Shown: piece after piece, positions 1-64,000 of the stretch
Numbering within the stretch: position 1 is the first letter of the stretch
Layout of the letters: every line of letters begins with the position of its first letter
Source: Pseudothioclava arenosa
GTDB lineage: Bacteria; Pseudomonadota; Alphaproteobacteria; Rhodobacterales; Rhodobacteraceae
Assembly (NCBI RefSeq): GCF_002358085.1
Contig: NZ_NTJD01000001.1
Span: forward strand, 248,001 to 312,000
DNA length: 64,000 bases
Reading direction: 5' to 3'
The notes under the pieces: model-generated
Seen by the model: only the letters and a program-made list of their open reading frames with translations
Database searches by the model: none
What the model was told of the DNA's origin: nothing
Translations under genes and position numbers: made by a program

Positions 1-41
1 AGATGATGGTCAGCCGCGTCGTCTGATCGCGGAATGCCAGA

Positions 42-72
42 CAGAAAAGGGCCCGGTGCAATGCGCCGGGCC
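42..72 (-). terminator. Rho-independent terminator of the YiiX-like lipoprotein gene
   Basis: Inverted repeat GGCCCGG (50-56) / CCGGGCC (66-72), extendable inward through a G-U pair. Read on the minus strand it follows the stop codon at 77 and is followed by TTTTCTGT, so it terminates the minus-strand gene. On the plus strand the stem is followed only by TTGTT. Confidence 0.75.
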
Positions 73-76
73 TTGT

Positions 77-970
77 TCATTCCAGCGTGCGGCGCTGGCC
101 GGGAATGGGTTGCACCGCCGCCTCACGCCACCAGCCCTTGAGCTCGGACATTGCCCCGCTCCGCCCGGTCTCGGACCAGCCTTTCTCGGTGCCGGTGAAA
201 TGCGTGACCAGTTTCAACTCGGATTTGTCGGCAAGTACCAGCGCCACAAGGTCATCGGGCAGCATCAGCGTGTAATCGTAAAGCCGCCGGTCGGGCAGAT
301 CGACGCCGGGCAGGCCGATCTGGGCCAGCTCGGTGCAATAGAGCTTTGTCGGATCGGTGCCATCGAAGGTGAAGTCATATTCGCGCCCGAGCGTGGCAAA
401 TGCGGCCCGCGCGTCGCACCGATCCGTGCCGCAGCCCGTCTTGAGGCGCAGGATGCTGAGCGCATCGGTGGCGAGTGCGTGGTTTGCGTCCGACAGATGC
501 ACGCCGTTCGTATCCGCCTCAATGAAATACATGCCGTTCCGGATCGCCGTGTGATGCGGCACCACGGCCGGGTCATCCCAGAGACCGGCCCGCTTCAGGT
601 CGTCTTCGGAGCCCAGATACAGCACCACATGACCGAAGAGCCCCGGCAAGGTTTTCCCCGAAAGCCGGTTCTTGGAACTCAGAGCCAGCAGGTCCATCGG
701 CTCCAGCTGCGCGAGAATCGCCTCGCGCGCGGCGGGGGGCTCAAGGTGACCCTCGCGGAAGACGACATTGCCGAACACCGGCCCCAGAACCGGCATCAGC
801 GGATCGGCGATCTGCATCACCGGCGGCGGGTAGAACTCGGCATTATCACAACAATTCGCGAGCTCGGTCCCCGACAAGGCACGCGCTGCCTCCCCCGGAT
901 CCGGAGGGGCGCAGCCGGTCAGGGACAGCCCCGCGGCACAGAGAAGCGCTGCCATAACGTGATGAGACAT
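77..970 (-). CDS. YiiX/YebB-like permuted papain-fold lipoprotein
   Basis: Predicted 297-residue lipoprotein. A short hydrophobic leader ends in a lipobox (LTG-C, Cys20), so it should be exported and lipidated. The body resembles the YiiX/YebB-like NlpC/P60 superfamily: a His in the GHVVLYLG block (His114) and a Cys in the YCTELA block (Cys212), the permuted order of the catalytic pair. Likely an amidase or hydrolase acting on cell-envelope or lipid amide bonds, but the substrate cannot be told. Single-gene unit with its own terminator. The family call rests on motif recognition. Confidence 0.65.
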   Translation of the reverse strand: MSHHVMAALLCAAGLSLTGCAPPDPGEAARALSGTELANCCDNAEFYPPPVMQIADPLMPVLGPVFGNVVFREGHLEPPAAREAILAQLEPMDLLALSSKNRLSGKTLPGLFGHVVLYLGSEDDLKRAGLWDDPAVVPHHTAIRNGMYFIEADTNGVHLSDANHALATDALSILRLKTGCGTDRCDARAAFATLGREYDFTFDGTDPTKLYCTELAQIGLPGVDLPDRRLYDYTLMLPDDLVALVLADKSELKLVTHFTGTEKGWSETGRSGAMSELKGWWREAAVQPIPGQRRTLE

Positions 971-1159
971 CGTGAAAACCTGAATTCAGACGCCCATTTT
1001 CGCATTCCGATGCATGCGGGGCAATGGGGGCACACCAAAACGTCAACAAATGCTGCATTGCAGCATCGTCATGGCGACCATGCAAAATTGACCCTCGCGT
1101 AACGGTGGTCGTCGCCCTATATGCCCCCACAGGGAGGAACACCGTAATGGAGCGTTCCA

Positions 1160-1321
1160 ATGGTTGCAGACGTGATCGAGTCCCGTCAGATTGAAAAACT
1201 CCGCAATCTGATCGAAAGCCAATCCTACTACGAGCCGGAATACCCGTGGCGCAAGCCGCGCAAACCGGCATCGAGCCTGGATGCTGTCGAACTGATGTAT
1301 GCGTACTACGGCACCCGCTGA
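1160..1321 (+). CDS. Small 53-residue protein upstream of the DUF1989 gene
   Basis: ATG start preceded by GGAG at 1149-1152, 7 bases upstream. The product is 53 residues, acidic and aromatic-rich, with a Tyr/Pro/Trp-rich middle (YYEPEYPWRKP) and a DAVELMYAYYG tail; no signal peptide or membrane segment. I do not recognise a family. A 15-codon ORF (1147-1194) with the stronger AGGGAGGAA site overlaps its start in another frame, so initiation here may be coupled or competitive. The stop codon lies 17 bases before a strong hairpin that covers part of the next gene's ribosome site, so it may be a functional small protein, a leader peptide, or both. Confidence 0.55.
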   Translation: MVADVIESRQIEKLRNLIESQSYYEPEYPWRKPRKPASSLDAVELMYAYYGTR

Positions 1322-1338
1322 TCCAAATCGCACTGGCG

Positions 1339-1372
1339 CCTGCGCCCCGGTCACGACAGACTGGGGCGCAGG
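1339..1372 (+). promoter_or_regulatory. Hairpin overlapping the Shine-Dalgarno of the DUF1989 gene
   Basis: Perfect 10-bp inverted repeat CCTGCGCCCC (1339-1348) / GGGGCGCAGG (1363-1372) with a 14-base loop. The right arm includes the first three bases of the AGGAGG ribosome site at 1370-1375 for the ATG at 1382. There is no U-tract, so a simple terminator is unlikely. Control of translation is inference. Confidence 0.5.
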
Positions 1373-1381
1373 AGGCCTCGC

Positions 1382-2242
1382 ATGAAACCTACGATCCCAG
1401 AATTTTCTCCTCCGGCCGATGCCGCCGCGCGCCGTGCGATCCGCCCGGTGATCTGCTATCCGCCCGAGACCCTGCCGGTCCCCGATCTGGCCAGCTATCG
1501 CGCCGCGCGCGAGGGCTGGGTCAAGACCGCCGAGGTCATCGTGCCCGCCCGCGCCGCTGCCAGTTTCGAGGTGCCTGCGGGCCATTTCTTTCGGATCACC
1601 AGCATCGAGGGCCCGCAGGTCGGTGACCTCAACCTGTTCTCGGCTGACCTGTCCGAGCGGTTTTATTCCGGCAAGACCCGCGCGCTGCACGGCACGCATC
1701 TGAGCACGGGCGACCGGCTCTGGTCCTCCTTCCCGAGCCTGCGACCGATGGCGACGATCACGGCGGACACGCTGGACTGGTATGGCTTCGATGGCGATGG
1801 CGGATCGGTCCATGATGTGATCGGCACGCGCTGTGACCCCTACACCCATTGCCTGCTGTCGGATGGCGGGCAGTATCACCACTGCTGCCATTCGAACCTG
1901 ACGCGCGCGCTGGCCGCGGCTCGCGGGCTTGACCTGCCTGCTGCCGAAGCCCTCGTCCATGATGTGCTCAACGTCTTCATGTGCACGGGGTTCACCCGCG
2001 ATACTGGCCAGTATTTCATGAAGGCGAGCCCGGTGCGCCCCGGCGATTGCCTCGAATTCTTCGCCGAGATGGACCTCTTGGGCGTGCTCTCGGCGTGCCC
2101 CGGCGGCGATTGCGGCTCCGAGCACAGCTCGGATATGGCGCGCTGTTTTCCGCTGCTGGTAGAGACCTTCCGTCCGAGCGCGCCCCCGGCGGGCTGGGCG
2201 TCTCCGCCCGCGAATGGCTATGACCGGAGCCACGGCGGCTAG
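1382..2242 (+). CDS. DUF1989 / urea carboxylase-associated family protein
   Basis: 286-residue cytosolic protein matching the DUF1989 (urea amidolyase-associated) family: a central block with VPAGHFFRI, GDLNLFSADL and a His/Cys-rich stretch (TRCDPYTHCLL, QYHHCCHSNL), then a C-terminal CPGGDCGSEHSSD motif. Members accompany urea carboxylase or guanidine-degrading genes in other bacteria, but no urea genes are in view, so the substrate is open. The conserved Cys/His residues suggest metal binding. AGGAGG lies 6 bases before the ATG and is partly inside the preceding hairpin. Likely co-transcribed with the 53-codon gene upstream. Confidence 0.75.
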   Translation: MKPTIPEFSPPADAAARRAIRPVICYPPETLPVPDLASYRAAREGWVKTAEVIVPARAAASFEVPAGHFFRITSIEGPQVGDLNLFSADLSERFYSGKTRALHGTHLSTGDRLWSSFPSLRPMATITADTLDWYGFDGDGGSVHDVIGTRCDPYTHCLLSDGGQYHHCCHSNLTRALAAARGLDLPAAEALVHDVLNVFMCTGFTRDTGQYFMKASPVRPGDCLEFFAEMDLLGVLSACPGGDCGSEHSSDMARCFPLLVETFRPSAPPAGWASPPANGYDRSHGG

Positions 2243-2243
2243 G

Positions 2244-2370
2244 GCGCAGGGGGCGCGGCCCCCTCTGCCTTCGGCATTCACCCCCGGGATATTTGCGGCA
2301 AAATGAAAGCCCTTTCATCGAGCGGAAAATACTCCGGGGGTGAGGGCGTAGCCCGAGGGGGCAGGGCCCC
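2244..2370. repeat. Dispersed intergenic element, palindromic double copy
   Basis: Between the convergent DUF1989 and ArsR genes lie two copies of the window's recurrent element, head to head: a plus copy at 2281-2309 (CCCCCGGGATATTTGC, then ATGAAAG) and an inverted copy at 2312-2340. A GC hairpin, AGGGGGC/GCCCCCT, sits at 2248-2264. The arrangement can fold on either strand and may terminate both genes. Confidence 0.7.
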
Positions 2371-2718
2371 CTAGTCTTCGGGCGGCAGCGAAAGCTCGGT
2401 TTCGAGGAAGCGCTCGAAGGCGTCGAGGTCGAGCGGCTCGAACTGGCCAAACCCCTGAATCCAGGTGGTGGCGTCGCGCAATGCGTGGGGTTCGAGCTTG
2501 CACCATTTCACCCGGCCGTGTTTCTCCTGCGAGATCAACCCGGCATCGGCGAGGATCGAGAGGTGTTTGGAGATCGCGGCGAGCGACATCTCAAAGGGCT
2601 CGGCGACATCGGTGACGGCCATGTCGTCTTCAAGCAGCATGGTCAGGATCGCGCGCCGGGTCGGGTCGGCAAGCGCGGCAAAGATAGCATCGAGCTGGGC
2701 GGCGTGGCGAGGGCTCAT
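2371..2718 (-). CDS. ArsR/SmtB-family transcriptional regulator
   Basis: 115-residue winged-helix regulator. The N-terminal ALADPTRRAILTML block and the recognition helix MSLAAISKHLSILADAGLI are typical of the ArsR family, followed by a beta-wing (KHGRVKWCKLEP). No metal-binding CxC pair is seen, so it more resembles the non-metal ArsR proteins often paired with SRPBCC-domain genes, although no such gene is adjacent. A longer reading frame exists upstream, but this ATG starts just before the conserved fold and leaves a normal promoter with a palindrome at 2750-2765. Confidence 0.8.
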   Translation of the reverse strand: MSPRHAAQLDAIFAALADPTRRAILTMLLEDDMAVTDVAEPFEMSLAAISKHLSILADAGLISQEKHGRVKWCKLEPHALRDATTWIQGFGQFEPLDLDAFERFLETELSLPPED

Positions 2719-2749
2719 GCGACCTTGATGGCGGGCGCGGTGAAAAACG

Positions 2750-2765
2750 TCAACCAATCGGTTGA
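2750..2765 (-). promoter_or_regulatory. Palindromic operator upstream of the arsR-type gene
   Basis: Perfect inverted repeat TCAACC-AATC-GGTTGA, 31 bases upstream of the ArsR-type gene's ATG. Its size and symmetry fit an ArsR dimer site, so negative autoregulation is likely (inference). Confidence 0.5.
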
Positions 2766-2888
2766 ATAAGCGGTTTGGCCCGAAATCTGCCCTTGCGGCG
2801 GCGTGGGGCGCGATCTGTTGCTGTGACGGTTTGCTGAAATCTTGTTTTATCAAAGGGTTATGTTGTTCTTGCGTTGCCGCTAACGCTG

Positions 2889-2917
2889 TTGACTCACGCC
2901 TGCGTGACAACTAAACC
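2889..2917 (+). promoter_or_regulatory. Candidate promoter of the atpIBEF'F operon with internal palindrome
   Basis: TTGACT at 2889-2894 matches a -35 box. After a 17-base spacer, TAAACC (2912-2917) is a modest -10 box. The spacer holds a perfect palindrome TCACGC-CT-GCGTGA (2894-2907), flanked by GTTG and CAAC. The position fits an operator, but the regulator is unknown. Confidence 0.4.
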
Positions 2918-2945
2918 GGGGCCAAGTTTCAGGCGGGGGCCAATC

Positions 2946-3284
2946 ATGTCCGATGTGCCGTCCGAAGAGCCCGATCCCGAGCGCCTTGCCGCGCTTGAGA
3001 AGAAGCTCGACGAGGTCAAGCGGGCGCGAGCGCCCAAGCCGCGCGCCGATCAGCAGCTGTCTCAGGCGAACATGGCCTGGCGGATGGTGATCGAGATGGT
3101 TTCGGGGCTGGGGATCGGCTTCGGCATCGGATACGGGCTGGATGCTCTTTTGGGCACGCAGCCGTGGTTGATGGTGCTGTTCACGCTCCTGGGCCTGGCG
3201 GCGGGGATCAAGGTGATGATCCGCTCCGCGCAAGAGATGCAAAAGGAAGCGGCTGCCAAGGCAGCTGATGTAGAGGGAAGATAG
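2946..3284 (+). CDS. atpI: ATP synthase assembly/accessory protein AtpI
   Basis: 112-residue protein with a charged N-terminal part (coiled-coil-like [19 protein letters not shown]) followed by two membrane segments around residues 45-90 with the Gly-rich [14 protein letters not shown] motif of the AtpI/AtpZ family. The family assists assembly of the F0 c-ring and has been linked to magnesium transport. It leads the operon, ending 2 bases before atpB. ATG at 2946 was chosen over an upstream in-frame start because it follows CAGGCGGGGGCC and begins the typical acidic N-terminus. Confidence 0.88.
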
Positions 3285-3286
3285 AC

Positions 3287-4054
3287 GTGTCGGAAGCTCA
3301 GGGCGAAGGTCTCGTGTTCCACCCGATGGATCAGTTCATCGTGAAGCCGCTCTTCGGTGACGGCGCCGTCCACTGGTACACGCCCACCAACGCGGCGCTG
3401 TGGATGGCGGTCTCGGTGGTGGCGATCATCCTGCTGCTGGTGATCGGTACGCGCGGCCGCGCGGTCGTTCCGAGCCGTATCCAGTCGGTTGCCGAGCTGG
3501 CCTATGGCTTCATCCACAAGATGGTTGAGGATGTCGCCGGCAAGGACGGGCTGAAGTTCTTCCCCTATATCTTCACGCTGTTCCTCTTCATCGTGTTCTC
3601 GAACTTCCTCGGCCTGCTGCCGAAAGCCTTCACGCCGACCTCGCATATCGCGGTGACCGCGGTGCTCGCGATGCTGGTCTTCGTGACCGTGACCGTGGTG
3701 GGCTTCGTCAAGAACGGCGCCGGTTTCCTGAGCCTGTTCTGGGTTTCGTCAGCGCCGCTGCCGCTGCGCCCGGTGCTCGCGCTGATCGAAGTGATCTCGT
3801 ACTTCGTGCGCCCGGTCAGCCACTCCATTCGTCTTGCGGGCAACATGATGGCCGGCCACGCCGTTATCAAAGTGTTCGCCGCCTTCGCGCCGCTGATCCT
3901 GATGTCGGGCATCGGCATCGCGGTGACCCCGCTTTCGATCCTGGCGATCACGGCCATGTATGGCCTCGAGATGCTGGTGGCCTTCATCCAGGCCTATGTG
4001 TTCACGATCCTGACCTGCGTCTATCTGAAAGACGCGCTGCATCCGCATCACTAA
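3287..4054 (+). CDS. atpB: F0 ATP synthase subunit a
   Basis: 255-residue integral membrane protein forming the proton half-channels of F0. Several hydrophobic helices are visible, and the penultimate helices contain the essential Arg in [13 protein letters not shown] plus the conserved [23 protein letters not shown] helix (family knowledge). Starts with GTG at 3287, preceded by GAGGGA and 2 bases after the atpI stop. Length is normal for an alphaproteobacterial subunit a. Confidence 0.95.
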
Positions 4055-4109
4055 GGTCCGGGTCCCCTAAACCAATTCTGCCAATTCCAACCTCAAGGAG
4101 TATACGAAC

Positions 4110-4346
4110 ATGGAAGGCGATATCGTTCAAATGGGTGCTTACATCGGCGCTGGCCTGGCCTGCATGGGCATGGGTGGGGCTGCTGTCGGTGTGGGTAACG
4201 TTGCCGGCAACTTCCTGTCGGGCGCCCTGCGCAACCCGTCGGCCGCTGCTGGCCAGACCGCCACGCTGTTCATCGGCATCGCGTTCGCGGAAGCCCTGGG
4301 GATCTTCTCGTTCCTCGTCGCGCTTCTGCTCATGTTCGCCGTCTGA
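4110..4346 (+). CDS. atpE: F0 ATP synthase subunit c
   Basis: 78-residue proteolipid: two hydrophobic helices joined by a polar RNP loop (residues 41-43), with the proton-carrying carboxylate Glu61 in the second helix (AFAEALGIF). It forms the rotating c-ring. A clear AAGGAG site lies upstream. A strong hairpin without a U-tract follows at 4370-4392, a typical place to raise the yield of this high-copy subunit relative to its neighbours (inference). Confidence 0.96.
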
Positions 4347-4369
4347 TCCCTTTTCGCATCCTTGCGGTC

Positions 4370-4392
4370 GGATGGGCCTGATGGGCCCATCC
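4370..4392 (+). promoter_or_regulatory. Intercistronic hairpin after atpE
   Basis: Perfect 9-bp stem GGATGGGCC (4370-4378) / GGCCCATCC (4384-4392) with a 5-base loop, between atpE and atpF'. It is followed by GGTAATTG rather than T-residues, so it looks like a stability or processing element and not a terminator. Confidence 0.55.
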
Positions 4393-4420
4393 GGTAATTG
4401 AAGGGTCCAGGGGGACGACC

Positions 4421-4993
4421 ATGGCTAACGAACACGAAGCGGCCAACATGGCGCATGACGCGGGTGCCGCCGCAGCGGAAGCTGCCGGTCACGCCGCCGA
4501 GTCCGCCGGCATGCCGCAACTCGACTTTTCGACCTTCGGGAACCAGATCTTCTGGCTCGTCGTTACGCTGGTCGTGATCTACTGGGTGCTCTCGCGCATC
4601 GCTCTGCCGCGCATCGCTTCGGTGCTGGCGGATCGTCAGGGCGCGATCTCCGGGGATCTGGCCGCTGCCGAAGAGCTGAAAGCCAAGGCCAAGGACGCCG
4701 AGGCCGCCTATGACAAGGCGCTCGCGGATGCCCGCGCCGAGGCCCAGAAGATCGCCGGCGAAGCCCGTGCCGAGATTCAGGCCGAGCTCGACGCGGCCAC
4801 CGCCAAGGCGGATGCCGAGATTTCGGCGCGTGCCGCCGAGTCGGAAGCCCGGATCGGTGAAATCCGTGCCGGTGCCGTTGAAGCGGCCGAGGTCGTGGCG
4901 AAAGACGCCGCTGCCGAGATCGTTGCGGCGCTGGGTGGCAAGGCAGACGCGAAAGCTCTGGCTGCCGCGGTCAGCGAACGGCTGAAAGGGTAA
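4421..4993 (+). CDS. atpF': F0 ATP synthase subunit b'
   Basis: 190-residue peripheral-stalk subunit. An Ala-rich N-terminus is followed by one membrane helix (about residues 41-60, [18 protein letters not shown]) and a long charged coiled coil (about 65-190). The divergent, longer N-terminus and upstream position mark it as the b' paralogue used by photosynthetic and alphaproteobacterial ATP synthases, pairing with the b subunit encoded next. It ends 1 base before atpF. Confidence 0.93.
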
Positions 4994-4994
4994 G

Positions 4995-5552
4995 ATGATG
5001 AAGAAACTTTCGCTCCTTCTCATTCTCGCCGCTCAGCCTGCTCTGGCTGCGTCGGGTCCGTTCTTCTCGCTGCGCAACACCGACTTCGTGGTGACGATCG
5101 CGTTCCTGCTGTTCGTCGGCGTCCTGCTTTGGGCGAAGGTGCCGGGCATGCTCGGCAAGCTGCTCGACAAGCGTGCCGAAGGCATCAAGGCCGACCTTGA
5201 GGAGGCCCGCAAGCTGCGCGAAGAGGCTCAGGCGATCCTCGCCACCTACGAGCGCAAGAGCCGTGAAGTGCAAGGCCAGGCCGACGAGATCGTCGCCGCC
5301 GCCAAGCGCGACTCGCGTGCTGCCGCGGACCAGGCCAAGATTGACCTGCAGGCTTCGATCGTACGCCGCCTGAAAGCGGCCGAAGACCAGATCGCCTCGG
5401 CGGAATCCGCTGCGGTGAAAGAGGTCAAGGACCGTGCGGTGACCGTGGCTGTCGCAGCTGCCGGCGAAGTTCTCGCCAAGCAGATGACGGCCAAGGACCA
5501 GGCTGGCATGATCGACGCCGCCATCGCCGAAGTCGAACAGCGCCTGCACTGA
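4995..5552 (+). CDS. atpF: F0 ATP synthase subunit b
   Basis: 185-residue peripheral-stalk subunit. The N-terminal stretch looks like a cleavable or anchoring hydrophobic leader (residues 4-19, ending ALA-A), then a membrane helix around 30-48 and a long charged coiled coil ([20 protein letters not shown]). It forms a heterodimer with b' that links F0 to F1. Last gene of the F0 operon; F1 genes are not in the window. A strong bidirectional terminator follows. Confidence 0.94.
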
Positions 5553-5573
5553 GCAATCGCTGATCTGAAATCG

Positions 5574-5604
5574 AAGAACCCGGCCCTTGGGCCGGGTTCT
5601 TTCA
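5574..5604. terminator. Bidirectional terminator between atpF and the FCD regulator gene
   Basis: AACCCGGCCC (5577-5586) / GGGCCGGGTT (5589-5598), a 10-bp repeat extendable by AG/CT, with CTTTC after it on the plus strand and a similar U-containing tail on the minus strand. It sits between two converging genes. Confidence 0.8.
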
Positions 5605-5613
5605 TGTCCGGGG

Positions 5614-6384
5614 TTATTTCGCGCCCTGCTTGGCCGAAAGTCGCAGCAGCGCGGTGGCCTCGTTGCGCTCGGCCTTGCGCTGCTCGCTCAGCGCCATGTC
5701 GACGAAATCCATATGCGCCGCCACCGCCGCCCGCGCGGCCGTGCCGTCGCGGGCCTGGATCGCCACGTTGATCGCGCGGTGCTGTTCGAGCAGGGAATCG
5801 CGGGTCGATTTGTTGCGGAACATCACCGAGCGATTGTAGAACACGCCCTCGCTCAGCAGGTCGAACATCGCGCGCATCATGTGCAGCATGATGACGTTGT
5901 GGCTCGCTTCGATGATCGCCATGTGGAACTGCGCGTCCAGCGCCGCCTCGTCGGCCGGGTTCCGTTTGACATGGGCGGCTTCCATCTTGCGAAAGATTGT
6001 GTCGATCACCTTCAGGTCGGTGGCCGAGCCCAGATGCGCGGCGCGTTCCGCGGCAAGCCCTTCAAGGTCGCGCCGGAACGAAAGGTAGTCGAATACCGCC
6101 TGATCGTTGGTGGCGAAAAGCTGGATCAGCGCCGGGGAAAAGGCCGAGCCCAACACATCGGCCACATAGATCCCGGCGCCCGCGCGCGTGGTCAACAGCC
6201 CCGCTTCCTGCAGCTGCGCCACCGCCTCGCGCAGGCTCGGCCGCGAGACGCCCAGCCGTTCGGACAGTTCACGCTCGGACGGCAGTCTTTCGCCCGGCCG
6301 CAGAATTCCTTGCAGAATCAATCCCTCGATCTGCCGGACGACAGCAGAGGCGAGCTTTTCCGACTCGATCTTCTGAAACGGCAT
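5614..6384 (-). CDS. GntR-family (FadR/FCD) transcriptional regulator
   Basis: 256-residue regulator. The N-terminal winged helix (about 10-75) has the GntR signature GERLPSERELSERLGVSRPSLREA; the C-terminal FCD domain carries the metal/ligand-site residues Asp150, His154, His202 and His224. Such proteins sense small carboxylic acids (lactate, glycolate, pyruvate). Its own promoter contains TGGTCA-N7-TGACC at 6398-6415, nearly matching a motif in front of glcD at 26.5 kb, so a GlcC-like role is possible (inference). Ribosome site AAGGGAG precedes the ATG. Confidence 0.88.
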   Translation of the reverse strand: MPFQKIESEKLASAVVRQIEGLILQGILRPGERLPSERELSERLGVSRPSLREAVAQLQEAGLLTTRAGAGIYVADVLGSAFSPALIQLFATNDQAVFDYLSFRRDLEGLAAERAAHLGSATDLKVIDTIFRKMEAAHVKRNPADEAALDAQFHMAIIEASHNVIMLHMMRAMFDLLSEGVFYNRSVMFRNKSTRDSLLEQHRAINVAIQARDGTAARAAVAAHMDFVDMALSEQRKAERNEATALLRLSAKQGAK

Positions 6385-6397
6385 TCCCTTCTCCCTT

Positions 6398-6415
6398 TGG
6401 TCAAGGAATATGACC
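6398..6415 (-). promoter_or_regulatory. Candidate FCD-regulator operator (autoregulatory)
   Basis: TGGTCA-aggaata-TGACC, an inverted repeat with 7-base spacer, 13 bases upstream of the regulator's ATG. The TGGT/ACC half-sites match GntR-FadR type recognition, though the spacing is wider than the classic TGGT-N3-ACCA. Confidence 0.4.
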
Positions 6416-6435
6416 GCAAACCAATTGCTGCAAAT

Positions 6436-6469
6436 GAAAAAGGCCCCGCTGCAGTTGCGCGGAGCCTTT
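6436..6469 (-). terminator. Terminator of the OmpA-family lipoprotein gene
   Basis: AAAGGC-n-CCGC (6439-6449) / GCGG-n-GCCTTT (6459-6469). On the minus strand it ends GGCCTTTTTCATTTG, a normal stem plus U-tract, just after the stop codon at 6487. Confidence 0.75.
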
Positions 6470-6486
6470 GGAGTCGGGGGAGGGGA

Positions 6487-7164
6487 TCAGTTGATCGGGG
6501 TAATCACGAACTCGACGCGGCGGTTCTGGGCGCGGCCTTCCGCGCTCAGGTTCGACGCGATCGGCTCGTCCTCGCCGCGGCCATAGGAGATGACGCGGTT
6601 GCGCGCCACGCCGCCCGAGATCAGCACATAAGCGACCGAGTCGGCGCGCTCCTCGGAGAGGCGCTGGTTATACGAGGCCTCGCCGGTGTTGTCGGTATGG
6701 CCGATGACCTCGACGCGGGTGTCGGGGTAGCGGTTGAGGCTGCCGGCAAGCACCATCAGATCATCGCGCAGGTCGGGGCGCAGTTGCGCGCTGTCGACGG
6801 CGAACAGCACGTCTTGCGGCATCGTCACGATCAGCTCGTTGCCGGTGTTGACGATGCGCACGCCCTGCGTGTCGAGATCGCGGCGCAGTTCCGCCGCCTG
6901 CTTGTCGAGCTGCGCGCCAGCGGCGGCGCCCAGCAGCCCGCCGATCGCGGCGCCGGCGAGACCTTTCTCAAGCTTCTTGTCATCGGCGGTGGTCGCGCCG
7001 ATCAGGCCACCGATCAGAGCACCGGCCACAACGCCCTGATTGCGCTTGGCGTTGGGGTTCGGCGTGCCGTCGGCGTAGCTTTCCTGCAGCGAGGTATTCG
7101 AGACGCAGCCCGCCAGCGCCAGCGCGGCGGCCGTCAGAATGACAACGGGTTTCATCGGTTTCAT
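6487..7164 (-). CDS. OmpA-family peptidoglycan-associated lipoprotein (YiaD-like)
   Basis: 225 residues. A lipoprotein leader ends in LAG-C (Cys20); a Gly-rich zipper segment lies at about 44-85 (GVVAGALIGGLIGATT, GAAIGGLLGAAAG); and an OmpA C-terminal peptidoglycan-binding domain at about 108-222 carries GHTDNTG with Asp158 and Arg173, the residues that hold meso-diaminopimelate. It likely tethers the outer membrane to the cell wall. AAGG 9 bases upstream supports the first of two nearby ATGs. Single gene with its own terminator. Confidence 0.88.
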   Translation of the reverse strand: MKPMKPVVILTAAALALAGCVSNTSLQESYADGTPNPNAKRNQGVVAGALIGGLIGATTADDKKLEKGLAGAAIGGLLGAAAGAQLDKQAAELRRDLDTQGVRIVNTGNELIVTMPQDVLFAVDSAQLRPDLRDDLMVLAGSLNRYPDTRVEVIGHTDNTGEASYNQRLSEERADSVAYVLISGGVARNRVISYGRGEDEPIASNLSAEGRAQNRRVEFVITPIN

Positions 7165-7272
7165 ATGCTCATGCCTTGGTTTTGCGCCCGTTACGGGCTT
7201 TCCGGGGCCAAGATAAGCGGAAATCCCCGGTAAACACCACTGAACTTGCCGCGAGCGGCGGGAATTCGCCCG

Positions 7273-8133
7273 TCACGCGCCTTCACTGCGGGCGGCCTCC
7301 CATGCGAGGACGGCGCGCTTGACCGGCAGGCCCCAGTGATAGCCGCCAAGCCCGCCGGATTTGCGCAGCGCGCGGTGGCAGGGGATCAGGAACGAGATCG
7401 GATTGCGCCCGATTGCGGTGCCGACGGCGCGCACCGCGCGCGGGTTGCCAATGGCCGAGGCGATCTCGGAATAGGTGGTGACCTGCCCCGACGGGATCGC
7501 AAGCAGCGCCTCCCAGACCTTGATCTGGAAGGGCGCGCCGATCAAGGCAAGCGGCACCTCGCCCTGCTGCGCGAAGGCTGCCCGGACCCAGGGCGCAAGG
7601 GCCTCGGGCGCCTCGGCGAAACGCGCCTCGGGCCAGCGCCGGGCGAGATCGTCGTAACAGGCCTGCTCGCCCATCTCGGCGGCAAACCCCATGCCGCAAA
7701 GCCCGCGCTCCGTGGCCATGGCGATGGCGGGGCCAAAGGGGGTCTCGAACCGGCCCCAGCGGATTTCGAGCCCGTCGCCGCCGCGCGCGAACGCGCCGGG
7801 GCTCATCGCCTCCCAGCGCAGCACGAGGTCATGGAGCCGCCCCGTCCCCGAAAGCCCCGCCGCATCCGCCACCTCCTCCAGCGGCAGACGCCGCGCCAGC
7901 AACTCGCGCGCAAGCCCCATCGTCAGGTATTGCTGGTAGCGCTTGGGCGAGACCCCGACCCAGGCCGAAAACACGCGCTGAAAATGCGCGGCACTGAACC
8001 CCAGCCGCCCGGCCAGATCCTCGAGCGACAGCGCCGGCCCCGTTCCCGCGACCCGCTCGGCCTCGGCGCGGTCGATCTCGGTGATCGCGCGGGCGATCAG
8101 GCGGTAGTGATACTGGTCCTCAAGCGTGGTCAT
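7273..8133 (-). CDS. AraC-type regulator fused to methylated-DNA-protein cysteine methyltransferase
   Basis: 286 residues. An AraC-like helix-turn-helix (about 30-120, LAGRLGFSAAHFQRVFSAWVG) is followed by an alkyltransferase domain ending in the active site PCHR (Cys252) with the GLGGYHWGL block. The protein removes O6-alkylguanine damage by self-alkylation. The N-terminal zinc Cys domain that makes E. coli Ada a phosphotriester sensor is absent, so it is Ada-like but cannot sense by that route. ATG at 8133 is preferred over an upstream frame extension. Divergent from nth, another repair gene. Confidence 0.85.
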   Translation of the reverse strand: MTTLEDQYHYRLIARAITEIDRAEAERVAGTGPALSLEDLAGRLGFSAAHFQRVFSAWVGVSPKRYQQYLTMGLARELLARRLPLEEVADAAGLSGTGRLHDLVLRWEAMSPGAFARGGDGLEIRWGRFETPFGPAIAMATERGLCGMGFAAEMGEQACYDDLARRWPEARFAEAPEALAPWVRAAFAQQGEVPLALIGAPFQIKVWEALLAIPSGQVTTYSEIASAIGNPRAVRAVGTAIGRNPISFLIPCHRALRKSGGLGGYHWGLPVKRAVLAWEAARSEGA

Positions 8134-8248
8134 CGGCGCCTCCTGTCGCGCCACTCTAGGGCGCGCGTGCCGCGCAAGCGACCCGAAAGCTGCGCAAAAC
8201 CCACGTGATCCCTTGCCGGGCGGGGCAGGGACGGGCATAGGATCGGGC

Positions 8249-8893
8249 ATGGTTCGACAGCTTGATTATATGCAGATGAAAGCCATCTTCGCCCGGTTCG
8301 AAGAGGCGGAGGCGCACCCGAAAGGGGAGCTTGATCACACCAACGCCTACACGCTTCTGGTGGCGGTGGCGCTTTCGGCGCAGGCCACGGACGTGGGCGT
8401 GAACAAGGCCACCAAAGACCTGTTCCCGATCGCCGACACGCCCGCCAAGATGCTGGCGCTCGGCGAAGAGGGGCTGATCGAGCATATCAAGACGATCGGC
8501 CTGTTCCGCCAGAAGGCCAAGAACGTCCTGAAAATGAGCCGCATCCTCGTCGAGAAATACGACGGCCTCGTGCCCAGCTCGCGCGCGGCGCTGGTCGAGT
8601 TGCCCGGCGTCGGGCGCAAGACGGCGAATGTGGTGCTCAATATGTGGTTCGGTCATCCCGCGCAGGCGGTCGACACCCATATCTTTCGCGTCGGCAACCG
8701 CACCGGCATCTGCCCGGGCCGCGATGTCGAGGCCGTCGAGCGCGCGATCGAAGACAATGTGCCGGTGGAATACCAGCGCCATGCCCATCACTGGCTGATC
8801 CTGCATGGCCGTTATATCTGCGTGGCGCGCAAACCCAAATGCGGGGCCTGCCCGATCCGGGAATGGTGCCAGTTCGAGGAGAAAACCCAGTGA
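8249..8893 (+). CDS. nth: Endonuclease III (DNA glycosylase/AP lyase)
   Basis: 214 residues. The helix-hairpin-helix LPGVGRKTANVV contains the catalytic Lys124; Asp142 lies in VDTHIFRVGNR; a C-terminal 4Fe-4S cluster motif C-x6-C-x2-C-x5-C is present. It removes oxidised pyrimidines in base-excision repair. The gene overlaps the next one (GTGA), indicating translational coupling with the kinase. A second in-frame ATG at 8270 is possible. Confidence 0.95.
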   Translation: MVRQLDYMQMKAIFARFEEAEAHPKGELDHTNAYTLLVAVALSAQATDVGVNKATKDLFPIADTPAKMLALGEEGLIEHIKTIGLFRQKAKNVLKMSRILVEKYDGLVPSSRAALVELPGVGRKTANVVLNMWFGHPAQAVDTHIFRVGNRTGICPGRDVEAVERAIEDNVPVEYQRHAHHWLILHGRYICVARKPKCGACPIREWCQFEEKTQ

Positions 8894-9876
8894 AAAAATA
8901 TCAGGTCGTCGGCATCGGCAACGCCATCGTGGACGTGCTCTCGCAATCGGATGACGCGTTTCTGGCCGCGAACGGCATCGAGAAGGGCGTGATGCAGCTG
9001 ATCGAGCGCGCCCGCGCCGAAGAGCTTTACGCCGCCATGACCAACCGCACCGAGGCGCCTGGCGGCTCGGTCGGCAACACGCTGGCGGGGCTGGGCAACC
9101 TTGGCCTGCGCACGGCCTATATCGGGCGGGTAAACGACGACGCGCTCGGTCATTTCTTCGAGGCCTCGCTGCGTGCCGAGGGCACTGATTTCCCGAACCC
9201 GCCGGTGAAAGGGGGCGAACTGCCCACCTCGCGCTCGATGATCTTCGTCTCGCCCGATGGCGAGCGTTCGATGAACACCTATCTCGGGATATCGGCCGAA
9301 GTCTCGACCGAGGATGTGCCGCTGGCGGTGGTCGAGGATACCGAGTTTCTGTTTCTCGAAGGCTACCTCTTCGACAAGGACCACGGCAAAACGGCCTTCC
9401 TCAAGGCCGCGCAGGGCACGCGGCGCGGCGGCGGCAAGGCGGGGATCTCGCTGTCCGACCCGTTCTGCGTCGATCGCCACCGGGACAGCTTCCGCCGCCT
9501 CGTCCGCGACGAGATGGACTATGTCATCGGCAACAATCACGAATGGGAATCGCTCTATCAGACCGACCTCGAAAGCGCGCTGAAACAGGCGTCCAGCGAA
9601 TGCGAAATGATCGTCTGCACCCGCTCGGGCGAGGATGTCGTACTGATCGGCGGCGGCGAGCGCGTCGAGGTGCCGGTGCAGCGCGTGACGCCGGTTGACG
9701 CCACTGGTGCGGGCGACCAGTTCGCCGCGGGCTTCCTTTTCGGCTACGCCACGGGTCGCCCGCTCGCCGTCGCGGGCAAGATGGGCACGATCGCCGCCTC
9801 TGAGGTGATCTCGCATTTCGGCGCGCGCCCCGAGGCTGACGTGCAGGCACTTTTCGCCGCGCACGGGCTCGTCTGA
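8890..9876 (+). CDS. Adenosine kinase-like PfkB-family sugar kinase
   Basis: 328 residues, GTG start at 8890 overlapping the nth stop. PfkB fold: N-terminal GIGNAIVDVLSQ, the GGSVGNTLAGLGNLG motif, and the C-terminal anion-hole signature DATGAGDQFAAGF with catalytic Asp276. Annotated relatives are called adenosine kinase; it would make AMP from adenosine, though ribokinase-like sugars cannot be excluded. Coupled to nth. Followed by a dispersed intergenic element rather than a classical terminator. Confidence 0.82.
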   Translation: MKKYQVVGIGNAIVDVLSQSDDAFLAANGIEKGVMQLIERARAEELYAAMTNRTEAPGGSVGNTLAGLGNLGLRTAYIGRVNDDALGHFFEASLRAEGTDFPNPPVKGGELPTSRSMIFVSPDGERSMNTYLGISAEVSTEDVPLAVVEDTEFLFLEGYLFDKDHGKTAFLKAAQGTRRGGGKAGISLSDPFCVDRHRDSFRRLVRDEMDYVIGNNHEWESLYQTDLESALKQASSECEMIVCTRSGEDVVLIGGGERVEVPVQRVTPVDATGAGDQFAAGFLFGYATGRPLAVAGKMGTIAASEVISHFGARPEADVQALFAAHGLV

Positions 9877-9882
9877 GCCGCC

Positions 9883-9949
9883 CTTTCATCGAGCCTGAAA
9901 TACTCCGGGGGGAGGCTTCGCGCCGCGAAGACGGGGGGCAGCGCCCCCC
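9883..9949 (-). repeat. Dispersed intergenic element (minus copy)
   Basis: CTTTCATCGAGCCTGAAATACTCCGGGGGG orientation as in the inverted half at 2312-2340 (shown here as two blocks: CTTTCATCGAG at 9892-9902 region, then ATACTCCGGGGGG), followed by the GC hairpin GGGGGGC-AGC-GCCCCCC. Between convergent genes. Confidence 0.65.
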
Positions 9950-10768
9950 TTACGCCCCAAGTTTCGCATGCACCTCGTCAAGGTCGATCTCGCCGACCGG
10001 CATCTTGTTGTCGGGGTCGTCGAAATCATAGCGGAACAGCTGGAAATCCTTCTTGTAGATTTCCCAGACCAGATGCCGTGACAGGTCGTCGAAATACTCG
10101 CTGACCTTATGCGCGCGCTTCGGCCCGTGCCCTTCGGATTCGTTGAATTTCGGGATCTTGGCCAGATCGACCGGCACCGGCGTCTCGATATGGTCGAGCA
10201 CCTGCTGCATGCCCTCGTTGAACTTCTCGGTGAAGAAGATCTTGTCGTACTGACCACCGTTGCAGATGAAGGTCGAGATATGCCCCGACATCGCCGACCA
10301 GTGGATATCGGGCTCCATCGGGCGGCGCCAGCGGATGGTGTCGCGCGCGAACAGCAGGAACCGGCGGAACGACGTGATCTGGTCGAAGTCGAAATTGTCC
10401 TCGGGGCTGCCGACCTCGATCCCGTATTTCTGCACCAGCTGCGGCACGAGGTTGCCGCGATAGCGTTTGCCGTTGCGCTGGATGCCCGCGATCTTGTCGA
10501 AGAACGAGCTCAGGATGCGGGCGTAGGGATTGCGCACGCAAGTGAAGGCATAGGATTTATGCGCCTTCACATTGGCTTCGATCGCCTTCTGGCTGGCCTC
10601 GATCGACCATTTGTGCATGCCGCCGGTTGCGTCGTGAATGTCGCCGTCAAAGAAACGGCCGTGGTCCGAGAAGAACATGATCTGCCCGATGCTCGAGCAG
10701 GCACATTTGGGGACCACACGATAGACCACGCTTTCGCTCTCGGTCATCCATGTGCCAGGAAACCCCAT
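9950..10768 (-). CDS. Sulfotransferase family 2 protein
   Basis: 272 residues with the two PAPS-binding signatures of the sulfotransferase family: a 5'-phosphosulfate loop-like VPKCACSSIGQ (about residues 19-29) and a 3'-phosphate block FTCVRNPYARILSSF. It resembles bacterial and animal carbohydrate (chondroitin/HNK-1 type) sulfotransferases, so it probably sulfates a surface glycan or exopolysaccharide. No membrane anchor is seen. GGAGG 8 bases before the ATG supports the start. Divergent from a GT14-type glycosyltransferase, with which it may act. Confidence 0.78.
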   Translation of the reverse strand: MGFPGTWMTESESVVYRVVPKCACSSIGQIMFFSDHGRFFDGDIHDATGGMHKWSIEASQKAIEANVKAHKSYAFTCVRNPYARILSSFFDKIAGIQRNGKRYRGNLVPQLVQKYGIEVGSPEDNFDFDQITSFRRFLLFARDTIRWRRPMEPDIHWSAMSGHISTFICNGGQYDKIFFTEKFNEGMQQVLDHIETPVPVDLAKIPKFNESEGHGPKRAHKVSEYFDDLSRHLVWEIYKKDFQLFRYDFDDPDNKMPVGEIDLDEVHAKLGA

Positions 10769-10856
10769 AATTCATACCTCCACGATCATGCGAGCTTCGC
10801 GTCAGTGGCGTCACCCGAGAATTAGGCCCTAAAGAGCAAAGAAATACTTACTTTTC

Positions 10857-10872
10857 AACGGATATTACCGTT
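10857..10872. promoter_or_regulatory. Inverted repeat in the AT-richer divergent promoter region
   Basis: AACGG-atatta-CCGTT in the 148-base gap between the sulfotransferase and the GT14-type gene. The gap is clearly lower in GC than its surroundings. Possible operator; no regulator can be named. Confidence 0.3.
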
Positions 10873-10916
10873 AAAGAGACGATGATCCGAATGCAATGGA
10901 AGGTACTGTTTCGGAA

Positions 10917-12491
10917 ATGGCGAAAATCGCCTTCATAATGCTGACCCACAAGGACCCGAAAGGGCTGATCGAGCAGGCACGCCGGCTGACCGAGCAGGGC
11001 GATTTCGTGGCGATTCACTATGACGCGCGGGCCAAGGCCTCCGATTACGCGCTCTTGCAGGATGAACTGGGTTCGAACCCGCGCGTGACGTTTGCGCGGC
11101 GGCGGCATAAATGCGGCTGGGGGGAGTGGTCACTGGTCGCGGCCTCGCTGGAAGCGGTGCGCGCCGCCGTCGAGGCCTTCCCGGAAGCCACGCATTTCTA
11201 CATGCTTTCAGGCGATTGCATGCAGATCAAGACCGCCGAATTCGCCCATGCGTTCCTGGATGCCGACCCGGTCGATTACATTGAATGCTTTGATTTCTTT
11301 GGCTCGGACTGGATCAAGACCGGCTTCAAGGAAGAGCGGCTGATCTATCGCCACTTCTTCAACGAGCGCACGCAAAAGCGCCTGTTCTACACCAGCTACA
11401 ACTTGCAGAAGCGCTTCGGCTTCACCCGCGAGGTGCCCGCCGACGTCGAGATGAAGATCGGCTCGCAATGGTGGTGCCTGCGCCGCGCGACGATCGAGAA
11501 GGTGCTGGCGTTCTGCGATACGCGTCGCGATGTGATGCGGTTCTTCCGCACAACCTGGATCCCGGATGAAACCTTTTTCCAGACCATCGTGCCGCATGTC
11601 GTCCCCGAGGCCGAGATTCGGTCGCGCACGCTGACCTTCCTGATGTTCACCGATTACGGCATGCCGGTGACCTTTTATAACGACCATTACGACCTGTTGC
11701 TGAGCCAGGATTCCCTGTTCGCGCGCAAGGTCAGCGCGGATGCGAGCGAGCTGAAGCAGCGCCTTGGGGCTCTTTGGGGGCAAAAGGGCGTGCAGTTCTC
11801 GATCTCGAACGAAGGGCGCTCGCTGTTCAAGTTTCTGACCGGGCGGGGCCGCATCGGGCGTCGTTTCGCCCCGCGTTTCTGGGAGGTCGACACCAGCCTC
11901 GGGCGCGAGAACACGCTGCTGATTGTGGTCTGCAAGAAATGGCACGTCGCCAAGCGTCTGGTCGCGCAGGTGCGTCAGCGCACCGGCATCGAGGCGGTGG
12001 AATACCTGTTCAACGAGACGGGCGGGCTGCCCTATCTGGGCGGGATCGAGGGCACGCTGGAAAAGCGCCACCGCCACCGCCGCGCCTTGGTCAAGATGCT
12101 CTTCGACCTGCATCGCACCGACAAGCTGCTGATCTGCATCGACCCGTCGGATTTCGACCTGCTGCAGGATTTCTGCGCCGACAAGGCCCGCGTGCGCGTG
12201 CTTGAGATCGCCTGCGATTTCTCCGACGATTACCTTGTCGGCCATGCCCGCCGGGTAGGCCTTGCGGGCGAGAGCACGCCGCAGGAGGTGATCGACCGGC
12301 TGTTGCCCACGATCCGCGCCGATATGCGCTTTGAATCCGATCGGATGCATGATGCCGACCTGCCCGGGTTCGCGGTGATCCGTCAGGCCGCCACGCCCGA
12401 AGAGAATGCCCGGGCCCTGGCGGCGTTTTTGGGCTGCGATCGGGCGACGGCTCGTGATATTGCCGGAACCGACCACCTGTTTGTCGACTGA
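10917..12491 (+). CDS. GT14-type (core-2/I-branching) glycosyltransferase with extra C-terminal domain
   Basis: 524 residues from the ATG at 10917; an in-frame ATG at 10896 would add 7. The first ~280 residues match the core-2/I-branching N-acetylglucosaminyltransferase fold: IAFIMLTHKDP, then THFYMLSGDCMQIK, SQWWCLRR and TWIPDETFFQT. The remaining ~240 residues form a second domain (NTLLIVVCKKWHVAKRL onward) that I associate with Rhodobacterales versions only; its function is unknown. The pairing with a divergent sulfotransferase suggests surface-polysaccharide decoration. The HIT gene follows after 11 bases. Confidence 0.75.
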   Translation: MAKIAFIMLTHKDPKGLIEQARRLTEQGDFVAIHYDARAKASDYALLQDELGSNPRVTFARRRHKCGWGEWSLVAASLEAVRAAVEAFPEATHFYMLSGDCMQIKTAEFAHAFLDADPVDYIECFDFFGSDWIKTGFKEERLIYRHFFNERTQKRLFYTSYNLQKRFGFTREVPADVEMKIGSQWWCLRRATIEKVLAFCDTRRDVMRFFRTTWIPDETFFQTIVPHVVPEAEIRSRTLTFLMFTDYGMPVTFYNDHYDLLLSQDSLFARKVSADASELKQRLGALWGQKGVQFSISNEGRSLFKFLTGRGRIGRRFAPRFWEVDTSLGRENTLLIVVCKKWHVAKRLVAQVRQRTGIEAVEYLFNETGGLPYLGGIEGTLEKRHRHRRALVKMLFDLHRTDKLLICIDPSDFDLLQDFCADKARVRVLEIACDFSDDYLVGHARRVGLAGESTPQEVIDRLLPTIRADMRFESDRMHDADLPGFAVIRQAATPEENARALAAFLGCDRATARDIAGTDHLFVD

Positions 12492-12502
12492 GGAGAGCCG
12501 CG

Positions 12503-12883
12503 ATGGCCTATGCCTACGATCCGCAAAACATCTTCGCCAAGATCCTGCGCGGCGAGATCCCGAACAACACCGTTCTGGAAACCGAGCACACGCTGGCCTT
12601 CCGCGATATCGCGCCCAAGGCCCCCGACCATGTGCTGGTGATCCCGAAGGGGCCCTATGTCTGCTTTGACCATTTCTGCAACGAAGCCTCGGATGCGGAA
12701 CTGGTCGATTTCGCCCGCGCCGCCGGTCAGGTCTGCAAGATGATCGGTGCCGAGCCGGGCCATGGCGGCGACGGCTTCCGCGCGATCACCAATGCCGGCG
12801 AGGATGGCGTGCAGGAAGTGCCGCATTACCACCTGCATATTCTGGCCGGGCGCCCGCTTGGCCCGATGCTCTTGATGCGCTGA
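12503..12883 (+). CDS. HIT-family nucleotide hydrolase
   Basis: 126 residues. The histidine triad HYHLH with flanking IL (His108, His110, His112) and N-terminal DIAPKAPDHVLVIPK block define a Hint-like HIT protein, which hydrolyses adenosine 5'-phosphoramidates and related nucleotides. A good GAGGAGAG site precedes the ATG. It follows the glycosyltransferase by 11 bases and may share its transcript. Confidence 0.92.
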   Translation: MAYAYDPQNIFAKILRGEIPNNTVLETEHTLAFRDIAPKAPDHVLVIPKGPYVCFDHFCNEASDAELVDFARAAGQVCKMIGAEPGHGGDGFRAITNAGEDGVQEVPHYHLHILAGRPLGPMLLMR

Positions 12884-12970
12884 CCGGCGCCTTCGATCTT
12901 GCCTGAGGCGTGGGTTTGGCTAGTATGCGGCAAACCCGCGCGTTCCCCGCGACCCATGACGGAGCCTTCC

Positions 12971-13162
12971 ATGACCACCGCCCCCGCTGCGCCCGAAACC
13001 CAGATTGTCACCACGTGGAAAGTCGCCTGTGACGGCGGCGAAGGCGCGCTTGGCCATCCGCGCGTCTGGCTGACCCTGCCGCGCGACACCGGCGAGGTCG
13101 AATGCCCCTATTGCGACAAGAAATTCGTGATCGACCGCGATCACGCGCATGACGATCACTGA
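12971..13162 (+). CDS. Small CHCC zinc-finger protein (NDUFS6-like)
   Basis: 63 residues. Cys20, His29, Cys45 and Cys48 are placed as in the zf-CHCC family ([26 protein letters not shown]), which includes the mitochondrial complex I subunit NDUFS6; in alphaproteobacteria the free-standing protein is conserved and has been tied to complex I. The His-rich tail (DHAHDDH) may also bind metal. ATG at 12971 was chosen because upstream in-frame codons show no family similarity. A terminator follows. Confidence 0.85.
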
Positions 13163-13183
13163 TCGCAGCGCAACCACCTGACA

Positions 13184-13221
13184 GGGCGGCCCCGTTCGAG
13201 CATCGGCGGGCCGCCCTTTTC
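13184..13221 (+). terminator. Terminator after the CHCC zinc-finger gene
   Basis: Perfect 9-bp stem GGGCGGCCC (13184-13192) / GGGCCGCCC (13208-13216) followed by TTTTCG. Confidence 0.85.
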
Positions 13222-13271
13222 GTTTGCGCCCCCCTGTGGCAGAACGGGGCAAACGCGCGAAGGGGGAAGAC

Positions 13272-16091
13272 ATGGCATTCGGAAAAGGCTGTCACCTGCA
13301 TCTGATCGACGGCTCGGCCTATATCTTCCGCGCCTATCACGCACTGCCGCCGCTCACGCGCAAATCCGACGGGCTGCCGGTGGGGGCGGTCGCGGGGTTC
13401 TGCAACATGCTCTGGTCTGAGCTGCAGAAGGATCACGGCGCCGATGGCCCGACCCATATCGCGGTGATCTTCGATAAGGGCAGCCACACCTTCCGCAACG
13501 ATCTTTACGATCTCTACAAGGCCAACCGCGACGAGATGCCCGAGGATCTGCGCCCGCAGATGCCGCTCACGCGCGAGGCGACGCTGGCCTTCAACATCGC
13601 CTGCAAGGAGCTTGAGGGCTACGAGGCCGATGACATCATTGCGACGCTGGCGCGTCAGGCGCGCGAGGCGGGCGGGCGCGTCACGATCATTTCCTCCGAC
13701 AAGGACCTGATGCAGCTGGTCGGCGGCGGCGTCGAGATGTTCGACGCAATGAAGAACCGCCGCATCGGCCCCGAAGAGGTCGAGGAGAAATTCGGCGTGC
13801 GCCCCGAGCGGGTGATCGACGTGCAGGCGCTGGCGGGCGACTCGGTCGACAATATCCCCGGCGCGCCCGGCATCGGGGTGAAGACGGCGGCGCTCCTGAT
13901 CAACGAATTCGGCGATCTCGACACGCTTCTGGCCCGCGCCGAGGAAATCAAGCAGCCCAAGCGCCGCCAGACCCTGATCGAAAAGGCCGATCAGATTCGC
14001 CTCTCGAAGCGCCTCGTGACGCTCGATCAGGACACGCCGCTGGATTTCACGCTTGATGACCTTGAGCTGCGCGACCCCGAGCCCGAGGTGCTGATGGATT
14101 TCCTCAATCAGATGGAGTTCCGCGCGCTGACCCGCCGCGTGGCCGATCATTTCGGCGCCGCGCCGCCGCCCGCGCCGGAAATCGCGCCGGTCTCCGAGCG
14201 CGCGCCCGAAGACGCCCCCGCGCCCGAGCAGGCGGCTTTCACGCCCGGTGATTACGTGACGATCCGCGACGCGGACACGCTCGAACGCTGGCTCGATCAG
14301 GCCCGCGCGCGCGGCTGGCTCGCGGTCGATACCGAGACCACCTCGCTTGACGAGATGCAGGCCGATCTGGTCGGCGTGTCCTTGTGCATCGAGCCGGGGC
14401 AGGCGGGTTACCTGCCTCTCGGCCACACGGCGGGGGGCGATGACCTGTTCGGCGGCTCCGCGCCGCAACCCGGCCAGATGCCGATGGCGCAGGCGCTGGC
14501 GCTGTTGAAGCCCGTGCTTGAGGACCCCGCGATCCTCAAGATCGGGCAGAACATGAAATACGATTTCAAGATCTTTGCCCGCCACGGCATCCGCGTCGCG
14601 CCGATCGACGACACGATGCTGCTGTCCTACGCGATGCATGCGGGGCTGCATGGCCACGGGATGGACGCGCTGTCGGATCGCCACCTCAACCATCAGCCGA
14701 TCCCGATCAAGGAGCTGATCGGCTCGGGCAAGGCGCAGATCACCTTCGACAAGGTCGAGATCGACAAGGCCACCGCCTATGCCGCCGAGGATGCGGATGT
14801 CACGCTGCGCCTCTGGCAGGCGTTCAAGCCGCAACTGCACCGCCTGCGCGCGACCACGATCTACGAGACCGAGGAACGCCCGCTGGTGCCGGTTCTGGCC
14901 GATATGGAGATGGCCGGCGTGCGTGTCGACACCTCGGTTCTGGCGCGGATGTCGAACGCGTTTGCGCAAAAGATGGCCGGGCTCGAAGACGAGATCCAGC
15001 AAGTTGCGGGCCAGCCCTTCAACGTCGCCTCGCCCAAGCAGCTGGGCGAAATTCTGTTTGAAACCATGGGTGCCGAGGGCGGCAAAAAGGGCAAGACCGG
15101 CGCCTGGGGCACCGGCGCCGATGTGCTCGAGGACATTGCCGCCTCCGAGAACGAACAGGCCGCGCGGCTGGCCGGGCTGGTGCTGGACTGGCGCCAGATC
15201 GCCAAGCTGAAATCGACCTACACGGACGCGCTGCAGACCCATGTGAACCCCGAGACCGGCCGCGTCCACACCAGCTATTCGATCGCCGGTGCCAACACCG
15301 GGCGGCTCGCCTCGACCGACCCAAACCTGCAGAACATCCCCGTCCGCTCCGACGAGGGCCGCCGCATCCGCGAGGCTTTTGTCGCCGGGCCGGGCATGCG
15401 CCTTGTCAGCCTCGACTACAGTCAGATCGAACTGCGCATCCTCGCCCATGTCGCAAACCTCCCCGAGATGAAGCAGGCCTTCAAGGACGGCATTGACATC
15501 CACGCGATGACCGCCGCCGAGATGTTCGGCGTGCCCGTCGAAGGCATGGACCCGGCAATCCGCCGGCAGGCCAAGGCAATCAATTTCGGGGTGATCTATG
15601 GCATCTCGGGCTTTGGGCTTGCACGCAACCTGCGCATTCCGCGCGCCGAGGCGCAGGGCTTCATCGACCGCTATTTCGAGCGATTCCCCGGCATCCGCCG
15701 CTACATGGACGAGACGGTGAATTTCGCGAAAGAACATGGCTATGTCGAAACCATCTTCGGTCGCCGCATCCATACCCCCGAGATCAACGCCAAGGGCCCG
15801 GGCGCGGGCTTTGCCAAACGCGCGGCCATCAACGCGCCGATTCAGGGCGCTGCCGCCGACATCATCCGCCGCGCAATGGTGCGCATGCCCGACGCCATCG
15901 CGGATCTGCCCGCAAGGATGCTGTTGCAGGTCCATGATGAATTGATCTTCGAGGTCGAAGAGGGCGCCGAAGAGGCACTGATCGGCGCCGCGCGCGCGGT
16001 GATGGAAGGCGCTGCCGAACCGGCGGTCAAGCTCTCGCTGCCGCTCGTGGTCGACGGCGGTGTCGGCCACAGCTGGGCCGAGGCGCATTGA
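13272..16091 (+). CDS. polA: DNA polymerase I
   Basis: 939 residues with all three domains: 5'-3' flap exonuclease (about 1-290), 3'-5' proofreading exonuclease (about 330-520) with intact DTETTSLD (Asp353, Glu355), and the family A polymerase (about 560-939) with motif A LDYSQIELR (Asp715), motif B around KAINFGVIYG and motif C VHDEL (Asp889). It fills gaps in repair and removes RNA primers. ATG at 13272 follows AAGGGGGAAG. An antisense frame of over 1300 codons on the other strand is a GC artefact. Confidence 0.97.
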   Translation: MAFGKGCHLHLIDGSAYIFRAYHALPPLTRKSDGLPVGAVAGFCNMLWSELQKDHGADGPTHIAVIFDKGSHTFRNDLYDLYKANRDEMPEDLRPQMPLTREATLAFNIACKELEGYEADDIIATLARQAREAGGRVTIISSDKDLMQLVGGGVEMFDAMKNRRIGPEEVEEKFGVRPERVIDVQALAGDSVDNIPGAPGIGVKTAALLINEFGDLDTLLARAEEIKQPKRRQTLIEKADQIRLSKRLVTLDQDTPLDFTLDDLELRDPEPEVLMDFLNQMEFRALTRRVADHFGAAPPPAPEIAPVSERAPEDAPAPEQAAFTPGDYVTIRDADTLERWLDQARARGWLAVDTETTSLDEMQADLVGVSLCIEPGQAGYLPLGHTAGGDDLFGGSAPQPGQMPMAQALALLKPVLEDPAILKIGQNMKYDFKIFARHGIRVAPIDDTMLLSYAMHAGLHGHGMDALSDRHLNHQPIPIKELIGSGKAQITFDKVEIDKATAYAAEDADVTLRLWQAFKPQLHRLRATTIYETEERPLVPVLADMEMAGVRVDTSVLARMSNAFAQKMAGLEDEIQQVAGQPFNVASPKQLGEILFETMGAEGGKKGKTGAWGTGADVLEDIAASENEQAARLAGLVLDWRQIAKLKSTYTDALQTHVNPETGRVHTSYSIAGANTGRLASTDPNLQNIPVRSDEGRRIREAFVAGPGMRLVSLDYSQIELRILAHVANLPEMKQAFKDGIDIHAMTAAEMFGVPVEGMDPAIRRQAKAINFGVIYGISGFGLARNLRIPRAEAQGFIDRYFERFPGIRRYMDETVNFAKEHGYVETIFGRRIHTPEINAKGPGAGFAKRAAINAPIQGAAADIIRRAMVRMPDAIADLPARMLLQVHDELIFEVEEGAEEALIGAARAVMEGAAEPAVKLSLPLVVDGGVGHSWAEAH

Positions 16092-16117
16092 TGCGCGCGC
16101 CGCGCGGGCGAAAACTG

Positions 16118-16222
16118 CGGGACGCCTCCGGCGGGCGTATTTGAGCCAGGAGAATTGGGCTTCTTCTTGGGAAAAATATGCCGGGGGAGCCCGGAACGGG
16201 CGGGGGCGGAGCCCCCGGAAAC
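16118..16222. repeat. Dispersed intergenic element, diverged double copy
   Basis: Between polA and the cation-efflux gene: a plus half with CTCCGGCGGGCGTATTTGAG (from 16125) and an inverted half GGGAAAAATATGCCGGGGGAG (ending near 16189), then the GC hairpin CCGGGGGC-GGA-GCCCCCGG type at about 16201-16218. It is a variant of the family at 2244, with different flanking bases. Confidence 0.5.
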
Positions 16223-16235
16223 AGTGGGGGCGGGC

Positions 16236-17156
16236 ATGCCGCATGATCATCATCACCATGGTCACCACCATCACCACCACCTGAGCCCCGCCGCGGGCGA
16301 TCGGCAGGTGGCCTGGGCGGTGGCGATCAATCTGGGCCTCACCGGCGCTCAGGTGATCGGCGGGCTGGTGGCGGGATCTGTCGCGCTGATCGCAGACGGG
16401 GTGCATAATTTCTCGGATGCGGCGGCGCTGGTGCTGGCCTTTGGCGCGCGCCGGCTGGCGCGGCGTGGTGCGGACGCGGCCATGAGCTTTGGCTGGGCGC
16501 GGGCCGAAGTGGTTGCGGCGCTGATCAATTACGTTTCGCTCGTTGTGGTGGCGCTCTGGCTGATCGCCGAAGCCGTGGGGCGTCTTCTGGCGCCGCCCGA
16601 GGTGAACGGTTCGATCGTGATCTGGCTGGCGGCGCTGGCGCTGGTGATTGACCTTGGCACGGCCTGGCTGACCTGGCGGCTGTCGAAGGAAAGCCTGAAT
16701 ATCCGCGCGGCCTTCCTGCACAACCTTGCCGATGCGGGGGCCTCGGTTGCGGTGATCGTGGGCGGCGTGGCGATTGTTCTGTTCGATTGGCGCCTGATCG
16801 ACCCGCTGCTGACGATCGGGATTTCGGTCTTTATCCTGTGGCATGTCGCGGGCGATATCATGCCGGTCCTGCGCATCCTGATGCTGGGCGCGCCGCAGCG
16901 GCTGGAGACCGCCGAGATCGAGGCGCATCTGGCGCGGGTGCCAGGCGTGGCGAGCCTCCATCACGTCCATCTGTGGCAGATCGACGAGCATCGCAACGCC
17001 TTCGAGGCGCATCTGGTGCTGGCCGAGGGCGCGGATTTTGCGCGGGTGATCGCCGAGGCCAAGGCGATGCTGGCCGAGGAGTTCGGGCTGAAACATGTCA
17101 CGCTCGAACCCGAGACAGCGGCGCTGGGCTGTGCCGATCGCGCCGCCGCCTGTTAG
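16236..17156 (+). CDS. Cation diffusion facilitator (zinc/divalent cation exporter)
   Basis: 306 residues. It opens with a His-rich stretch (HDHHHHGHHHHHH), then six membrane helices, with the metal-site HNFSDA in helix 2 and HNLADAG in helix 5, and a cytosolic C-terminal domain (about 215-290) containing HHVHLWQ. This is the CDF/ZitB-CzcD layout for proton-driven efflux of Zn2+ or Co2+. ATG at 16236 follows a GTGGGGG site; in-frame codons further upstream lie in the repeat. It converges with DUF2798, stops 4 bases apart. Confidence 0.9.
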   Translation: MPHDHHHHGHHHHHHLSPAAGDRQVAWAVAINLGLTGAQVIGGLVAGSVALIADGVHNFSDAAALVLAFGARRLARRGADAAMSFGWARAEVVAALINYVSLVVVALWLIAEAVGRLLAPPEVNGSIVIWLAALALVIDLGTAWLTWRLSKESLNIRAAFLHNLADAGASVAVIVGGVAIVLFDWRLIDPLLTIGISVFILWHVAGDIMPVLRILMLGAPQRLETAEIEAHLARVPGVASLHHVHLWQIDEHRNAFEAHLVLAEGADFARVIAEAKAMLAEEFGLKHVTLEPETAALGCADRAAAC

Positions 17157-17160
17157 CGGA

Positions 17161-17388
17161 TCAGGCCGCCACGGTAAGCCGCTGCGTGAGCCGCCGTGCG
17201 AAGGGCGCCACGATCAGCACCGCCGGATAGGCCAGGAGCCAGGACGGCAGCCAGGCGCCGATCCAGAGCTGCGGGAAGTTCTCGACCAGACCGGTCGCGC
17301 GAAAGGTCGCGATGCCCGAGACGAGAAAGGACATCAGCCCCGAGAGGATCAGGCTGAACAGGAAATGGCTGTAACGTGCAGGGATCAT
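17161..17388 (-). CDS. DUF2798 small membrane protein
   Basis: 75 residues with two hydrophobic segments and the DUF2798 pattern: LILSGLMSFLVSGIAT in the first, IGAWLPSWLLAYPAVLIVAPF in the second. Function unknown in the family. GGAG sits 7 bases before the ATG. It is convergent with the CDF transporter gene. Confidence 0.82.
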   Translation of the reverse strand: MIPARYSHFLFSLILSGLMSFLVSGIATFRATGLVENFPQLWIGAWLPSWLLAYPAVLIVAPFARRLTQRLTVAA

Positions 17389-17488
17389 GGTGCGGCTCCG
17401 GTTGAGGGGGAGGCGCTGAACCTAACCTGTGCGCGGGTGTTCGAAAACGCCGATGGGGGCGCAGGTCCCTTGGCGAATTTGCACAGGA

Positions 17489-18256
17489 TCAGGTTCCGGC
17501 TTTGGCCTTCTCCAGCCAGCCGATCCCGGCCTCGGTCGTTTCAGCGGGGATATATTCGGCGCCGATGTAGCCCGCATAGCCCCCGGCCTTCAGACCCGCG
17601 AAAACCGCCGGATAGTCGATTTCCCCGGCATCGGGTTCCGAGCGCTGCGGGGTCTGCGCGATCTGCACATGGCGTGTGGCCCCGCCATGGCGTGCCCAGG
17701 CCGCCTGCGCATCGCCGGTGATCTTTTGCGCGTGATAGAAATCGAATTGCAGGCCAAGGTTCGGCGCGCCGACCTCGGCGATTACCTCGGCGGCGAGATC
17801 GTAATCGGCAAGAAAATAGCCCGGCATATCGCCCCGGTTGATCGGCTCGATCAGGAACGAGTGATTGGGCGCCTCGGCACAGGCCCAACGCAGGTTCTCG
17901 ATGAAACAGGCGCGGGCCTCGGGCGCGTCGCTGGCCCCGGCCATCACATGCAGATGCAAGGGTTTGAGCACCTGCGCATAGCGCAGCACCCGGCGGAAAT
18001 CGCTGCGAAACCGGGCCTCTTGCCCCGGCACGGCAGCAAAGCCGCGCGGCCCGCCGGTGTAATTCGGCGGCGGCGCATTGATGACCACAAGGGGCAGCAC
18101 ATGGATCACCAACTCGTCGCGCATCTCCTGCGCGGGGCCGTCATAGGGAAACTGCACCTCGACCGCATCGAACCCCGCCGCCTTGGCTGCAGCGAAACGC
18201 TCCATGAATGGCAGCTCACTGAACAGGAGGCTGAGATTCGCGCTGAATTTCAGCAT
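17489..18256 (-). CDS. hyi: Hydroxypyruvate isomerase-like TIM-barrel protein
   Basis: 255 residues of the xylose-isomerase-like TIM-barrel superfamily, matching Hyi: N-terminal FSANLSLLF with PFMERFAAAKAAGFDAVE, central FLIEPINRGDMPGYFL with the metal-ligand Glu, and C-terminal YIGAEYIP. It would interconvert hydroxypyruvate and tartronate semialdehyde in glyoxylate metabolism, which fits the glycolate oxidase genes nearby. It starts 1 base after the DUF1285 stop, so the two form an operon. Confidence 0.85.
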   Translation of the reverse strand: MLKFSANLSLLFSELPFMERFAAAKAAGFDAVEVQFPYDGPAQEMRDELVIHVLPLVVINAPPPNYTGGPRGFAAVPGQEARFRSDFRRVLRYAQVLKPLHLHVMAGASDAPEARACFIENLRWACAEAPNHSFLIEPINRGDMPGYFLADYDLAAEVIAEVGAPNLGLQFDFYHAQKITGDAQAAWARHGGATRHVQIAQTPQRSEPDAGEIDYPAVFAGLKAGGYAGYIGAEYIPAETTEAGIGWLEKAKAGT

Positions 18257-18257
18257 G

Positions 18258-18860
18258 TTAGAGGTCGGCCATCGGGATGATCGGGAAGAATTCACCATGC
18301 GACCAGAGGCCAAGCCAGTCGGCGCCTTCGTGGCTGGCCGGGCGCGCGATATCGACGAGGCGGTAAAACGTCTTGCGGTCGATCCGGGCTTCAAGGCCGC
18401 GACGCACGTGGATATAGGGGCGCGGCTCGCCGCCCTCGCGGGTCTCGACGCGGATGCGGTGCTCGGCATCGGCGACAACCTCGTCGCCGACATTGGTGGT
18501 GAAGCGCAAGACCTGCTCGGGGCCGCGCCCGACCGCCTCGCAATCGGTGGCGATGAAGGGTGCGTCCTCGACCCGGATACCGACCTTCTCGACCGGCGTC
18601 ACAAGGAAATATTTTCCGTCTTCGAGCTTGAGCACCGAGGCGAAAAGCCTGACCAGAGGCGCCCGCCCGATCGGCGTGCCAAGATAAAACCAGGTGCCAT
18701 CCGCGCGGATCTCCATGTCGAGATCACCGCAAAACGGCGGGTTCCACAGATGCACCGGCGGCGGGCCTTTCCGACCCGCCTTGCTTGCCGCCGCGGCGAT
18801 ACCATCGGCGTTGGGCGCTGCGCCCTTCACGGGCTTTTGTGGGGTCGATCCGTTGCTCAT
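18258..18860 (-). CDS. DUF1285 protein
   Basis: 200 residues. A Lys/Pro/Ala-rich N-terminus is followed by the DUF1285 core: PPVHLWNPPFCGDLDMEIRADG, then FYLGTPIGRAPLVRLFASVL and a KYFLVTPVEKVGIRVEDAPF block. It is a conserved cytosolic family with a known fold but no assigned activity. First gene of a two-gene unit with hyi; its promoter faces the MoxR operon across about 70 bases. Confidence 0.82.
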   Translation of the reverse strand: MSNGSTPQKPVKGAAPNADGIAAAASKAGRKGPPPVHLWNPPFCGDLDMEIRADGTWFYLGTPIGRAPLVRLFASVLKLEDGKYFLVTPVEKVGIRVEDAPFIATDCEAVGRGPEQVLRFTTNVGDEVVADAEHRIRVETREGGEPRPYIHVRRGLEARIDRKTFYRLVDIARPASHEGADWLGLWSHGEFFPIIPMADL

Positions 18861-18931
18861 CGGTCTTTCCGGTTTGTTTGCGCGCGAATATCTGCTTTGC
18901 TGAACATAATAGCTTACGGGGAGCATTTGTC

Positions 18932-19941
<1,010 letters not shown>

Positions 19942-19945
<4 letters not shown>

Positions 19946-20847
19946 CCCAAGCCCCGCCTTCTGCCGCCCGCGCGCTCGAATTGCGCCGCGGCGCGGAGGC
20001 CGAAGCTTCGGCCCTTCCCGCGCTTCTGGTCGCGGCAGAGCATCTGGCGGCAACGGTGCAGATGGGGGGCCATGGCCGCCGTCGCGCGGGTGCGGGGGAG
20101 GAATTCTGGCAATACCGGCCCGTGCATTCGGGCGATGATGCGCGGTTCATCGACTGGCGCCGCTCGGCGCGCTCGGACACGCAATACCTGCGTGAACGCG
20201 AATGGCAGCTGGCGCAGTCGGTGCATCTTTGGGTCGATGACGCGGCCTCGATGCGGTTTGCGGGCAGCGCGACGAATGCGGCGCGGGCCTCCAAGGGGGA
20301 GCGCGCGCGGCTTCTGGCGCTGGCGCTGGCGGTGCTGATGATCCGTGGGGGCGAGCGTGTCGGGCTGATGGGGCCGCTGGCGCCGCCGCGTCCGGGTCGG
20401 GCGCAACTGATGACGCTGGCCGCGCATCTGTCGAGCCTGCCTGAGGCGGGCGATTACGGCGCGCCCGAGGTGGGGGCTGTGCAATCGGGTGCCCGAGCGG
20501 TGTTTCTGTCGGATTTCTTCGGCGCGCCCGAGGCGATCGAAGCGGCGCTTGCGCGGCTGTCGGATCGCGGCGTGACCGGGGTGATGCTGCAGGTGCTCGA
20601 CCCCGAGGAAGAGGAATTCCCGTTTCAGGGCCGCACCATTTTCGAGTCGATGTCGGGCGCCTTGACGCATGAAACCCGCAAGGCCGCCGACCTGCGCGCG
20701 CGCTACCTTGAACGGCTGGCCGAGCGGCGCGAGCGGCTTTCGCGGATGGCGCGCGCGGCGGGTTGGCAGTTCTCGACCCATCATACCGGATCGCCCGCGC
20801 AAGGCGCACTGCTCTGGCTCAATGCCGCGCTCGGGAGGCTGGTCTGA
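19942..20847 (+). CDS. DUF58 protein (MoxR partner)
   Basis: 301 residues, GTG start overlapping the MoxR stop. The DUF58 motif YRPVHSGDDARFIDWRRSAR lies at about 53-72, followed by a VWA-like domain (HLWVDDAASMRF, then GERVGLMGPL and FLSDFFG). DUF58 proteins accompany MoxR in the Bat-type aerotolerance and stress clusters. It overlaps the next gene by one base (TGATG). Confidence 0.9.
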
Positions 20848-23591
20848 TGTGGATGCTGGGCCCTGTCGGTTTCTCTGCGCCCTGGCTCTTGCTGGGGCTC
20901 TTGGGCCTGCCGATCCTGTGGCTCTTGCTGCGCGCGGTGCCGCCTGCGCCGATCCGCCGTCGCTTTCCGGGTGTCGCGCTCCTGCTGGGGCTCCGCGACG
21001 AGGATGCCGAGGCCGATCGCACGCCTTGGTGGCTGATGCTGTTGCGTATGGCGGCGCTGGCGGCGGCGATCATCGGTTTTGCCGGGCCGGTCCTGAACCC
21101 GCGCGTGGCGCTGCCGGGGCAGGGGCCGCTGCTGGTTCTGTTTGACGGCTCCTGGGCCGCGGCGCCGGGTTGGTCGCGCGCGATCGCCCGCGCTGGACTG
21201 GCGCTTGAAGAGGCGCGCGTCGCGGGCCGCCCGGCGGCGCTGATCGACCTGTCCGACCCGCCACCGCAGGCCCTGTCCTTTGCCCCCGCCGCGGATCTGG
21301 CCGCGCAATTGCCCGGCCTGAAACCCCATCCGTGGGAGCCTGCCGCGTTCGATCCGGCGCTGTTGCCGGAGGGCGGTTTCGACACGCTCTGGCTCTCGGA
21401 CGGGGTGGCGCGCGAAGGCCGCGCGCCCTTGCTAGCGGCGGTGCAATCCCGTGGCGCGGTCAGCGTCTGGCAGCCGGCGCGCCCGGTGCTGGCGCTCAGC
21501 TCTGCGGCACTTGTTGACGGCGAGCTGGTCGTCGGGGCGATTGCCTCCGCCCCGCCCGCCGCGCCCGTCGAGATCGTGGCCGTCGGGCTCGACCCCGCCG
21601 GGATCGAGCGCGACCTGATCCGCGCGCCCCTTGATTTCGAAGGGAAAACCAGCACCGAACAGGTCTTTGACCTGCCGCCTGAATTGCGCAACCGGATCAC
21701 CCGCTTCGAGATCGCGGGCGCGCGTTCGGCGGGGGCTGTGCGGTTGACCGATGACGCGCTCAAGCGCCGCAAAGTGGCGCTGGTCGCCGGGGGGCGCCCA
21801 CGCGAAGGGCTCGAACTGCTCTCGCCGCTGCATTACCTCCGCGAGGCGCTGGCGCCCTCGGCGGACCTGATCGAAAGCCCGCTGGAAGATGTGCTGCCCG
21901 TCAGCCCCGATGTGATCATCCTGGCCGATGTCGCCGAGGTCGCCGAGCCCGACCGGCTTGCGGAATGGATCGAGGAAGGCGGGCTTCTGCTGCGCTTTGC
22001 CGGGCCGCGAATGGCGGCGGCCGAGGCGGAAGACCCGCTTTTGCCAGTGCGGTTGCGGCTGGGCGGGCGTTCGGTCGGGGGCACGATGAGCTGGGGCGAG
22101 CCGCGCAGCCTCGCGCCCTTTGCCGAGGCCTCGCCCTTTGCCGGGCTTCCCGTGCCCGAAGAGGTGCGCGTGAGCATGCAGGTCATGGCCGAGCCGGGCC
22201 CCGAGCTGGCCGAGGCGACGCTGGCGGCGCTGGCCGATGGCACGCCGCTGGTGACGCGCGCGCGCTTTGGCACCGGGCAGATCGTGCTCTTCCATGTGAC
22301 GGCGAATGCGGAATGGTCGTCTTTGCCGCTGTCGGGGCTGTTCCCGCAGATGCTGGAACGGCTTGCGGTTTCGACCCGCCCTGCCGAGCCAGAAGCGGCG
22401 GAATTGGCGGGCACGATCTGGGTGCCGCAAAAGGTTTTGGATGGCTATGGCCGCTTGCAGGCGACGGATGCCGCTGCCGGGATCGCGGGCGAGGACCTTG
22501 CCGGCGGTGCGGCTAGTGCTGCGACGCCGCCGGGGCTTTATGCGGCGGGTGACCGGGTGATCGCGCTGAATGCGGTGACGCGCGGGCGCACGCTGGCGGC
22601 GGCGCAATGGCCCGCGACAGTGACGCTTGAAGGTGCGCTGGAGGAGCGGGAAGAGGTTCCGCTGAAGGGCATCGCGCTGGCGCTCGCGCTTGGCGCGCTT
22701 CTGCTCGACGTGCTCGCGACGCTGGGCCTGTCGGGGCGGCTCTGGCGCCCGGCTGTGCGCGGCGCGGCGCTGGTGCTGGCGCTGGCGCTGGCGCTCGTGC
22801 CGCACCCGCCGCAGGCGCAGGAACCCGCGCAGATGGATGAGGCCCGCGCCATTCAGGCCGCCTCGAACGTGGTCTTCGCCCATGTGCCCACCGGCGATGC
22901 CGAGGTCGATCGCGTCGCTTATGCCGGGCTCAAGGGGCTGTCGGATATCGTCGCGCGGCGCACCACGGTCGAGCCCTCGGCGCCGATGACGCTGGATCTT
23001 GAGCGCGACGATCTTGCGCTGTTCAGTCTGATCTACTGGCCGGTGACCGAAGGCCAGCCCGCGCCCTCGCCGCGCGTTTATGCCAAGCTCAACCGTTACC
23101 TGCGCAGCGGCGGGATGATCCTGTTCGATACGCGCGACGCCGATCTGGCCGGGGTCGGGGCAACGACGCCCGCCGGGCAACGGCTGCAGGCGCTGGCGGC
23201 GCCACTGGATGTGCCGCCGCTCGAGGCGGTGCCGCCCGATCACGTGCTCACGCGCACGTTCTACTTGCTGCAGGATTTTCCGGGCCGCCACGACGGCGCG
23301 ATCTGGGTCGAGGCCGCCCCACCTGATGCCGAGCTGGCCGAGGGCATGCCCTTTCGCAACCTCAATGACGGTGTGACGCCGGTGGTGATCGGCGGCAATG
23401 ACTGGGCCTCGGCCTGGGCGGAAACCCCCGAGGGCCTGCCGATGTTTCCGGTCGGGCGCGGCATGGCGGGCGAGCGTCAACGCGAGATGGCGGCGCGTTT
23501 TGGCGTGAACCTCGTGATGCATGTGCTGACGGGTAACTACAAATCCGATCAGGTCCATGTGCCCGCGCTTCTGGAAAGGCTCGGGCAATGA
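20847..23591 (+). CDS. Membrane-anchored BatA-N / DUF4159 protein
   Basis: 914 residues. The N-terminus carries the two-helix aerotolerance-regulator (BatA N) segment FSAPWLLLGLLGLPILWLLL, PAPIRRRFPG. A VWA-like region follows (about 90-230), then a large periplasmic part, further membrane helices around 610-660, and a C-terminal DUF4159 domain (about 690-910) with LIYWPVTEG, AKLNRYLRSGGMILFDTRD and DHVLTRTFYLL. Function is unknown; envelope-stress or maturation roles are inferred from the MoxR context. Overlaps both neighbours. Confidence 0.82.
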   Translation: MWMLGPVGFSAPWLLLGLLGLPILWLLLRAVPPAPIRRRFPGVALLLGLRDEDAEADRTPWWLMLLRMAALAAAIIGFAGPVLNPRVALPGQGPLLVLFDGSWAAAPGWSRAIARAGLALEEARVAGRPAALIDLSDPPPQALSFAPAADLAAQLPGLKPHPWEPAAFDPALLPEGGFDTLWLSDGVAREGRAPLLAAVQSRGAVSVWQPARPVLALSSAALVDGELVVGAIASAPPAAPVEIVAVGLDPAGIERDLIRAPLDFEGKTSTEQVFDLPPELRNRITRFEIAGARSAGAVRLTDDALKRRKVALVAGGRPREGLELLSPLHYLREALAPSADLIESPLEDVLPVSPDVIILADVAEVAEPDRLAEWIEEGGLLLRFAGPRMAAAEAEDPLLPVRLRLGGRSVGGTMSWGEPRSLAPFAEASPFAGLPVPEEVRVSMQVMAEPGPELAEATLAALADGTPLVTRARFGTGQIVLFHVTANAEWSSLPLSGLFPQMLERLAVSTRPAEPEAAELAGTIWVPQKVLDGYGRLQATDAAAGIAGEDLAGGAASAATPPGLYAAGDRVIALNAVTRGRTLAAAQWPATVTLEGALEEREEVPLKGIALALALGALLLDVLATLGLSGRLWRPAVRGAALVLALALALVPHPPQAQEPAQMDEARAIQAASNVVFAHVPTGDAEVDRVAYAGLKGLSDIVARRTTVEPSAPMTLDLERDDLALFSLIYWPVTEGQPAPSPRVYAKLNRYLRSGGMILFDTRDADLAGVGATTPAGQRLQALAAPLDVPPLEAVPPDHVLTRTFYLLQDFPGRHDGAIWVEAAPPDAELAEGMPFRNLNDGVTPVVIGGNDWASAWAETPEGLPMFPVGRGMAGERQREMAARFGVNLVMHVLTGNYKSDQVHVPALLERLGQ

Positions 23592-25687
23592 GCGGGCTTT
23601 CGGTGATCTTCGCGCCGCTTCTGCCCTGGCCCGTGATCGCGGCGCTTGCCGGGGCGGCGCTGGTGCTGGTGGCGCTGGCGCTGTGGCGCGGGCTTCCGGG
23701 CTGGGCGCTGCGTGGCCTTGCCGTGCTGGTCCTGTTGGCGGCGCTGGCGCAGCCCGCGCTGCAAACCGCCGAGACCGAGCCGCTCTCCGACATCGTCTTG
23801 CTGCTCGATGATCGCTCGTCCTCGCAGGCGCTGGCCGATCGTCCGGCGCAAACCGATGCCGCGCTGGCCCGGATCGCGGCCGAACTGGACGGGTTGGGCG
23901 GCGTTGAAACCCGCCGTGTCAGCGTGGCCGATGGCGAGGGCAACGCTGGCACCGAGATCGGCGCGGCCTTGGCCGAGGCGCTGGCCGCCGAGCCGCGCGC
24001 GCGCATCGCGGGCGCCATCGTGATCTCCGACGGGCAGGCCCATGACCCGGCGCTCTTGCCCGAGATGCCCGCGCCCCTGCATCTGCTGCTGACCGGGCGC
24101 GATAACGACTGGGATCGCCGCCTCGTGATCCGGACCGCCCCCGCCTTCGGTATCATCGGCGAGGAAACCCAGATCCGCCTCCGCGTCGAGGATCAGGGCG
24201 CCGTGCCGCCCGAACTGGCCGGGCGCGCGGGGCTGGAAATCTCGATCGACGGGGGAGACCCCAAACGCTACGAGGTCAATGTCGGGCGCGAGCTGGAGCT
24301 GCCGCTGGTGCTGAAACACGGCGGGCAGAACGTGGTGCAATTCACCCTCGATCCGTCCGAGGGCGAGCTGACCGAACGCAACAACGCGGCGGTCGTGCAG
24401 ATCAACGGCGTGCGCGACCGGCTGCGCGTGCTGCTGGTCTCGGGCGAACCCCATGCGGGCGAGCGCACCTGGCGCAACCTACTGAAATCCGACGCGGCGG
24501 TGGACCTTGTGCATTTCACCATCCTGCGCCCGCCCGAAAAGCAGGACGGCACGCCGGTCTCGGAGCTCTCGCTGATCGCCTTCCCGACGCAAGAGCTGTT
24601 CATCGACAAGATAGACGAGTTCGACCTGATCATCTTCGACCGTTACGGCGCGCGCGGCATCCTGCCCTCGGCCTATTTCGCCAATATCCGCAGCTATATC
24701 GAGCGCGGCGGCGCGGTGCTGATTTCGGCCGGCCCCGAGTTCGCCACCGTCCAGAGCCTCTCGCGCACCGCCCTCGAAGACCTGATGCCCGCGCGCCCCA
24801 CCGGTCGCGTCCTCTCCGAGGCCTTTCTGCCGCGTCCGACCGAGCTGGGCCTGCGCCATCCGGTGACCGCCGGGCTTGACGGGGCGCCGCCCGCCGCCGG
24901 TCAACCTGAGGCCGAAGGTGTCCCGCACTGGGGCCGCTGGCTGCGCCAGATCGAGGTTGAAAACCCCACCGGCGAGGTCGTGATGGAGGGCGCAGGCAAC
25001 ACGCCGCTTCTGGTGCTTTCGCGTCAGGGCGAGGGCCGTGTGGCGCTGCTGGCCTCCGATCATGCCTGGCTCTGGGATCGCGGCTTCGAAGGCGGCGGCC
25101 CGCAGCTCGAATTGCTGCGCCGCATCGCGCATTGGTCGATGAAAGAGCCCGAGCTGGAAGAAGAGGCGCTTTACGCCGAGATCGAACCCGGCAGCCTGAG
25201 CGTGACCCTCGTGCGCCGCTCGATGGCGCCTTCGGTCCCGCCCGTCGCCCTCACCCATCCCGACGGCACGCGCGAGGAAATCGCCCTTGCCGAAACTGCG
25301 CCGGGCCGCTTCACCGCGCGCTGGCAGGCGCCGGAGGCCGGGCTCTACCGGCTGCGCGACGGAGATCTGGAACGCGTCTTCGCGCTCGGCCCCGCTGCCC
25401 CGCGTGAATTCGAAGAAACCCTCGCCAGTGCCGCGACGCTTCAGGCCGCGATCACCGCCTCGGGCGGCGCCGTCACCCGCCTTGAAGACGGCATCCCCCG
25501 CCTGCGCCTGATCCGCGCGGGCCGCGCCAGCGCTGGCAATGGCTGGATCGGCCTCACCCCGCGCGGCGCCAGCGCAACCGTCGACTTGCGGGTCGCGCCG
25601 CTCCTGCCGGGCTGGGCGTGGCTCCTGATGGCCGTCGCGCTCACCCTCGCCGCCTGGCTGCTTGAGGGGCGCACCCGCCGCCGCTGA
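23588..25687 (+). CDS. Membrane protein with VWA-like and GATase1-like domains
   Basis: 699 residues, ATGA overlap with the DUF4159 gene. Two N-terminal membrane helices (about 10-65), a VWA-like segment (DIVLLLDDRSSSQA, then IAGAIVISDGQAHD), a beta-rich region, a glutamine-amidotransferase-like domain (about 275-500: RVLLVSGEPHAGERTWRNLL, LIIFDRYGA, GRVALLASDHAWLWDRG) without an obvious catalytic Cys, and one C-terminal helix (GWAWLLMAVALTLAAWLL) followed by Arg residues. It is the fourth gene of the MoxR cluster; function unknown. Confidence 0.75.
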   Translation: MSGLSVIFAPLLPWPVIAALAGAALVLVALALWRGLPGWALRGLAVLVLLAALAQPALQTAETEPLSDIVLLLDDRSSSQALADRPAQTDAALARIAAELDGLGGVETRRVSVADGEGNAGTEIGAALAEALAAEPRARIAGAIVISDGQAHDPALLPEMPAPLHLLLTGRDNDWDRRLVIRTAPAFGIIGEETQIRLRVEDQGAVPPELAGRAGLEISIDGGDPKRYEVNVGRELELPLVLKHGGQNVVQFTLDPSEGELTERNNAAVVQINGVRDRLRVLLVSGEPHAGERTWRNLLKSDAAVDLVHFTILRPPEKQDGTPVSELSLIAFPTQELFIDKIDEFDLIIFDRYGARGILPSAYFANIRSYIERGGAVLISAGPEFATVQSLSRTALEDLMPARPTGRVLSEAFLPRPTELGLRHPVTAGLDGAPPAAGQPEAEGVPHWGRWLRQIEVENPTGEVVMEGAGNTPLLVLSRQGEGRVALLASDHAWLWDRGFEGGGPQLELLRRIAHWSMKEPELEEEALYAEIEPGSLSVTLVRRSMAPSVPPVALTHPDGTREEIALAETAPGRFTARWQAPEAGLYRLRDGDLERVFALGPAAPREFEETLASAATLQAAITASGGAVTRLEDGIPRLRLIRAGRASAGNGWIGLTPRGASATVDLRVAPLLPGWAWLLMAVALTLAAWLLEGRTRRR

Positions 25688-25689
25688 AC

Positions 25690-25748
25690 CTCTTCATTTT
25701 GCCGAAAATATCCCGGGGGGAGGCCGCAGGCCGAGGGGGCAGCGCCCC
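25690..25748 (-). repeat. Dispersed intergenic element (minus copy)
   Basis: CTTCATTTTGCCGAAAATAT then CCCGGGGGGAGG (25691-25722), followed by GC-rich hairpins (GGCCGCAGGCC; AGGGGGC-A-GCGCCCCCT). Located between the convergent MoxR-cluster and DUF599 genes. Confidence 0.65.
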
Positions 25749-26447
25749 CTATTCGGGCGGGTTCTCCAACAGCGCGATCCGCGCGACCGAGGCGAACTCG
25801 CGCCGCCACAGCATCACCGTCGTCATCACAACCGCCACCGCCAGCGCCACCGGACCGGCCAGCCAGGCCAGCGAGGCCAGCGCGAAATAGACCGAGCGCA
25901 GCCCGCGGTTGAAGCTCTTGGCAGCATTGATGTTGACCCGCGCCGCCTGCGCCGCGCGCGGATAGGCCAGCGGGTCGTTCACATCATTGGGCACTGCCGC
26001 CATCGCGATTGCCGCATAGGAAAACAGCCGGTGCGACCAGACGAATTTCAGGAACGCATTCGCCCCGAACAAGACCGCCGTCAGGATCCGCGTCTCCCAC
26101 AACAGCCGCGGCCCTTCCTCCAGCGCGAATTCCGACGCCAGGTCCGACAGCCGCTCGGGATTGCCGATCAGCGCGAGCCCGCCCCCGATCGCGATCAGCG
26201 CCGTCGAGGCGAAGAAGGTCGTCGATTGCCGCAGCCCGTCCATCATCGCGCCATCGAAGATCCGCGGCTGGCGCGTCACCAGCTGGCGCATCCACTCGCG
26301 CCGGTAGCCCTCCATCAAAACCCCGACCGAGGGACGATGCGCGGGCGGATGCTCGGTCACCCAGCCGATGCCGAGCCAGGCCAGCACCAGAAGCGCCAGA
26401 GCCGCCAGATCGGCGAAACTGAGAGGGCCAAGAAGCAAATCACTCAT
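25749..26447 (-). CDS. DUF599 membrane protein
   Basis: 232 residues with four hydrophobic segments (about 10-30, 75-95, 118-135, 185-210) and the DUF599 hallmarks: LVLAWLGIGWVTEH, REWMRQLVTRQPRIFDGAM, NAFLKFVWSHRLFSY and the RAAQAARVNINAAKSFNRGLR block. The family is of unknown function. It is divergent from glcD across an 80-base promoter region. Confidence 0.85.
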   Translation of the reverse strand: MSDLLLGPLSFADLAALALLVLAWLGIGWVTEHPPAHRPSVGVLMEGYRREWMRQLVTRQPRIFDGAMMDGLRQSTTFFASTALIAIGGGLALIGNPERLSDLASEFALEEGPRLLWETRILTAVLFGANAFLKFVWSHRLFSYAAIAMAAVPNDVNDPLAYPRAAQAARVNINAAKSFNRGLRSVYFALASLAWLAGPVALAVAVVMTTVMLWRREFASVARIALLENPPE

Positions 26448-26476
26448 GATAAACTGTTAGCGCGCTTCGAGATTGC

Positions 26477-26490
26477 TTGCCAGACGGCAA
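26477..26490. promoter_or_regulatory. Inverted repeat in the DUF599-glcD divergent promoter
   Basis: TTGCC-AGAC-GGCAA, a perfect 5-bp inverted repeat. It lies 3 bases left of the TGGTTA-N7-TGACCA motif and could be a second operator or part of a composite site. Confidence 0.3.
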
Positions 26491-26493
26491 AAC

Positions 26494-26512
26494 TGGTTAT
26501 ATTTTCTGACCA
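26494..26512 (+). promoter_or_regulatory. Candidate FCD-regulator operator before glcD
   Basis: TGGTTA-tattttc-TGACCA, 15 bases before the glcD ATG. It matches the TGGTCA-N7-TGACC repeat in the promoter of the FCD/GntR regulator gene at 6398-6415 in both half-sites and spacing. Confidence 0.4.
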
Positions 26513-26527
26513 GATGGAGGAGCCCCG

Positions 26528-27961
26528 ATGGAACTGCCGAAAGCCGATGCGCGGGTGATTGCCCGCAAGGCCCAGATCGTCGCGCGTCTGCGCGCGGTCT
26601 TGCCCGCCGATGCCGTGATCGACGCCCCCGAGGAAACGCGCGCCTATGAATGCGATGCGCTCTCGGCCTATCGCTGCCCGCCCCTGGCGGTGGTGCTGCC
26701 GCGCTCGATCGCCGAGGTCGCCGCCGCGCTCAAGGTTTGCCACGAAGAGCGCGTGCCGGTGGTGCCGCGCGGCGCGGGGACCTCGCTCGCGGGGGGCTCG
26801 ATGCCGACCGAGGATGCGATCGTTCTGGGGCTCGCGCGGATGAGCGCGGTGCTGGAAACCGATTACGAGAACCGGTTTATCCGGGTCGAGGCGGGGCGCA
26901 CCAACCTGTCGGTGACCGGTGCGGTCGAGGCTGAGGGGTTCTTTTATGCGCCCGATCCCAGCTCGCAGCTGGCCTGCGCGATCTCGGGTAATATCGCGAT
27001 GAATTCGGGCGGCGCGCACTGTCTCAAATATGGCGTGACCACCAACAACCTGCTGGGCGTCACGCTGGTGACGATGGCGGGCGAGGTGGTCGAGATCGGC
27101 GGGCCCTGGTCGGATGCGGGCGGGCTTGACCTGTTGGCGCTGGTCTGCGGCTCGGAGGGGCAACTGGGTGTCGTCACCGAGGCCGTGCTGCGCATCCTGC
27201 CCAAGCCCGAGGGCGCGCGCCCGGTGCTGATCGGGTTTTCCTCGAACGAGATCGCCGGCGCCTGCGTGGCCGATATCATCCGCGCCGGCATCCTGCCCGT
27301 CGCGATCGAATTCATGGACCGCCCCTGCATCGAGGCGACCGAGGCCTTCTGCCACGCGGGCTATCCCGATTGCGAGGCGCTCCTGATCGTCGAATGCGAA
27401 GGCGCGCCCGCCGAGATCGACGAGCAACTGGGCCTCGTGCGCCAGATCGCGATGCGCCACGATCCGGTCGAGTTCCGCGAGGCGCGCGACGGCGACGAGG
27501 CCGCGCGGATCTGGCTGGGCCGTAAATCGGCCTTTGGCGCGATGGGGCAGATCAACGATTACATGTGCCTCGATGGCACGATCCCGGTGTCGTCGCTGCC
27601 GCAGGTGCTGCGTCGGATCGGCGAGTTGTCGGAGGAATACGGGTTGAAGGTCGCCAATGTGTTCCATGCGGGCGACGGCAACATGCACCCGCTGATCCTC
27701 TATAACGCGAACGAGCCCGGCCAGCAGGAGCTCTGCGAGGCGCTGGGCGCCGAGATCCTGAAGCTTTGCGTCGAGATGGGCGGCTGTCTGACCGGCGAGC
27801 ATGGCGTGGGCATCGAAAAGCGCGACCTGATGGGCGTGCAGTTCACCGCTGCGGATCTTGAGGCGCAGATGCGGGTGAAGGATGTGTTCGATCCGGCCTG
27901 GCTCTTGAACCCGGTCAAGGTGTTTCCGCTGGCCGCCAGTGCCACGCGGCGCGCGGGGTAG
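26528..27961 (+). CDS. glcD: Glycolate oxidase FAD subunit
   Basis: 477 residues. FAD-binding (PCMH-type) domain at about 45-225 with PRGAGTSLAGGS and GNIAMNSGGAHCLKYG, and the C-terminal oxidase domain with HAGDGNMHPLI and GEHGVGIEKR. GlcD oxidises glycolate (and D-lactate) to glyoxylate, passing electrons through GlcE and GlcF to quinone. GGAGG precedes the ATG. A dispersed element separates it from glcE. Confidence 0.95.
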   Translation: MELPKADARVIARKAQIVARLRAVLPADAVIDAPEETRAYECDALSAYRCPPLAVVLPRSIAEVAAALKVCHEERVPVVPRGAGTSLAGGSMPTEDAIVLGLARMSAVLETDYENRFIRVEAGRTNLSVTGAVEAEGFFYAPDPSSQLACAISGNIAMNSGGAHCLKYGVTTNNLLGVTLVTMAGEVVEIGGPWSDAGGLDLLALVCGSEGQLGVVTEAVLRILPKPEGARPVLIGFSSNEIAGACVADIIRAGILPVAIEFMDRPCIEATEAFCHAGYPDCEALLIVECEGAPAEIDEQLGLVRQIAMRHDPVEFREARDGDEAARIWLGRKSAFGAMGQINDYMCLDGTIPVSSLPQVLRRIGELSEEYGLKVANVFHAGDGNMHPLILYNANEPGQQELCEALGAEILKLCVEMGGCLTGEHGVGIEKRDLMGVQFTAADLEAQMRVKDVFDPAWLLNPVKVFPLAASATRRAG

Positions 27962-28022
27962 GGGCTCTGCCCCGCTGAGGCTGTGCCTCTGCCCCCCGGA
28001 GTATTTTTCGGCTCGATGAAAG
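27962..28022 (+). repeat. Dispersed intergenic element inside the glc operon (plus copy)
   Basis: GC-rich start (GGGGCTCTGCCCC), then CCCCCCGGAGTATTTTTCGG and CTCGATGAAAG at 27993-28022. Unlike the other copies, which lie at gene ends facing converging genes, this one sits between two co-directional genes of one operon. Confidence 0.7.
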
Positions 28023-28030
28023 CAGGTCCG

Positions 28031-29106
28031 ATGAAGATTGAAACCGAAGAGCAACTGGCCGAGGCGATCCGCACGGCGGAGGGGCCCGTGCGGATTGTGG
28101 GCGGCGGCACGCGCCCCGTGGGGCAAGCGGCGGGCACGCCTTTGCAGGTCGCGATTTCCGGCATTCGTTTGTATGAGCCCGGCGCGCTGACGCTGGTCGC
28201 GGGGGCGGGCACGCCGCTTGCCGAGATCGAGGCGGCGGTGGCCGCCGAGGGTCAGCGACTGCCGTTCGAGCCCGCGCATTGGGTGGCGGCACTGGGGCAG
28301 GGCGGCGAGAGCACGATCGGTGGCGTGGTGGCGGCGAATGTGTCCGGCCCGCGCCGGGTGCAGGCGGGGGCTTGCCGCGACAGCCTGATCGGGGTGCGCT
28401 TTGTTGATGGCCGCGGCGAGATTTTGAAAAATGGCGGGCGCGTGATGAAGAACGTCACCGGCTACGATCTGACCAAGCTGATGGCCGGGAGCTGGGGCAC
28501 CTTGGGTGTGCTGAGCGAGGTGGCCTTCAAGCTGTTGCCGGCAGCGACATCGCAGGCGACGCTGGTCATCGACCTGCCGTCTGACGCCGCGCAGCCGGCG
28601 CTGGCCGCCGCGCTCGGTTCGCCTTTTGACGTGTCGGGCGCGGGCTGGTTGCCGGGTGTGGGCGCGATTGTCCGCATCGAGGGTCTGGCGGATTCGGTCG
28701 CCTATCGCGCTGACCGCCTTGTCTCCCTGCTCGCGCCGTTCGGGGCGGTGCGGATCGAGCGTGAGGGCTCGGCGCAGCTTTGGGCCGATCTGCGCGATCT
28801 GGCGCCGTTCGCGGGCAAGCCGGGGGACCTGTGGCGGTTCTCGGTGAAGCCCTCGGAGGCGCCTGCGCTGGTTGCACGCCTGGGCGGCAAGGTGATGCTC
28901 GATTGGGGCGGGGGGCTGATCTGGGCGCTCTTGCCCGAGGGCACCGACGCGCGCGCCATGGCCGCGCCCTACACCGGCCACGCGACCTGTCTGCGCGGCG
29001 CCGCCCCCGCCTTTGAACCCGAGCCTGCGCCGGTCGCGGCGCTGAGCCGGGCGCTGCGGGCGCAATTCGACCCCCGCGGCATTCTCAACCCCGGAAGGAT
29101 GGGCTG

Positions 29107-29107
<1 letters not shown>
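28031..29107 (+). CDS. glcE: Glycolate oxidase subunit GlcE
   Basis: 358 residues. A second FAD-binding PCMH-type domain (about 1-170): IVGGGTRPVGQ, GQGGESTIGGVVAANVSGPRR, GGRVMKNVTGYDLTKLMAGSWGT (in pieces GGRVMKNVTGYD and KLMAGSWGTLG). The C-terminus is short, as in GlcE. The start with AGCAGG upstream is preferred over an in-frame ATG at 28016 within the repeat. The stop overlaps the glcF ATG. Confidence 0.92.
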
Positions 29108-30390
<1,283 letters not shown>

Positions 30391-30445
30391 TCCTGCCAGA
30401 GAGCGGCGCTAGACCTGCCTTGGATCATCCTTTACGGATCGTTGC

Positions 30446-31231
30446 ATGCGCCGGTTCCTGCCCCTTCTGAGCCTGCTTGCGGCCCTTGCCTCCGCGACGA
30501 TCGCGCTTGCGCAGACGCCGCTTGAGCGGCTGGCGACGGGTGATGACGCGCGCGGCTGGGAGGCGGTCGGTCGGCTCAATCTTGGCGCCGGGAGCTTTTG
30601 CACCGGCACACTGATCGCACCCGATCTGGTGCTGACGGCAGGGCATTGCCTGTTCGATCCGCGCTCGGGCGAGATGCTGCCGGTGGACCGGATGGAGTTT
30701 CGCGCGGGCTGGCGCAACGGCCGCGCGCTGGCCTCTCGCAAGGTGCGCCGCGCGGTGGCCCACCCCGCCTATGCCTATCTCAGCGCCGACCGGCTGGGCC
30801 GCGTTGCCTGGGACCTGGCGCTGATCGAGCTGGAGCAACCGATCCGCCTGCCGCAGCTTGCGCCCTTCGACCTTGCCGCGCCTCCGCGCCAGGGTGAAAC
30901 GGTGGGGGTGGTGTCCTATGCGCATGACCGCGCCGAGATGCCCTCGCTGCAGCGTGAATGCGAGGTGATCGCGCGCGATACCGATGTGCTGGTGATGGAT
31001 TGCGTCGCCGATTTCGGCACCTCCGGCGCGCCGGTGTTCTCGATGCGCTCGGGCCACCCCGAGATCGTCTCGGTGATCTCGGCCAAGACGCTTTACAACG
31101 AAGAAAACGTCGCGATCGGCACCATGCTCGAAGGGCTGGCCGATCTGCGCGCGGCGCTGCGGTTGCGCAACCCCGATCCGCAGGACGCGCAGGTCAGCAG
31201 CTCGGGCGGGGCCAAGTTCGTGCGCCCCTGA
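30446..31231 (+). CDS. Secreted trypsin-like serine protease
   Basis: 261 residues with a signal peptide (residues 1-22, ending ALA-Q). The catalytic triad is visible: His67 in LTAGHC, Asp123 in WDLALIEL and Ser193 in GTSGAPVF. Chymotrypsin-fold, periplasmic or secreted; the pair C52-C68 fits the conserved His-loop disulfide. Substrate unknown. Stands alone between glcF and hsp20. Confidence 0.87.
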   Translation: MRRFLPLLSLLAALASATIALAQTPLERLATGDDARGWEAVGRLNLGAGSFCTGTLIAPDLVLTAGHCLFDPRSGEMLPVDRMEFRAGWRNGRALASRKVRRAVAHPAYAYLSADRLGRVAWDLALIELEQPIRLPQLAPFDLAAPPRQGETVGVVSYAHDRAEMPSLQRECEVIARDTDVLVMDCVADFGTSGAPVFSMRSGHPEIVSVISAKTLYNEENVAIGTMLEGLADLRAALRLRNPDPQDAQVSSSGGAKFVRP

Positions 31232-31259
31232 ACTCGCTTTGCGCCGGTTCGCGCAGGGT

Positions 31260-31288
31260 CTTGAACTCGGGTTTTCCACCTCCCATCT
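31260..31288 (+). promoter_or_regulatory. Heat-shock (RpoH-type) promoter of hsp20
   Basis: CTTGAA (31260-31265), 16-base spacer, CCCATCT (31282-31288). Both boxes fit the sigma-32 consensus CTTGAA / CCCATnT. It would start a leader of about 80 bases before the hsp20 ATG. Confidence 0.55.
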
Positions 31289-31305
31289 CTCTCTTGTCGG
31301 GGCGC

Positions 31306-31374
31306 CATGACGGGCCCCGGAGATGCCTGCCCCGTCCGGGGAGGCCCAACCGACATCGCTCAGGAGAGGATGCA
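31306..31374 (+). ncRNA. Candidate ROSE-like RNA thermometer leader of hsp20
   Basis: Two hairpins in the leader. A long GC stem pairs GGGCC-CCGG (31312-31320) with CCGG-GGA-GGCCC (31336-31347). A weak stem next to the start pairs CATC-(G)-CTC (31354-31361) with GAG-GATG (31366-31372), with a bulged G at 31358 and the purine-rich ribosome site AGGAGAGGA inside. A UCGCU next to the ribosome site and a single bulged G are ROSE hallmarks. No folding was calculated. Confidence 0.4.
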
Positions 31375-31842
31375 ATGCGTAGTTTTGATTTGTCCCCGCT
31401 CTATCGCGCCACCGTTGGCTTTGACCGCGTGGCGGACCTGATGGATCGCGTGCTGGCGGCCGATGTGGCCCAGCCCAGCTACCCGCCCTACAACATCGAA
31501 AAGACCGACGAGAATGCCTATCGCATCTCGATCGCGGTCGCCGGGTTCTCGGATGCCGAGCTTGGCGTCGAGCTGCGCGAGGGCGCGCTGATCGTGACTG
31601 GCCGCAAATCCGAAGACGAACCCGCCCGCACCTATCTGCATCGCGGCATCGCGACCCGCGCCTTTGAGCGCCGCTTTGCCCTTGCCGATCACATGAAGGT
31701 CACGGGCGCCGCCCATCAGGACGGCATGCTGCATATCGACCTTGTTCGCGAGGTGCCCGAGGCGCTGAAGCCGCGCCGGATCGAGATCGCCGCGCCGCAA
31801 CGCACCAGCGCCACGATCGAGGCCGAGACCTCCAAGGCCTGA
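31375..31842 (+). CDS. Small heat-shock protein (Hsp20/IbpA type)
   Basis: 155 residues. An alpha-crystallin domain spans about 38-130: YPPYNIEKTDENAYRISIAVAGF, GRKSE, then RGIATRAFERRFALADHMKV and the late GMLHIDL strand. ATP-independent holdase that binds unfolded proteins. Its N-terminus (MRSFDLSPLYRATVGFDR) is typical of class A rhizobial/IbpA proteins, the group most often controlled by ROSE leaders. Regulation by RpoH promoter and RNA thermometer is suggested by the leader. Confidence 0.93.
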   Translation: MRSFDLSPLYRATVGFDRVADLMDRVLAADVAQPSYPPYNIEKTDENAYRISIAVAGFSDAELGVELREGALIVTGRKSEDEPARTYLHRGIATRAFERRFALADHMKVTGAAHQDGMLHIDLVREVPEALKPRRIEIAAPQRTSATIEAETSKA

Positions 31843-31866
31843 TCGGGCCGAACGATCCAGACACGG

Positions 31867-31896
31867 ACGCGAGGCCTTCGGGCCTCGCGTTTTTTC
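31867..31896. terminator. Terminator between hsp20 and the ModE-like gene
   Basis: Perfect 10-bp stem ACGCGAGGCC (31867-31876), TTCG tetraloop, GGCCTCGCGT (31881-31890), followed by TTTTTC. Confidence 0.92.
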
Positions 31897-31901
31897 TTGG
31901 C

Positions 31902-32255
31902 TCAGCCGGATTTCGGTGTGGCGACCATGGCGCCGATCCGCGCGATTTCCTCGGCGCCGGCGCTTTGCAGCTTGGCCTCCAGCGCGCGGTAATCGGCGAC
32001 CAGCGCCGCGCCCGCCTTGGTCAGCCGCGCGCCGCCGCCCTTCGCGCCCCCGCGCGAACTTTCGACGACCGGCTCGGCGAAATGGGCGTTCATCTCCTCG
32101 ACCAGCTGCCAGGCGCGTTTGTAGCTCATGCCCATCGCGCGCCCCGCCGCCGAGATCGAGCCCTCGCGCCCGATTGCCTCCAGCAGCGTGGCCTTGCCCG
32201 GGCCAAGCATCAGATCGCCAAAATACAGCCGCAGCATCAGCCGGGTCAGGTCCAT
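31902..32255 (-). CDS. ModE N-terminal-type LysR-like DNA-binding regulator
   Basis: 117 residues: only the winged-helix domain found at the N-terminus of ModE (LLEAIGREGSISAAGRAMGMSYKRAWQLVEEMN, visible as the helix GSISAAGRAMGMSYKRAW). No molybdate-binding MOP domain, so it cannot sense molybdate as full-length ModE does; short proteins of this kind are common in alphaproteobacteria. Divergent from the MFS gene. No molybdenum genes are in view. Confidence 0.85.
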   Translation of the reverse strand: MDLTRLMLRLYFGDLMLGPGKATLLEAIGREGSISAAGRAMGMSYKRAWQLVEEMNAHFAEPVVESSRGGAKGGGARLTKAGAALVADYRALEAKLQSAGAEEIARIGAMVATPKSG

Positions 32256-32390
32256 CGGGCACCTCCTCGGGCCATCCTGCGGCGCGGCGGCGCGGGGCGC
32301 AAGGGCACGCGCGGAAATGGCCTTGCGCCGGGCGCGCGCGGGTGACAGCTTGCCCCGATGCGGCGGAGCCACGCGGCCCCGGGGAGAGAG

Positions 32391-33575
32391 ATGCGCCTGA
32401 CCCTTACCTTCTTCGTGCTCGGCTATGTGCTCAGCCAGTTCTACCGCGCCTGCCTCGCGGTGCTGACGCCTGTCCTGAAAGAGGAACTGGGCGCGGGGCC
32501 GGGCGATCTCGCGCTGTCGCTGGGGCTTTGGTACGTGGCCTTCGGGGTGATGCAGATCCCGGTCGGCGAGGCGCTGGACCGGATCGGCCCGCGCCGCACG
32601 GCGGGGGTCTTGCTGGGCCTTGGCGGCGGCGGAGGTGCGGCGGTTTTCGCGATGGCGACGGGGCCTGCGGGCATCCATGCCGCGATGATCCTGATCGGGA
32701 TCGGCTGCGCGCCGGTGCTGATGGCGTCGTACTATTATTTCGCGCGCAGCTTCCGCCCTGAGCTTTTCGGCACGCTTGCGGCGGGGATCATCGGCGTCGG
32801 CTCGCTTGGCAACCTGATGGGGGCGGCGCCGCTGGCGGCGACGGTCGAGGCGATCGGCTGGCGCGCGACGCTCTGGGCGCTGGCGGCGATCACCATCGTG
32901 GTGGCGGCGGGGGTCTTGGCCTTCGTGCGCGACCCCGAGCGCGTCGAGCGGCCCGGCGGGCGCGAAGGCTCGGTGCTGGACCTGTTGAAGATGCCGGGGC
33001 TGTGGCTCCTGTTGCCGCTGACGATGGCGAATTACACCGCGGCCGCGGGCATTCGCGGGCTCTGGGCGGGGCCGTATCTGGGTGATGTCTTTGGCGCCGA
33101 TGCCGCCGGGATCGGGCAGGTGACGCTGGTGATGGGGGTCGCGATGATCCTTGGCAATTTCGCCTATGGCCCGGCCGATAAGCTGCTTGGCTCGCATCGA
33201 CGCGTGGCGCTGGCGGGGAACGCGGTGCTGGCGCTTTCGCTGGGGGCGTTGTGGCTGATGCCCGCGGGCAGCCTCTGGCAGGTGACGGCGATCCTCGCGG
33301 CGGTTGGCTTCTTTGGCGCCTCCTTCCCGGTGCTGATGGCGCATGGCCGCGCGTTCTTTCCGCCGCATCTGGTCGGGCGCGGCGTGACCTTCCTGAACAT
33401 GTTCTCGATCCTCGGCGTGGCGCTGGCGCAATTTGGCTCGCGCCCGGTGTTCGAGGCCGCCTCGCAGGGGCGCGAGCCTGCCGAGGCCTATGGGCTTTTG
33501 TTCCTGTTTTTCCTGCTGCCGGTCGTGATCGGGCTTGCGATCTACGCCTTCAGCCGCGACAAGCCGGAGGCATGA
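32391..33575 (+). CDS. Major facilitator superfamily transporter
   Basis: 394 residues with about twelve hydrophobic segments and a typical MFS loop after helix 2 (GEALDRIGPRRTAGVLLG). A second repeat starts near residue 200 (MPGLWLLLPLTMANYTAAAG). Substrate unknown; the profile recalls sugar or organic-anion MFS proteins. GGGGAGAG precedes the ATG. It overlaps the following GT29-like gene by ATGA, so the two are made together. Confidence 0.85.
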   Translation: MRLTLTFFVLGYVLSQFYRACLAVLTPVLKEELGAGPGDLALSLGLWYVAFGVMQIPVGEALDRIGPRRTAGVLLGLGGGGGAAVFAMATGPAGIHAAMILIGIGCAPVLMASYYYFARSFRPELFGTLAAGIIGVGSLGNLMGAAPLAATVEAIGWRATLWALAAITIVVAAGVLAFVRDPERVERPGGREGSVLDLLKMPGLWLLLPLTMANYTAAAGIRGLWAGPYLGDVFGADAAGIGQVTLVMGVAMILGNFAYGPADKLLGSHRRVALAGNAVLALSLGALWLMPAGSLWQVTAILAAVGFFGASFPVLMAHGRAFFPPHLVGRGVTFLNMFSILGVALAQFGSRPVFEAASQGREPAEAYGLLFLFFLLPVVIGLAIYAFSRDKPEA

Positions 33576-34213
33576 CGCCCATGCCCCGCACCCTCTCGCC
33601 GCTGGCCTTCCTGATCGCGCGCACGCTGCGCCGCGAGGCGCCCCTCGCCGCGCTTTCGGTGCCGCAAGAGGCGCTGCTGGCGGATCTGGCGGGCAAGCGC
33701 GTGGCGCTGGTGGGCAATGCGCGCGCGCTGGCCGAGACCCAGCATGGCGCGGCGATCGACGGGCATGACCTGGTGGTGCGGATCAACCGCGCGCCGATGC
33801 CGGCAGCCGAAAGCCACGGGCGACGCACCGACTGGCTCGCGCTGGCGACCAGCCTGCCTCCGGCGGAGCGCGCACGGATCGGGGCAGGGCGCTATCTGTG
33901 GATGAGCCACAAGCGCAAGCGGCTGGATTACGCCACGGCGACCAGCCCCGGCTTCTACTTGCATCCGCTGGCCGATTACGCGGCGCTGAAGACGCGGCTG
34001 GGCGCGCAGCCCACCACCGGCGCGATGATGATCGACCTGCTCGCGCGCTCGGATCTGACGGCGCTGTCGCTCTACGGCTTCGACTTCTTTGCTTCGCTCT
34101 CGCTTTCGGGCTCGCGTTCGGCCGAGAAGGTGCCCCATGATTTCGCCGCCGAGGCCGCCATGGTCGAGGCGCTCAAGGCGCGGGATTCCCGCATCACCTT
34201 GCACAATTCGTAA
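33572..34213 (+). CDS. GT29-like (sialyltransferase-family) glycosyltransferase
   Basis: 213 residues. The first half has a sialylmotif-L-like block VALVGNARALAETQHG / HDLVVRINRAP, the second a sialylmotif-S-like block PTTGAMMIDLLARSDLTALSLYGFDFF. This is the pattern of family GT29, found in animals and some bacteria. Whether it transfers sialic acid, KDO or another sugar is unknown. No signal peptide or membrane helix. It is coupled to the MFS gene upstream; no CMP-sialate synthesis genes are in the window. Confidence 0.65.
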   Translation: MTPMPRTLSPLAFLIARTLRREAPLAALSVPQEALLADLAGKRVALVGNARALAETQHGAAIDGHDLVVRINRAPMPAAESHGRRTDWLALATSLPPAERARIGAGRYLWMSHKRKRLDYATATSPGFYLHPLADYAALKTRLGAQPTTGAMMIDLLARSDLTALSLYGFDFFASLSLSGSRSAEKVPHDFAAEAAMVEALKARDSRITLHNS

Positions 34214-34279
34214 CGAATCCCTTTCCAAACCCCCCGGTTTTCGCTAAGCGGCCTCGTTCTTTTGAGCAAGGAGGTCCTG

Positions 34280-35302
34280 ATGGGCTATAAAGTCGTCGTC
34301 GCCGGTGCCACGGGTAATGTGGGCCGCGAAATGCTGAACATTCTGGCCGAGCGCCAGTTTCCCACCGATGAGGTTGTTGCTCTGGCTTCGCGCCGGAGCC
34401 TTGGCACTGAGGTGAGCTACGGCGACAAGACCCTGAAGACCAAGGATATCGAAGGCTTCGACTTCTCGGGCTACGATATCGCGCTCTTTGCTATCGGCTC
34501 GGATGCGACCAAGAAATACGCGCCGATCGCCGCCTCGCAGGGTTGCGTCGTGATCGACAACTCGTCGCTCTATCGCTACGACCCGGACGTGCCGCTGGTC
34601 GTGCCGGAAGTGAACGCCGAGGCCGTTGAGGGCTACACCAAGAAAAACATCATCGCGAACCCGAACTGCTCGACCGCGCAGCTGGTTGTGGCGCTCAAGC
34701 CCCTGCATGACCGTGCGCGCATCAAGCGCGTCGTCGTCTCGACCTACCAGTCGGTGTCGGGCGCGGGCAAGGACGGCATGGATGAGCTTTGGGAGCAGAC
34801 CAAGGCCGTCTACAACCCGACCGCCGAAGTGCCGGCGAAGAAGTTCACCAAGGAAATCGCCTTCAACGTGATCCCGCATATCGACGTCTTCCTCGACGAC
34901 GGTTCCACCAAGGAAGAGTGGAAGATGACCGCCGAGACCAAGAAGATCCTCGATCCCTCGATCAAGCTGACCGCGACCTGCGTGCGCGTGCCGGTGTTCG
35001 TCGGTCACTCGGAAGCGGTGAACATCGAGTTCGAAGAGTTCCTCGACGAAGACGAGGCCCGTGACATCCTGCGCGAAGCGCCGGGCATCATGGTCGTCGA
35101 TAAGCGCGAAAACGGCGGCTATATCTCGCCGAAGGAATGCGTGGGCGACTACGCGACCTTCATCTCGCGGATCCGTCAGGACTCGACGATCGAGAACGGC
35201 CTGAACCTGTGGTGCGTCTCGGACAACCTGCGCAAGGGCGCGGCGCTGAACGCGGTGCAGATCGCGGAAACGCTGGGCAACCGCTGCCTGAAAAAAGGCT
35301 GA
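34280..35302 (+). CDS. asd: Aspartate-semialdehyde dehydrogenase
   Basis: 340 residues. N-terminal NADP-binding GATGNVGREML, active-site Cys130 in NPNCSTAQLV, and the substrate-binding region with VFVGHSEAVNIEFE. It converts aspartyl phosphate to aspartate semialdehyde for lysine, threonine, methionine and diaminopimelate. An AGGAGG site 5 bases upstream fixes this ATG over a TTG further upstream. Followed by a strong terminator. Confidence 0.96.
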   Translation: MGYKVVVAGATGNVGREMLNILAERQFPTDEVVALASRRSLGTEVSYGDKTLKTKDIEGFDFSGYDIALFAIGSDATKKYAPIAASQGCVVIDNSSLYRYDPDVPLVVPEVNAEAVEGYTKKNIIANPNCSTAQLVVALKPLHDRARIKRVVVSTYQSVSGAGKDGMDELWEQTKAVYNPTAEVPAKKFTKEIAFNVIPHIDVFLDDGSTKEEWKMTAETKKILDPSIKLTATCVRVPVFVGHSEAVNIEFEEFLDEDEARDILREAPGIMVVDKRENGGYISPKECVGDYATFISRIRQDSTIENGLNLWCVSDNLRKGAALNAVQIAETLGNRCLKKG

Positions 35303-35330
35303 GCGGTTCACCGCCACATGACCCAAATGT

Positions 35331-35365
35331 GAGGGCGCCGGCTTCGGCGCCCTCTTGCTTTTTGG
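35331..35365 (+). terminator. Terminator of asd
   Basis: GAGGGCGCC (35331-35339) / GGCGCCCTC (35346-35354), 9-bp perfect stem, followed by TTGCTTTTTGG. Confidence 0.88.
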
Positions 35366-35410
35366 ACGCGCGGCGCTGACCCTTCGGCCATTGGTTCCGG
35401 AGGAAGTATC

Positions 35411-37015
35411 ATGCGTGCCCTTTTGATTGCGTTGGCGATGACCACCGCGCCCGCCGCCCTCAATGCCCAGATCCTCGAACTGGCGGCACACCCCGATCAC
35501 GTCACCGTCTACCCGCAGGGCGCCAAGGTCTCGCGCCGGGTCGAGGTCGCGGGCGAGGGCACGCGCCAGATCCTGATCCCCGACCTGCCGCGCGGCACCG
35601 ATATCTCGACGCTGCGTTTCGCGGGCGAGGGGGTGCAGGTGGGCGGCGCCACGCTGATTGACGGGCGTTTGCCGGCCAGCGAGGGCGCGATTTCGCCCGC
35701 GATCGAGGCGGCACGCGCGGAGGTCGAGCGGCTGGAAGCCGCGCTTGCGGTCAAGGAGGACGATCTGCGCCGCATCCATGCCCGCGCCGAGGCGGCCCGC
35801 GCCCAGATCGGCTTCTGGCAGGGGCTTGAGGCCAGCGCCGAGAGCGCAGATCAAGTGGCGGCACTGGCGCATGCGGTGGGGGCGGGCACGCTGGCCGCGA
35901 CCGAGGCCGCGATTGCCGCCGAGGCCGAGTATCGCGCCGCCGATCTGGCGCTGCGCCCCGATCGCGAGGCTTTGGAAAAGGCGCGTCAGGCGCTGGCGGC
36001 GCTTGAACACCCGTCGAATGACAAGGCGGCGCTGATGCTCTGGGTGTCGGGGAGCGGCACGCTGGAGATTTCCAGCTTCGTGCCGCAGGCCGGTTGGCAG
36101 CCGAGCTATGACCTGCGCTACGACGAGGCCGCGGGCGAATTGCGCGTCAGCCAGTATTTCGAGCTGTATCAGCACAGCGGCGAGGATTGGACCGATGTCG
36201 CGCTGACGATCTCGGCGGCGCGGCCTGCCGACCGGGCGGCGCCCTCAGAGGTCTGGCCGCGGCTCTTGCACGCGACGCCCGACCGGCCGATCGCGCTGAC
36301 CGCTTCGAAGGCGGCGACGCGCGAGATGATGGCCGAGGCGGATGGCGCCTTTTTCGAGGCGGCCCCCGCGCCTGAGATGATCCTCGAACTGAAGCTCTTG
36401 GGTGAGATTCCGACCTTCGAGATCGCCCAGCCGCGCGACCTGCGCGACGGGGTCGAGGGCTTCCGCGTCGAATGGCAGGAAACCCGCGTGCCCGCGACGA
36501 TGCTGGCCGAGGTCGCGCCGCTTTACGACGACCATGCCTATCGCGTGATCGAGGGCGAGGCGCCCGAGGGCACGTTCTTCTTTCCGGGTTCGGCGATGAT
36601 CTGGCAGGACGGCAGCCTGATTGGGCGCACCGATCTGCCCTTCGTGCGCGCGGGCGACGAGATGCGCGTGGGGCTTGGCCCGATCGAAACGCTGCGCGCG
36701 ACGCGGCTGATGCCAGAGACGCTGGAGGGCGACAAGGGCGTGATCTCGCGCTCGAACACCCGCCGTGAGGTGGTCGAGATCGAGGTGTCGAACGACAGCG
36801 GTCGCGACTGGGCTGTGCGCGTGATCGACCGGTTGCCCTATTCCGAGCAAGAGGACCTGACGATCGAGACCACGGCCACGCCCGCGCCGACGGCCCGCGA
36901 CCTCGATGACAAGCGCGGCGTCATTGCCTGGGAGTTCGACCTCGCGAAGGGCGCGGCGAAAACCCTGCGCACGGAGACCGAGATTACCTGGCCGATCGAC
37001 CAGATCCTGCGCTGA
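35411..37015 (+). CDS. MuiA/DUF4139 family secreted protein
   Basis: 534 residues with a signal peptide (about 1-19). A DUF4140 N-terminal domain (about 25-120: VTVYPQGAKVSRRVEV, LPRGTDISTLRF) is followed by a coiled-coil stretch and a large DUF4139 domain (about 210-530), including VSGSGTLEISSFVPQAGW and YDLRYDEAAGELRV. The family is known as mucoidy inhibitor A, with no settled biochemistry. It is probably periplasmic. GGAGGAAG precedes the ATG. Confidence 0.85.
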   Translation: MRALLIALAMTTAPAALNAQILELAAHPDHVTVYPQGAKVSRRVEVAGEGTRQILIPDLPRGTDISTLRFAGEGVQVGGATLIDGRLPASEGAISPAIEAARAEVERLEAALAVKEDDLRRIHARAEAARAQIGFWQGLEASAESADQVAALAHAVGAGTLAATEAAIAAEAEYRAADLALRPDREALEKARQALAALEHPSNDKAALMLWVSGSGTLEISSFVPQAGWQPSYDLRYDEAAGELRVSQYFELYQHSGEDWTDVALTISAARPADRAAPSEVWPRLLHATPDRPIALTASKAATREMMAEADGAFFEAAPAPEMILELKLLGEIPTFEIAQPRDLRDGVEGFRVEWQETRVPATMLAEVAPLYDDHAYRVIEGEAPEGTFFFPGSAMIWQDGSLIGRTDLPFVRAGDEMRVGLGPIETLRATRLMPETLEGDKGVISRSNTRREVVEIEVSNDSGRDWAVRVIDRLPYSEQEDLTIETTATPAPTARDLDDKRGVIAWEFDLAKGAAKTLRTETEITWPIDQILR

Positions 37016-37024
37016 CGCGGTGGC

Positions 37025-37447
37025 TCAGGCGACGCGTTTCGATTTGAAGCAGGGCGGCGGTTTGCGGGGCAGCGCACCGGGGAAGGGCGCGCGATAGCGC
37101 AGCCGCAGGGCCGCATAGTCGAAGCCCAGCACGTCGAGCCAATCGACGAAATGGTCGCCCGGCCAGTCATGCAGCGCTAGCCGGTCGTCCTCGTGCAGGC
37201 GCAAGACATATCCCGCGCGACGCAATCGCATCTGAAGGGTCAGCCAACCGCCCGCTTCGGCGATCATCTCGCCAAGGGCTGCATGCAGCGGGCGGGCGGC
37301 ACTGGCGCTGTCGGCGCAAAGCCCCGTTTCCAGGGCCTTGCGGATCATCTCCGAGGGGCTGCGCGCGGCAGCTCGGGACTGTTGCTCGATCTGTTGGAGC
37401 AGATCGAGGGGCAGCCGCAGGGTCACGAGTCGGTCAAGCTGTTTCAT
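37025..37447 (-). CDS. Protein with ribbon-helix-helix-like N-terminus
   Basis: 140 residues. Residues about 6-42 (RLVTLRLPLDLLQQIEQQS, SPSEMIRKALETGL) fit a ribbon-helix-helix DNA-binding fold. The rest (about 55-140) is unfamiliar, with conserved-looking acidic/aromatic HDWPGDHFVDWLDVLGFDY and a basic end. It could be an autonomous regulator or an antitoxin-like protein, but no toxin-like partner is adjacent. It converges with the MuiA gene, 9 bases apart. Confidence 0.55.
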   Translation of the reverse strand: MKQLDRLVTLRLPLDLLQQIEQQSRAAARSPSEMIRKALETGLCADSASAARPLHAALGEMIAEAGGWLTLQMRLRRAGYVLRLHEDDRLALHDWPGDHFVDWLDVLGFDYAALRLRYRAPFPGALPRKPPPCFKSKRVA

Positions 37448-37500
37448 ACCCCCAGCATCGCGCAGGAATGCTTAATGCCGGGTGAAAGCGCGTGGTCCGA

Positions 37501-38151
37501 TCAGATCGCCGCGAAGCTATTTTCCTTCGGGTCGTATTCGTAAAGCTTGCCCTCACCGATATCGATGCGCAGCCCGTGCAGCGTCATCCGGTCGTCATCG
37601 AGGGCTTCACGCACGAAGGGGAAGGTCATCAGGTTTTCAAGGCTGATCTTGACCGCCTCTTCCTCCAGCGCCTGCTGACGCTGCGCTTCGGGGATGTCCT
37701 TGACGCGCTCATAGCCGGGGCGCAGCAGGTTCAGCCAGGTGCCGACGAAGGAGTCGGGGGTTTCCAGATCGGGAGCGTTGCCTTCGCACAATGCGCAGCA
37801 GCCCGCTACGCCACCACAATTGGAGTGGCCCAACAAGATCAAGTGTGCGACCTTGAGGTTACGCACAGCATATTCGATCGCCGCCGAGGTCCCGTGGTGA
37901 TCGCCATCGGGGTTATAGGGGGGCACGAGGTTGGCGATGTTGCGGTGAATGAAGAATTCACCCTGATCGGCGCCAAAGATTTTGGTCACATGAACACGCG
38001 AGTCGCAGCAGGAAATCACCATCGCGCGGGGGCGCTGCCCTTCATCGGCAAGGCGCCGATACCAGGCGCGGTTCTCGGTGTAGGTGGTGGCCTGCCAGCC
38101 TTGATAACGCTCCACCAGATAGCTCGGCAGGGGTCTGACGTGTTCCTTCAT
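37501..38151 (-). CDS. Beta-class carbonic anhydrase
   Basis: 216 residues. Zinc ligands Cys48, His109 and Cys112 with the catalytic Asp50-Arg52 pair (SCCDSRV and GHSNCGGV) define the beta class. It interconverts CO2 and bicarbonate for carboxylation and pH balance. GGAGG lies 5 bases before the ATG. Single gene. Confidence 0.95.
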   Translation of the reverse strand: MKEHVRPLPSYLVERYQGWQATTYTENRAWYRRLADEGQRPRAMVISCCDSRVHVTKIFGADQGEFFIHRNIANLVPPYNPDGDHHGTSAAIEYAVRNLKVAHLILLGHSNCGGVAGCCALCEGNAPDLETPDSFVGTWLNLLRPGYERVKDIPEAQRQQALEEEAVKISLENLMTFPFVREALDDDRMTLHGLRIDIGEGKLYEYDPKENSFAAI

Positions 38152-38252
38152 GGGGTCCTCCAGGTTCGCTCGGAGATAGATAGGGCGCAGTTTCAGAAAT
38201 TTCGAGGGGTTTTACGCAGGGAATTGTGCGGGCCGGAAAGGAATTCTTGAGA

Positions 38253-38278
38253 CCTTGCACGCAGCCTGTGCGGCAAGG
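38253..38278. other. Hairpin in the carbonic anhydrase upstream region
   Basis: CCTTGC-(A)-CGCA (38253-38263), 5-base loop, TGCG-GCAAGG (38269-38278): 10 bp with one bulge. No U-tract. Placed about 40 bases before the GTG of the next plus-strand gene and about 100 bases upstream of the carbonic anhydrase start. Confidence 0.35.
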
Positions 38279-38317
38279 ACGGGCCGTGGTGGGCCTTTGG
38301 GTGAAGGAGGGTGAGAG

Positions 38318-38698
38318 GTGGCGCAGGTCACTCAATGCAATTGGGAAGAAGGGGTGCGGCTCGATTCCGACCGGATCATCGCGCTTTACGCCAAGCTGGG
38401 GCCTGCCGGGGCTGAGCAACTGATCTCCGCGACGATGGAGGATCTCGCGGTGCAGCTCAGCATCGTTGAGCGGCTGGTTCGAACGGGAAGCGGTGACGCG
38501 TTGCAGGCGGCGATCGAGGGGCTTTTGCCTCTGGCGCGGCAGGTCGGACTACCGATGCTGGCGCGGGTCGCGCGCGATCTGATCGACTGTGTGCAGCAGG
38601 AAAACGGGCCGGCGACGGCGGCCGTTCTGGCACGGCTGATGCGGATCGGCGATCGCGGGCTGACGGCGGTCTGGGATCTGGCGGATATGGGTGTCTGA
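38318..38698 (+). CDS. Conserved helical protein of unknown function
   Basis: 126 residues, GTG start after GAAGGAGG. Predicted mostly helical. The middle (LLPLARQVGLPMLARVARDLIDCV) recalls the helix pair of HPt phosphotransfer domains, but the protein has no histidine at all, so it cannot be a phosphotransfer protein. It lies 60 bases before the aminopeptidase gene and may be co-transcribed with it. Confidence 0.6.
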   Translation: MAQVTQCNWEEGVRLDSDRIIALYAKLGPAGAEQLISATMEDLAVQLSIVERLVRTGSGDALQAAIEGLLPLARQVGLPMLARVARDLIDCVQQENGPATAAVLARLMRIGDRGLTAVWDLADMGV

Positions 38699-38758
38699 CG
38701 GGGGCTTGCGGGTCGCGCCTGCTGCGTTAGGCTGGCGCGGAAACAGCCGGAGAGAGCG

Positions 38759-40180
38759 ATGCCCGCCGCCTACCCCCTCGACCATCCCGAATTGCGTTTT
38801 GTTACCGCGTCAGACGCGGCGCTGCCCCTGATCGTTGTGCCGCAAGATCATCTTTCCGAGGCGCTGGACGACCTGCCGACGGCCCATGCCAACTGGGCGC
38901 TGGCACAAGGGTTTTCCGGTCGTGCGGGCGAAACCTGCCTCTTGCCGGATGCCGAGGGCCATGTTGTCGCCGCGCTGATCGGGCTTGGCCCGGCCAAGGC
39001 CCCGGCGCGGGTGCGCTTTGCGCTGGCCAAGGCTGTCTCGACCCTGCCCGAAGGCGATTGGCAATTCCATCACCTGCCCGAGGCGGCCCGCTTTGAAGCG
39101 GCGCTGGGGTGGCTCTTGGAAACCTATCGCTATTCCCGTTACAAACCCGCTGAGGCGCCCAAGGCCCGGCTGGTCTGCCCCGAGGGCGTCGATGCCGCGC
39201 GGCTTGAGGCCTTTGTCGCGGGCGAGGCGTTGACGCGCGACCTGATCAACACGCCTGCGAACGACATGGGCCCCGATGAGCTGGAGGCCGCTGCCCGCGC
39301 CCTTGCCGCCAGCTTCGGCGCCGCGATCGAGGTGACCGAGGGCGATGCGCTTCTGGCCAACAACTTCCCCCTGATCCATGCGGTCGGGCGCGCCTCGCCG
39401 CGCGCGCCGCGCCTGATCGACCTGCGCTGGGGCGAGGCCGGGCCGAGGGTCACGCTGGTCGGCAAGGGGGTCTGTTTTGACACCGGCGGGCTCGATATCA
39501 AACCCGCCTCGTCGATGGGGCTTATGAAAAAGGACATGGGCGGCGCGGCCACGGTGCTGGGGCTTGCGCGGATCATCATGGGGCTGGGGCTGCGGCTGCA
39601 ACTGCGCGTGTTGATCCCGGCGGTCGAAAACGCGGTGTCGGGGGCGGCGTTCCGGCCGCAAGACGTGCTGGTCTCGCGCAAGGGGCTGAGCGTCGAGGTC
39701 AACAATACCGATGCGGAGGGGCGCCTGGTGCTGGCCGATGCGCTGGCCCTCGCCGATGAGGCGCGCCCCGACGCGATTTTCTGCATGGCGACGTTGACGG
39801 GGGCCGCGCGGGTGGCGCTGGGCCCCGATCTGCCGCCCTTCTACACCGATGACGAAGTACTGGCGGGCGCGTTGGCGGCGGGGGCTGCGACGCAGGCCGA
39901 CCCGCTCTGGCGGATGCCGTTCTGGGCGCCCTACGAGACCCTGATCGAGCCTGCGATCGCCGATCTCGACAACGCGCCGTTGGGCGGCATGGCAGGCTCG
40001 ATCACCGCGGCGCTCTTCCTGCGCCGTTTCGTCACCGAAACCGCGCGTTTCGCGCATTTCGATATCTACGGCTGGCAGCCCGCCGCCGCACCCGGTCGCC
40101 CTAAGGGCGGCGTAGGGCAGGGGGCGCGCGCGATCCTCGCCGCGATCGAGGCCGCGATCCTGTCCGGTGAGGGCGCCTGA
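38759..40180 (+). CDS. M17 leucyl aminopeptidase
   Basis: 473 residues. The C-terminal half (about 165-470) has the M17 metal-site blocks: GVCFDTGGLDIKPASSMGLM, KKDMGGAATVLG and the signature NTDAEGRLVLADAL, plus YGWQ. It releases N-terminal residues in the cytosol and may take part in glutathione turnover. The N-terminus is short compared with E. coli PepA. It overlaps by one base with the NlpC/P60 gene. Confidence 0.92.
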   Translation: MPAAYPLDHPELRFVTASDAALPLIVVPQDHLSEALDDLPTAHANWALAQGFSGRAGETCLLPDAEGHVVAALIGLGPAKAPARVRFALAKAVSTLPEGDWQFHHLPEAARFEAALGWLLETYRYSRYKPAEAPKARLVCPEGVDAARLEAFVAGEALTRDLINTPANDMGPDELEAAARALAASFGAAIEVTEGDALLANNFPLIHAVGRASPRAPRLIDLRWGEAGPRVTLVGKGVCFDTGGLDIKPASSMGLMKKDMGGAATVLGLARIIMGLGLRLQLRVLIPAVENAVSGAAFRPQDVLVSRKGLSVEVNNTDAEGRLVLADALALADEARPDAIFCMATLTGAARVALGPDLPPFYTDDEVLAGALAAGAATQADPLWRMPFWAPYETLIEPAIADLDNAPLGGMAGSITAALFLRRFVTETARFAHFDIYGWQPAAAPGRPKGGVGQGARAILAAIEAAILSGEGA

Positions 40181-41013
40181 TGACCGCCCGCGATCGTCGT
40201 CTTACGCCGTTTTCCGGCCGCATCGCCCATGCTTCGCTGCGTGGTCAGGTTGAGGCGCTGGTCTTCACCGAGGGCGAGCCTGCGCGCATTATTCAGCCCG
40301 TGACCGACCTCTGCGCCGCCCCTGACGGTGCGCGCGACCGGCAGCTTCTGTTCGGGGCGGATGTGCTGATCATCGAGCGGCGCATGGCCTGGACCTTCGT
40401 GCGGGCTGCGGCCGATGGCTATTGCGGCTGGGTTGCCTCGGCCGCGCTGGGCCGGCCCGAGGCGGCCACGCATTGGGTCGTCGCCCCCGCCACGCATATC
40501 TACCGCGAGGCCTCGATCAAGCGTGGCGAGGTGATGGGGCTGAGCCTCGGCGCGCGGCTGACCGTCTTCGATGACGAAGGCCCGCTGATGGAAACCGATC
40601 TGGGGTTCGTGCCGCGCCAGCATCTGCGTGCGTTGGGCGACTGGGCGCAGGACCCGGTCGCCGTGGCCGAAAGCCTCTTGGGCACGCCCTATCTCTGGGG
40701 GGGCAACTCGCGCGAGGGGATTGATTGTTCGGGGCTGGTGCAGATCGCCTTTTCCGCCTGCGGGCGCGCCTGTCCGGGCGACAGCGACCAGCAATGGCAG
40801 GGCCTTGGCGCGCCCTTGGCCGAGGACGTGCCGCTTGAACGCGGGGATCTGATGTTCTGGAAAGGCCATGTCGCGCTGATCTGTGACGCCGAGACCCTGA
40901 TCCATGCGAACGGCCACACCATGAGCGTCGCTTATGAGCCCATCGCCGAAGCCCGCGCCCGCATCTCCGCCGCAGGTGAGGGCGCGTATCTGGGCCTGCG
41001 CCGCTGGGGCTGA
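40180..41013 (+). CDS. NlpC/P60 family hydrolase with SH3-like N-terminus
   Basis: 277 residues. SH3-like regions fill about 15-140, followed by an NlpC/P60 peptidase with LWGGNSREGIDCSGLVQ (Cys183) and GHVALICD (His230). The NlpC/P60 family cleaves murein stem peptides. No signal peptide is seen, so this may process recycled muropeptides in the cytosol together with the coupled aminopeptidase (inference). Confidence 0.88.
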   Translation: MTARDRRLTPFSGRIAHASLRGQVEALVFTEGEPARIIQPVTDLCAAPDGARDRQLLFGADVLIIERRMAWTFVRAAADGYCGWVASAALGRPEAATHWVVAPATHIYREASIKRGEVMGLSLGARLTVFDDEGPLMETDLGFVPRQHLRALGDWAQDPVAVAESLLGTPYLWGGNSREGIDCSGLVQIAFSACGRACPGDSDQQWQGLGAPLAEDVPLERGDLMFWKGHVALICDAETLIHANGHTMSVAYEPIAEARARISAAGEGAYLGLRRWG

Positions 41014-41101
41014 ACGAAATCGGGCATGAGGCCGTCTGCCAACTGGACGCGCTGGCCGGAATCGGTATTGTGCGCGCGACTTAAGCTTTGCAGGACAACT
41101 G

Positions 41102-41947
41102 ATGTCGTCATCTCCGCTGTTTTCCGCCCCGACTGCCACCGGAAAGCGCCGCCTCGTCGTGCATCTCGGATTTCCCAAGACCGCCACGACGACGATCCAG
41201 GCGATGCTTGCGGCCAATGCTGACAGGTTGGGGCCGGGCGTCGCGGTCTCGCCCAAGGACGAACTGACCCTGAAACTGCGCAAGAACGCGCTGCGCTATA
41301 TGCGCAGCGGCGGCAAGTTCTGGTTCAAATGGCGCCATGGCGTGGCGATGCGCGAGATGGTGCGCAAGATCGACGCGATGGATTTCGAGACCCTGCTGAT
41401 CTCGGATGAAAACATGGTCGGGATCGAATCCGGCAAGATCTTTGATCCGCCGGGCGGCGTCGATTGTGCTGCTTGGGTCAAGCGGCTCGATGCGGCGCTG
41501 TCGGGCTATGAGGTGACCTATGTGCTCTACACGCGCGACCCGGCACCTTGGCGCGTGAGCGCCTATAATCAGGCCTTTAAGATGCGGCGCGTGACGGAGC
41601 CTTTCGCGGATTGGGCGGTCAAGCACGACGACCTCGGCGGGCCCGCGCGCATCGTCGAAGAGTTGCGTGGCTTTCTGGGCGAACGCCTCAAGACCCTTGA
41701 TATGGCGGATGAGATCGGGCCGGGCAAACTGATGGGGCGCTATCTGCTGGAGTTGGCGGGTGTCAGCGAGGAGCGGATCGCAGGCATCGTGGTGCCGCCG
41801 CGCAAGAATGAGAGCCTGCCGCCGGCTGCGATCGAATTCCTCAAATGCGCGCGGGCAAACCCCCGTCTGCGTGGTGCGCGCTATCGCGATTTGGTGCGCC
41901 TGTGCGCCCGTCATCCCGATCTGTTTTCGAAAGAGTTTCACGCCTAG
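41102..41947 (+). CDS. P-loop sulfotransferase-fold protein
   Basis: 281 residues. The PAPS/phosphate loop HLGFPKTATTTIQ (about 20-33) and the block VLYTRDPAPWRVSAYNQ (about 141-157) fit the sulfotransferase fold. Acceptor unknown. AGGA precedes the ATG. It opens a cluster of glycosyltransferases and sulfotransferases running to 45248, where it probably modifies an exported polysaccharide or glycolipid. Confidence 0.68.
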   Translation: MSSSPLFSAPTATGKRRLVVHLGFPKTATTTIQAMLAANADRLGPGVAVSPKDELTLKLRKNALRYMRSGGKFWFKWRHGVAMREMVRKIDAMDFETLLISDENMVGIESGKIFDPPGGVDCAAWVKRLDAALSGYEVTYVLYTRDPAPWRVSAYNQAFKMRRVTEPFADWAVKHDDLGGPARIVEELRGFLGERLKTLDMADEIGPGKLMGRYLLELAGVSEERIAGIVVPPRKNESLPPAAIEFLKCARANPRLRGARYRDLVRLCARHPDLFSKEFHA

Positions 41948-41995
41948 AGTGGGGCGAGGCTTTGCCTTGATGCGTTCCGGCCACCAGGAGGGCCC

Positions 41996-42895
41996 ATGCT
42001 GAAGAAACTGCTCAGCCGCGCCAAGATTTCCAAGCTCGGCCTGACCGCGCCCAAGGCGCTGCCGGGGCGGGCGGGGCTGGCGATTGTCGCGATCGTCAAG
42101 AACGAGGCGCGCTATATCGGCGAATGGGCGCGGTTGCACCACGCAGCCGGCGCGCGGCATTTCTACATTTACGACGACGCGAGCCAGGACGACACGCTGG
42201 CCGAGCTGCGCGCGGCTCTGCCGCCCGAGGCGCTGACGGTGATCCCCTGGGCGCAGCGGCTCAGCGATATCCGGCTTGGCCGCGAGATCCACAATCAGGT
42301 GCTGGCCTATGCCCATGCGGCGGGAAATTTCGGCGGTGCGCATCGCTGGATGGCCTTCATCGACGTCGATGAATTCCTGATCCCGACGGGGGGCGACAGT
42401 TTCGACGTGGCGCTGGCGCCGCTGGGCGATATTCCCAATGTCTCGCTGCCCTGGCACATGTTCGGCACCTCGGGCCATGCCACGCCGCCCGCAGGCGGGG
42501 TCCTGCGCAACTACCTGATGCGGGCGCGCGACCCGATGGGCGATGCACCGGGGCTGCGCGCCTTCAAGATGCTGGTCGATCCCTGCCGGCTGAGCGCGCT
42601 GCGCATCCATTCGATGGAGACCGAGGGCACGCAGGACACTTGGAATGACGCGGGCCACAAAAGCAGCTTTGCCGAGCGCGACAAGCCGGGCTTCTACTCG
42701 ACCGCCGCCGTGCAGCTGAACCACTATTACACGCGCTCGCAGGCGGATCTGGATGCCAAGATCAATCGCGGCCCGAACCTTGTCGCCAAGACCGACGAAT
42801 ATCGTCGCAAGGTGCTGCGCACGGTGGGCAGCATCGAGGCTGACCTGATCGAAGACACCCTTGCGCGCGATTGCGCCGCGCGGCTCCTGGGCTGA
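41996..42895 (+). CDS. GT92/GT2-like glycosyltransferase
   Basis: 299 residues. The core starts with LAIVAIVKNEARYIGEWARL and HFYIYDDASQDDT, then a DxD metal motif in FIDVDEFLIP: the pattern of GT92 (DUF23) and related GT-A enzymes. Substrates unknown. It is on the same strand as the sulfotransferase upstream, 48 bases apart, and its stop codon abuts that of the convergent gene at 42896. Confidence 0.72.
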   Translation: MLKKLLSRAKISKLGLTAPKALPGRAGLAIVAIVKNEARYIGEWARLHHAAGARHFYIYDDASQDDTLAELRAALPPEALTVIPWAQRLSDIRLGREIHNQVLAYAHAAGNFGGAHRWMAFIDVDEFLIPTGGDSFDVALAPLGDIPNVSLPWHMFGTSGHATPPAGGVLRNYLMRARDPMGDAPGLRAFKMLVDPCRLSALRIHSMETEGTQDTWNDAGHKSSFAERDKPGFYSTAAVQLNHYYTRSQADLDAKINRGPNLVAKTDEYRRKVLRTVGSIEADLIEDTLARDCAARLLG

Positions 42896-43702
42896 TCACT
42901 CGCGCCAGGCGTCCTCGACCCATTTCGCGGGCAGGATGAAGTGGCGGATGTGGCGAAACAGGCTGCCCTCGCGCTCGCCGCGCATCCCCGCCTTGATATG
43001 CTCAAGCCGCCCCATCACGCGGGTGCGCACGTTCCACCGCCCCGCAATCGCGTCGGGCGGATTGAGCCCGCCGGGGAAGATCACCACCTTGGTGCCCGGC
43101 GCCAGCTTGGGCGGCAGGAAGAAATTCAGCGGGAACTGGCGCACGCAATGCCATTTGAACGTGGCGACCCAGCCCTTGGGCCAGAACGTCACCCCGCCCG
43201 GCGCCCGCCGCGTCACGAAGCGTTGCTCGAAGACATAGGTCTCGGCGGTCTTCTGCGGATCGGCGAGGAATTCGGCGCGCAGCGGTTCGAGCTTGCCGAT
43301 CGGGAAGCGGAACAGCGAGGTCTGCCCCAGCCGCTCGAAGGGCGTGTTGGGGTTGCGCGTCAGGATCACGTCCTCGGGGTCGCCATGTTCAAAGAACCCG
43401 TCGAGATTGCCGGTGATGACCAGATCGAGATCCATGAACAGAACCGGCCCCGTGAGACCGCCCAGATCGGGCCGCCACAGCCGCGACTTGCCCCAGATGC
43501 CCTGACGCACCTTGGGCATCTCGCAGCCCAGATCGGGCAGCGCGATCGGCTTGATGCCGGGGGCGAGCCCGTCGAAATTATCGGTGATGCAATAGAAGTC
43601 GAAGGGCGGCGTGATGTTGCGCGCGACCATCGCGTAAAGGCGGTTCACGTAATCGACGCCGTATTTCTCGCCCCAGCGAATGCAGATGACCTGTTTCTTC
43701 AT
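42896..43702 (-). CDS. Glycosyltransferase (GT8-like)
   Basis: 268 residues. It starts with VICIRWGEKYGVDYVNRLYAM, contains IWGKSRLWRPDL and the DxD-like LFMDLDLVITGNLD, and ends with WNVRTRV and basic stretches. The order resembles GT8-type or related small GT-A enzymes. Start fixed by AAGGA 9 bases upstream. It belongs with the two minus-strand sulfotransferases just upstream (43791-45248) and converges with the GT92-like gene. Confidence 0.65.
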   Translation of the reverse strand: MKKQVICIRWGEKYGVDYVNRLYAMVARNITPPFDFYCITDNFDGLAPGIKPIALPDLGCEMPKVRQGIWGKSRLWRPDLGGLTGPVLFMDLDLVITGNLDGFFEHGDPEDVILTRNPNTPFERLGQTSLFRFPIGKLEPLRAEFLADPQKTAETYVFEQRFVTRRAPGGVTFWPKGWVATFKWHCVRQFPLNFFLPPKLAPGTKVVIFPGGLNPPDAIAGRWNVRTRVMGRLEHIKAGMRGEREGSLFRHIRHFILPAKWVEDAWRE

Positions 43703-43790
43703 GCGAAATCGTCCTTCATGTGCCGGCGCGGCGGAATGGCTGTATCCCTACACCGGAGGCACCACGGCGCGCAACGCAGAAGCCCGCGTG

Positions 43791-44555
43791 TCAGAAGCGG
43801 TAGCCGAAGGTCTCGGCCTCTTTGGCATAAAGCCGCCCGACGATGGCGGCGGTATCGGCGTCATACATCTCGCGATAGCCGCCTGTGCCACGCGAATGTT
43901 TGCGCGTGCCGGTCTTGGCGCGCGGCAGCCAGCCATCCCAGCCCAGCCCGATCGCATCGAGCGCGCCCTGCATCCCCTCGATCAGGGTTTCGTAGCGCAC
44001 CACGTGATCGGCCACGATCTGGTCGTCGATCGTGTAAAGCGGCCAGTTGTCGTGAAATTCGAGCGGCACGATCCCGCCCAGGCTGTTCCCGGCCTCAAGT
44101 GCGCGCAGGTATTCGGGAAAGCTGGGCGCCCTGTTCAGCCGCTTGATGCGCCAGAAGTAATCCGAGACGGTCTTGTCCCAGGGGTTCCGCACGACGCAGA
44201 TCTTGGCGTAATTGGCCCATGCCTCGGGGAAGGCGCGCGCCAGCGTGGCGGCGGGGCTGTGCGGTGGCTTGCGCCCCAGGAGCGGCCGATAGGCATGGTC
44301 GAGCGAGCGCGCAACCAGACGCGCATAGCCACGCTTGCTGACCAGCCTTGCTAGTGGCAAGAGCCCGTGCGCGTGCCGGTTCGCCTCGCGCAGGACGCGC
44401 GGCGTCAGGGCGATGCCCGCCGCCAGCGTTTCCGGCAGGCCGCTGATCTGGAGGTCTTCCGGTCCCAGCCCACGCGCCAGCGATACGGTGATCGAGCTGC
44501 CCGCCGTCTTGCGGTTGTGCAGAAAGATGTAGCGATGGGCGTGGCTGATGATCAT
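43791..44555 (-). CDS. Sulfotransferase family 2 protein
   Basis: 254 residues. PAPS-loop FLHNRKTAGSSITVSLAR (about 11-28) and 3'-phosphate block VVRNPWDKTVSDYFW. Related to bacterial proteins that sulfate polysaccharides. GAGGAG is 5 bases before the ATG, 9 bases after the stop of the preceding minus-strand gene (44565-45248), so these two share a transcript. Confidence 0.75.
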   Translation of the reverse strand: MIISHAHRYIFLHNRKTAGSSITVSLARGLGPEDLQISGLPETLAAGIALTPRVLREANRHAHGLLPLARLVSKRGYARLVARSLDHAYRPLLGRKPPHSPAATLARAFPEAWANYAKICVVRNPWDKTVSDYFWRIKRLNRAPSFPEYLRALEAGNSLGGIVPLEFHDNWPLYTIDDQIVADHVVRYETLIEGMQGALDAIGLGWDGWLPRAKTGTRKHSRGTGGYREMYDADTAAIVGRLYAKEAETFGYRF

Positions 44556-44564
44556 CGCAGCTCC

Positions 44565-45248
44565 TCAGCGCAGGAAGCGCGGGCGCAGATGCGACACGGT
44601 GCGCTTGAGCCAGCGCGTGAAGCCCGACATCTTGCGGCCCCGGCTGCGGCCGATGTCGTGGAAATCGGCCGGGTTCAGGCGGTATTCCGGCAGCCAGGCG
44701 GCCAGTTCCTCGGCGGTGTTGGTGTCGAGGTTGAATTCAAGGTAGCGGCCCGGATGGGTCTCCATGAAGCCGCGGACATCAGCCAGATGGGCGTCCCATT
44801 CCGCGCGCCACTGGTCCTTGAGAACCTCCATGTCGCTCAGCCCGCGCGCCTTCAGCTCGCGCTGCGCGAATTCACCATGGCCATGCTTGAGCCGCGAGGC
44901 AATCCAGGCCTCGCGGTCGCGCAGGTTCATCAGCAGGATCGTGTCGGGATAGTCGCGCAGGATCTCGCGGAAGGCGCTCGCGCCCTCCCAGGTCTCGGTG
45001 CCGTCATTGATCATCAGATCGCAATAGAAGGTGTAATTCTCGACGCTGTCGAAGACCTTGCGGCCCTCGGCAAGGTTGTCCTTCATCACCCGGCCGATGC
45101 GGCGCGGCACCGGCCAGCGGTCGCGCACCTTGTGATGGATGACCCGGTGCCCCGCGCCGCGAAACAGCTCGGCCAGAGAGCGGGTGCCGCATTTGTTGAA
45201 CCCGATCGAGACGACGCGCGGCAAGGGGGGCGTGGAAGGCGAGGTCAT
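44565..45248 (-). CDS. Sulfotransferase-like protein
   Basis: 227 residues from the ATG at 45248 (GGAGA upstream). The P-loop SIGFNKCGTRSLAELFRG (about 13-30) and a later LLMNLRDREAWIASRL block match the sulfotransferase fold of bacterial small NodH/Stf-like proteins. It is first in the minus-strand trio that continues with 43791-44555 and probably 42896-43702. Confidence 0.68.
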   Translation of the reverse strand: MTSPSTPPLPRVVSIGFNKCGTRSLAELFRGAGHRVIHHKVRDRWPVPRRIGRVMKDNLAEGRKVFDSVENYTFYCDLMINDGTETWEGASAFREILRDYPDTILLMNLRDREAWIASRLKHGHGEFAQRELKARGLSDMEVLKDQWRAEWDAHLADVRGFMETHPGRYLEFNLDTNTAEELAAWLPEYRLNPADFHDIGRSRGRKMSGFTRWLKRTVSHLRPRFLR

Positions 45249-45365
45249 GGCGGTCTCCGGTCGGGCGGGCGCAAAGCGCGCCCGGCAAAAATCTCGCACT
45301 TCCTGTCGCAGATTTTGTGCCCGCGCGCAAACCCGGATGCCCGTTCCGCATCAGTTTGCCGGGCC

Positions 45366-46280
45366 TCAGCCCTTGCGAGCCTTGCGTTTCTCGCGCTCCT
45401 GCGTTTTCCAACGCTGATGCGTCCAGAGCCACTGGCCCATATGCGCGCGCACCCGCGCCTCGAGGCTGTCGTTGAGCGCCTGCATCATCGTGCGCTCGTC
45501 GCTATGCGCGATCGGCTCTTCCAGAACCACCTTGAACGAGATCCCGTCGGGTTGGCGCACCGCGTAGACCGGCACCAGGAGCGCGTCATGCTTCAGCGCC
45601 AGCTGCGCCGCAGACAGCGCCGTATAGGCGGGCTGACCGAAGAAGCTCAGCGGTTCACCCTTGCCCATGTGCTGGTCATGCAGGATAGCCAGCATGTTGC
45701 CCTTGCGCAGGAAGCGCAGCATCTCGCCAAAGCCCTGCCGGCCGCGCCGGAACAGCGGTTTGCCCAGCGTTTCGATGGTGCGCACGTAGCGGGTGTTGAA
45801 GGCGCGGTTGTTCATCGGCCGATAGAGCCCGCCGACCTTGTAGCCGCGCTGGATCATGCCGGAGCGAAACACGTCGTAATTGCCGAAATGCCCGGAGACC
45901 GCGATCACGCCGCGCCCCTCGGCGGTGGCCTGTTCGATCGCGGCAAGGCCGGGGCCCTCGAACGGGGTCTCGGCGACGACCCTCAGGAAATCGCGCGGCG
46001 AGAACAGCTCGATCATGAAGCGCCCGAGATTGTCGGGCACCGCGCGGATCAGGCGGCGGCGCTCGGCCTCGGGCAGGTCGGGGCGTGCCAGCGCGAGATT
46101 GGTGGCGATGCGACGGCGCATGCCGGTCAGGGGCGCCACGATTTCTGCCGCGAGCCACCCCGCCAGCGGCACCCGCCAGCGATAGGGCAAGAGATGCAGC
46201 AGGCCCACGACCAGGGCGACCGTCCAGTCCTGCAGACGCTCGCGCAGCGTCAGAGATGTGCCGGATTTTGCCTTGGCCAT
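45366..46280 (-). CDS. LpxL/HtrB-type lipid A acyltransferase
   Basis: 304 residues. One N-terminal membrane anchor (about 20-50) and the acyltransferase motif HFGNYD (His131, Asp136), followed by GGLYRPMNN and LHDQHMGKGE. Lysophospholipid/lauroyl acyltransferase family; it adds a secondary acyl chain to lipid A or a related lipid at the inner membrane. ATG at 46280 has GGAG 9 bases upstream. It lies next to the glycan-modification cluster. Confidence 0.85.
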   Translation of the reverse strand: MAKAKSGTSLTLRERLQDWTVALVVGLLHLLPYRWRVPLAGWLAAEIVAPLTGMRRRIATNLALARPDLPEAERRRLIRAVPDNLGRFMIELFSPRDFLRVVAETPFEGPGLAAIEQATAEGRGVIAVSGHFGNYDVFRSGMIQRGYKVGGLYRPMNNRAFNTRYVRTIETLGKPLFRRGRQGFGEMLRFLRKGNMLAILHDQHMGKGEPLSFFGQPAYTALSAAQLALKHDALLVPVYAVRQPDGISFKVVLEEPIAHSDERTMMQALNDSLEARVRAHMGQWLWTHQRWKTQEREKRKARKG

Positions 46281-46385
46281 GAAGGGGCGCTCCGCTTGGA
46301 TCTGGGGCGCCTTGCCTGGCGCCGCCGTCGTTGCGTTCGCTGATAAAGCATTGCGCGGGTTCAAGACAAGCCGCTGCGCCCCGCG

Positions 46386-46733
46386 CTAGTCGATCGGGCG
46401 GATCAGCTTGCGTTCGAGCACGGCCAGAACCGGCACCAGTTCATGCCCGCGCTTGAGCACGCGTCCGTCCATCCCGATCACCGCATATTGGCCCTGACGC
46501 TGGCGCAGCGCGGGGATTTTCTCGATGCGGTACAGCGGGTGTTCGGCGGCGCGGCGAAACACCGAAAACACCGCGCGGTCGCGCAGGAAGCTCATCGCGT
46601 AGTCGCGCCACTCGCCCGCCGCCACCATCCGCCCGTAAAGGCCGAGAATGCGGCCCAACTCGATCCGGTCGAAGGCGACCTGCGTGGGCGCGCCGGAGGA
46701 ATTGGGAAACGGAGGCGGGTTCTGAACGGTCAT
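46386..46733 (-). CDS. DUF2794 protein
   Basis: 115 residues from the ATG at 46733; an in-frame ATG at 46748 would add 5. DUF2794 core: VAFDRIELGRILGLYGRMV, AGEWRDYAMSFLRDRAVFSVF and PLYRIEK. A conserved small alphaproteobacterial family of unknown role. It precedes the acyltransferase gene on the same strand by about 105 bases. Confidence 0.82.
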   Translation of the reverse strand: MTVQNPPPFPNSSGAPTQVAFDRIELGRILGLYGRMVAAGEWRDYAMSFLRDRAVFSVFRRAAEHPLYRIEKIPALRQRQGQYAVIGMDGRVLKRGHELVPVLAVLERKLIRPID

Positions 46734-47075
46734 GGGAAAAGGGTACATCGGTGCGAGGGCAAATCAAGCCCGCATCGGTTCAAGCCCCGCGCCCGGCCCG
46801 TGTGACGAGATTTTGCCCGAAAATGACCCATGAATGGTCGTGATCGCTGCCGAAAACCGCCCAACTCGACCGCGATAAAGAAGACAGCGGAAATCGCTAA
46901 GTCCCCGGCGGTGCGGTCAATAGCCCCCACCCAGTTCGCGCCGCCGGGGCATTATCCCCTCGCATTTCAGCCTCTCGTCGCCGGGTCACGCGAATTTTAG
47001 CGCCCTGCGCCCCGCCACGGGCTGACCTTGCCGCAGGCGCGCGCTATCTTTCGGGCAACCCGAAGGAGATTTCCC
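46734..47075. other. Gene-free 342-base region upstream of cytochrome c'
   Basis: No convincing reading frame. It holds an inverted repeat CCCCGGCGG (46903-46911) / CCGCCGGGG (46941-46949) around 29 bases, and the ribosome site GAAGGAG for cytochrome c' at its right end. A GGTTCAAGCCC near 46777 looks like a tRNA T-loop but no tRNA folds here. Promoters for the divergent DUF2794 and cytochrome c' genes must lie inside. Confidence 0.5.
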
Positions 47076-47528
47076 ATGCATCATGCCCGCCCGCTTGCCG
47101 TTCTTGCCCTTGTTGCCGCCGTTTCGGCTCCGTTCGCCGGGGCGGTTCTGGCCAAGGAGATGGTCAACAATCCTGACGTGAAGGCCCGGATCGACACGAT
47201 GGAGCAGTTCCGCACCCATATGAAGGTGCTGGGCAACATGGCGAAGGGCACGCTCGATTACAGCCCGACGCAGGCGGCGGAGGCGGCCGCGGGCGTGCAG
47301 GCCGCCGCGGTGACCGTGGCGCCGCTCTTCGAGAAAGAGGCGCATGATCCGGCGTCTGACGCAAAGGATGCGATCTGGAAGGATTTCGCGGCGTTTTCGG
47401 CCAAGGCCGAGGCGCTGGTCGAGGCCTCGATGGCGATTGATACCAGCTCGCTCGAGGCGGTGCAGGCCTCGGTGCAGCGCGTCGGCGTGACCTGCAAATC
47501 CTGCCATGACGATTACAAGAAGGACTGA
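47076..47528 (+). CDS. Cytochrome c'
   Basis: 150 residues: signal peptide (about 1-27, ending VLA-K), then the four-helix cytochrome c' body with the haem site CKSCH at 140-144 near the C-terminus, as usual for this family. The periplasmic haem protein binds NO and is linked to nitrosative-stress tolerance. ATG at 47076 follows GAAGGAG. It converges with an I78-type inhibitor gene. Confidence 0.9.
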   Translation: MHHARPLAVLALVAAVSAPFAGAVLAKEMVNNPDVKARIDTMEQFRTHMKVLGNMAKGTLDYSPTQAAEAAAGVQAAAVTVAPLFEKEAHDPASDAKDAIWKDFAAFSAKAEALVEASMAIDTSSLEAVQASVQRVGVTCKSCHDDYKKD

Positions 47529-47537
47529 GGCCGGGGC

Positions 47538-47843
47538 CTAGCCGCAGCGCACGGCCTCGATCAGCCCGTCCTCGCCGATCACGATATTCAGCCGCTCCGG
47601 CACGAAATCCATCGTCACCGCCATGCCGGGACGCAGGATCCGTGTGGGGGCGGCGAGTTTCATCGTGGCGAGCCGTTCGGCGGGCTGGCCGAGCAGATCC
47701 TGCAAATCCTCGGCCCCGCAACTGGACCCGAGCACCGGATTGGGCGTCGGTTCGGGCGGCACCGGCGCAGGTTGTCCGAGGCTACACCCGGAGCCCGCGC
47801 CGAAGATCAGCGCCAGAAGCGTAAGGGGCCGGTTCAGCCGCAA
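47538..47843 (-). CDS. I78-family peptidase inhibitor (TTG start)
   Basis: 101 residues. The C-terminal part (CGAEDLQDLLGQPAERL, then RPGMAVTMDFVPERLNI and VRCG) fits the I78 inhibitor family, which blocks serine proteases. The N-terminal hydrophobic leader ends in GSGC, a weak lipobox. The only start in frame is TTG at 47843, inside the tail of the preceding I78-like gene, with GGA 9 bases upstream, so it is translated by coupling to that gene. Confidence 0.78.
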   Translation of the reverse strand: MRLNRPLTLLALIFGAGSGCSLGQPAPVPPEPTPNPVLGSSCGAEDLQDLLGQPAERLATMKLAAPTRILRPGMAVTMDFVPERLNIVIGEDGLIEAVRCG

Positions 47844-48172
47844 TCGATGTTCCAGATGTTGCCAGCGGCATCGAGACGGAACACGACGCGCTGCGGGTTG
47901 TAGTTCTGATCCTCAAAACCGCGCCATTCGACGATGCGATAGGGCCGGTCGATCACGAGGTAATCGAGCGCGCTGCGCGGCTGGCCCAGCACCGAGAGGT
48001 AATCGGCGGCATGGCAGGTGTCGGGCTGACGCTCTTCGAGGCCGCCGGCGGTGGTGGTGACGGGCGGGGTCAGTTGCGGCGCGGGCAGCACCGGCGCCGG
48101 AGCCTCTTGGTGAGGCGCTGGCTGGCAGGCCGCAAGCAAAACCGCGGCGGCAATGACGTAAACTCTCAACAT
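47834..48172 (-). CDS. I78-like lipoprotein, tandem paralogue
   Basis: 112 residues. A lipobox LAA-C (Cys16) follows a hydrophobic leader, and a Pro-rich linker leads to an I78-like domain ([47 protein letters not shown] in pieces). More diverged than its downstream neighbour. It is the first of two overlapping genes; a periplasmic protease inhibitor pair is plausible. Confidence 0.72.
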
Positions 48173-48249
48173 CTGGTCGCACCCATTCCTTGCTTTTGAG
48201 CCCGCTCAAGGGCAGGCTTTCGGCCAAATCATACATGGAGGACATTGTA

Positions 48250-49380
48250 ATGAGAACCCGTGCCGCAGTGGCGCTTGCCCCCGGAAAACCCTTGGAAATC
48301 ATGGAAGTGAACCTTGAGGACCCGAAAGAGGGCGAGGTTCTGGTTGAAATCAAGGCCACGGGCATCTGTCACACCGACGAGTTCACATTGTCGGGAGCCG
48401 ACCCCGAGGGCATCTTCCCCTCGATTCTGGGCCATGAAGGGGCGGGTGTCGTGGTGGCTTGCGGGCCCGGCGTGACCACGCTGAAGCCCGGCGACCACGT
48501 GATTCCCCTTTACACGCCCGAGTGCCGCGAATGCCCGAGCTGCCTGTCGGGCAAGACCAACCTCTGCACCGCGATCCGTAATACGCAGGGTCAGGGCCTG
48601 ATGCCCGATGGCACGACGCGGTTCTCGATGCTCGATGGCACGCCGATCTATCACTACATGGGCTGCTCGACCTTCGCCAATCACACGGTGATGCCCGAGA
48701 TCGCGCTGGCCAAGGTCCGCGATGACGCGCCCTTCGACAAGATCTGTTACATCGGCTGCGGCGTCACCACCGGCATCGGCGCGGTGATCAATACCGCCGG
48801 CGTCGAGATCGGCTCGACCGCCGCCGTGTTCGGGCTGGGCGGGATCGGGCTCAACGTCATTCAGGGCCTGCGGATGGCGGGCGCTGACATGATCATCGGC
48901 GTCGACCTGAACGATTCCAGGGCCGAGATGGCGAAGAAATTCGGCATGACCCATTTCGTGAACCCCTCGAAGATCGAGGGCTCGGTGGTGCAGGCGATCG
49001 TGGACCTGACCAAGACGGAAAAGGACCAGATCGGTGGCGTCGATTACAGTTTCGATGCGACCGGCAACACCAAGGTGATGCGTGACGCGCTGGAATGCTC
49101 GCATCGCGGCTGGGGGGTGTCGGTCATCATCGGCGTGGCGCCGGCGGGGGCCGAGATTTCCACGCGGCCCTTCCAGCTGGTCACTGGCCGGGTCTGGAAA
49201 GGCACGGCTTTCGGCGGCGCCAAGGGCCGTACCGATGTGCCGAAATTCGTCGACTGGTACATGAACGGCAAGATCGAGATCGACTCGATGATTACCCACA
49301 CCATGCCGCTGGAACGGATCAACGAGGCGTTCGACCTGATGCATCGCGGCGAGTCGATCCGCTCGGTGGTGATCTACTGA
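48250..49380 (+). CDS. Class III alcohol dehydrogenase / S-(hydroxymethyl)glutathione dehydrogenase
   Basis: 376 residues. Catalytic zinc ligands Cys40 and His62 ([14 protein letters not shown]), structural-zinc Cys92, Cys95, Cys98 and Cys106, and NAD-binding [13 protein letters not shown]. This is the glutathione-dependent formaldehyde dehydrogenase family (adhI/frmA/flhA in relatives). GGAGG precedes the ATG. The usual partner genes (S-formylglutathione hydrolase, Gfa) are not adjacent. Confidence 0.93.
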
Positions 49381-49387
49381 GACCGGA

Positions 49388-49458
49388 AGAGGGGGCTGCG
49401 CGCCCCCTCTTTGCCTGACGGCAAATTCACCCGGCGGAGTATTTTTCGCTCGATGAAA
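49388..49458 (+). repeat. Dispersed intergenic element (plus copy)
   Basis: GC hairpin AGAGGGGGC / GCCCCCTCT (about 49387-49410), then CGGCGGAGTATTTTTCGC and CGATGAAAT at 49432-49458. Located between the convergent adh and thiQ genes. Confidence 0.7.
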
Positions 49459-50154
49459 TCAGGCGCCGAGATAGGCGCGCAGGCTGGGCGGCGGGTTCGC
49501 CAGAAGTGCGGCGGTGTCTTGCGGCGGATGGGCGAGACCCTCGGCCACAAGGAGTGTCTGCGGGCAGAGCGCGGCGGCGTCTTCGGGGTCGTGTGTGACC
49601 ATCAGGAGGGTCGTGCCCTGCTCGGCGGCAAGCTCTGCGGTCAGCGCGAGCATCTCGGCCTTGAGCGCGGGGCCGAGCGCCGAGAAGGGCTCATCGAGCA
49701 ACAGAAGCGGGCGTGCGCGTAAAAGCGTGCGCGCGAGCGCCACGCGGCTTTGCTGCCCGCCGGACAGCTCGGCGGGTTTGCGAGGGCCGAGGCCCGCGAG
49801 GCCGGTCCGTTCCAGCGCAGCTTCGATGCGGGCGTGATCGGCGGGTGAGAGCCGCAAGCGCGGATCGAGGCCAAGGCCGATGTTTTGCGTCACACTCAGA
49901 TGTGGGAACAGGTTCTGATCCTGAAACAGGATCGAGAGCGGTCGCGCGCCCGGCTCGGTGCGGGTGATGTCTTGCCCGGCCCAGAGGATGCGGCCCGAGG
50001 CGGGCGCCAGAAACCCCGTGATCGCCGCGAGCAGGGTGGATTTTCCCGCGCCTGAAGGGCCGATCACCGCGACGCGCGCGCCGGTGGCAACCGAGAGATC
50101 GGCGGCGAGGCGGAAGCTACCCTGTTCGAGGCGGAGGTTATCGAGGGTCAGCAT
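49459..50154 (-). CDS. thiQ: Thiamine ABC transporter ATP-binding protein
   Basis: 231 residues. Walker A GPSGAGKST (33-41), signature LSGGQQSRVALAR, Walker B LLLLDEP and the switch His in VTHD. ATPase of the thiamine/TPP importer ThiBPQ. Overlaps thiP by 17 bases, last of the riboswitch-controlled operon. Confidence 0.92.
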   Translation of the reverse strand: MLTLDNLRLEQGSFRLAADLSVATGARVAVIGPSGAGKSTLLAAITGFLAPASGRILWAGQDITRTEPGARPLSILFQDQNLFPHLSVTQNIGLGLDPRLRLSPADHARIEAALERTGLAGLGPRKPAELSGGQQSRVALARTLLRARPLLLLDEPFSALGPALKAEMLALTAELAAEQGTTLLMVTHDPEDAAALCPQTLLVAEGLAHPPQDTAALLANPPPSLRAYLGA

Positions 50155-51682
50155 GATGTCCGATCCGATCCAGAAGCCAGAAGAGCCCGAAGGTGAGTGC
50201 GATCAGCAGCGTCGCGGCGGCGGCGGCCTGATCCATCCGATAGGCGCCCATCAGTTGGAAAAGCGCAAGCGGCAGGGTCTGGGTGCGGCCGTCGGAAAAC
50301 AGCGTGATGACGCCGAGGTCTCCCATTGAGAAGGCGGCGGCGAGCCCTGCGGAAAAACCCAATGGGCGGGCGAGGCGCGGCAGCGTCAGGAGCCGCAGGC
50401 GGGCCCAGCCGCTCATGTTCAGCGATGCCGCGAGCCGGTCGTAATCGGCTTGCAGCACGCGCACCTCTGGGATTAGGAGCCGCACCGCGAAGGGCAGCGA
50501 CAGCGCCGCATTCGCGATCAGCGTGACCGGTAGCGCGAGGCTAGAGGCGGCGACGAAGGGGCGTGCAATCAGGTAAAGCCCGGTGCCCATCACCAGCGCC
50601 GAGGCGGTGAGCGGGAGCATCGCGGCGGCCTCGGCCCAGCGGGTGCGCGGTGCGGCCAGAGCCAGCGGCAGCGCGAGCAGGATCGTCAGCACCGTCGAGG
50701 CGGCCGCGAGCCCGAGCGAGGTGGCGCTGGCGGCCCAGATCGAGGCGGGCAGGTCGGCAAGGCCCGGAACGCCGCGCGCGAGGATCAGGGTGATCGGCAC
50801 CAGCAGGAACAGCGCCGCAGCGGCGATGGCCGTGCTGTCGATCAGCCGTGTGAAGGGGCCGCCTGTGAGGCCAGCGACCGGCGGGCGATCCAGTCCCGCG
50901 CCAAAGCCTGCGCGCAGGGTCAGCCGCGCCGAGATCGCCAGCGCGCCAAGGCACAGCCCCACCTGCATCAGCGCCAGCGTGGCGGCGCGGCCAAGATCGA
51001 AATCGAAGCGGAAGGCCTGATAAATCGCCAGCTCGACGGTTGTCGCCTTGGGCCCGCCGCCCAGCGTCAGGGCAATCGCGAAAGAGGTCAGGCAGACAAG
51101 GAAAATCGCCAGAAACGCGCCGGGCAGGACCGCGCGCAGCATCGGACGTTCAAGATGGCGGGTGACCCCGGCAGGCGCGAAGCCGAGGCTTGCGGCCAGC
51201 CGGAAACGTTCAGACGGGATCGCTTGCCAACCGTGCAGCACCATCCGCGTGGCCAGCGGCAGGTTAAAGAACACATGCGCAAGGATCACCCCATGCGCGC
51301 CGTAGATGGTCATGCCCGGCAGGCCGAGCGCGTCGAGCGCGCCATTGACCAGCCCGCGCCGCCCGAAGACCGCGATCAGCCCCATCACGGCGGCGATTGT
51401 CGGCAATATGAAGGGGGCGCCCATCAGCGAGATCAGCAGGTCCCGCCCGGCAAAGCGCCGCCGGTGCAGGGCGCGCGCGACCGGCACCGCCAGCGCGCAG
51501 CTGATCACTGCCGAGACCGCCGCTTGCCAAACCGTGAACCACAGCGCGTCAAGGTCGCGCGGCCCAAGCGCCGAAAAGCCCCCGGCGCGGATTGTCACCG
51601 CGCCGAGTGTGCCCAGCACGAGCGCTGCCAGCAGGCTTGCCGACAGCGCCGCCGGGATCAGTTGCCGAAGGCTGCGAGCCAT
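50138..51682 (-). CDS. thiP: Thiamine ABC transporter permease
   Basis: 514 residues: a fused permease of two halves, about six membrane helices each, both with a transport-system inner-membrane loop (AHVFFNLPLATRMVLHGWQ in the first, AADYDRLAASLNMSGWARL-like QADYDRLAASLNMSGW in the second). Double-length permeases are usual for ThiP. Overlaps thiB by 25 bases and thiQ by 17, so all three are coupled. Confidence 0.92.
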   Translation of the reverse strand: MARSLRQLIPAALSASLLAALVLGTLGAVTIRAGGFSALGPRDLDALWFTVWQAAVSAVISCALAVPVARALHRRRFAGRDLLISLMGAPFILPTIAAVMGLIAVFGRRGLVNGALDALGLPGMTIYGAHGVILAHVFFNLPLATRMVLHGWQAIPSERFRLAASLGFAPAGVTRHLERPMLRAVLPGAFLAIFLVCLTSFAIALTLGGGPKATTVELAIYQAFRFDFDLGRAATLALMQVGLCLGALAISARLTLRAGFGAGLDRPPVAGLTGGPFTRLIDSTAIAAAALFLLVPITLILARGVPGLADLPASIWAASATSLGLAAASTVLTILLALPLALAAPRTRWAEAAAMLPLTASALVMGTGLYLIARPFVAASSLALPVTLIANAALSLPFAVRLLIPEVRVLQADYDRLAASLNMSGWARLRLLTLPRLARPLGFSAGLAAAFSMGDLGVITLFSDGRTQTLPLALFQLMGAYRMDQAAAAATLLIALTFGLFWLLDRIGHHADPR

Positions 51683-52644
51683 TCCTCAAGCGCGGGGGCG
51701 CGCAGGGCTTCGGCCTCGGTTTCCGAATAGAACAGCGTCTTTTCGGGGCGCGGCAGGGCGGCGAAGCCCTCGGGCAGGAAGCCCTCTTTGATGACGGCCG
51801 GATAGGACCAGTTGGCGGTGGCGATCATCGACTGGAAGCCGTCCGAGAGGATGTAATCCATGAAGCTCTGGGTGAGTTCGGGCGTGTCGGTGGTGCGCAG
51901 CTGGCCGACCAGCTCGGTCATGAAGTAATGGCCCTCGGAAAAGATCGCGGCGGCTTTGGTGTCGTCGCCCTCTGCAACGATGTGATAGGCCGGCGAGGTG
52001 GTGTAGCTCAGCACCATATCCACTTCGCCATCGGTAAAGAGCCCGTAGGCCTCGGACCAGCCGGGCGTCACGGTCAGCACCTTGGGCGCCAGTTTCGTCC
52101 AGGCTTCGGGGGCCTGATCGCCATAGATCGCCTTGACCCAGAGCAAGAGCGCCAGCCCCGAGATCGAGCTGCGCGGGTCCTGGATCGCGATCTTCAGATC
52201 GTCGGGCGCGTTCAGCAGGTCGTCGAACGAGGCGGGCGGATTGGCGAGCTTCGTCTTGTCGTAGACAAAGGCGGTTTCGCCCCAGTTGAAGGGCAGGAAC
52301 ACCTCATCCGTCCACGCGATCGGCAGGGTCAGGACGCTGGTGTCCTGCCCGTGCGGCGCGAAAAGGCCGGTGGCGCGCGCGCGCGCGGTCACGTCGGTAT
52401 TCAGCCCGATCACCGCATCGGCCTCGGTCTTGTCGCCTTCCAGCAACAGCCGGGGCAGCACGTCGCCCGCCACGAACTGCAGGTCGCAGTTGCAGGTCGC
52501 CTCGAATCCTTCCTCGATCTTCGGGCCGGGGCCCCATTCCGAGGTGAAATAGTCGGGCGCATAGACAGTGAGCACGGGCTTGTCTTCGGCCAGCACAGGG
52601 CTGGCAGCCGCAACAAGACCCGCAAGCATCAGAGTTTTCTTCAT
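51658..52644 (-). CDS. thiB: Thiamine-binding periplasmic protein
   Basis: 328 residues with a signal peptide (about 1-19, ending VLA-E), then a type 2 periplasmic binding fold: LTVYAPDYFTSEWGPG, FVAGDVLPRLL, DAVIGLNTD, PFNWGETAFVYD. Binds thiamine or its phosphates for ThiPQ. Start chosen at the ATG with GGAG 8 bases upstream; that site sits in the sequestering hairpin of the TPP riboswitch. An in-frame extension into the riboswitch is not real. Confidence 0.93.
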   Translation of the reverse strand: MKKTLMLAGLVAAASPVLAEDKPVLTVYAPDYFTSEWGPGPKIEEGFEATCNCDLQFVAGDVLPRLLLEGDKTEADAVIGLNTDVTARARATGLFAPHGQDTSVLTLPIAWTDEVFLPFNWGETAFVYDKTKLANPPASFDDLLNAPDDLKIAIQDPRSSISGLALLLWVKAIYGDQAPEAWTKLAPKVLTVTPGWSEAYGLFTDGEVDMVLSYTTSPAYHIVAEGDDTKAAAIFSEGHYFMTELVGQLRTTDTPELTQSFMDYILSDGFQSMIATANWSYPAVIKEGFLPEGFAALPRPEKTLFYSETEAEALRAPALEEWLAAFGN

Positions 52645-52647
52645 TTC

Positions 52648-52686
52648 ATTCGCTCCATTGCTGACGGGCGGGGTCAGGGAGCGAAT
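52648..52686 (-). promoter_or_regulatory. Shine-Dalgarno sequestering hairpin of the TPP riboswitch
   Basis: Read on the minus strand: ATTCGCTCC (52686-52678) pairs perfectly with GGAGCGAAT (52656-52648), which contains the thiB ribosome site. An inner stem CTGAC/GTCAG (52661-52665, 52673-52677) stabilises it. The hairpin directly follows the aptamer, so it is the likely expression platform for translational repression. Confidence 0.75.
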
Positions 52687-52702
52687 CCGGGTGGATTGCC
52701 GA

Positions 52703-52799
52703 AACCTTCCCTCCGCCGGTCTTAACCGGTTCAGGTTCAACGGGTTCGCTTGCGCATCTCAGCCGGGGGCGCGAGGCCCCTCGGCACCCCGAGGTAGCG
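52703..52799 (-). ncRNA. TPP (THI-box) riboswitch
   Basis: All conserved THI-box blocks appear in order on the minus strand: GGGGTGC, CTGAGA (complement of 52757-52762), GAACCTGA (complement of 52731-52738) and GGAGGGAA (complement of 52707-52714). It lies about 60 bases upstream of thiB. Bound TPP should shut off thiBPQ expression. Confidence 0.95.
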
Positions 52800-52890
52800 C
52801 GAAACATAGCCCCGATGCGGGCGCTTGCAAGGGGAAAGCGCTTGGAATTTGGCCCCCGCGCCGCTAATCGGAGGGCAAAGGAGAGCGATC

Positions 52891-53991
52891 ATGAGCTTCA
52901 ACACCTTCGGACATGTCTTCCGCGTTACCACCTGGGGCGAAAGCCACGGGCCTGCGCTGGGCGCCACCGTCGATGGCTGCCCGCCCGGCATCGAGATCTC
53001 CGAAGAGTTCATCCAGGTGTTCCTCGATCGCCGCCGCCCCGGTCAGTCGAAACAGACCACCCAGCGTCAGGAGCCCGATCAGGTGCGTATCCTCTCGGGG
53101 GTGTTCGAGGGCAAGACCACCGGCACGCCGATCCAGCTGATGATCGAGAACACCGACCAGCGCAGCCGCGATTACGGCGAGATCTCGCGCCAGTTCCGTC
53201 CGGGTCACGCCGACATCACCTATCACCAGAAATACGGCATCCGCGACTATCGCGGCGGTGGCCGGTCCTCGGCGCGCGAAACCGCCGCGCGGGTGGCGGC
53301 CGGGGGCGTCGCGCAGGCGGTGCTGGCGCAGCTCGTGCCCGGTCTGCGGATCTTCGGCTACATGATCCAGATGGGCGCCAAGCACATCAACCGCGCGCGG
53401 TTCGACCGCGAGGAGATCCTGCGCAACCCGTTCTTCATTCCCGATGCCGAGGCCGTGGACGAATGGGCCGATTACCTCGGCGCGATCCGCAAGAACCACA
53501 ATTCCGTCGGCGCGATGATCGAGCTGGTGGCCGAGGGCTGCCCGGCGGGTCTTGGCGCGCCGATCTATGCGAAAATGGACACCGATCTGGCCGCCGCGAT
53601 GATGTCGATCAACGCGGTGAAGGGCGTCGAGATCGGCGAGGGCATGGCCGCGGCCGAGCTGACCGGCGTCGACAATGCCGATGAGATCGTGATGGGCCCG
53701 AACGGCCCGGAGTTCCTCTCGAACCACGCCGGCGGCATCCTGGGCGGCATCACCACCGGCCAGCCGGTCGTGCTGCGCTTCTCGGTCAAACCCACCTCGT
53801 CGATCCTGACCCCGCGCCGCTCGATCAACACGGCGGGCGAAGAGGTCGAGGTCATCACCAAGGGCCGCCACGACCCTTGCGTCGGCATCCGCGCGGTGCC
53901 GGTGGCCGAGGCGATGATGGCCTGCGTCATCCTCGATCACCTGCTGCTCGACCGCGCCCAGACCGGCGGTCGGCGCGGCCAGATCGGCTGA
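52891..53991 (+). CDS. aroC: Chorismate synthase
   Basis: 366 residues. Signature blocks [56 protein letters not shown] in pieces ([17 protein letters not shown]), and the C-terminal [18 protein letters not shown]. Last step of the shikimate pathway, FMN-dependent. GGAGAG precedes the ATG. Divergent from the thiB riboswitch. Confidence 0.97.
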
Positions 53992-54082
53992 GGCCTCCCC
54001 GGGCGAATATTCGTTACGTCACTCCAGCTTGCCCGAAGTGCCGCGGGCGCGCTATTCTGCACCATATCGTTCAGGAGGACCG

Positions 54083-54712
54083 ATGGACGTCGAATCCAAC
54101 AAGCCGGAGATCCGCAAGGGCCGCAAATTCGACCAGGTGCTCGAGGGCGCGCGGGCGGTGTTCCTGCGTGACGGGTTCGAGGGTGCCTCGGTCGACGACA
54201 TCGCGCGCGAGGCGGGCGTGTCGAAAGCCACGCTCTACAGCTATTTCCCCGACAAGCGGCTCCTGTTCATGGAGGTCGCGAAATGCGAATGCGCGCGTCA
54301 GGCCGATGAGGCCGCCGCCCTGATCGAGCCCGAGCAGATGCCCGTGGCCGAGGTGCTGCGCTTTGCCGCCGAGCGGATGATCGAGTACATGTCCTCGCCC
54401 TTCGCCCTGCAGACCTACCGGCTCTGCGTCGCCGAGGCCGACCGGTTCCCGCAGCTTGGCCACGAGTTCTATCATTCCGGCCCCGAGGTCGTGCGCCGCC
54501 ACATGGTCGATTATCTCGGCAAGGCGGTGGCCAAGGGCGAGCTGCGCATCGACGATCTCGAACTTGCCGCCGACCAGTTCGCCGAACTGTGCAAGGTCGA
54601 TATCCACAACCGGCTGATCTTTGGCGTCAGCGGCTGCTGTAACCCGCGCGACCGCGACCGCATCATCGACGGCGCCGTCGAGATGTTCTTGGCGCGGTAC
54701 GGGGTGCGCTAA
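54083..54712 (+). CDS. TetR/AcrR-family regulator
   Basis: 209 residues. N-terminal helix-turn-helix (about 10-60) with FDQVLEGARAVFLRDGFEGAS, VSKATLYSYFPDKRLLF; C-terminal ligand domain of the AefR-like type with a conserved RLCVAEADRFPQLGHEFY block. Ligand unknown. AGGAGG precedes the ATG. Its end overlaps the convergent NYN gene by 4 bases. Confidence 0.88.
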   Translation: MDVESNKPEIRKGRKFDQVLEGARAVFLRDGFEGASVDDIAREAGVSKATLYSYFPDKRLLFMEVAKCECARQADEAAALIEPEQMPVAEVLRFAAERMIEYMSSPFALQTYRLCVAEADRFPQLGHEFYHSGPEVVRRHMVDYLGKAVAKGELRIDDLELAADQFAELCKVDIHNRLIFGVSGCCNPRDRDRIIDGAVEMFLARYGVR

Positions 54713-55347
54713 AGCGTTCGAACCGAAGTGTCGGCCCCGCTTCCGTTGATCTTGAAGGCTGCCGGATGCGCGGCGATGAAGCTGCGCCAGGTCTTGGTCG
54801 TCGGGTGCTCCGAAATCTTGAACTCGGGCCGCGCGCGCCGCATCAGCTCGTTGATCCGGGTGAGCTTCAGTGCCCCGCCATTCTGGCGGATCATCTCGGT
54901 TAGCTCGGCCTTGATCGTGGATTTGCGCTGCACAGGGGCCACCTCGCCTCCGAACTCGGTGAAGCTGCTGTAGGCCGCACGGGTCTCCGGCTTGGTGGCG
55001 CTGCCGCCAAAGCCATGAACCGGCACGCCCTGTTCGCGCAGATAGAGCGCGAGATGCAGGAAATCCGAGTCGCTGCTGGCAATCGCGAACGCATCGGCGA
55101 GGCCGCGATGGAACAGGTCCAGCGCCTCGATGCAGAGCGCCATATCGGCGGCATTCTTGGCCGAGTTGACATGTACGAAGCGCAGGCCCGCGACGCTGGT
55201 CCAGCCATGCGCGTGATCGACATGGCCATAAGCACGGCGGATGATTGGTTGCCCGCTCTTGCTGGCGTGGCGCATCAGCTCGTCGGCACAGGTGCTGTTG
55301 AGGTTCTCGGCGTCGATCAGCAAGGCCAGACGCGGCGGGTTCGACAT
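54709..55347 (-). CDS. NYN-domain (LabA/PIN-like) protein with C-terminal OST-HTH-like region
   Basis: 212 residues. The NYN nuclease-like fold shows conserved acids in LALLIDAENLN, KNAADMALCIEAL and ASSDSDFLHLALYLREQG. The C-terminus (about 145-205) resembles an OST-HTH/LOTUS module (ELTEMIRQNGGALKLTRINELM). Such proteins are probable RNases or RNA-binding factors; the target is unknown. It is a diverged paralogue of the gene at 55428-56171 on the same strand. Confidence 0.8.
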   Translation of the reverse strand: MSNPPRLALLIDAENLNSTCADELMRHASKSGQPIIRRAYGHVDHAHGWTSVAGLRFVHVNSAKNAADMALCIEALDLFHRGLADAFAIASSDSDFLHLALYLREQGVPVHGFGGSATKPETRAAYSSFTEFGGEVAPVQRKSTIKAELTEMIRQNGGALKLTRINELMRRARPEFKISEHPTTKTWRSFIAAHPAAFKINGSGADTSVRTL

Positions 55348-55427
55348 GATGAAATTCCTTGATACGAATGAACCAAGGAAAGCGCGGTCGGCCCGGGATT
55401 GTCAACGCCCGGGCGCCGTGCCGGATG

Positions 55428-56171
55428 TCAGGCCTTGTCGCGCACCAGAAGGTGGTTGCCTTCGCCTTTCTTGACCTCGAAGCGCCCGGTTTTCTTCAGC
55501 AGGTCCGAGAGTTTCGCGCTGCCATAGGTGCGGGTGTCGAAATCGGGATTTGCCTGCGAGATGAACTGGCCGAGCTGGCCCAGCGAATACCATTCTTCTT
55601 CCAGCCCGATCCGCTTCATAGCGGCGATCACAAGCGGGATGGCCTTGCTCGGCGGGAGCTTCTCGCTGCTGGACTGGGGCGCGGGGGCCGCCTCGCCGCC
55701 GGTGCCGGTTGCCGGAGCGGGGGCGCTTTCATCGCCGAGGTTCTCGGCATAGATGAAACGTTTGCAGGCGTTGCGGAACGCCTCCGGGGTCTTTTTCTCG
55801 CCGATGCCGTAAACGTCCAGCCCCTGTTCGCGGATGCGCGAGGCAAGCCGGGTGAAGTCGCTGTCCGAAGACACCAGCACAAAGCCGTCGAACAGCCCCG
55901 AATGCAGGAAGTCCATGGCCGCGATCACCAGCCCGATATCGGAGGCATTCTTTCCCTTGGTATTCGAGAATTGCTGATCGGCGACCATGCCGAGCGTGTT
56001 GACCTTCTTGGCCCAGCCGCTCAGCCGGCTTGACGACCAGTCGCCATAGATCCGGCGCACGCTGGCTTCGCCGAGCCCCGAGATTTCCTGAAAGATGGCT
56101 TCTGCGTATTGCGCGGGCACATTGTCCGCGTCGATCAGAACACAGAGGCGCGGGGCGCGGGTGGTTGTCAT
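55428..56171 (-). CDS. NYN-domain protein with OST-HTH/LOTUS-like C-terminus, paralogue
   Basis: 247 residues. NYN domain with LCVLIDADNVP, KNASDIGLVIAAMDFL and VLVSSDSDFTRLASRIREQG, an Ala/Pro-rich linker (about 150-172), and a C-terminal LOTUS-like domain (AIPLVIAAMKRIGLEE, LGQFISQANPDFD). AGGAGAAA precedes the ATG. Probably RNA-processing; transcribed in the same direction as its shorter paralogue, 80 bases apart. Confidence 0.82.
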   Translation of the reverse strand: MTTTRAPRLCVLIDADNVPAQYAEAIFQEISGLGEASVRRIYGDWSSSRLSGWAKKVNTLGMVADQQFSNTKGKNASDIGLVIAAMDFLHSGLFDGFVLVSSDSDFTRLASRIREQGLDVYGIGEKKTPEAFRNACKRFIYAENLGDESAPAPATGTGGEAAPAPQSSSEKLPPSKAIPLVIAAMKRIGLEEEWYSLGQLGQFISQANPDFDTRTYGSAKLSDLLKKTGRFEVKKGEGNHLLVRDKA

Positions 56172-56230
56172 GGTTTCTCCTGTTGGTTGCGGACACATTA
56201 GTCGATCCGGGGTGCCGCTACCATGGCAAA

Positions 56231-56257
56231 GAAAAACGCGCCCCGAAGGGCGCGTTT
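56231..56257 (-). terminator. Terminator of petABC
   Basis: AAACGCGCCC (56234-56243), loop CGAA, GGGCGCGTTT (56248-56257). On the minus strand it ends GCGCGTTTTTCTTTG, just after the petC stop at 56283. Confidence 0.9.
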
Positions 56258-56282
56258 CCCGAGTTCAGACCAAGGCGGACGC

Positions 56283-57071
56283 TTAGGCGTGCTTGCCTTT
56301 GTGCGGCGCCCAGAGGCGCTTGTTGGTCAGGTAGAGCAGGGTGGTCAGCAGCGTCAGCAGCAGCACACCCACGAAGCCCCACTGCTTGCGCGCCATGAGC
56401 TTCGGCTCGGCGGCCCACATCAGGAAGGCCGAGACGTCTTCGGCCATGTGATGGACCGAGGCCTCGTGACCGTCTTCATACTCGATCAGTTCGTCCGAGA
56501 GCGGCGGCGGCATCGAGATCAGGCCGCCCGGGAAGGCGGTGTTCTCGTAGAAGATCGAGCCAGCCATCTCGACTTCCTCGCCGGTGTAGCCGGTCAGGAT
56601 CGAGACGATGTACTCGGGGCCACCGATGCCGTTCACCAGCTGCGAGATACCCGTGCCGTAGGGGCCGTGGAAGCCCGCGCGGGCCTTCGCCATCAGCGAA
56701 AGGTCCGGACCCATGCCATCACCGCGACGGGTGGGGAACATGTCGGTTTCCTTGCGCGGACGGGTCTCGTCGGTTTCCGGATCGTAGACTTCGTCCAGCT
56801 CGGCCGCGAAAGCGCGCACCCAGGCCGGATCCATCTGCGGGCCACCTTCGTCAGCCAGCGTGCGCAGCGGCACGAACTTCATGCCGTGGCAGGCCGCGCA
56901 GACTTCGCGGTAGACTTGGAAGCCGCGACGCAGCTGCTGCTGGTCGTACTTGCCGAACGGGCCTTCGAACGAGAAGGCGACATCGTGGATGTGCCCTTCC
57001 GAACCCGCGCCCATCGCCGCACCGGTGCCCAGAACGAGCGCGGAAACGGCAGAAATCAGAAGCTTTTTCAT
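56283..57071 (-). CDS. petC: Cytochrome c1 of the bc1 complex
   Basis: 262 residues with a signal peptide (about 1-22). Haem site CAACH near residues 57-61, a later Met-containing region ([21 protein letters not shown]), and one C-terminal anchor ([15 protein letters not shown]). It passes electrons from the Rieske protein to soluble or membrane cytochrome c. AGGA precedes the ATG; 19 bases after petB. Confidence 0.96.
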
Positions 57072-57090
57072 GATATCCTAGTCCTTTTCC

Positions 57091-58404
57091 TTACTCGGCC
57101 GAGGTGCCGTAGTGGTTGTTGAAGTCTTCTTCGATCGTTGCCGGCATCGGCAGCGGTTTTTCGATCAGGCCGAGCACCGGCAGGATCACGAAGAAGTAGC
57201 CGAACCAGTAGGTCGCACCGATCAGCGAGATGTAGGGATAGATCCCGTCGGTCGGCATCGCGCCCACCCACATCAGCACCACGAAGTCGATCGCGAGCAG
57301 CCAGAACCACCATTTGAACATCGGACGGAACTGACCCGAGCGGACTTTCGAAGTGTCCAGCCAGGGCGCCAGCGCCATCGCGATGATCGCACCGAACATC
57401 GCGATCACGCCGAAGAACTTGGCGTCGACGATGCCGAAGGTGATCTTGTTGACCAGGATCACGGCCCAGACGTCAGCGGTAAAGGCCCGCAGGATCGCGT
57501 AGAACGGCAGGAAGTACCATTCGGGCACGATATGCGCCGGGGTCGAGAGCGGGTTCGCCTCAATGTAGTTGTCGGGGTGGCCGAGGTAGTTCGGCATGAA
57601 GCCCACGACCGCGAAGAAGATCAGCAGGACCAGCGCCAGGGCGAAGAGATCCTTGATCACGAAATACGGCCAGAAGGGCAGGGTGTCTTTCTCGGCTTCG
57701 GCTTTCGAGCCGCGACGCACTTCGACACCGGTCGGGTTGTTGTTGCCCGTGGTGTGGAAGGCCCAGATGTGGACGGCGACGAGGGCCGCGATCACGAAGG
57801 GCAGCAGGTAGTGCAGCGAGAAGAAGCGGTTCAGCGTGGCGTTGTCCACGGCCGGCCCGCCCAGGAGCCAGGCCTGAATGTCCGGGCCGATGCCCGGGAT
57901 CGCGCCGAACAGGCCGGTGATCACGGTGGCACCCCAGAAGGACATCTGACCCCAGGGCAGCACGTAGCCCATGAAGGCGGTGCCCATCATCGCGAGATAG
58001 ATCACCATGCCGACGATCCAGGTCACTTCGCGCGGAGCTTTGTACGAACCGTAGTAGAGGCCGCGGAAGATGTGGATGTAGACCGCAAGGAAGAACAGCG
58101 AGGCGCCGTTCGCATGCATGTAGCGCAGCATATAGCCGCCGTTCACGTCGCGCATGATGTGCTCGACCGAGGCAAAGGCCAGGTCGACATGGGGCGTGTA
58201 ATGCATCACCAGAACGATACCGGTGACGATCTGAAGCGCGAGGCAGAACGCGAGGACGATGCCCCAGATCCACCACCAGTTCAGGTTTTTCGGCGTCGGG
58301 ATCATGATGGTGTCATAGATCAGACCGACGATGGGAAGACGGTTATGCAACCATTTCTCGATGCCCGTCTTGGGCTCGTAATGGTCGTGCGGGATGCCAG
58401 CCAT
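57091..58404 (-). CDS. petB: Cytochrome b of the bc1 complex
   Basis: 437 residues, eight membrane helices. The haem ligands fall at His97, His111, His198 and His212, the same numbering as in Rhodobacter capsulatus; the quinol-site PEWY is present ([12 protein letters not shown]). It holds both haems b and the two quinone sites. GGAGG precedes the ATG. Middle gene of petABC. Confidence 0.98.
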
Positions 58405-58415
58405 AGAGTTCCTCC

Positions 58416-58976
58416 TCAGCCCAGCAGAATGGTCGATTCATCGGTGAACTGGGCCACCGGAATGTCGAGGTTGCGCGGCGCCGGACCTTTGCGGATGCGG
58501 CCCGAAGTGTCGTAGTGCGAACCGTGGCAGGGGCAGAACCAGCCACCGAAATCGCCCGAGCCGTTGCCGATCGGAACGCAGCCCAGGTGGGTGCACACGC
58601 CGATCATCACCAGCCATTCGCCAGCTTCGTCCAGAGCGCGGTTTTCATCCGAGGCGTCGGCGCCCGGCTTGTTCGCGTTCTCGGCGGTCTGGTCGATCAG
58701 TTCGCCCAGGTCCACGGCGCGCGCGGCGTCGATTTCGTCCTGGGTGCGGCGACGGATGAACACCGGCTTGCCGCGCCATTTCACGGTCAGCTGGGTGCCG
58801 GTTTCAACGCCCGAGATGTCGACATAGATCGACGACATCGCTTTCACGTCCGCCGAGGCGTTCATCTGGTTGACCAGCGGCCAGACCGCTGCGCCGGTGA
58901 CGACAGCGCCGGTGCCGGCGGTGGCGAAATAGAGGAAATCCCTCCGGGTGCCTGCGTTATCTTCTGCGTGGGACAC
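58416..58976 (-). CDS. petA: Rieske iron-sulfur protein of the bc1 complex
   Basis: 186 residues. Twin-arginine-like GTRRDFLY before a membrane helix (about 14-35), then the 2Fe-2S ligands in CTHLGC and [11 protein letters not shown] at 58976 is preferred: it gives [14 protein letters not shown], as in known Rhodobacter proteins, and lies 7 bases after GGAG, while the ATG at 58982 is only 2 bases from it. First gene of petABC. Confidence 0.95.
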
Positions 58977-59179
58977 GTGCATTCTCCCTTCCCGGGCCTG
59001 AATGAGGCCGATACGACGGTCCGGGCCGCACCGAAGTGCCGCCGAACATGGCCGCTCTTTAGCAATCACAACCTTGTCAGTCCAGCATGCATTCGGTTGA
59101 GCCGGGGGCCTAATTGCCGCATTGCGCGAATATTTTTCGCCTGAGGCCACCGCGCGGCGGAATGACCGGCGCTAACGGT

Positions 59180-59202
59180 GCCGGGGTGCTCAAATCCCCG
59201 GC
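59180..59202 (-). other. Hairpin between petR and petA
   Basis: GCCGGGG (59180-59186) / CCCCGGC (59196-59202), 7-bp stem with a 9-base loop, in the 257-base gap between petR and petA. No U-tract follows on either strand. It could attenuate read-through from petPR into petABC or stabilise the petR end. Confidence 0.4.
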
Positions 59203-59233
59203 GGCCCGCAGGGGCAGGCCGGGGCGGGGCGAC

Positions 59234-59947
59234 TCAGTCCGGGGCCAGCAGATAGCCGATGCCACGCACCGTCTGCAGATAGCGCGGCTCGCGCGGATCG
59301 GGCTCGATCTTGCGGCGCAGACGCGTGATCTGGACGTCGATCGCGCGGTCGCCTGCGCCTTCTTCGCTGGTGCCCGGGCGGTCGCGACCCAGCTCGTCGA
59401 TCAGCTCGGCGCGGCTGATCACCTCGCCCGTGCGCGCAGCGAAGATCCGCATCAGCGCGCCCTCGGTGGCGGTCAGCCGCACGGGCTCGTCACCCGACCA
59501 CATCTCGCCCCGGTCCTGGTCATAGCGCAGCGCGCCCAGATGCAGATATTTCGGGCCAGTTTGCGCCTCTTGCGGCACGCGGCGCAGGATCGCGTTGATC
59601 CGCAGCAACAGCTCCTTCGGCTCGAAGGGCTTGGCGAGGTAGTCATCCGCGCCCGCCTCCAGCCCCTCGATCCGGTCGCGGGTCTCGCCGCGCGCGGTCA
59701 GCAGCAGGATCGGCGTCGCGATCTTGCGGCGCAGGTCCCGCGTGAGGCTCAGCCCGTCCTCGCCGGGCATCATCACATCCATCACGATCAGGCTGAATTC
59801 CAGCGCCGTCAGGAGCTTGCGCGCATGCGCCGCGTCACGTGCGGCGGTCACCAGAAAACCGTTTCGGATCAGGAACTTCTGCAGAAGCGTCCGGATCCGT
59901 TCGTCATCATCCACGATCAGCAGATGCGGTGCGTTGGCAAGGGTCAT
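59234..59947 (-). CDS. petR: OmpR-type response regulator PetR
   Basis: 237 residues: receiver domain with phosphoacceptor Asp57 (LIVMDVMMPGEDG) and Lys in KPFEPKELLLR, then an OmpR-type winged helix (about 135-235, ending YLQTVRGIGYLLAPD). In R. capsulatus petR lies upstream of the bc1 genes and is needed for growth; no histidine kinase is linked here either. It overlaps the petP stop by one base. Confidence 0.92.
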   Translation of the reverse strand: MTLANAPHLLIVDDDERIRTLLQKFLIRNGFLVTAARDAAHARKLLTALEFSLIVMDVMMPGEDGLSLTRDLRRKIATPILLLTARGETRDRIEGLEAGADDYLAKPFEPKELLLRINAILRRVPQEAQTGPKYLHLGALRYDQDRGEMWSGDEPVRLTATEGALMRIFAARTGEVISRAELIDELGRDRPGTSEEGAGDRAIDVQITRLRRKIEPDPREPRYLQTVRGIGYLLAPD

Positions 59948-60447
59948 CAGCCGCCGTCCCGCATCGACTGGTAATGGCGCAATTGCTGCGGGTCCATCAT
60001 CGCCTCGAGCACCTGCCGGAAGCCCGCGACCGCTTGCGGGCCGGCCGCGCGATAGGCCGCGCGCATCCGCCCGCGCTGTGCCTCGGACAGCTCGCGTTCG
60101 AGCGCCGCGCCCTTGTCGGTCAGGTGCAGGCGCCGTTCGCGCCGGTCTTTGGTGCCGACGCGGCTTTCCACCAGACCGTCCTCGATCAGCGTGCGCAGAA
60201 CCCGGTTGAGGCTCTGCTTGGTCACGCCCAGCACGTCCAACAGCGTCGTCACCGTCAGCCCGGGCTGACGGTTGATGAAATGGACCGCGCGGTGATGCGC
60301 GCGCCCGTAGCCATGCTCTTCAAGGATCCTGTCCGGGTCGGCTGTAAAGCCGCGATAGGCGAAGAACATCGCCTCGATCCCCTTGCGCAGCTGCTCGTCG
60401 GTCAGGAACAGGAGCGTTTCGCCCCCAGTCGCCGGAATGTCGGCCAT
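59947..60447 (-). CDS. petP: MarR-family regulator PetP
   Basis: 166 residues with a MarR winged helix (about 60-115: LLDVLGVTKQSLNRVLRTLIEDGLVE, DRRERRLHLTDKG). First of the petP-petR pair. Its context, petPR before petABC, matches R. capsulatus. A repeat GTCA-N7-TGAC at 60477-60491 in its promoter could be an operator. Confidence 0.85.
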   Translation of the reverse strand: MADIPATGGETLLFLTDEQLRKGIEAMFFAYRGFTADPDRILEEHGYGRAHHRAVHFINRQPGLTVTTLLDVLGVTKQSLNRVLRTLIEDGLVESRVGTKDRRERRLHLTDKGAALERELSEAQRGRMRAAYRAAGPQAVAGFRQVLEAMMDPQQLRHYQSMRDGG

Positions 60448-60476
60448 GATCTCCTCTCACTTTTTTCCGACTTTAT

Positions 60477-60491
60477 GTCAGCCTTGTTGAC
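60477..60491 (-). promoter_or_regulatory. Inverted repeat in the petP-ilvE divergent promoter
   Basis: GTCA-gccttgt-TGAC, 30 bases before the petP ATG, with AAAG/CTTT on the flanks. Possible MarR-type operator; weak evidence. Confidence 0.3.
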
Positions 60492-60599
60492 TTTCCAAGA
60501 ATCAATTGTTACCCATCCGTCGATTTCGCGCAATAATATGTCCAATGCGGACCAAATCTGCGCAACTTTCGAAAACCGGATGATCCGAAGGAGGATAAA

Positions 60600-61469
60600 A
60601 TGGCCGGGGCTTATGATGATCGCGATGGCAAGATCTGGATGGATGGCAAGCTTGTGGAGTGGCGTGACGCCAAGGTCCACATTCTGACGCACGCACTGCA
60701 TTACGCCTCCTCGGTCTTCGAGGGTGAGCGTTGCTACAACGGCAAGATCTTCAAATCGGTTGAGCATTCGGAGCGCCTGCACAAATCGGCGAACCTGCTC
60801 GACTTCCAGATCCCCTATACCGTGGAGCAGATCGAGCAGGCGAAATACGACGTGCTCAAGGCCAATGGCTGGGACAATGCCTATGTTCGTGCGCTGGCCT
60901 GGCGCGGGGCGGGGCAGGATATGGGTGTCGCGTCGCGCAACAACCCGGTGCGTCTGGCCGTGGCGGCCTGGGAATGGGGCAACTATTATGGCGATGCCAA
61001 GATGAAGGGCGCCAAGCTCGACATCTCGAAATGGCGCCGCCCCGATCCGAAGACGATCCCCTCCGAGGCGAAGGCCGCCGGTCTCTACATGATCTGCACC
61101 ATGTCCAAGCATGCCGCCGAAGACAAAGGCTGCTCGGATGCGCTGATGATGGATTATCGCGGCTATGTGGCCGAGGCGACCGGCGCTAACGTGTTCTTCG
61201 TGAAGAACGGCGAAGTGCACACGCCCAAGCCCGATTGCTTCCTTAACGGGATCACCCGCCAGACTGTGATCGGCATGCTCAAGGAAAAAGGCATCACCGT
61301 CCACGAGCGCCATATCGAGCCGGTGGAACTCACGGGCTTCGAGCAGTGCTGGCTGACCGGCACCGCCGCCGAAGTAACTCCCGTGGGCCAGATCGGCGAT
61401 TTCCACTTCGAAGTGGGTGCGCTGACCCGCGACATCGCGGAAAGCTACGAAAAGCTGGTGCGTAGCTGA
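60600..61469 (+). CDS. ilvE: Branched-chain amino acid aminotransferase
   Basis: 289 residues of fold-type IV PLP enzymes. The catalytic Lys158 sits in IPSEAKAAGLY, with HALHYASSVFEGERCY near the N-terminus and the C-terminal GTAAEVTPVG. It makes or degrades leucine, isoleucine and valine. AAGGAGG lies 6 bases before the ATG. Divergent from petP. Confidence 0.93.
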   Translation: MAGAYDDRDGKIWMDGKLVEWRDAKVHILTHALHYASSVFEGERCYNGKIFKSVEHSERLHKSANLLDFQIPYTVEQIEQAKYDVLKANGWDNAYVRALAWRGAGQDMGVASRNNPVRLAVAAWEWGNYYGDAKMKGAKLDISKWRRPDPKTIPSEAKAAGLYMICTMSKHAAEDKGCSDALMMDYRGYVAEATGANVFFVKNGEVHTPKPDCFLNGITRQTVIGMLKEKGITVHERHIEPVELTGFEQCWLTGTAAEVTPVGQIGDFHFEVGALTRDIAESYEKLVRS

Positions 61470-61477
61470 TCGCGTCG

Positions 61478-61542
61478 GGGGCCCGTCAGGCGGGCCCCGC
61501 GCTACCAAAAATCAAGGGCGTGCCGCAGGGCGCGCCCTTTTC
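61478..61542. terminator. Double hairpin terminator after ilvE
   Basis: First stem GGGGCCCG (61478-61485) / CGGGCCCC (61491-61498). Second stem AAGGGCGTGCC (61514-61524) / GGCGCGCCCTT (61529-61539) with TTTT after it, and U-rich on the minus strand too, so it also serves the convergent small gene. Confidence 0.85.
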
Positions 61543-61558
61543 TCATGGAAAACCGGGA

Positions 61559-61744
61559 TCAGGCTTCTTCGCCGCGCTCGATGCGCAGGAATTCCTTGGT
61601 TTTCGTATCGCCCCGGTCGGCCGGGCGCTGCGACAGTTCTTTCACCGCCGGGTGCACGCCGCTTTTGCGGTCGATGTCGAGGAATTCCTTCACCCGTGTG
61701 CCTTCGGCCTTGGGCTCGTTGTGGTCGATGATGTGCTTGGTCAT
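61559..61744 (-). CDS. 61-residue protein with an internal repeat
   Basis: 61 residues, ATG preceded by GGAGG at 6 bases. Two copies of a motif with consensus T(R/K)xKEFL(D/R)I(D/E)R are visible: TRVKEFLDIDR (16-26) and TKTKEFLRIER near the end, separated by a Pro/Lys-rich spacer. Charged and probably partly disordered; no known family recognised. Good start and own terminator support a real gene. Confidence 0.65.
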   Translation of the reverse strand: MTKHIIDHNEPKAEGTRVKEFLDIDRKSGVHPAVKELSQRPADRGDTKTKEFLRIERGEEA

Positions 61745-61843
61745 GTCTGGCCTCCATTTCATCCCCATCGGGAGGGAAACCTAGCACGGTTCGCCGGAAA
61801 AAGCGACCGGGCATGGTGCCGCAGGGTGAATGGCCGGCAGTGG

Positions 61844-62758
61844 TCAGCCGGGCGGGCTCATGGCGCGGCGCTGGCGGGCGCGCTCGATCCCCAGTTGCCG
61901 CTCGCGCCAGACGATCAGGACGCCGGCCGCGATCACCAGCGCCGCGCCGCCCAGCATCACCAGCGTCGGCACCTCGTCGAAGACAAGGTAGCCCACCGCC
62001 AGCGCCATCAGCATCGAGGCATATTCGAAGGGCGCCACGATTGAGGCATCCGCCGCGCGATAGGCTGAGGTCAGCAGGATCTGCGCCACGCCCCCGATCA
62101 GCCCCGCCAGCACCAGAAGCGCAATGGCCCAGAGCGGCGGCATCACCCAGCCGAAGGGCAGGGTTGCGAAGGACAGCACCGTTGCCGTGCAGGAAAACCA
62201 GAACACGATGGCCGAGGTGGTCTCGGTCTTCGTCAGCTTGCGGATGAAGATCTGCGCCAGCGCCGCGAACACCGCCCCCATCAGCGCGACCATCGCGCCA
62301 AAGGCCGCGCGCGAGTCTCCTACGCCCGAGAGTCGCGGGCTGAGGATAATCAGCACCCCCAAGAGCCCCAGCGCCACCGACGTCAGCCGAAAGGCGCGGA
62401 CCTCTTCGCCGAGGAACATCGCGGCGAAGATCACCACCAGGAGCGGCGCGGCATAGCCGATCGCGGTGGCCTCGGGCAGGGGCAGGATGCCGATGCCGGC
62501 AAACATCAGCCCCATCGCGCAGGTGCCGATCAGCCCGCGCCAGACATGGCCCATCGGGCTTGCGACCTTGAGCCCGTGGCGCAGATCGCCCCGGCTCGCC
62601 AGCCAGACCAGCGTGATCGGGATCGCGAAGAGCGAGCGGAAAAACACCTGCTCGCCGGGGGGCACTTCGCCCGCCGTGGCCTTGAGGATCGCCGACATCG
62701 CGACGAACAGCGCGACCGAGCCGATCTTGAACAGGATGCCGCGGGCGGTGTCGCTCAT
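61844..62758 (-). CDS. EamA/DMT-family transporter
   Basis: 304 residues with about ten hydrophobic segments in two EamA repeats ([20 protein letters not shown] in the first; [11 protein letters not shown]-like [13 protein letters not shown] in the second). Drug/metabolite exporter of unknown substrate. The ATG at 62758 overlaps the queG stop by 4 bases, so the two are coupled. Confidence 0.86.
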
Positions 62759-63789
62759 GGCGCAGCCCCCAGCCGCTCGAGCGCCCATTGCGCGGCTTCG
62801 CGCACCACCGGATCGGGGTCCGCAAGATGCGGGCGCGCGGCGTCAGTCAGCGCGGGATCACCGGAGTTTCCGATGGCATAGAGCACGTTGCGCAGCATCC
62901 GGTCGCGCCCGACCCGCTTGATCGGGCTGCCGGAAAACCGCGCGCGGAATGCGGCGTCGTCCAGTGCGGCCAGTTCCGCCAGTGGCGGGTGCCCGACCTG
63001 ATCGGCATAGCGCATCTCGCGCGCCTCTGCGGCGAACTTGTTCCAGGGGCAGGCGGCGAGGCAATCGTCGCAACCATAGATCCGGTTGCCCATCGCCGCG
63101 CGCAGATCCTGCGCGATCGGGCCCTTGTGCTCGATCGTGAGGTAGGAAATGCAGCGTCGTGCATCGAGCTGGTAGGGCGCGGGAAAGGCGCCGGTCGGGC
63201 AGGCGTCGAGGCAGGCGGTGCAATTGCCGCAATGGCTGTCTTCGGGCGGATCGGGGGGAAGTTCGATCGTGGTGAAAATCGCGCCCAGAAAGAACCAACT
63301 GCCCAGATCGCGCGCGAGAAGGTTGGTGTGCTTGCCCTGCCAGCCGAGCCCCGAGGCCTGGCCGAGAGGCTTTTCCATCACCGGCGCGGTGTCGACGAAA
63401 ACCTTGATCGCCTCGCCCTCGGCCTGATCCAGCAGCCAGCGCCCGACGCGCTTGAGGCGCTTCTTCACGATGTCATGGTAATCGCGTCCGCGCGCGTAGA
63501 CCGAAATCGCGCCGCGATCGGGCAGGCCGACCACCGCCATCGGGTCTTCGTCGGGCGTGTAGGTCTCGGCCAGCATGATCACCGAGCGTGCCTCCGGCCA
63601 GAGCTGGTCGGGGGCGCCGCGCCAGCTCATCCGCTCTTTCATCCAGCCCATCTGGCCATGTCGCCCGGCCGCGACAAAGGCCTGCAGCCGCGCGGCGATC
63701 TCGGGCACGGCGTCGGGGCGGCAGATGCGCGCCTTGGAGAAGCCTTCGGACAGGGCCTGGTCGATCAGCCGGGATTTCAGATCCTGCAC
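62755..63789 (-). CDS. queG: Epoxyqueuosine reductase
   Basis: 344 residues, GTG start with AAAGGAG 7 bases upstream. Two 4Fe-4S motifs, [14 protein letters not shown] and [14 protein letters not shown], plus a cobalamin-binding region earlier in the chain ([15 protein letters not shown]) and C-terminal HEAT-like repeats (about 285-340). It performs the last step of queuosine tRNA modification. Confidence 0.94.
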
Positions 63790-63802
63790 CGGTACGCTCC
63801 TT

Positions 63803-63880
63803 TCGGGGCGGGGCAGGGGCGCTGCCCCTCTTGGCCCGCGGCCAATTCACCCCGGGATATTTGGGGCAAACTGAAAGCCG
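63803..63880 (+). repeat. Dispersed intergenic element (plus copy)
   Basis: GC-rich hairpins (GGGGCAGGGGC-GCTGCCCC area, 63806-63830), then CCCCGGGATATTTGGGGC and CTGAAAG at 63850-63878. Between gst and queG, both minus strand. Confidence 0.65.
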
Positions 63881-63900
63881 GGAGCGGCCCCGCGCCGGGA

Positions 63901-64000
63901 TCAGAAATCAAGCTCGGCATATTGCGGGGCGGGCGGAAGGCCCGGCAGTTGGTCGGCCAGAAGCGAGCGGAAGGCCGGGCGCGATTTGATCTTGGCATAC
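63901..64000 (-). CDS. Glutathione S-transferase family protein, C-terminal end (partial)
   Basis: Only the last 32 residues are in the window, ending KSRPAFRSLLADQLPGLPPA then PQYAELDF. The ending matches glutathione S-transferases of Rhodobacteraceae, which often precede queG. The gene runs off the right edge; its start and active site are not visible. Confidence 0.6.
   Translation of the reverse strand, partial: YAKIKSRPAFRSLLADQLPGLPPAPQYAELDF

What the first reader, a model, noticed from the sequence alone, without database searches (positions are those of the whole stretch)
31260..31375. RpoH-type promoter and ROSE-like thermometer in front of hsp20
Seen: CTTGAA-N16-CCCATCT, an ~80-base leader, a GC stem, and a weak stem with a single bulged G that holds the ribosome site next to UCGCU. 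ROSE elements on small heat-shock genes of alphaproteobacteria show the same layout. Here the loop leaves AGGA exposed, so the fold may be a variant.
Basis: partly seen in the sequence, partly recalled or inferred. Interest (0 to 1): 0.55.

Follow-up and report, generated by a model that had tools for sequence, protein, structure and literature searches.

The report
ROSE-like RNA thermometer before hsp20
The start of this heat-shock gene's messenger RNA very probably folds into a known kind of temperature-sensitive switch that hides the ribosome site when it is cool; it belongs to a form common in its bacterial family that the standard RNA library mostly misses at its cut-off.

Summary
CTTGAA-N16-CCCATCT (31260-31288) fits an RpoH promoter. 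A leader of about 78 bases follows with three hairpins, the last pairing the Shine-Dalgarno sequence with UCGCU around one bulged G (31358), before an IbpA-type hsp20 (31375). Rfam's ROSE (RF00435) aligns end to end but at 22 bits, cut-off 45. A covariance model from 14 related leaders, window excluded, finds the site at 69.8 bits, E 5e-13 in 64 kb, 80 of 80 relatives fetched (66 held out), and one site in each of 110 of 120 family genomes. Sixteen of 23 pairs show two-sided changes. It also finds the E. coli ibpA thermometer and 4 of 5 rhizobial-order ROSE leaders. The 'exposed AGGA' is a loop detail (GGA in 4 of 81), not a different fold. The genome's second hsp20 has a compact two-hairpin form. 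Melting was not shown: folding predicts little opening up to 45 C, and with some lengths of coding sequence hairpin III is lost. New member of a known kind; ROSE-like elements were already reported for a Roseobacter relative (PMC3230580).

The parts
31260..31265 (+). -35 element CTTGAA of an RpoH-type promoter
   Evidence: sequence; CTTGAA in 74, CTTGAC in 5, GTTGAA in 2 of 81 leaders; the bipartite pattern is unique in the window
31282..31288 (+). -10 element CCCATCT; with the Rhodobacter RpoHI numbering (C-37, T-36 T-35 G-34, A-12, T-9) the start is inferred at about 31297
   Evidence: numbering from passages of PMC3441632; start site inferred
31298..31319 (+). hairpin I: stem 31298-31303 with 31314-31319, bulged G 31304, CC/GG cap 31305-31306 with 31312-31313
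   Evidence: 6 of 8 pairs with two-sided change, bulged G and both cap pairs in 81 of 81
31325..31345 (+). hairpin II: 31325-31328 with 31342-31345, bulged G 31329, 31330-31333 with 31338-31341
   Evidence: 8 of 8 pairs with two-sided change; one-base bulge G in 73 of 81, T in 6, GC in 1, none in 1
31354..31372 (+). hairpin III, the presumed thermometer: 31354-31357 with 31369-31372, bulged G 31358, 31359-31361 with 31366-31368, loop AGGA 31362-31365
   Evidence: energy -9.0 at 25 C, -6.6 at 37 C, -5.5 at 42 C for the isolated hairpin
31356..31360 (+). UCGCU, the U(U/C)GCU anti-Shine-Dalgarno motif of ROSE-like elements
   Evidence: 77 of 80 relatives UCGCU, 3 of 80 UUGCU; motif definition in passages of PMC3669281
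31366..31370 (+). paired Shine-Dalgarno GAGGA; GAGG is followed by 5 bases and then the ATG (range in 81 leaders 5-10)
31375..31842 (+). hsp20 (IbpA-type small heat-shock protein, 155 aa)
   Evidence: PF00011 E 2.5e-18; alignment with E. coli IbpA
31865..31892 (+). terminator-like stem with UUCG loop and T run after hsp20, so the message may be monocistronic
   Evidence: one such site found; shuffles mean 0.7, so weak on its own

Best explanation
An RpoH-type promoter starts the hsp20 message at the foot of hairpin I. The leader of about 78 bases folds into two stable GC hairpins and a weaker third one in which UCGCU, with one bulged G, pairs with the Shine-Dalgarno sequence GAGGA. At growth temperature the third hairpin hinders ribosome binding; on heat shock it loosens and translation rises, while RpoH raises transcription. 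Shown here: the elements, their conservation, covariation and the match to ROSE-like leaders known from experiment. Inferred: use of the promoter, the start site, melting and the translational effect.
For: Model match, window not in the seed: 69.8 bits, E 5.1e-13 in the window and 2.2e-11 in the genome, next best there 18.9 bits at E 1. 80 of 80 relatives match. 98.3% of pair cells standard, 16 of 23 pairs with two-sided change, 0 of 500 shuffles reach any of the five measures, slid controls pair at most 60.6% (the alignment was fitted to the model). UCGCU or UUGCU followed by GGAU before the start in 80 of 80. R1 sites lie directly before an hsp20 start in 42 of 42 fetched loci. The model finds E. 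coli ibpA (32.1 bits, E 1.2e-5 in 18.6 kb), which Rfam calls ROSE_2 at 100.4 bits. RF00435 matches in the family at E up to 1 fall on R1 sites in 33 of 36 cases. Two RpoH-like genes in the genome, one over the curated cut-off.
Against: RF00435 stays below its cut-off (22 against 45 bits). Folding energy of the leader is ordinary (z -0.47). Nearest-neighbour folding predicts almost no opening of hairpin III between 25 and 45 C in the leader alone (pair probability 1.00 to 0.98). Counting coding bases from the ATG, hairpin III is the favoured or co-favoured fold with 0-20 and 40 bases, is at about 0.3 with 25, and is replaced by an alternative fold with 30, 60 or 100 (ddG 1.6-4.5 kcal/mol). The competing long-range stem is not conserved (51.1% paired, shuffles 50.4%). 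No temperature or expression data exist here.
Confidence: 0.88

Rival explanations
1. The leader is a conserved structured 5' end that protects or folds the hsp20 message (RNA stability, ribosome standby) and hairpin III is only incidentally temperature-responsive; heat control comes from the RpoH promoter alone.
For: Hairpins I and II show more covarying pairs; folding predicts little melting up to 45 C; hairpin I begins at the inferred start site, and a 5'-terminal hairpin is discussed as message protection for Pseudomonas ibpA (passages of PMC3669281).
Against: Hairpin III keeps its bulged G in 81 of 81 leaders and pairs in 98.9% of cells, and the same model finds the known thermometer of E. 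coli ibpA and 4 of 5 leaders that pass RF00435. The bulge weakens the stem: deleting it in silico adds about 4 kcal/mol, a weakening that a mere stability element would not need.
Confidence: 0.07
2. The leader is both a thermometer and the landing site of Hsp20 itself, which represses its own translation as E. coli IbpA does (PMC10474464, abstract start and passages); the invariant hairpin I cap would be the contact.
For: Hairpin I bulged G and CC/GG cap are invariant in 81 of 81 A-type leaders, recur in 29 of 30 B-type leaders by a strict count, in the RF00435 consensus and in E. coli. Residues Y34 and R93 of E. coli IbpA, tied to self-repression in that paper, align with Y and R in the window protein, and with F and R in the second Hsp20.
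Against: No binding data; invariance can also come from RNA folding needs. It adds to the thermometer reading and does not replace it.
Confidence: 0.2
3. Chance resemblance: a GC-rich leader with a coincidental stem over the Shine-Dalgarno site.
For: Ordinary folding energy (z -0.47); Rfam below cut-off.
Against: Match E 5e-13 with the window held out, and strong covariation.
Confidence: 0.01

Closest known systems
E. coli ibpA thermometer (Rfam RF01832, ROSE_2)
   Same: Similar gene product (MRNFDLSPLYR against MRSFDLSPLYR at the start); three hairpins aligned end to end by the window-clade model (32.1 bits); hairpin II CCUGUCC..GGAAGG with bulged G; hairpin III UCGCU with bulged G facing the Shine-Dalgarno site
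   Different: The Rfam model RF01832 as shown starts at hairpin II and did not report the window at E up to 10; the window is GC-richer and has AGGA in the hairpin III loop
Rhizobial ROSE (Rfam RF00435)
   Same: Full-length alignment 1-94, hairpin I with bulged G and CC/GG cap, UUGCU/UCGCU hairpin before hsp20; R1 finds 4 of 5 Hyphomicrobiales leaders that pass RF00435
   Different: Window scores 22 bits, cut-off 45; hairpin II is shorter and has a bulged G; the lower stem of the last hairpin is shorter (alignment)
Short ROSE-like thermometers of Pseudomonas ibpA (PMC3669281, abstract and passages seen)
   Same: U(U/C)GCU motif, a single G whose deletion represses (P. aeruginosa), sigma-32-type promoter-like sequences, temperature-insensitive first hairpin
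   Different: Two hairpins; the window has three. The second hsp20 of the window genome (leader G000:C19:34978-35044) resembles the short form
ROSE-like elements of ibpA and hspD in Nautella sp. R11 (Roseobacter clade, PMC3230580, passages seen)
   Same: Same class, same broad clade, small heat-shock genes, recognised from sequence
   Different: Reported in one sentence without coordinates or structure in the passages seen; no covariance model there

Membership tests
ROSE-like RNA thermometers (class as described in passages of PMC3669281) | U(U/C)GCU motif blocking the Shine-Dalgarno site in the 3'-proximal hairpin | tested here: met
   UCGCU 31356-31360 paired to GAGGA; 80 of 80 relatives have the motif
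ROSE-like RNA thermometers (class as described in passages of PMC3669281) | imperfect pairing, here one unpaired G in the motif | tested here: met
   G31358 bulged; G in 81 of 81 at that column
ROSE-like RNA thermometers (length and hairpin number from passages of PMC10474464) | 5' UTR of 60 to over 100 bases with two to four stem-loops before a small heat-shock gene | tested here: met
   three hairpins, about 78 bases, hsp20; start site inferred
ROSE-like RNA thermometers (class as described in passages of PMC3669281) | temperature-dependent melting and translation | not testable with these tools
   energy calculations are inconclusive and partly adverse
Rfam RF00435 (ROSE) | score at or above the gathering cut-off of 45 bits | tested here: not met
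   22 bits, E 0.21 on 221 bases; none at gathering in the window; not listed at E up to 10 by the genome search, which scored 150 of 166 candidates; 0 of 61 relatives and 1 of 120 family genomes pass, the latter at a different hsp20 gene
Rfam RF01832 (ROSE_2) | match to the model | tested here: not met
   no match reported at E up to 10 on 31200-31420; yet the window-clade model finds the E. coli ROSE_2 site
RpoH-type (RpoHI) promoter | C-37, TTG at -36 to -34, A-12 and T-9, spacing kept | tested here: met
   CTTGAA-N16-CCCATCT fits with +1 at 31297 (positions from passages of PMC3441632); use by RpoH not tested

The most novel reading that the evidence does not exclude
The Rhodobacteraceae leaders are the link that unites Rfam's separate ROSE and ROSE_2 families into one ancestral ibpA leader RNA, and its invariant hairpin I cap (pyrimidine, bulged G, CC/GG, G), kept in alpha- and gammaproteobacteria and in both hsp20 paralogues, is not thermosensing but a protein-contact site, most likely for feedback by Hsp20 itself; members of the family would then run two graded switches, a three-hairpin one on hsp20-A and a two-hairpin one on hsp20-B.
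Probability: 0.2. Interest if true: 0.55.

Novelty: new member of a known kind. Interest (0 to 1): 0.3.

Why it matters
It shows that a heat-shock thermometer candidate is close to universal in a large bacterial family (110 of 120 genomes sampled) yet nearly invisible to the standard RNA library at its cut-off (1 of 120, and that one at another hsp20 gene), and it gives a covariance model that reaches both the alpha- and gammaproteobacterial ROSE families. It also makes testable whether the conserved first hairpin does more than fold.

Tried and rejected
Rfam alone as judge: rejected, because its two ROSE models miss the clade at their cut-offs while a separately built model finds it. Single-sequence folding energy as evidence: rejected, ordinary z-score. 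'Exposed AGGA makes it a variant': rejected; GGA is in the hairpin III loop of 4 of 81 leaders (the window with AGGA, three with UGGA), the one other genome of the same genus searched lacks it (L094), and the spacing of the paired GAGG to the ATG (5) is within the range 5-10 of the 81. A long-range stem (31295-31300 with 31350-31355) that the energy model prefers with some coding sequence: not conserved (four of its pairs tested). RNA model R2 was built by mistake without structure from an alignment with one stray two-base row and was not used. The pattern was mis-spaced and its zero is meaningless. Weak own-genome matches of R1 (14.6-18.9 bits) and of R3 below the hsp20-B leader (13.5-18.6 bits) were treated as chance and not followed. 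One RF00435 match (G071, C16) appears to lie inside a coding region and was judged chance (by eye). Trimming for the alignments first mis-set the start of hairpin I in a few loci (L040, L051, L071); these were not in the seed, and the model search placed them again.

Full report
What is there. The protein from 31375 is an Hsp20 (PF00011, E 2.5e-18) that aligns with E. coli IbpA over most of its length (MRSFDLSPLYR against MRNFDLSPLYR at the start). The leader folds into three hairpins, but its energy is ordinary for its composition (z -0.47). The promoter pattern occurs once in 64 kb against 0.05 expected.

Rfam. At gathering thresholds the window holds only a TPP riboswitch. With lax thresholds RF00435 (ROSE) aligns from its first to its last position to 31298-31381 at 22 bits, E 0.21, cut-off 45. 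The whole-genome form of the search, which scored 150 of 166 candidates, did not list the site at E up to 10.

Comparative test. All 80 carry U(U/C)GCU followed by GGAU just before the start (77 UCGCU, 3 UUGCU; sequences). A covariance model R1 was built from 14 of them, all from odd-numbered loci and picked for a hairpin II that aligned cleanly, the window excluded, with a three-hairpin structure drawn by hand on one relative. It finds the window at 69.8 bits, E 5.1e-13 (next match in the window 7.5 bits) and E 2.2e-11 in the 2.8 Mb genome (next 18.9 bits). It finds 80 of 80 relatives, 66 of them held out, the weakest at E 2.6e-4 over 569 kb. E-values of such models are rough.

Covariation. 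On the 81-row alignment, which was fitted to the model and so leans towards it, 98.3% of cells pair, 16 of 23 pairs have two-sided changes and no shuffle of 500 reaches any of the five measures; sliding partners by one to three columns drops pairing to 60.6% or less. RNAalifold on the same alignment returns the same three hairpins (24 pairs, 17 with two-sided change); on the earlier plain MAFFT alignment of 36 leaders it returned hairpins I and III but not II, which that alignment did not line up well. Six of 8 pairs in hairpin I and 8 of 8 in hairpin II have two-sided changes. Hairpin III, held by the Shine-Dalgarno sequence, has two such pairs, two that vary on one side and three invariant ones. 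Bulged bases: G in 81 of 81 (I) and 81 of 81 (III); in II G in 73 of 81, T in 6, GC in 1 and none in 1.

Promoter. In 81 of 81 leaders a CTTGAA, CTTGAC or GTTGAA box (74, 5, 2) lies 15-17 bases before a CCCANAT-like box (spacer 16 in 66; the box was the best-scoring one at spacers 14-18), and that box ends 7-11 bases before stem I (9 in 48). With the Rhodobacter RpoHI positions C-37, TTG at -36 to -34, A-12, T-9 (passages of PMC3441632) the window fits with +1 at 31297, one base before hairpin I. The genome has two RpoH-like genes (373 bits, over the cut-off, and 270.9 bits, below it); a third match of 142.6 bits lies in a 692-residue frame, probably a primary sigma factor by size, which is my inference. 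RSP_1572, listed among protein folding genes of the RpoHI regulon in that paper, is an Hsp20 as I recall; the passages seen do not name it so.

Spread and specificity. R1 matches 34 of 61 genomes drawn around the window, 31 of 37 in the family and 3 of 24 outside it, and in a larger draw 110 of 120 family genomes, one match each at E up to 0.01. The 42 fetched R1 loci checked, out of those matches, each have an hsp20 start right after the match (42 of 42). Of the ten family genomes without a match, one gave no Hsp20 (G019). Three others whose A-type leaders I read (G009, G017, G029) still show UCGCU before GAGGRU, so some misses are the model's.

Link to known thermometers. RF00435 passes its cut-off in 5 of 5 Hyphomicrobiales hsp20 leaders taken as controls (47.9-68.5 bits), RF01832 (ROSE_2) finds E. 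coli ibpA at 100.4 bits, and neither reports the three Rhodobacterales loci given in the same call (L207, L001, L094) at E up to 0.5. R1 finds E. coli ibpA end to end (32.1 bits, E 1.2e-5), 4 of the 5 Hyphomicrobiales leaders (17.5-26.2 bits, E 0.0002-0.013; L203 missed) and a Paracoccus leader (41.8 bits) in 18.6 kb. The whole E. coli record could not be searched. Within the family, 33 of 36 RF00435 matches at E up to 1, in 35 of 120 genomes, fall on the R1 site; one falls on an hsp20-B leader (G035), one on another hsp20 gene (G125, 53.3 bits, the only one over the cut-off; PF00011 E 2.7e-14) and one appears to lie inside a coding region (G071). In the wider draw 12 of 17 RF00435 matches fall on R1 sites, and 0 of 61 genomes pass the cut-off. 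Two separately built models thus point to the same sites; I did not see the Rfam seed.

Second hsp20. The genome has one more hsp20 (C19); with that protein as query 108 of 120 family genomes list two matches, 11 one and 1 none. The 30 B-type leaders read (the window genome's and 29 relatives, the best-scoring by protein) carry hairpin I with the same bulged-G cap (29 of 30 by a strict count). In 29 of 30 only 9-16 bases separate it from UCGCU, too few for hairpin II; L161 has 41. The last hairpin has the form GUC-G-CUU...AAG-GAC, with the bulged G in 30 of 30 and all six pairs in 28 of 30; GUC/GAC becomes AUC/GAU in 2 and CUU/AAG becomes CUG/CAG in 1. On 17 of them 7-10 of 500 shuffles reach four of the five measures and 116 the fifth, so the covariation there is modest. 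A model R3 of this form matches 100 of 120 genomes; in G005 its only match is an R1 site, in G082 and G090 a second match is one, and in G143 it lies where no hsp20-B was listed. The layout resembles the short ROSE-like elements of Pseudomonas (PMC3669281).

What speaks against. Nothing here shows melting. Nearest-neighbour folding of the leader keeps hairpin III closed to 45 C (1.00 to 0.98 in the window; mean 0.86 to 0.80 over 81 leaders). With 30 bases beyond the ATG hairpin III exceeds 0.5 in only 52 of 81 leaders at 25 C and is absent in the window. In the window this depends on the length taken, counted from the ATG: present with 0-20 bases (0.51-1.00) and 40 (0.68-0.91), about 0.3 with 25, lost with 30, 60 and 100. 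The predicted openness of GAGG in one longer transcript hardly changes between 20 and 50 C (0.25 to 0.28). The competing long-range stem is not conserved, and co-transcriptional folding would favour the local hairpin (inference). ROSE hairpins contain non-canonical pairs (stated in passages of PMC3669281) that such programs do not score well (my knowledge), so the calculation is not decisive either way.

Observation confirmed, interpretation supported. The 'variant' remark does not hold at the level of the fold. By Rfam's rule it is not a member of RF00435 or RF01832; by the published class description it is a ROSE-like element, and by model matches it stands between the two.

Prior art. Of the searches of the open library (I saw listings, and passages of some of the papers) the relevant finds are: ROSE-like motifs for ibpA and hspD of Nautella sp. 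R11, a Roseobacter relative (PMC3230580, passages); a ROSE match before hsp20 in Gluconobacter (PMC5756330, passages); short ROSE-like elements in Pseudomonas (PMC3669281, passages); ROSE-G (PMC12857270, passages; a related paper, PMC11342760, held none of the terms I looked for); and IbpA self-repression through its 5' UTR in E. coli (PMC10474464, passages). None of these passages describes a Rhodobacteraceae-wide element. The survey that PMC3230580 cites (Waldminghaus and colleagues 2005) was not read and may already list such members.

Noticed in passing
52691-52801, - strand: TPP riboswitch, 62 bits over a cut-off of 54.3.
   Followed up: no
L082 1317-1383 (G000:C19:34978-35044), outside the window: The second hsp20 of the same genome has a compact two-hairpin ROSE-like leader with UCGCU and a CTTGCA..CCCATAT promoter-like pair; model R3 of this form matches 100 of 120 family genomes, a few of these at R1 sites.
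   Followed up: partly
L199 426-517 (G125:C1:527325-527416): A further hsp20 gene (PF00011, no BLAST match to the two others) in one family genome has a leader that passes the Rfam ROSE cut-off at 53.3 bits.
   Followed up: partly
L201 5421-5512, - strand (E. coli ibpA leader): The Rfam ROSE_2 model as shown covers the leader from hairpin II on; the upstream hairpin I, with the same bulged-G cap as in Rhodobacteraceae, lies outside it.
   Followed up: partly
30446-31231: Trypsin-like peptidase gene (PF13365, PF00089) directly upstream on the same strand.
   Followed up: no
31905-32291, - strand: HTH_1-domain protein convergent to hsp20 (PF00126, E 9.3e-8); a ModE-like regulator by recall, not tested.
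   Followed up: no
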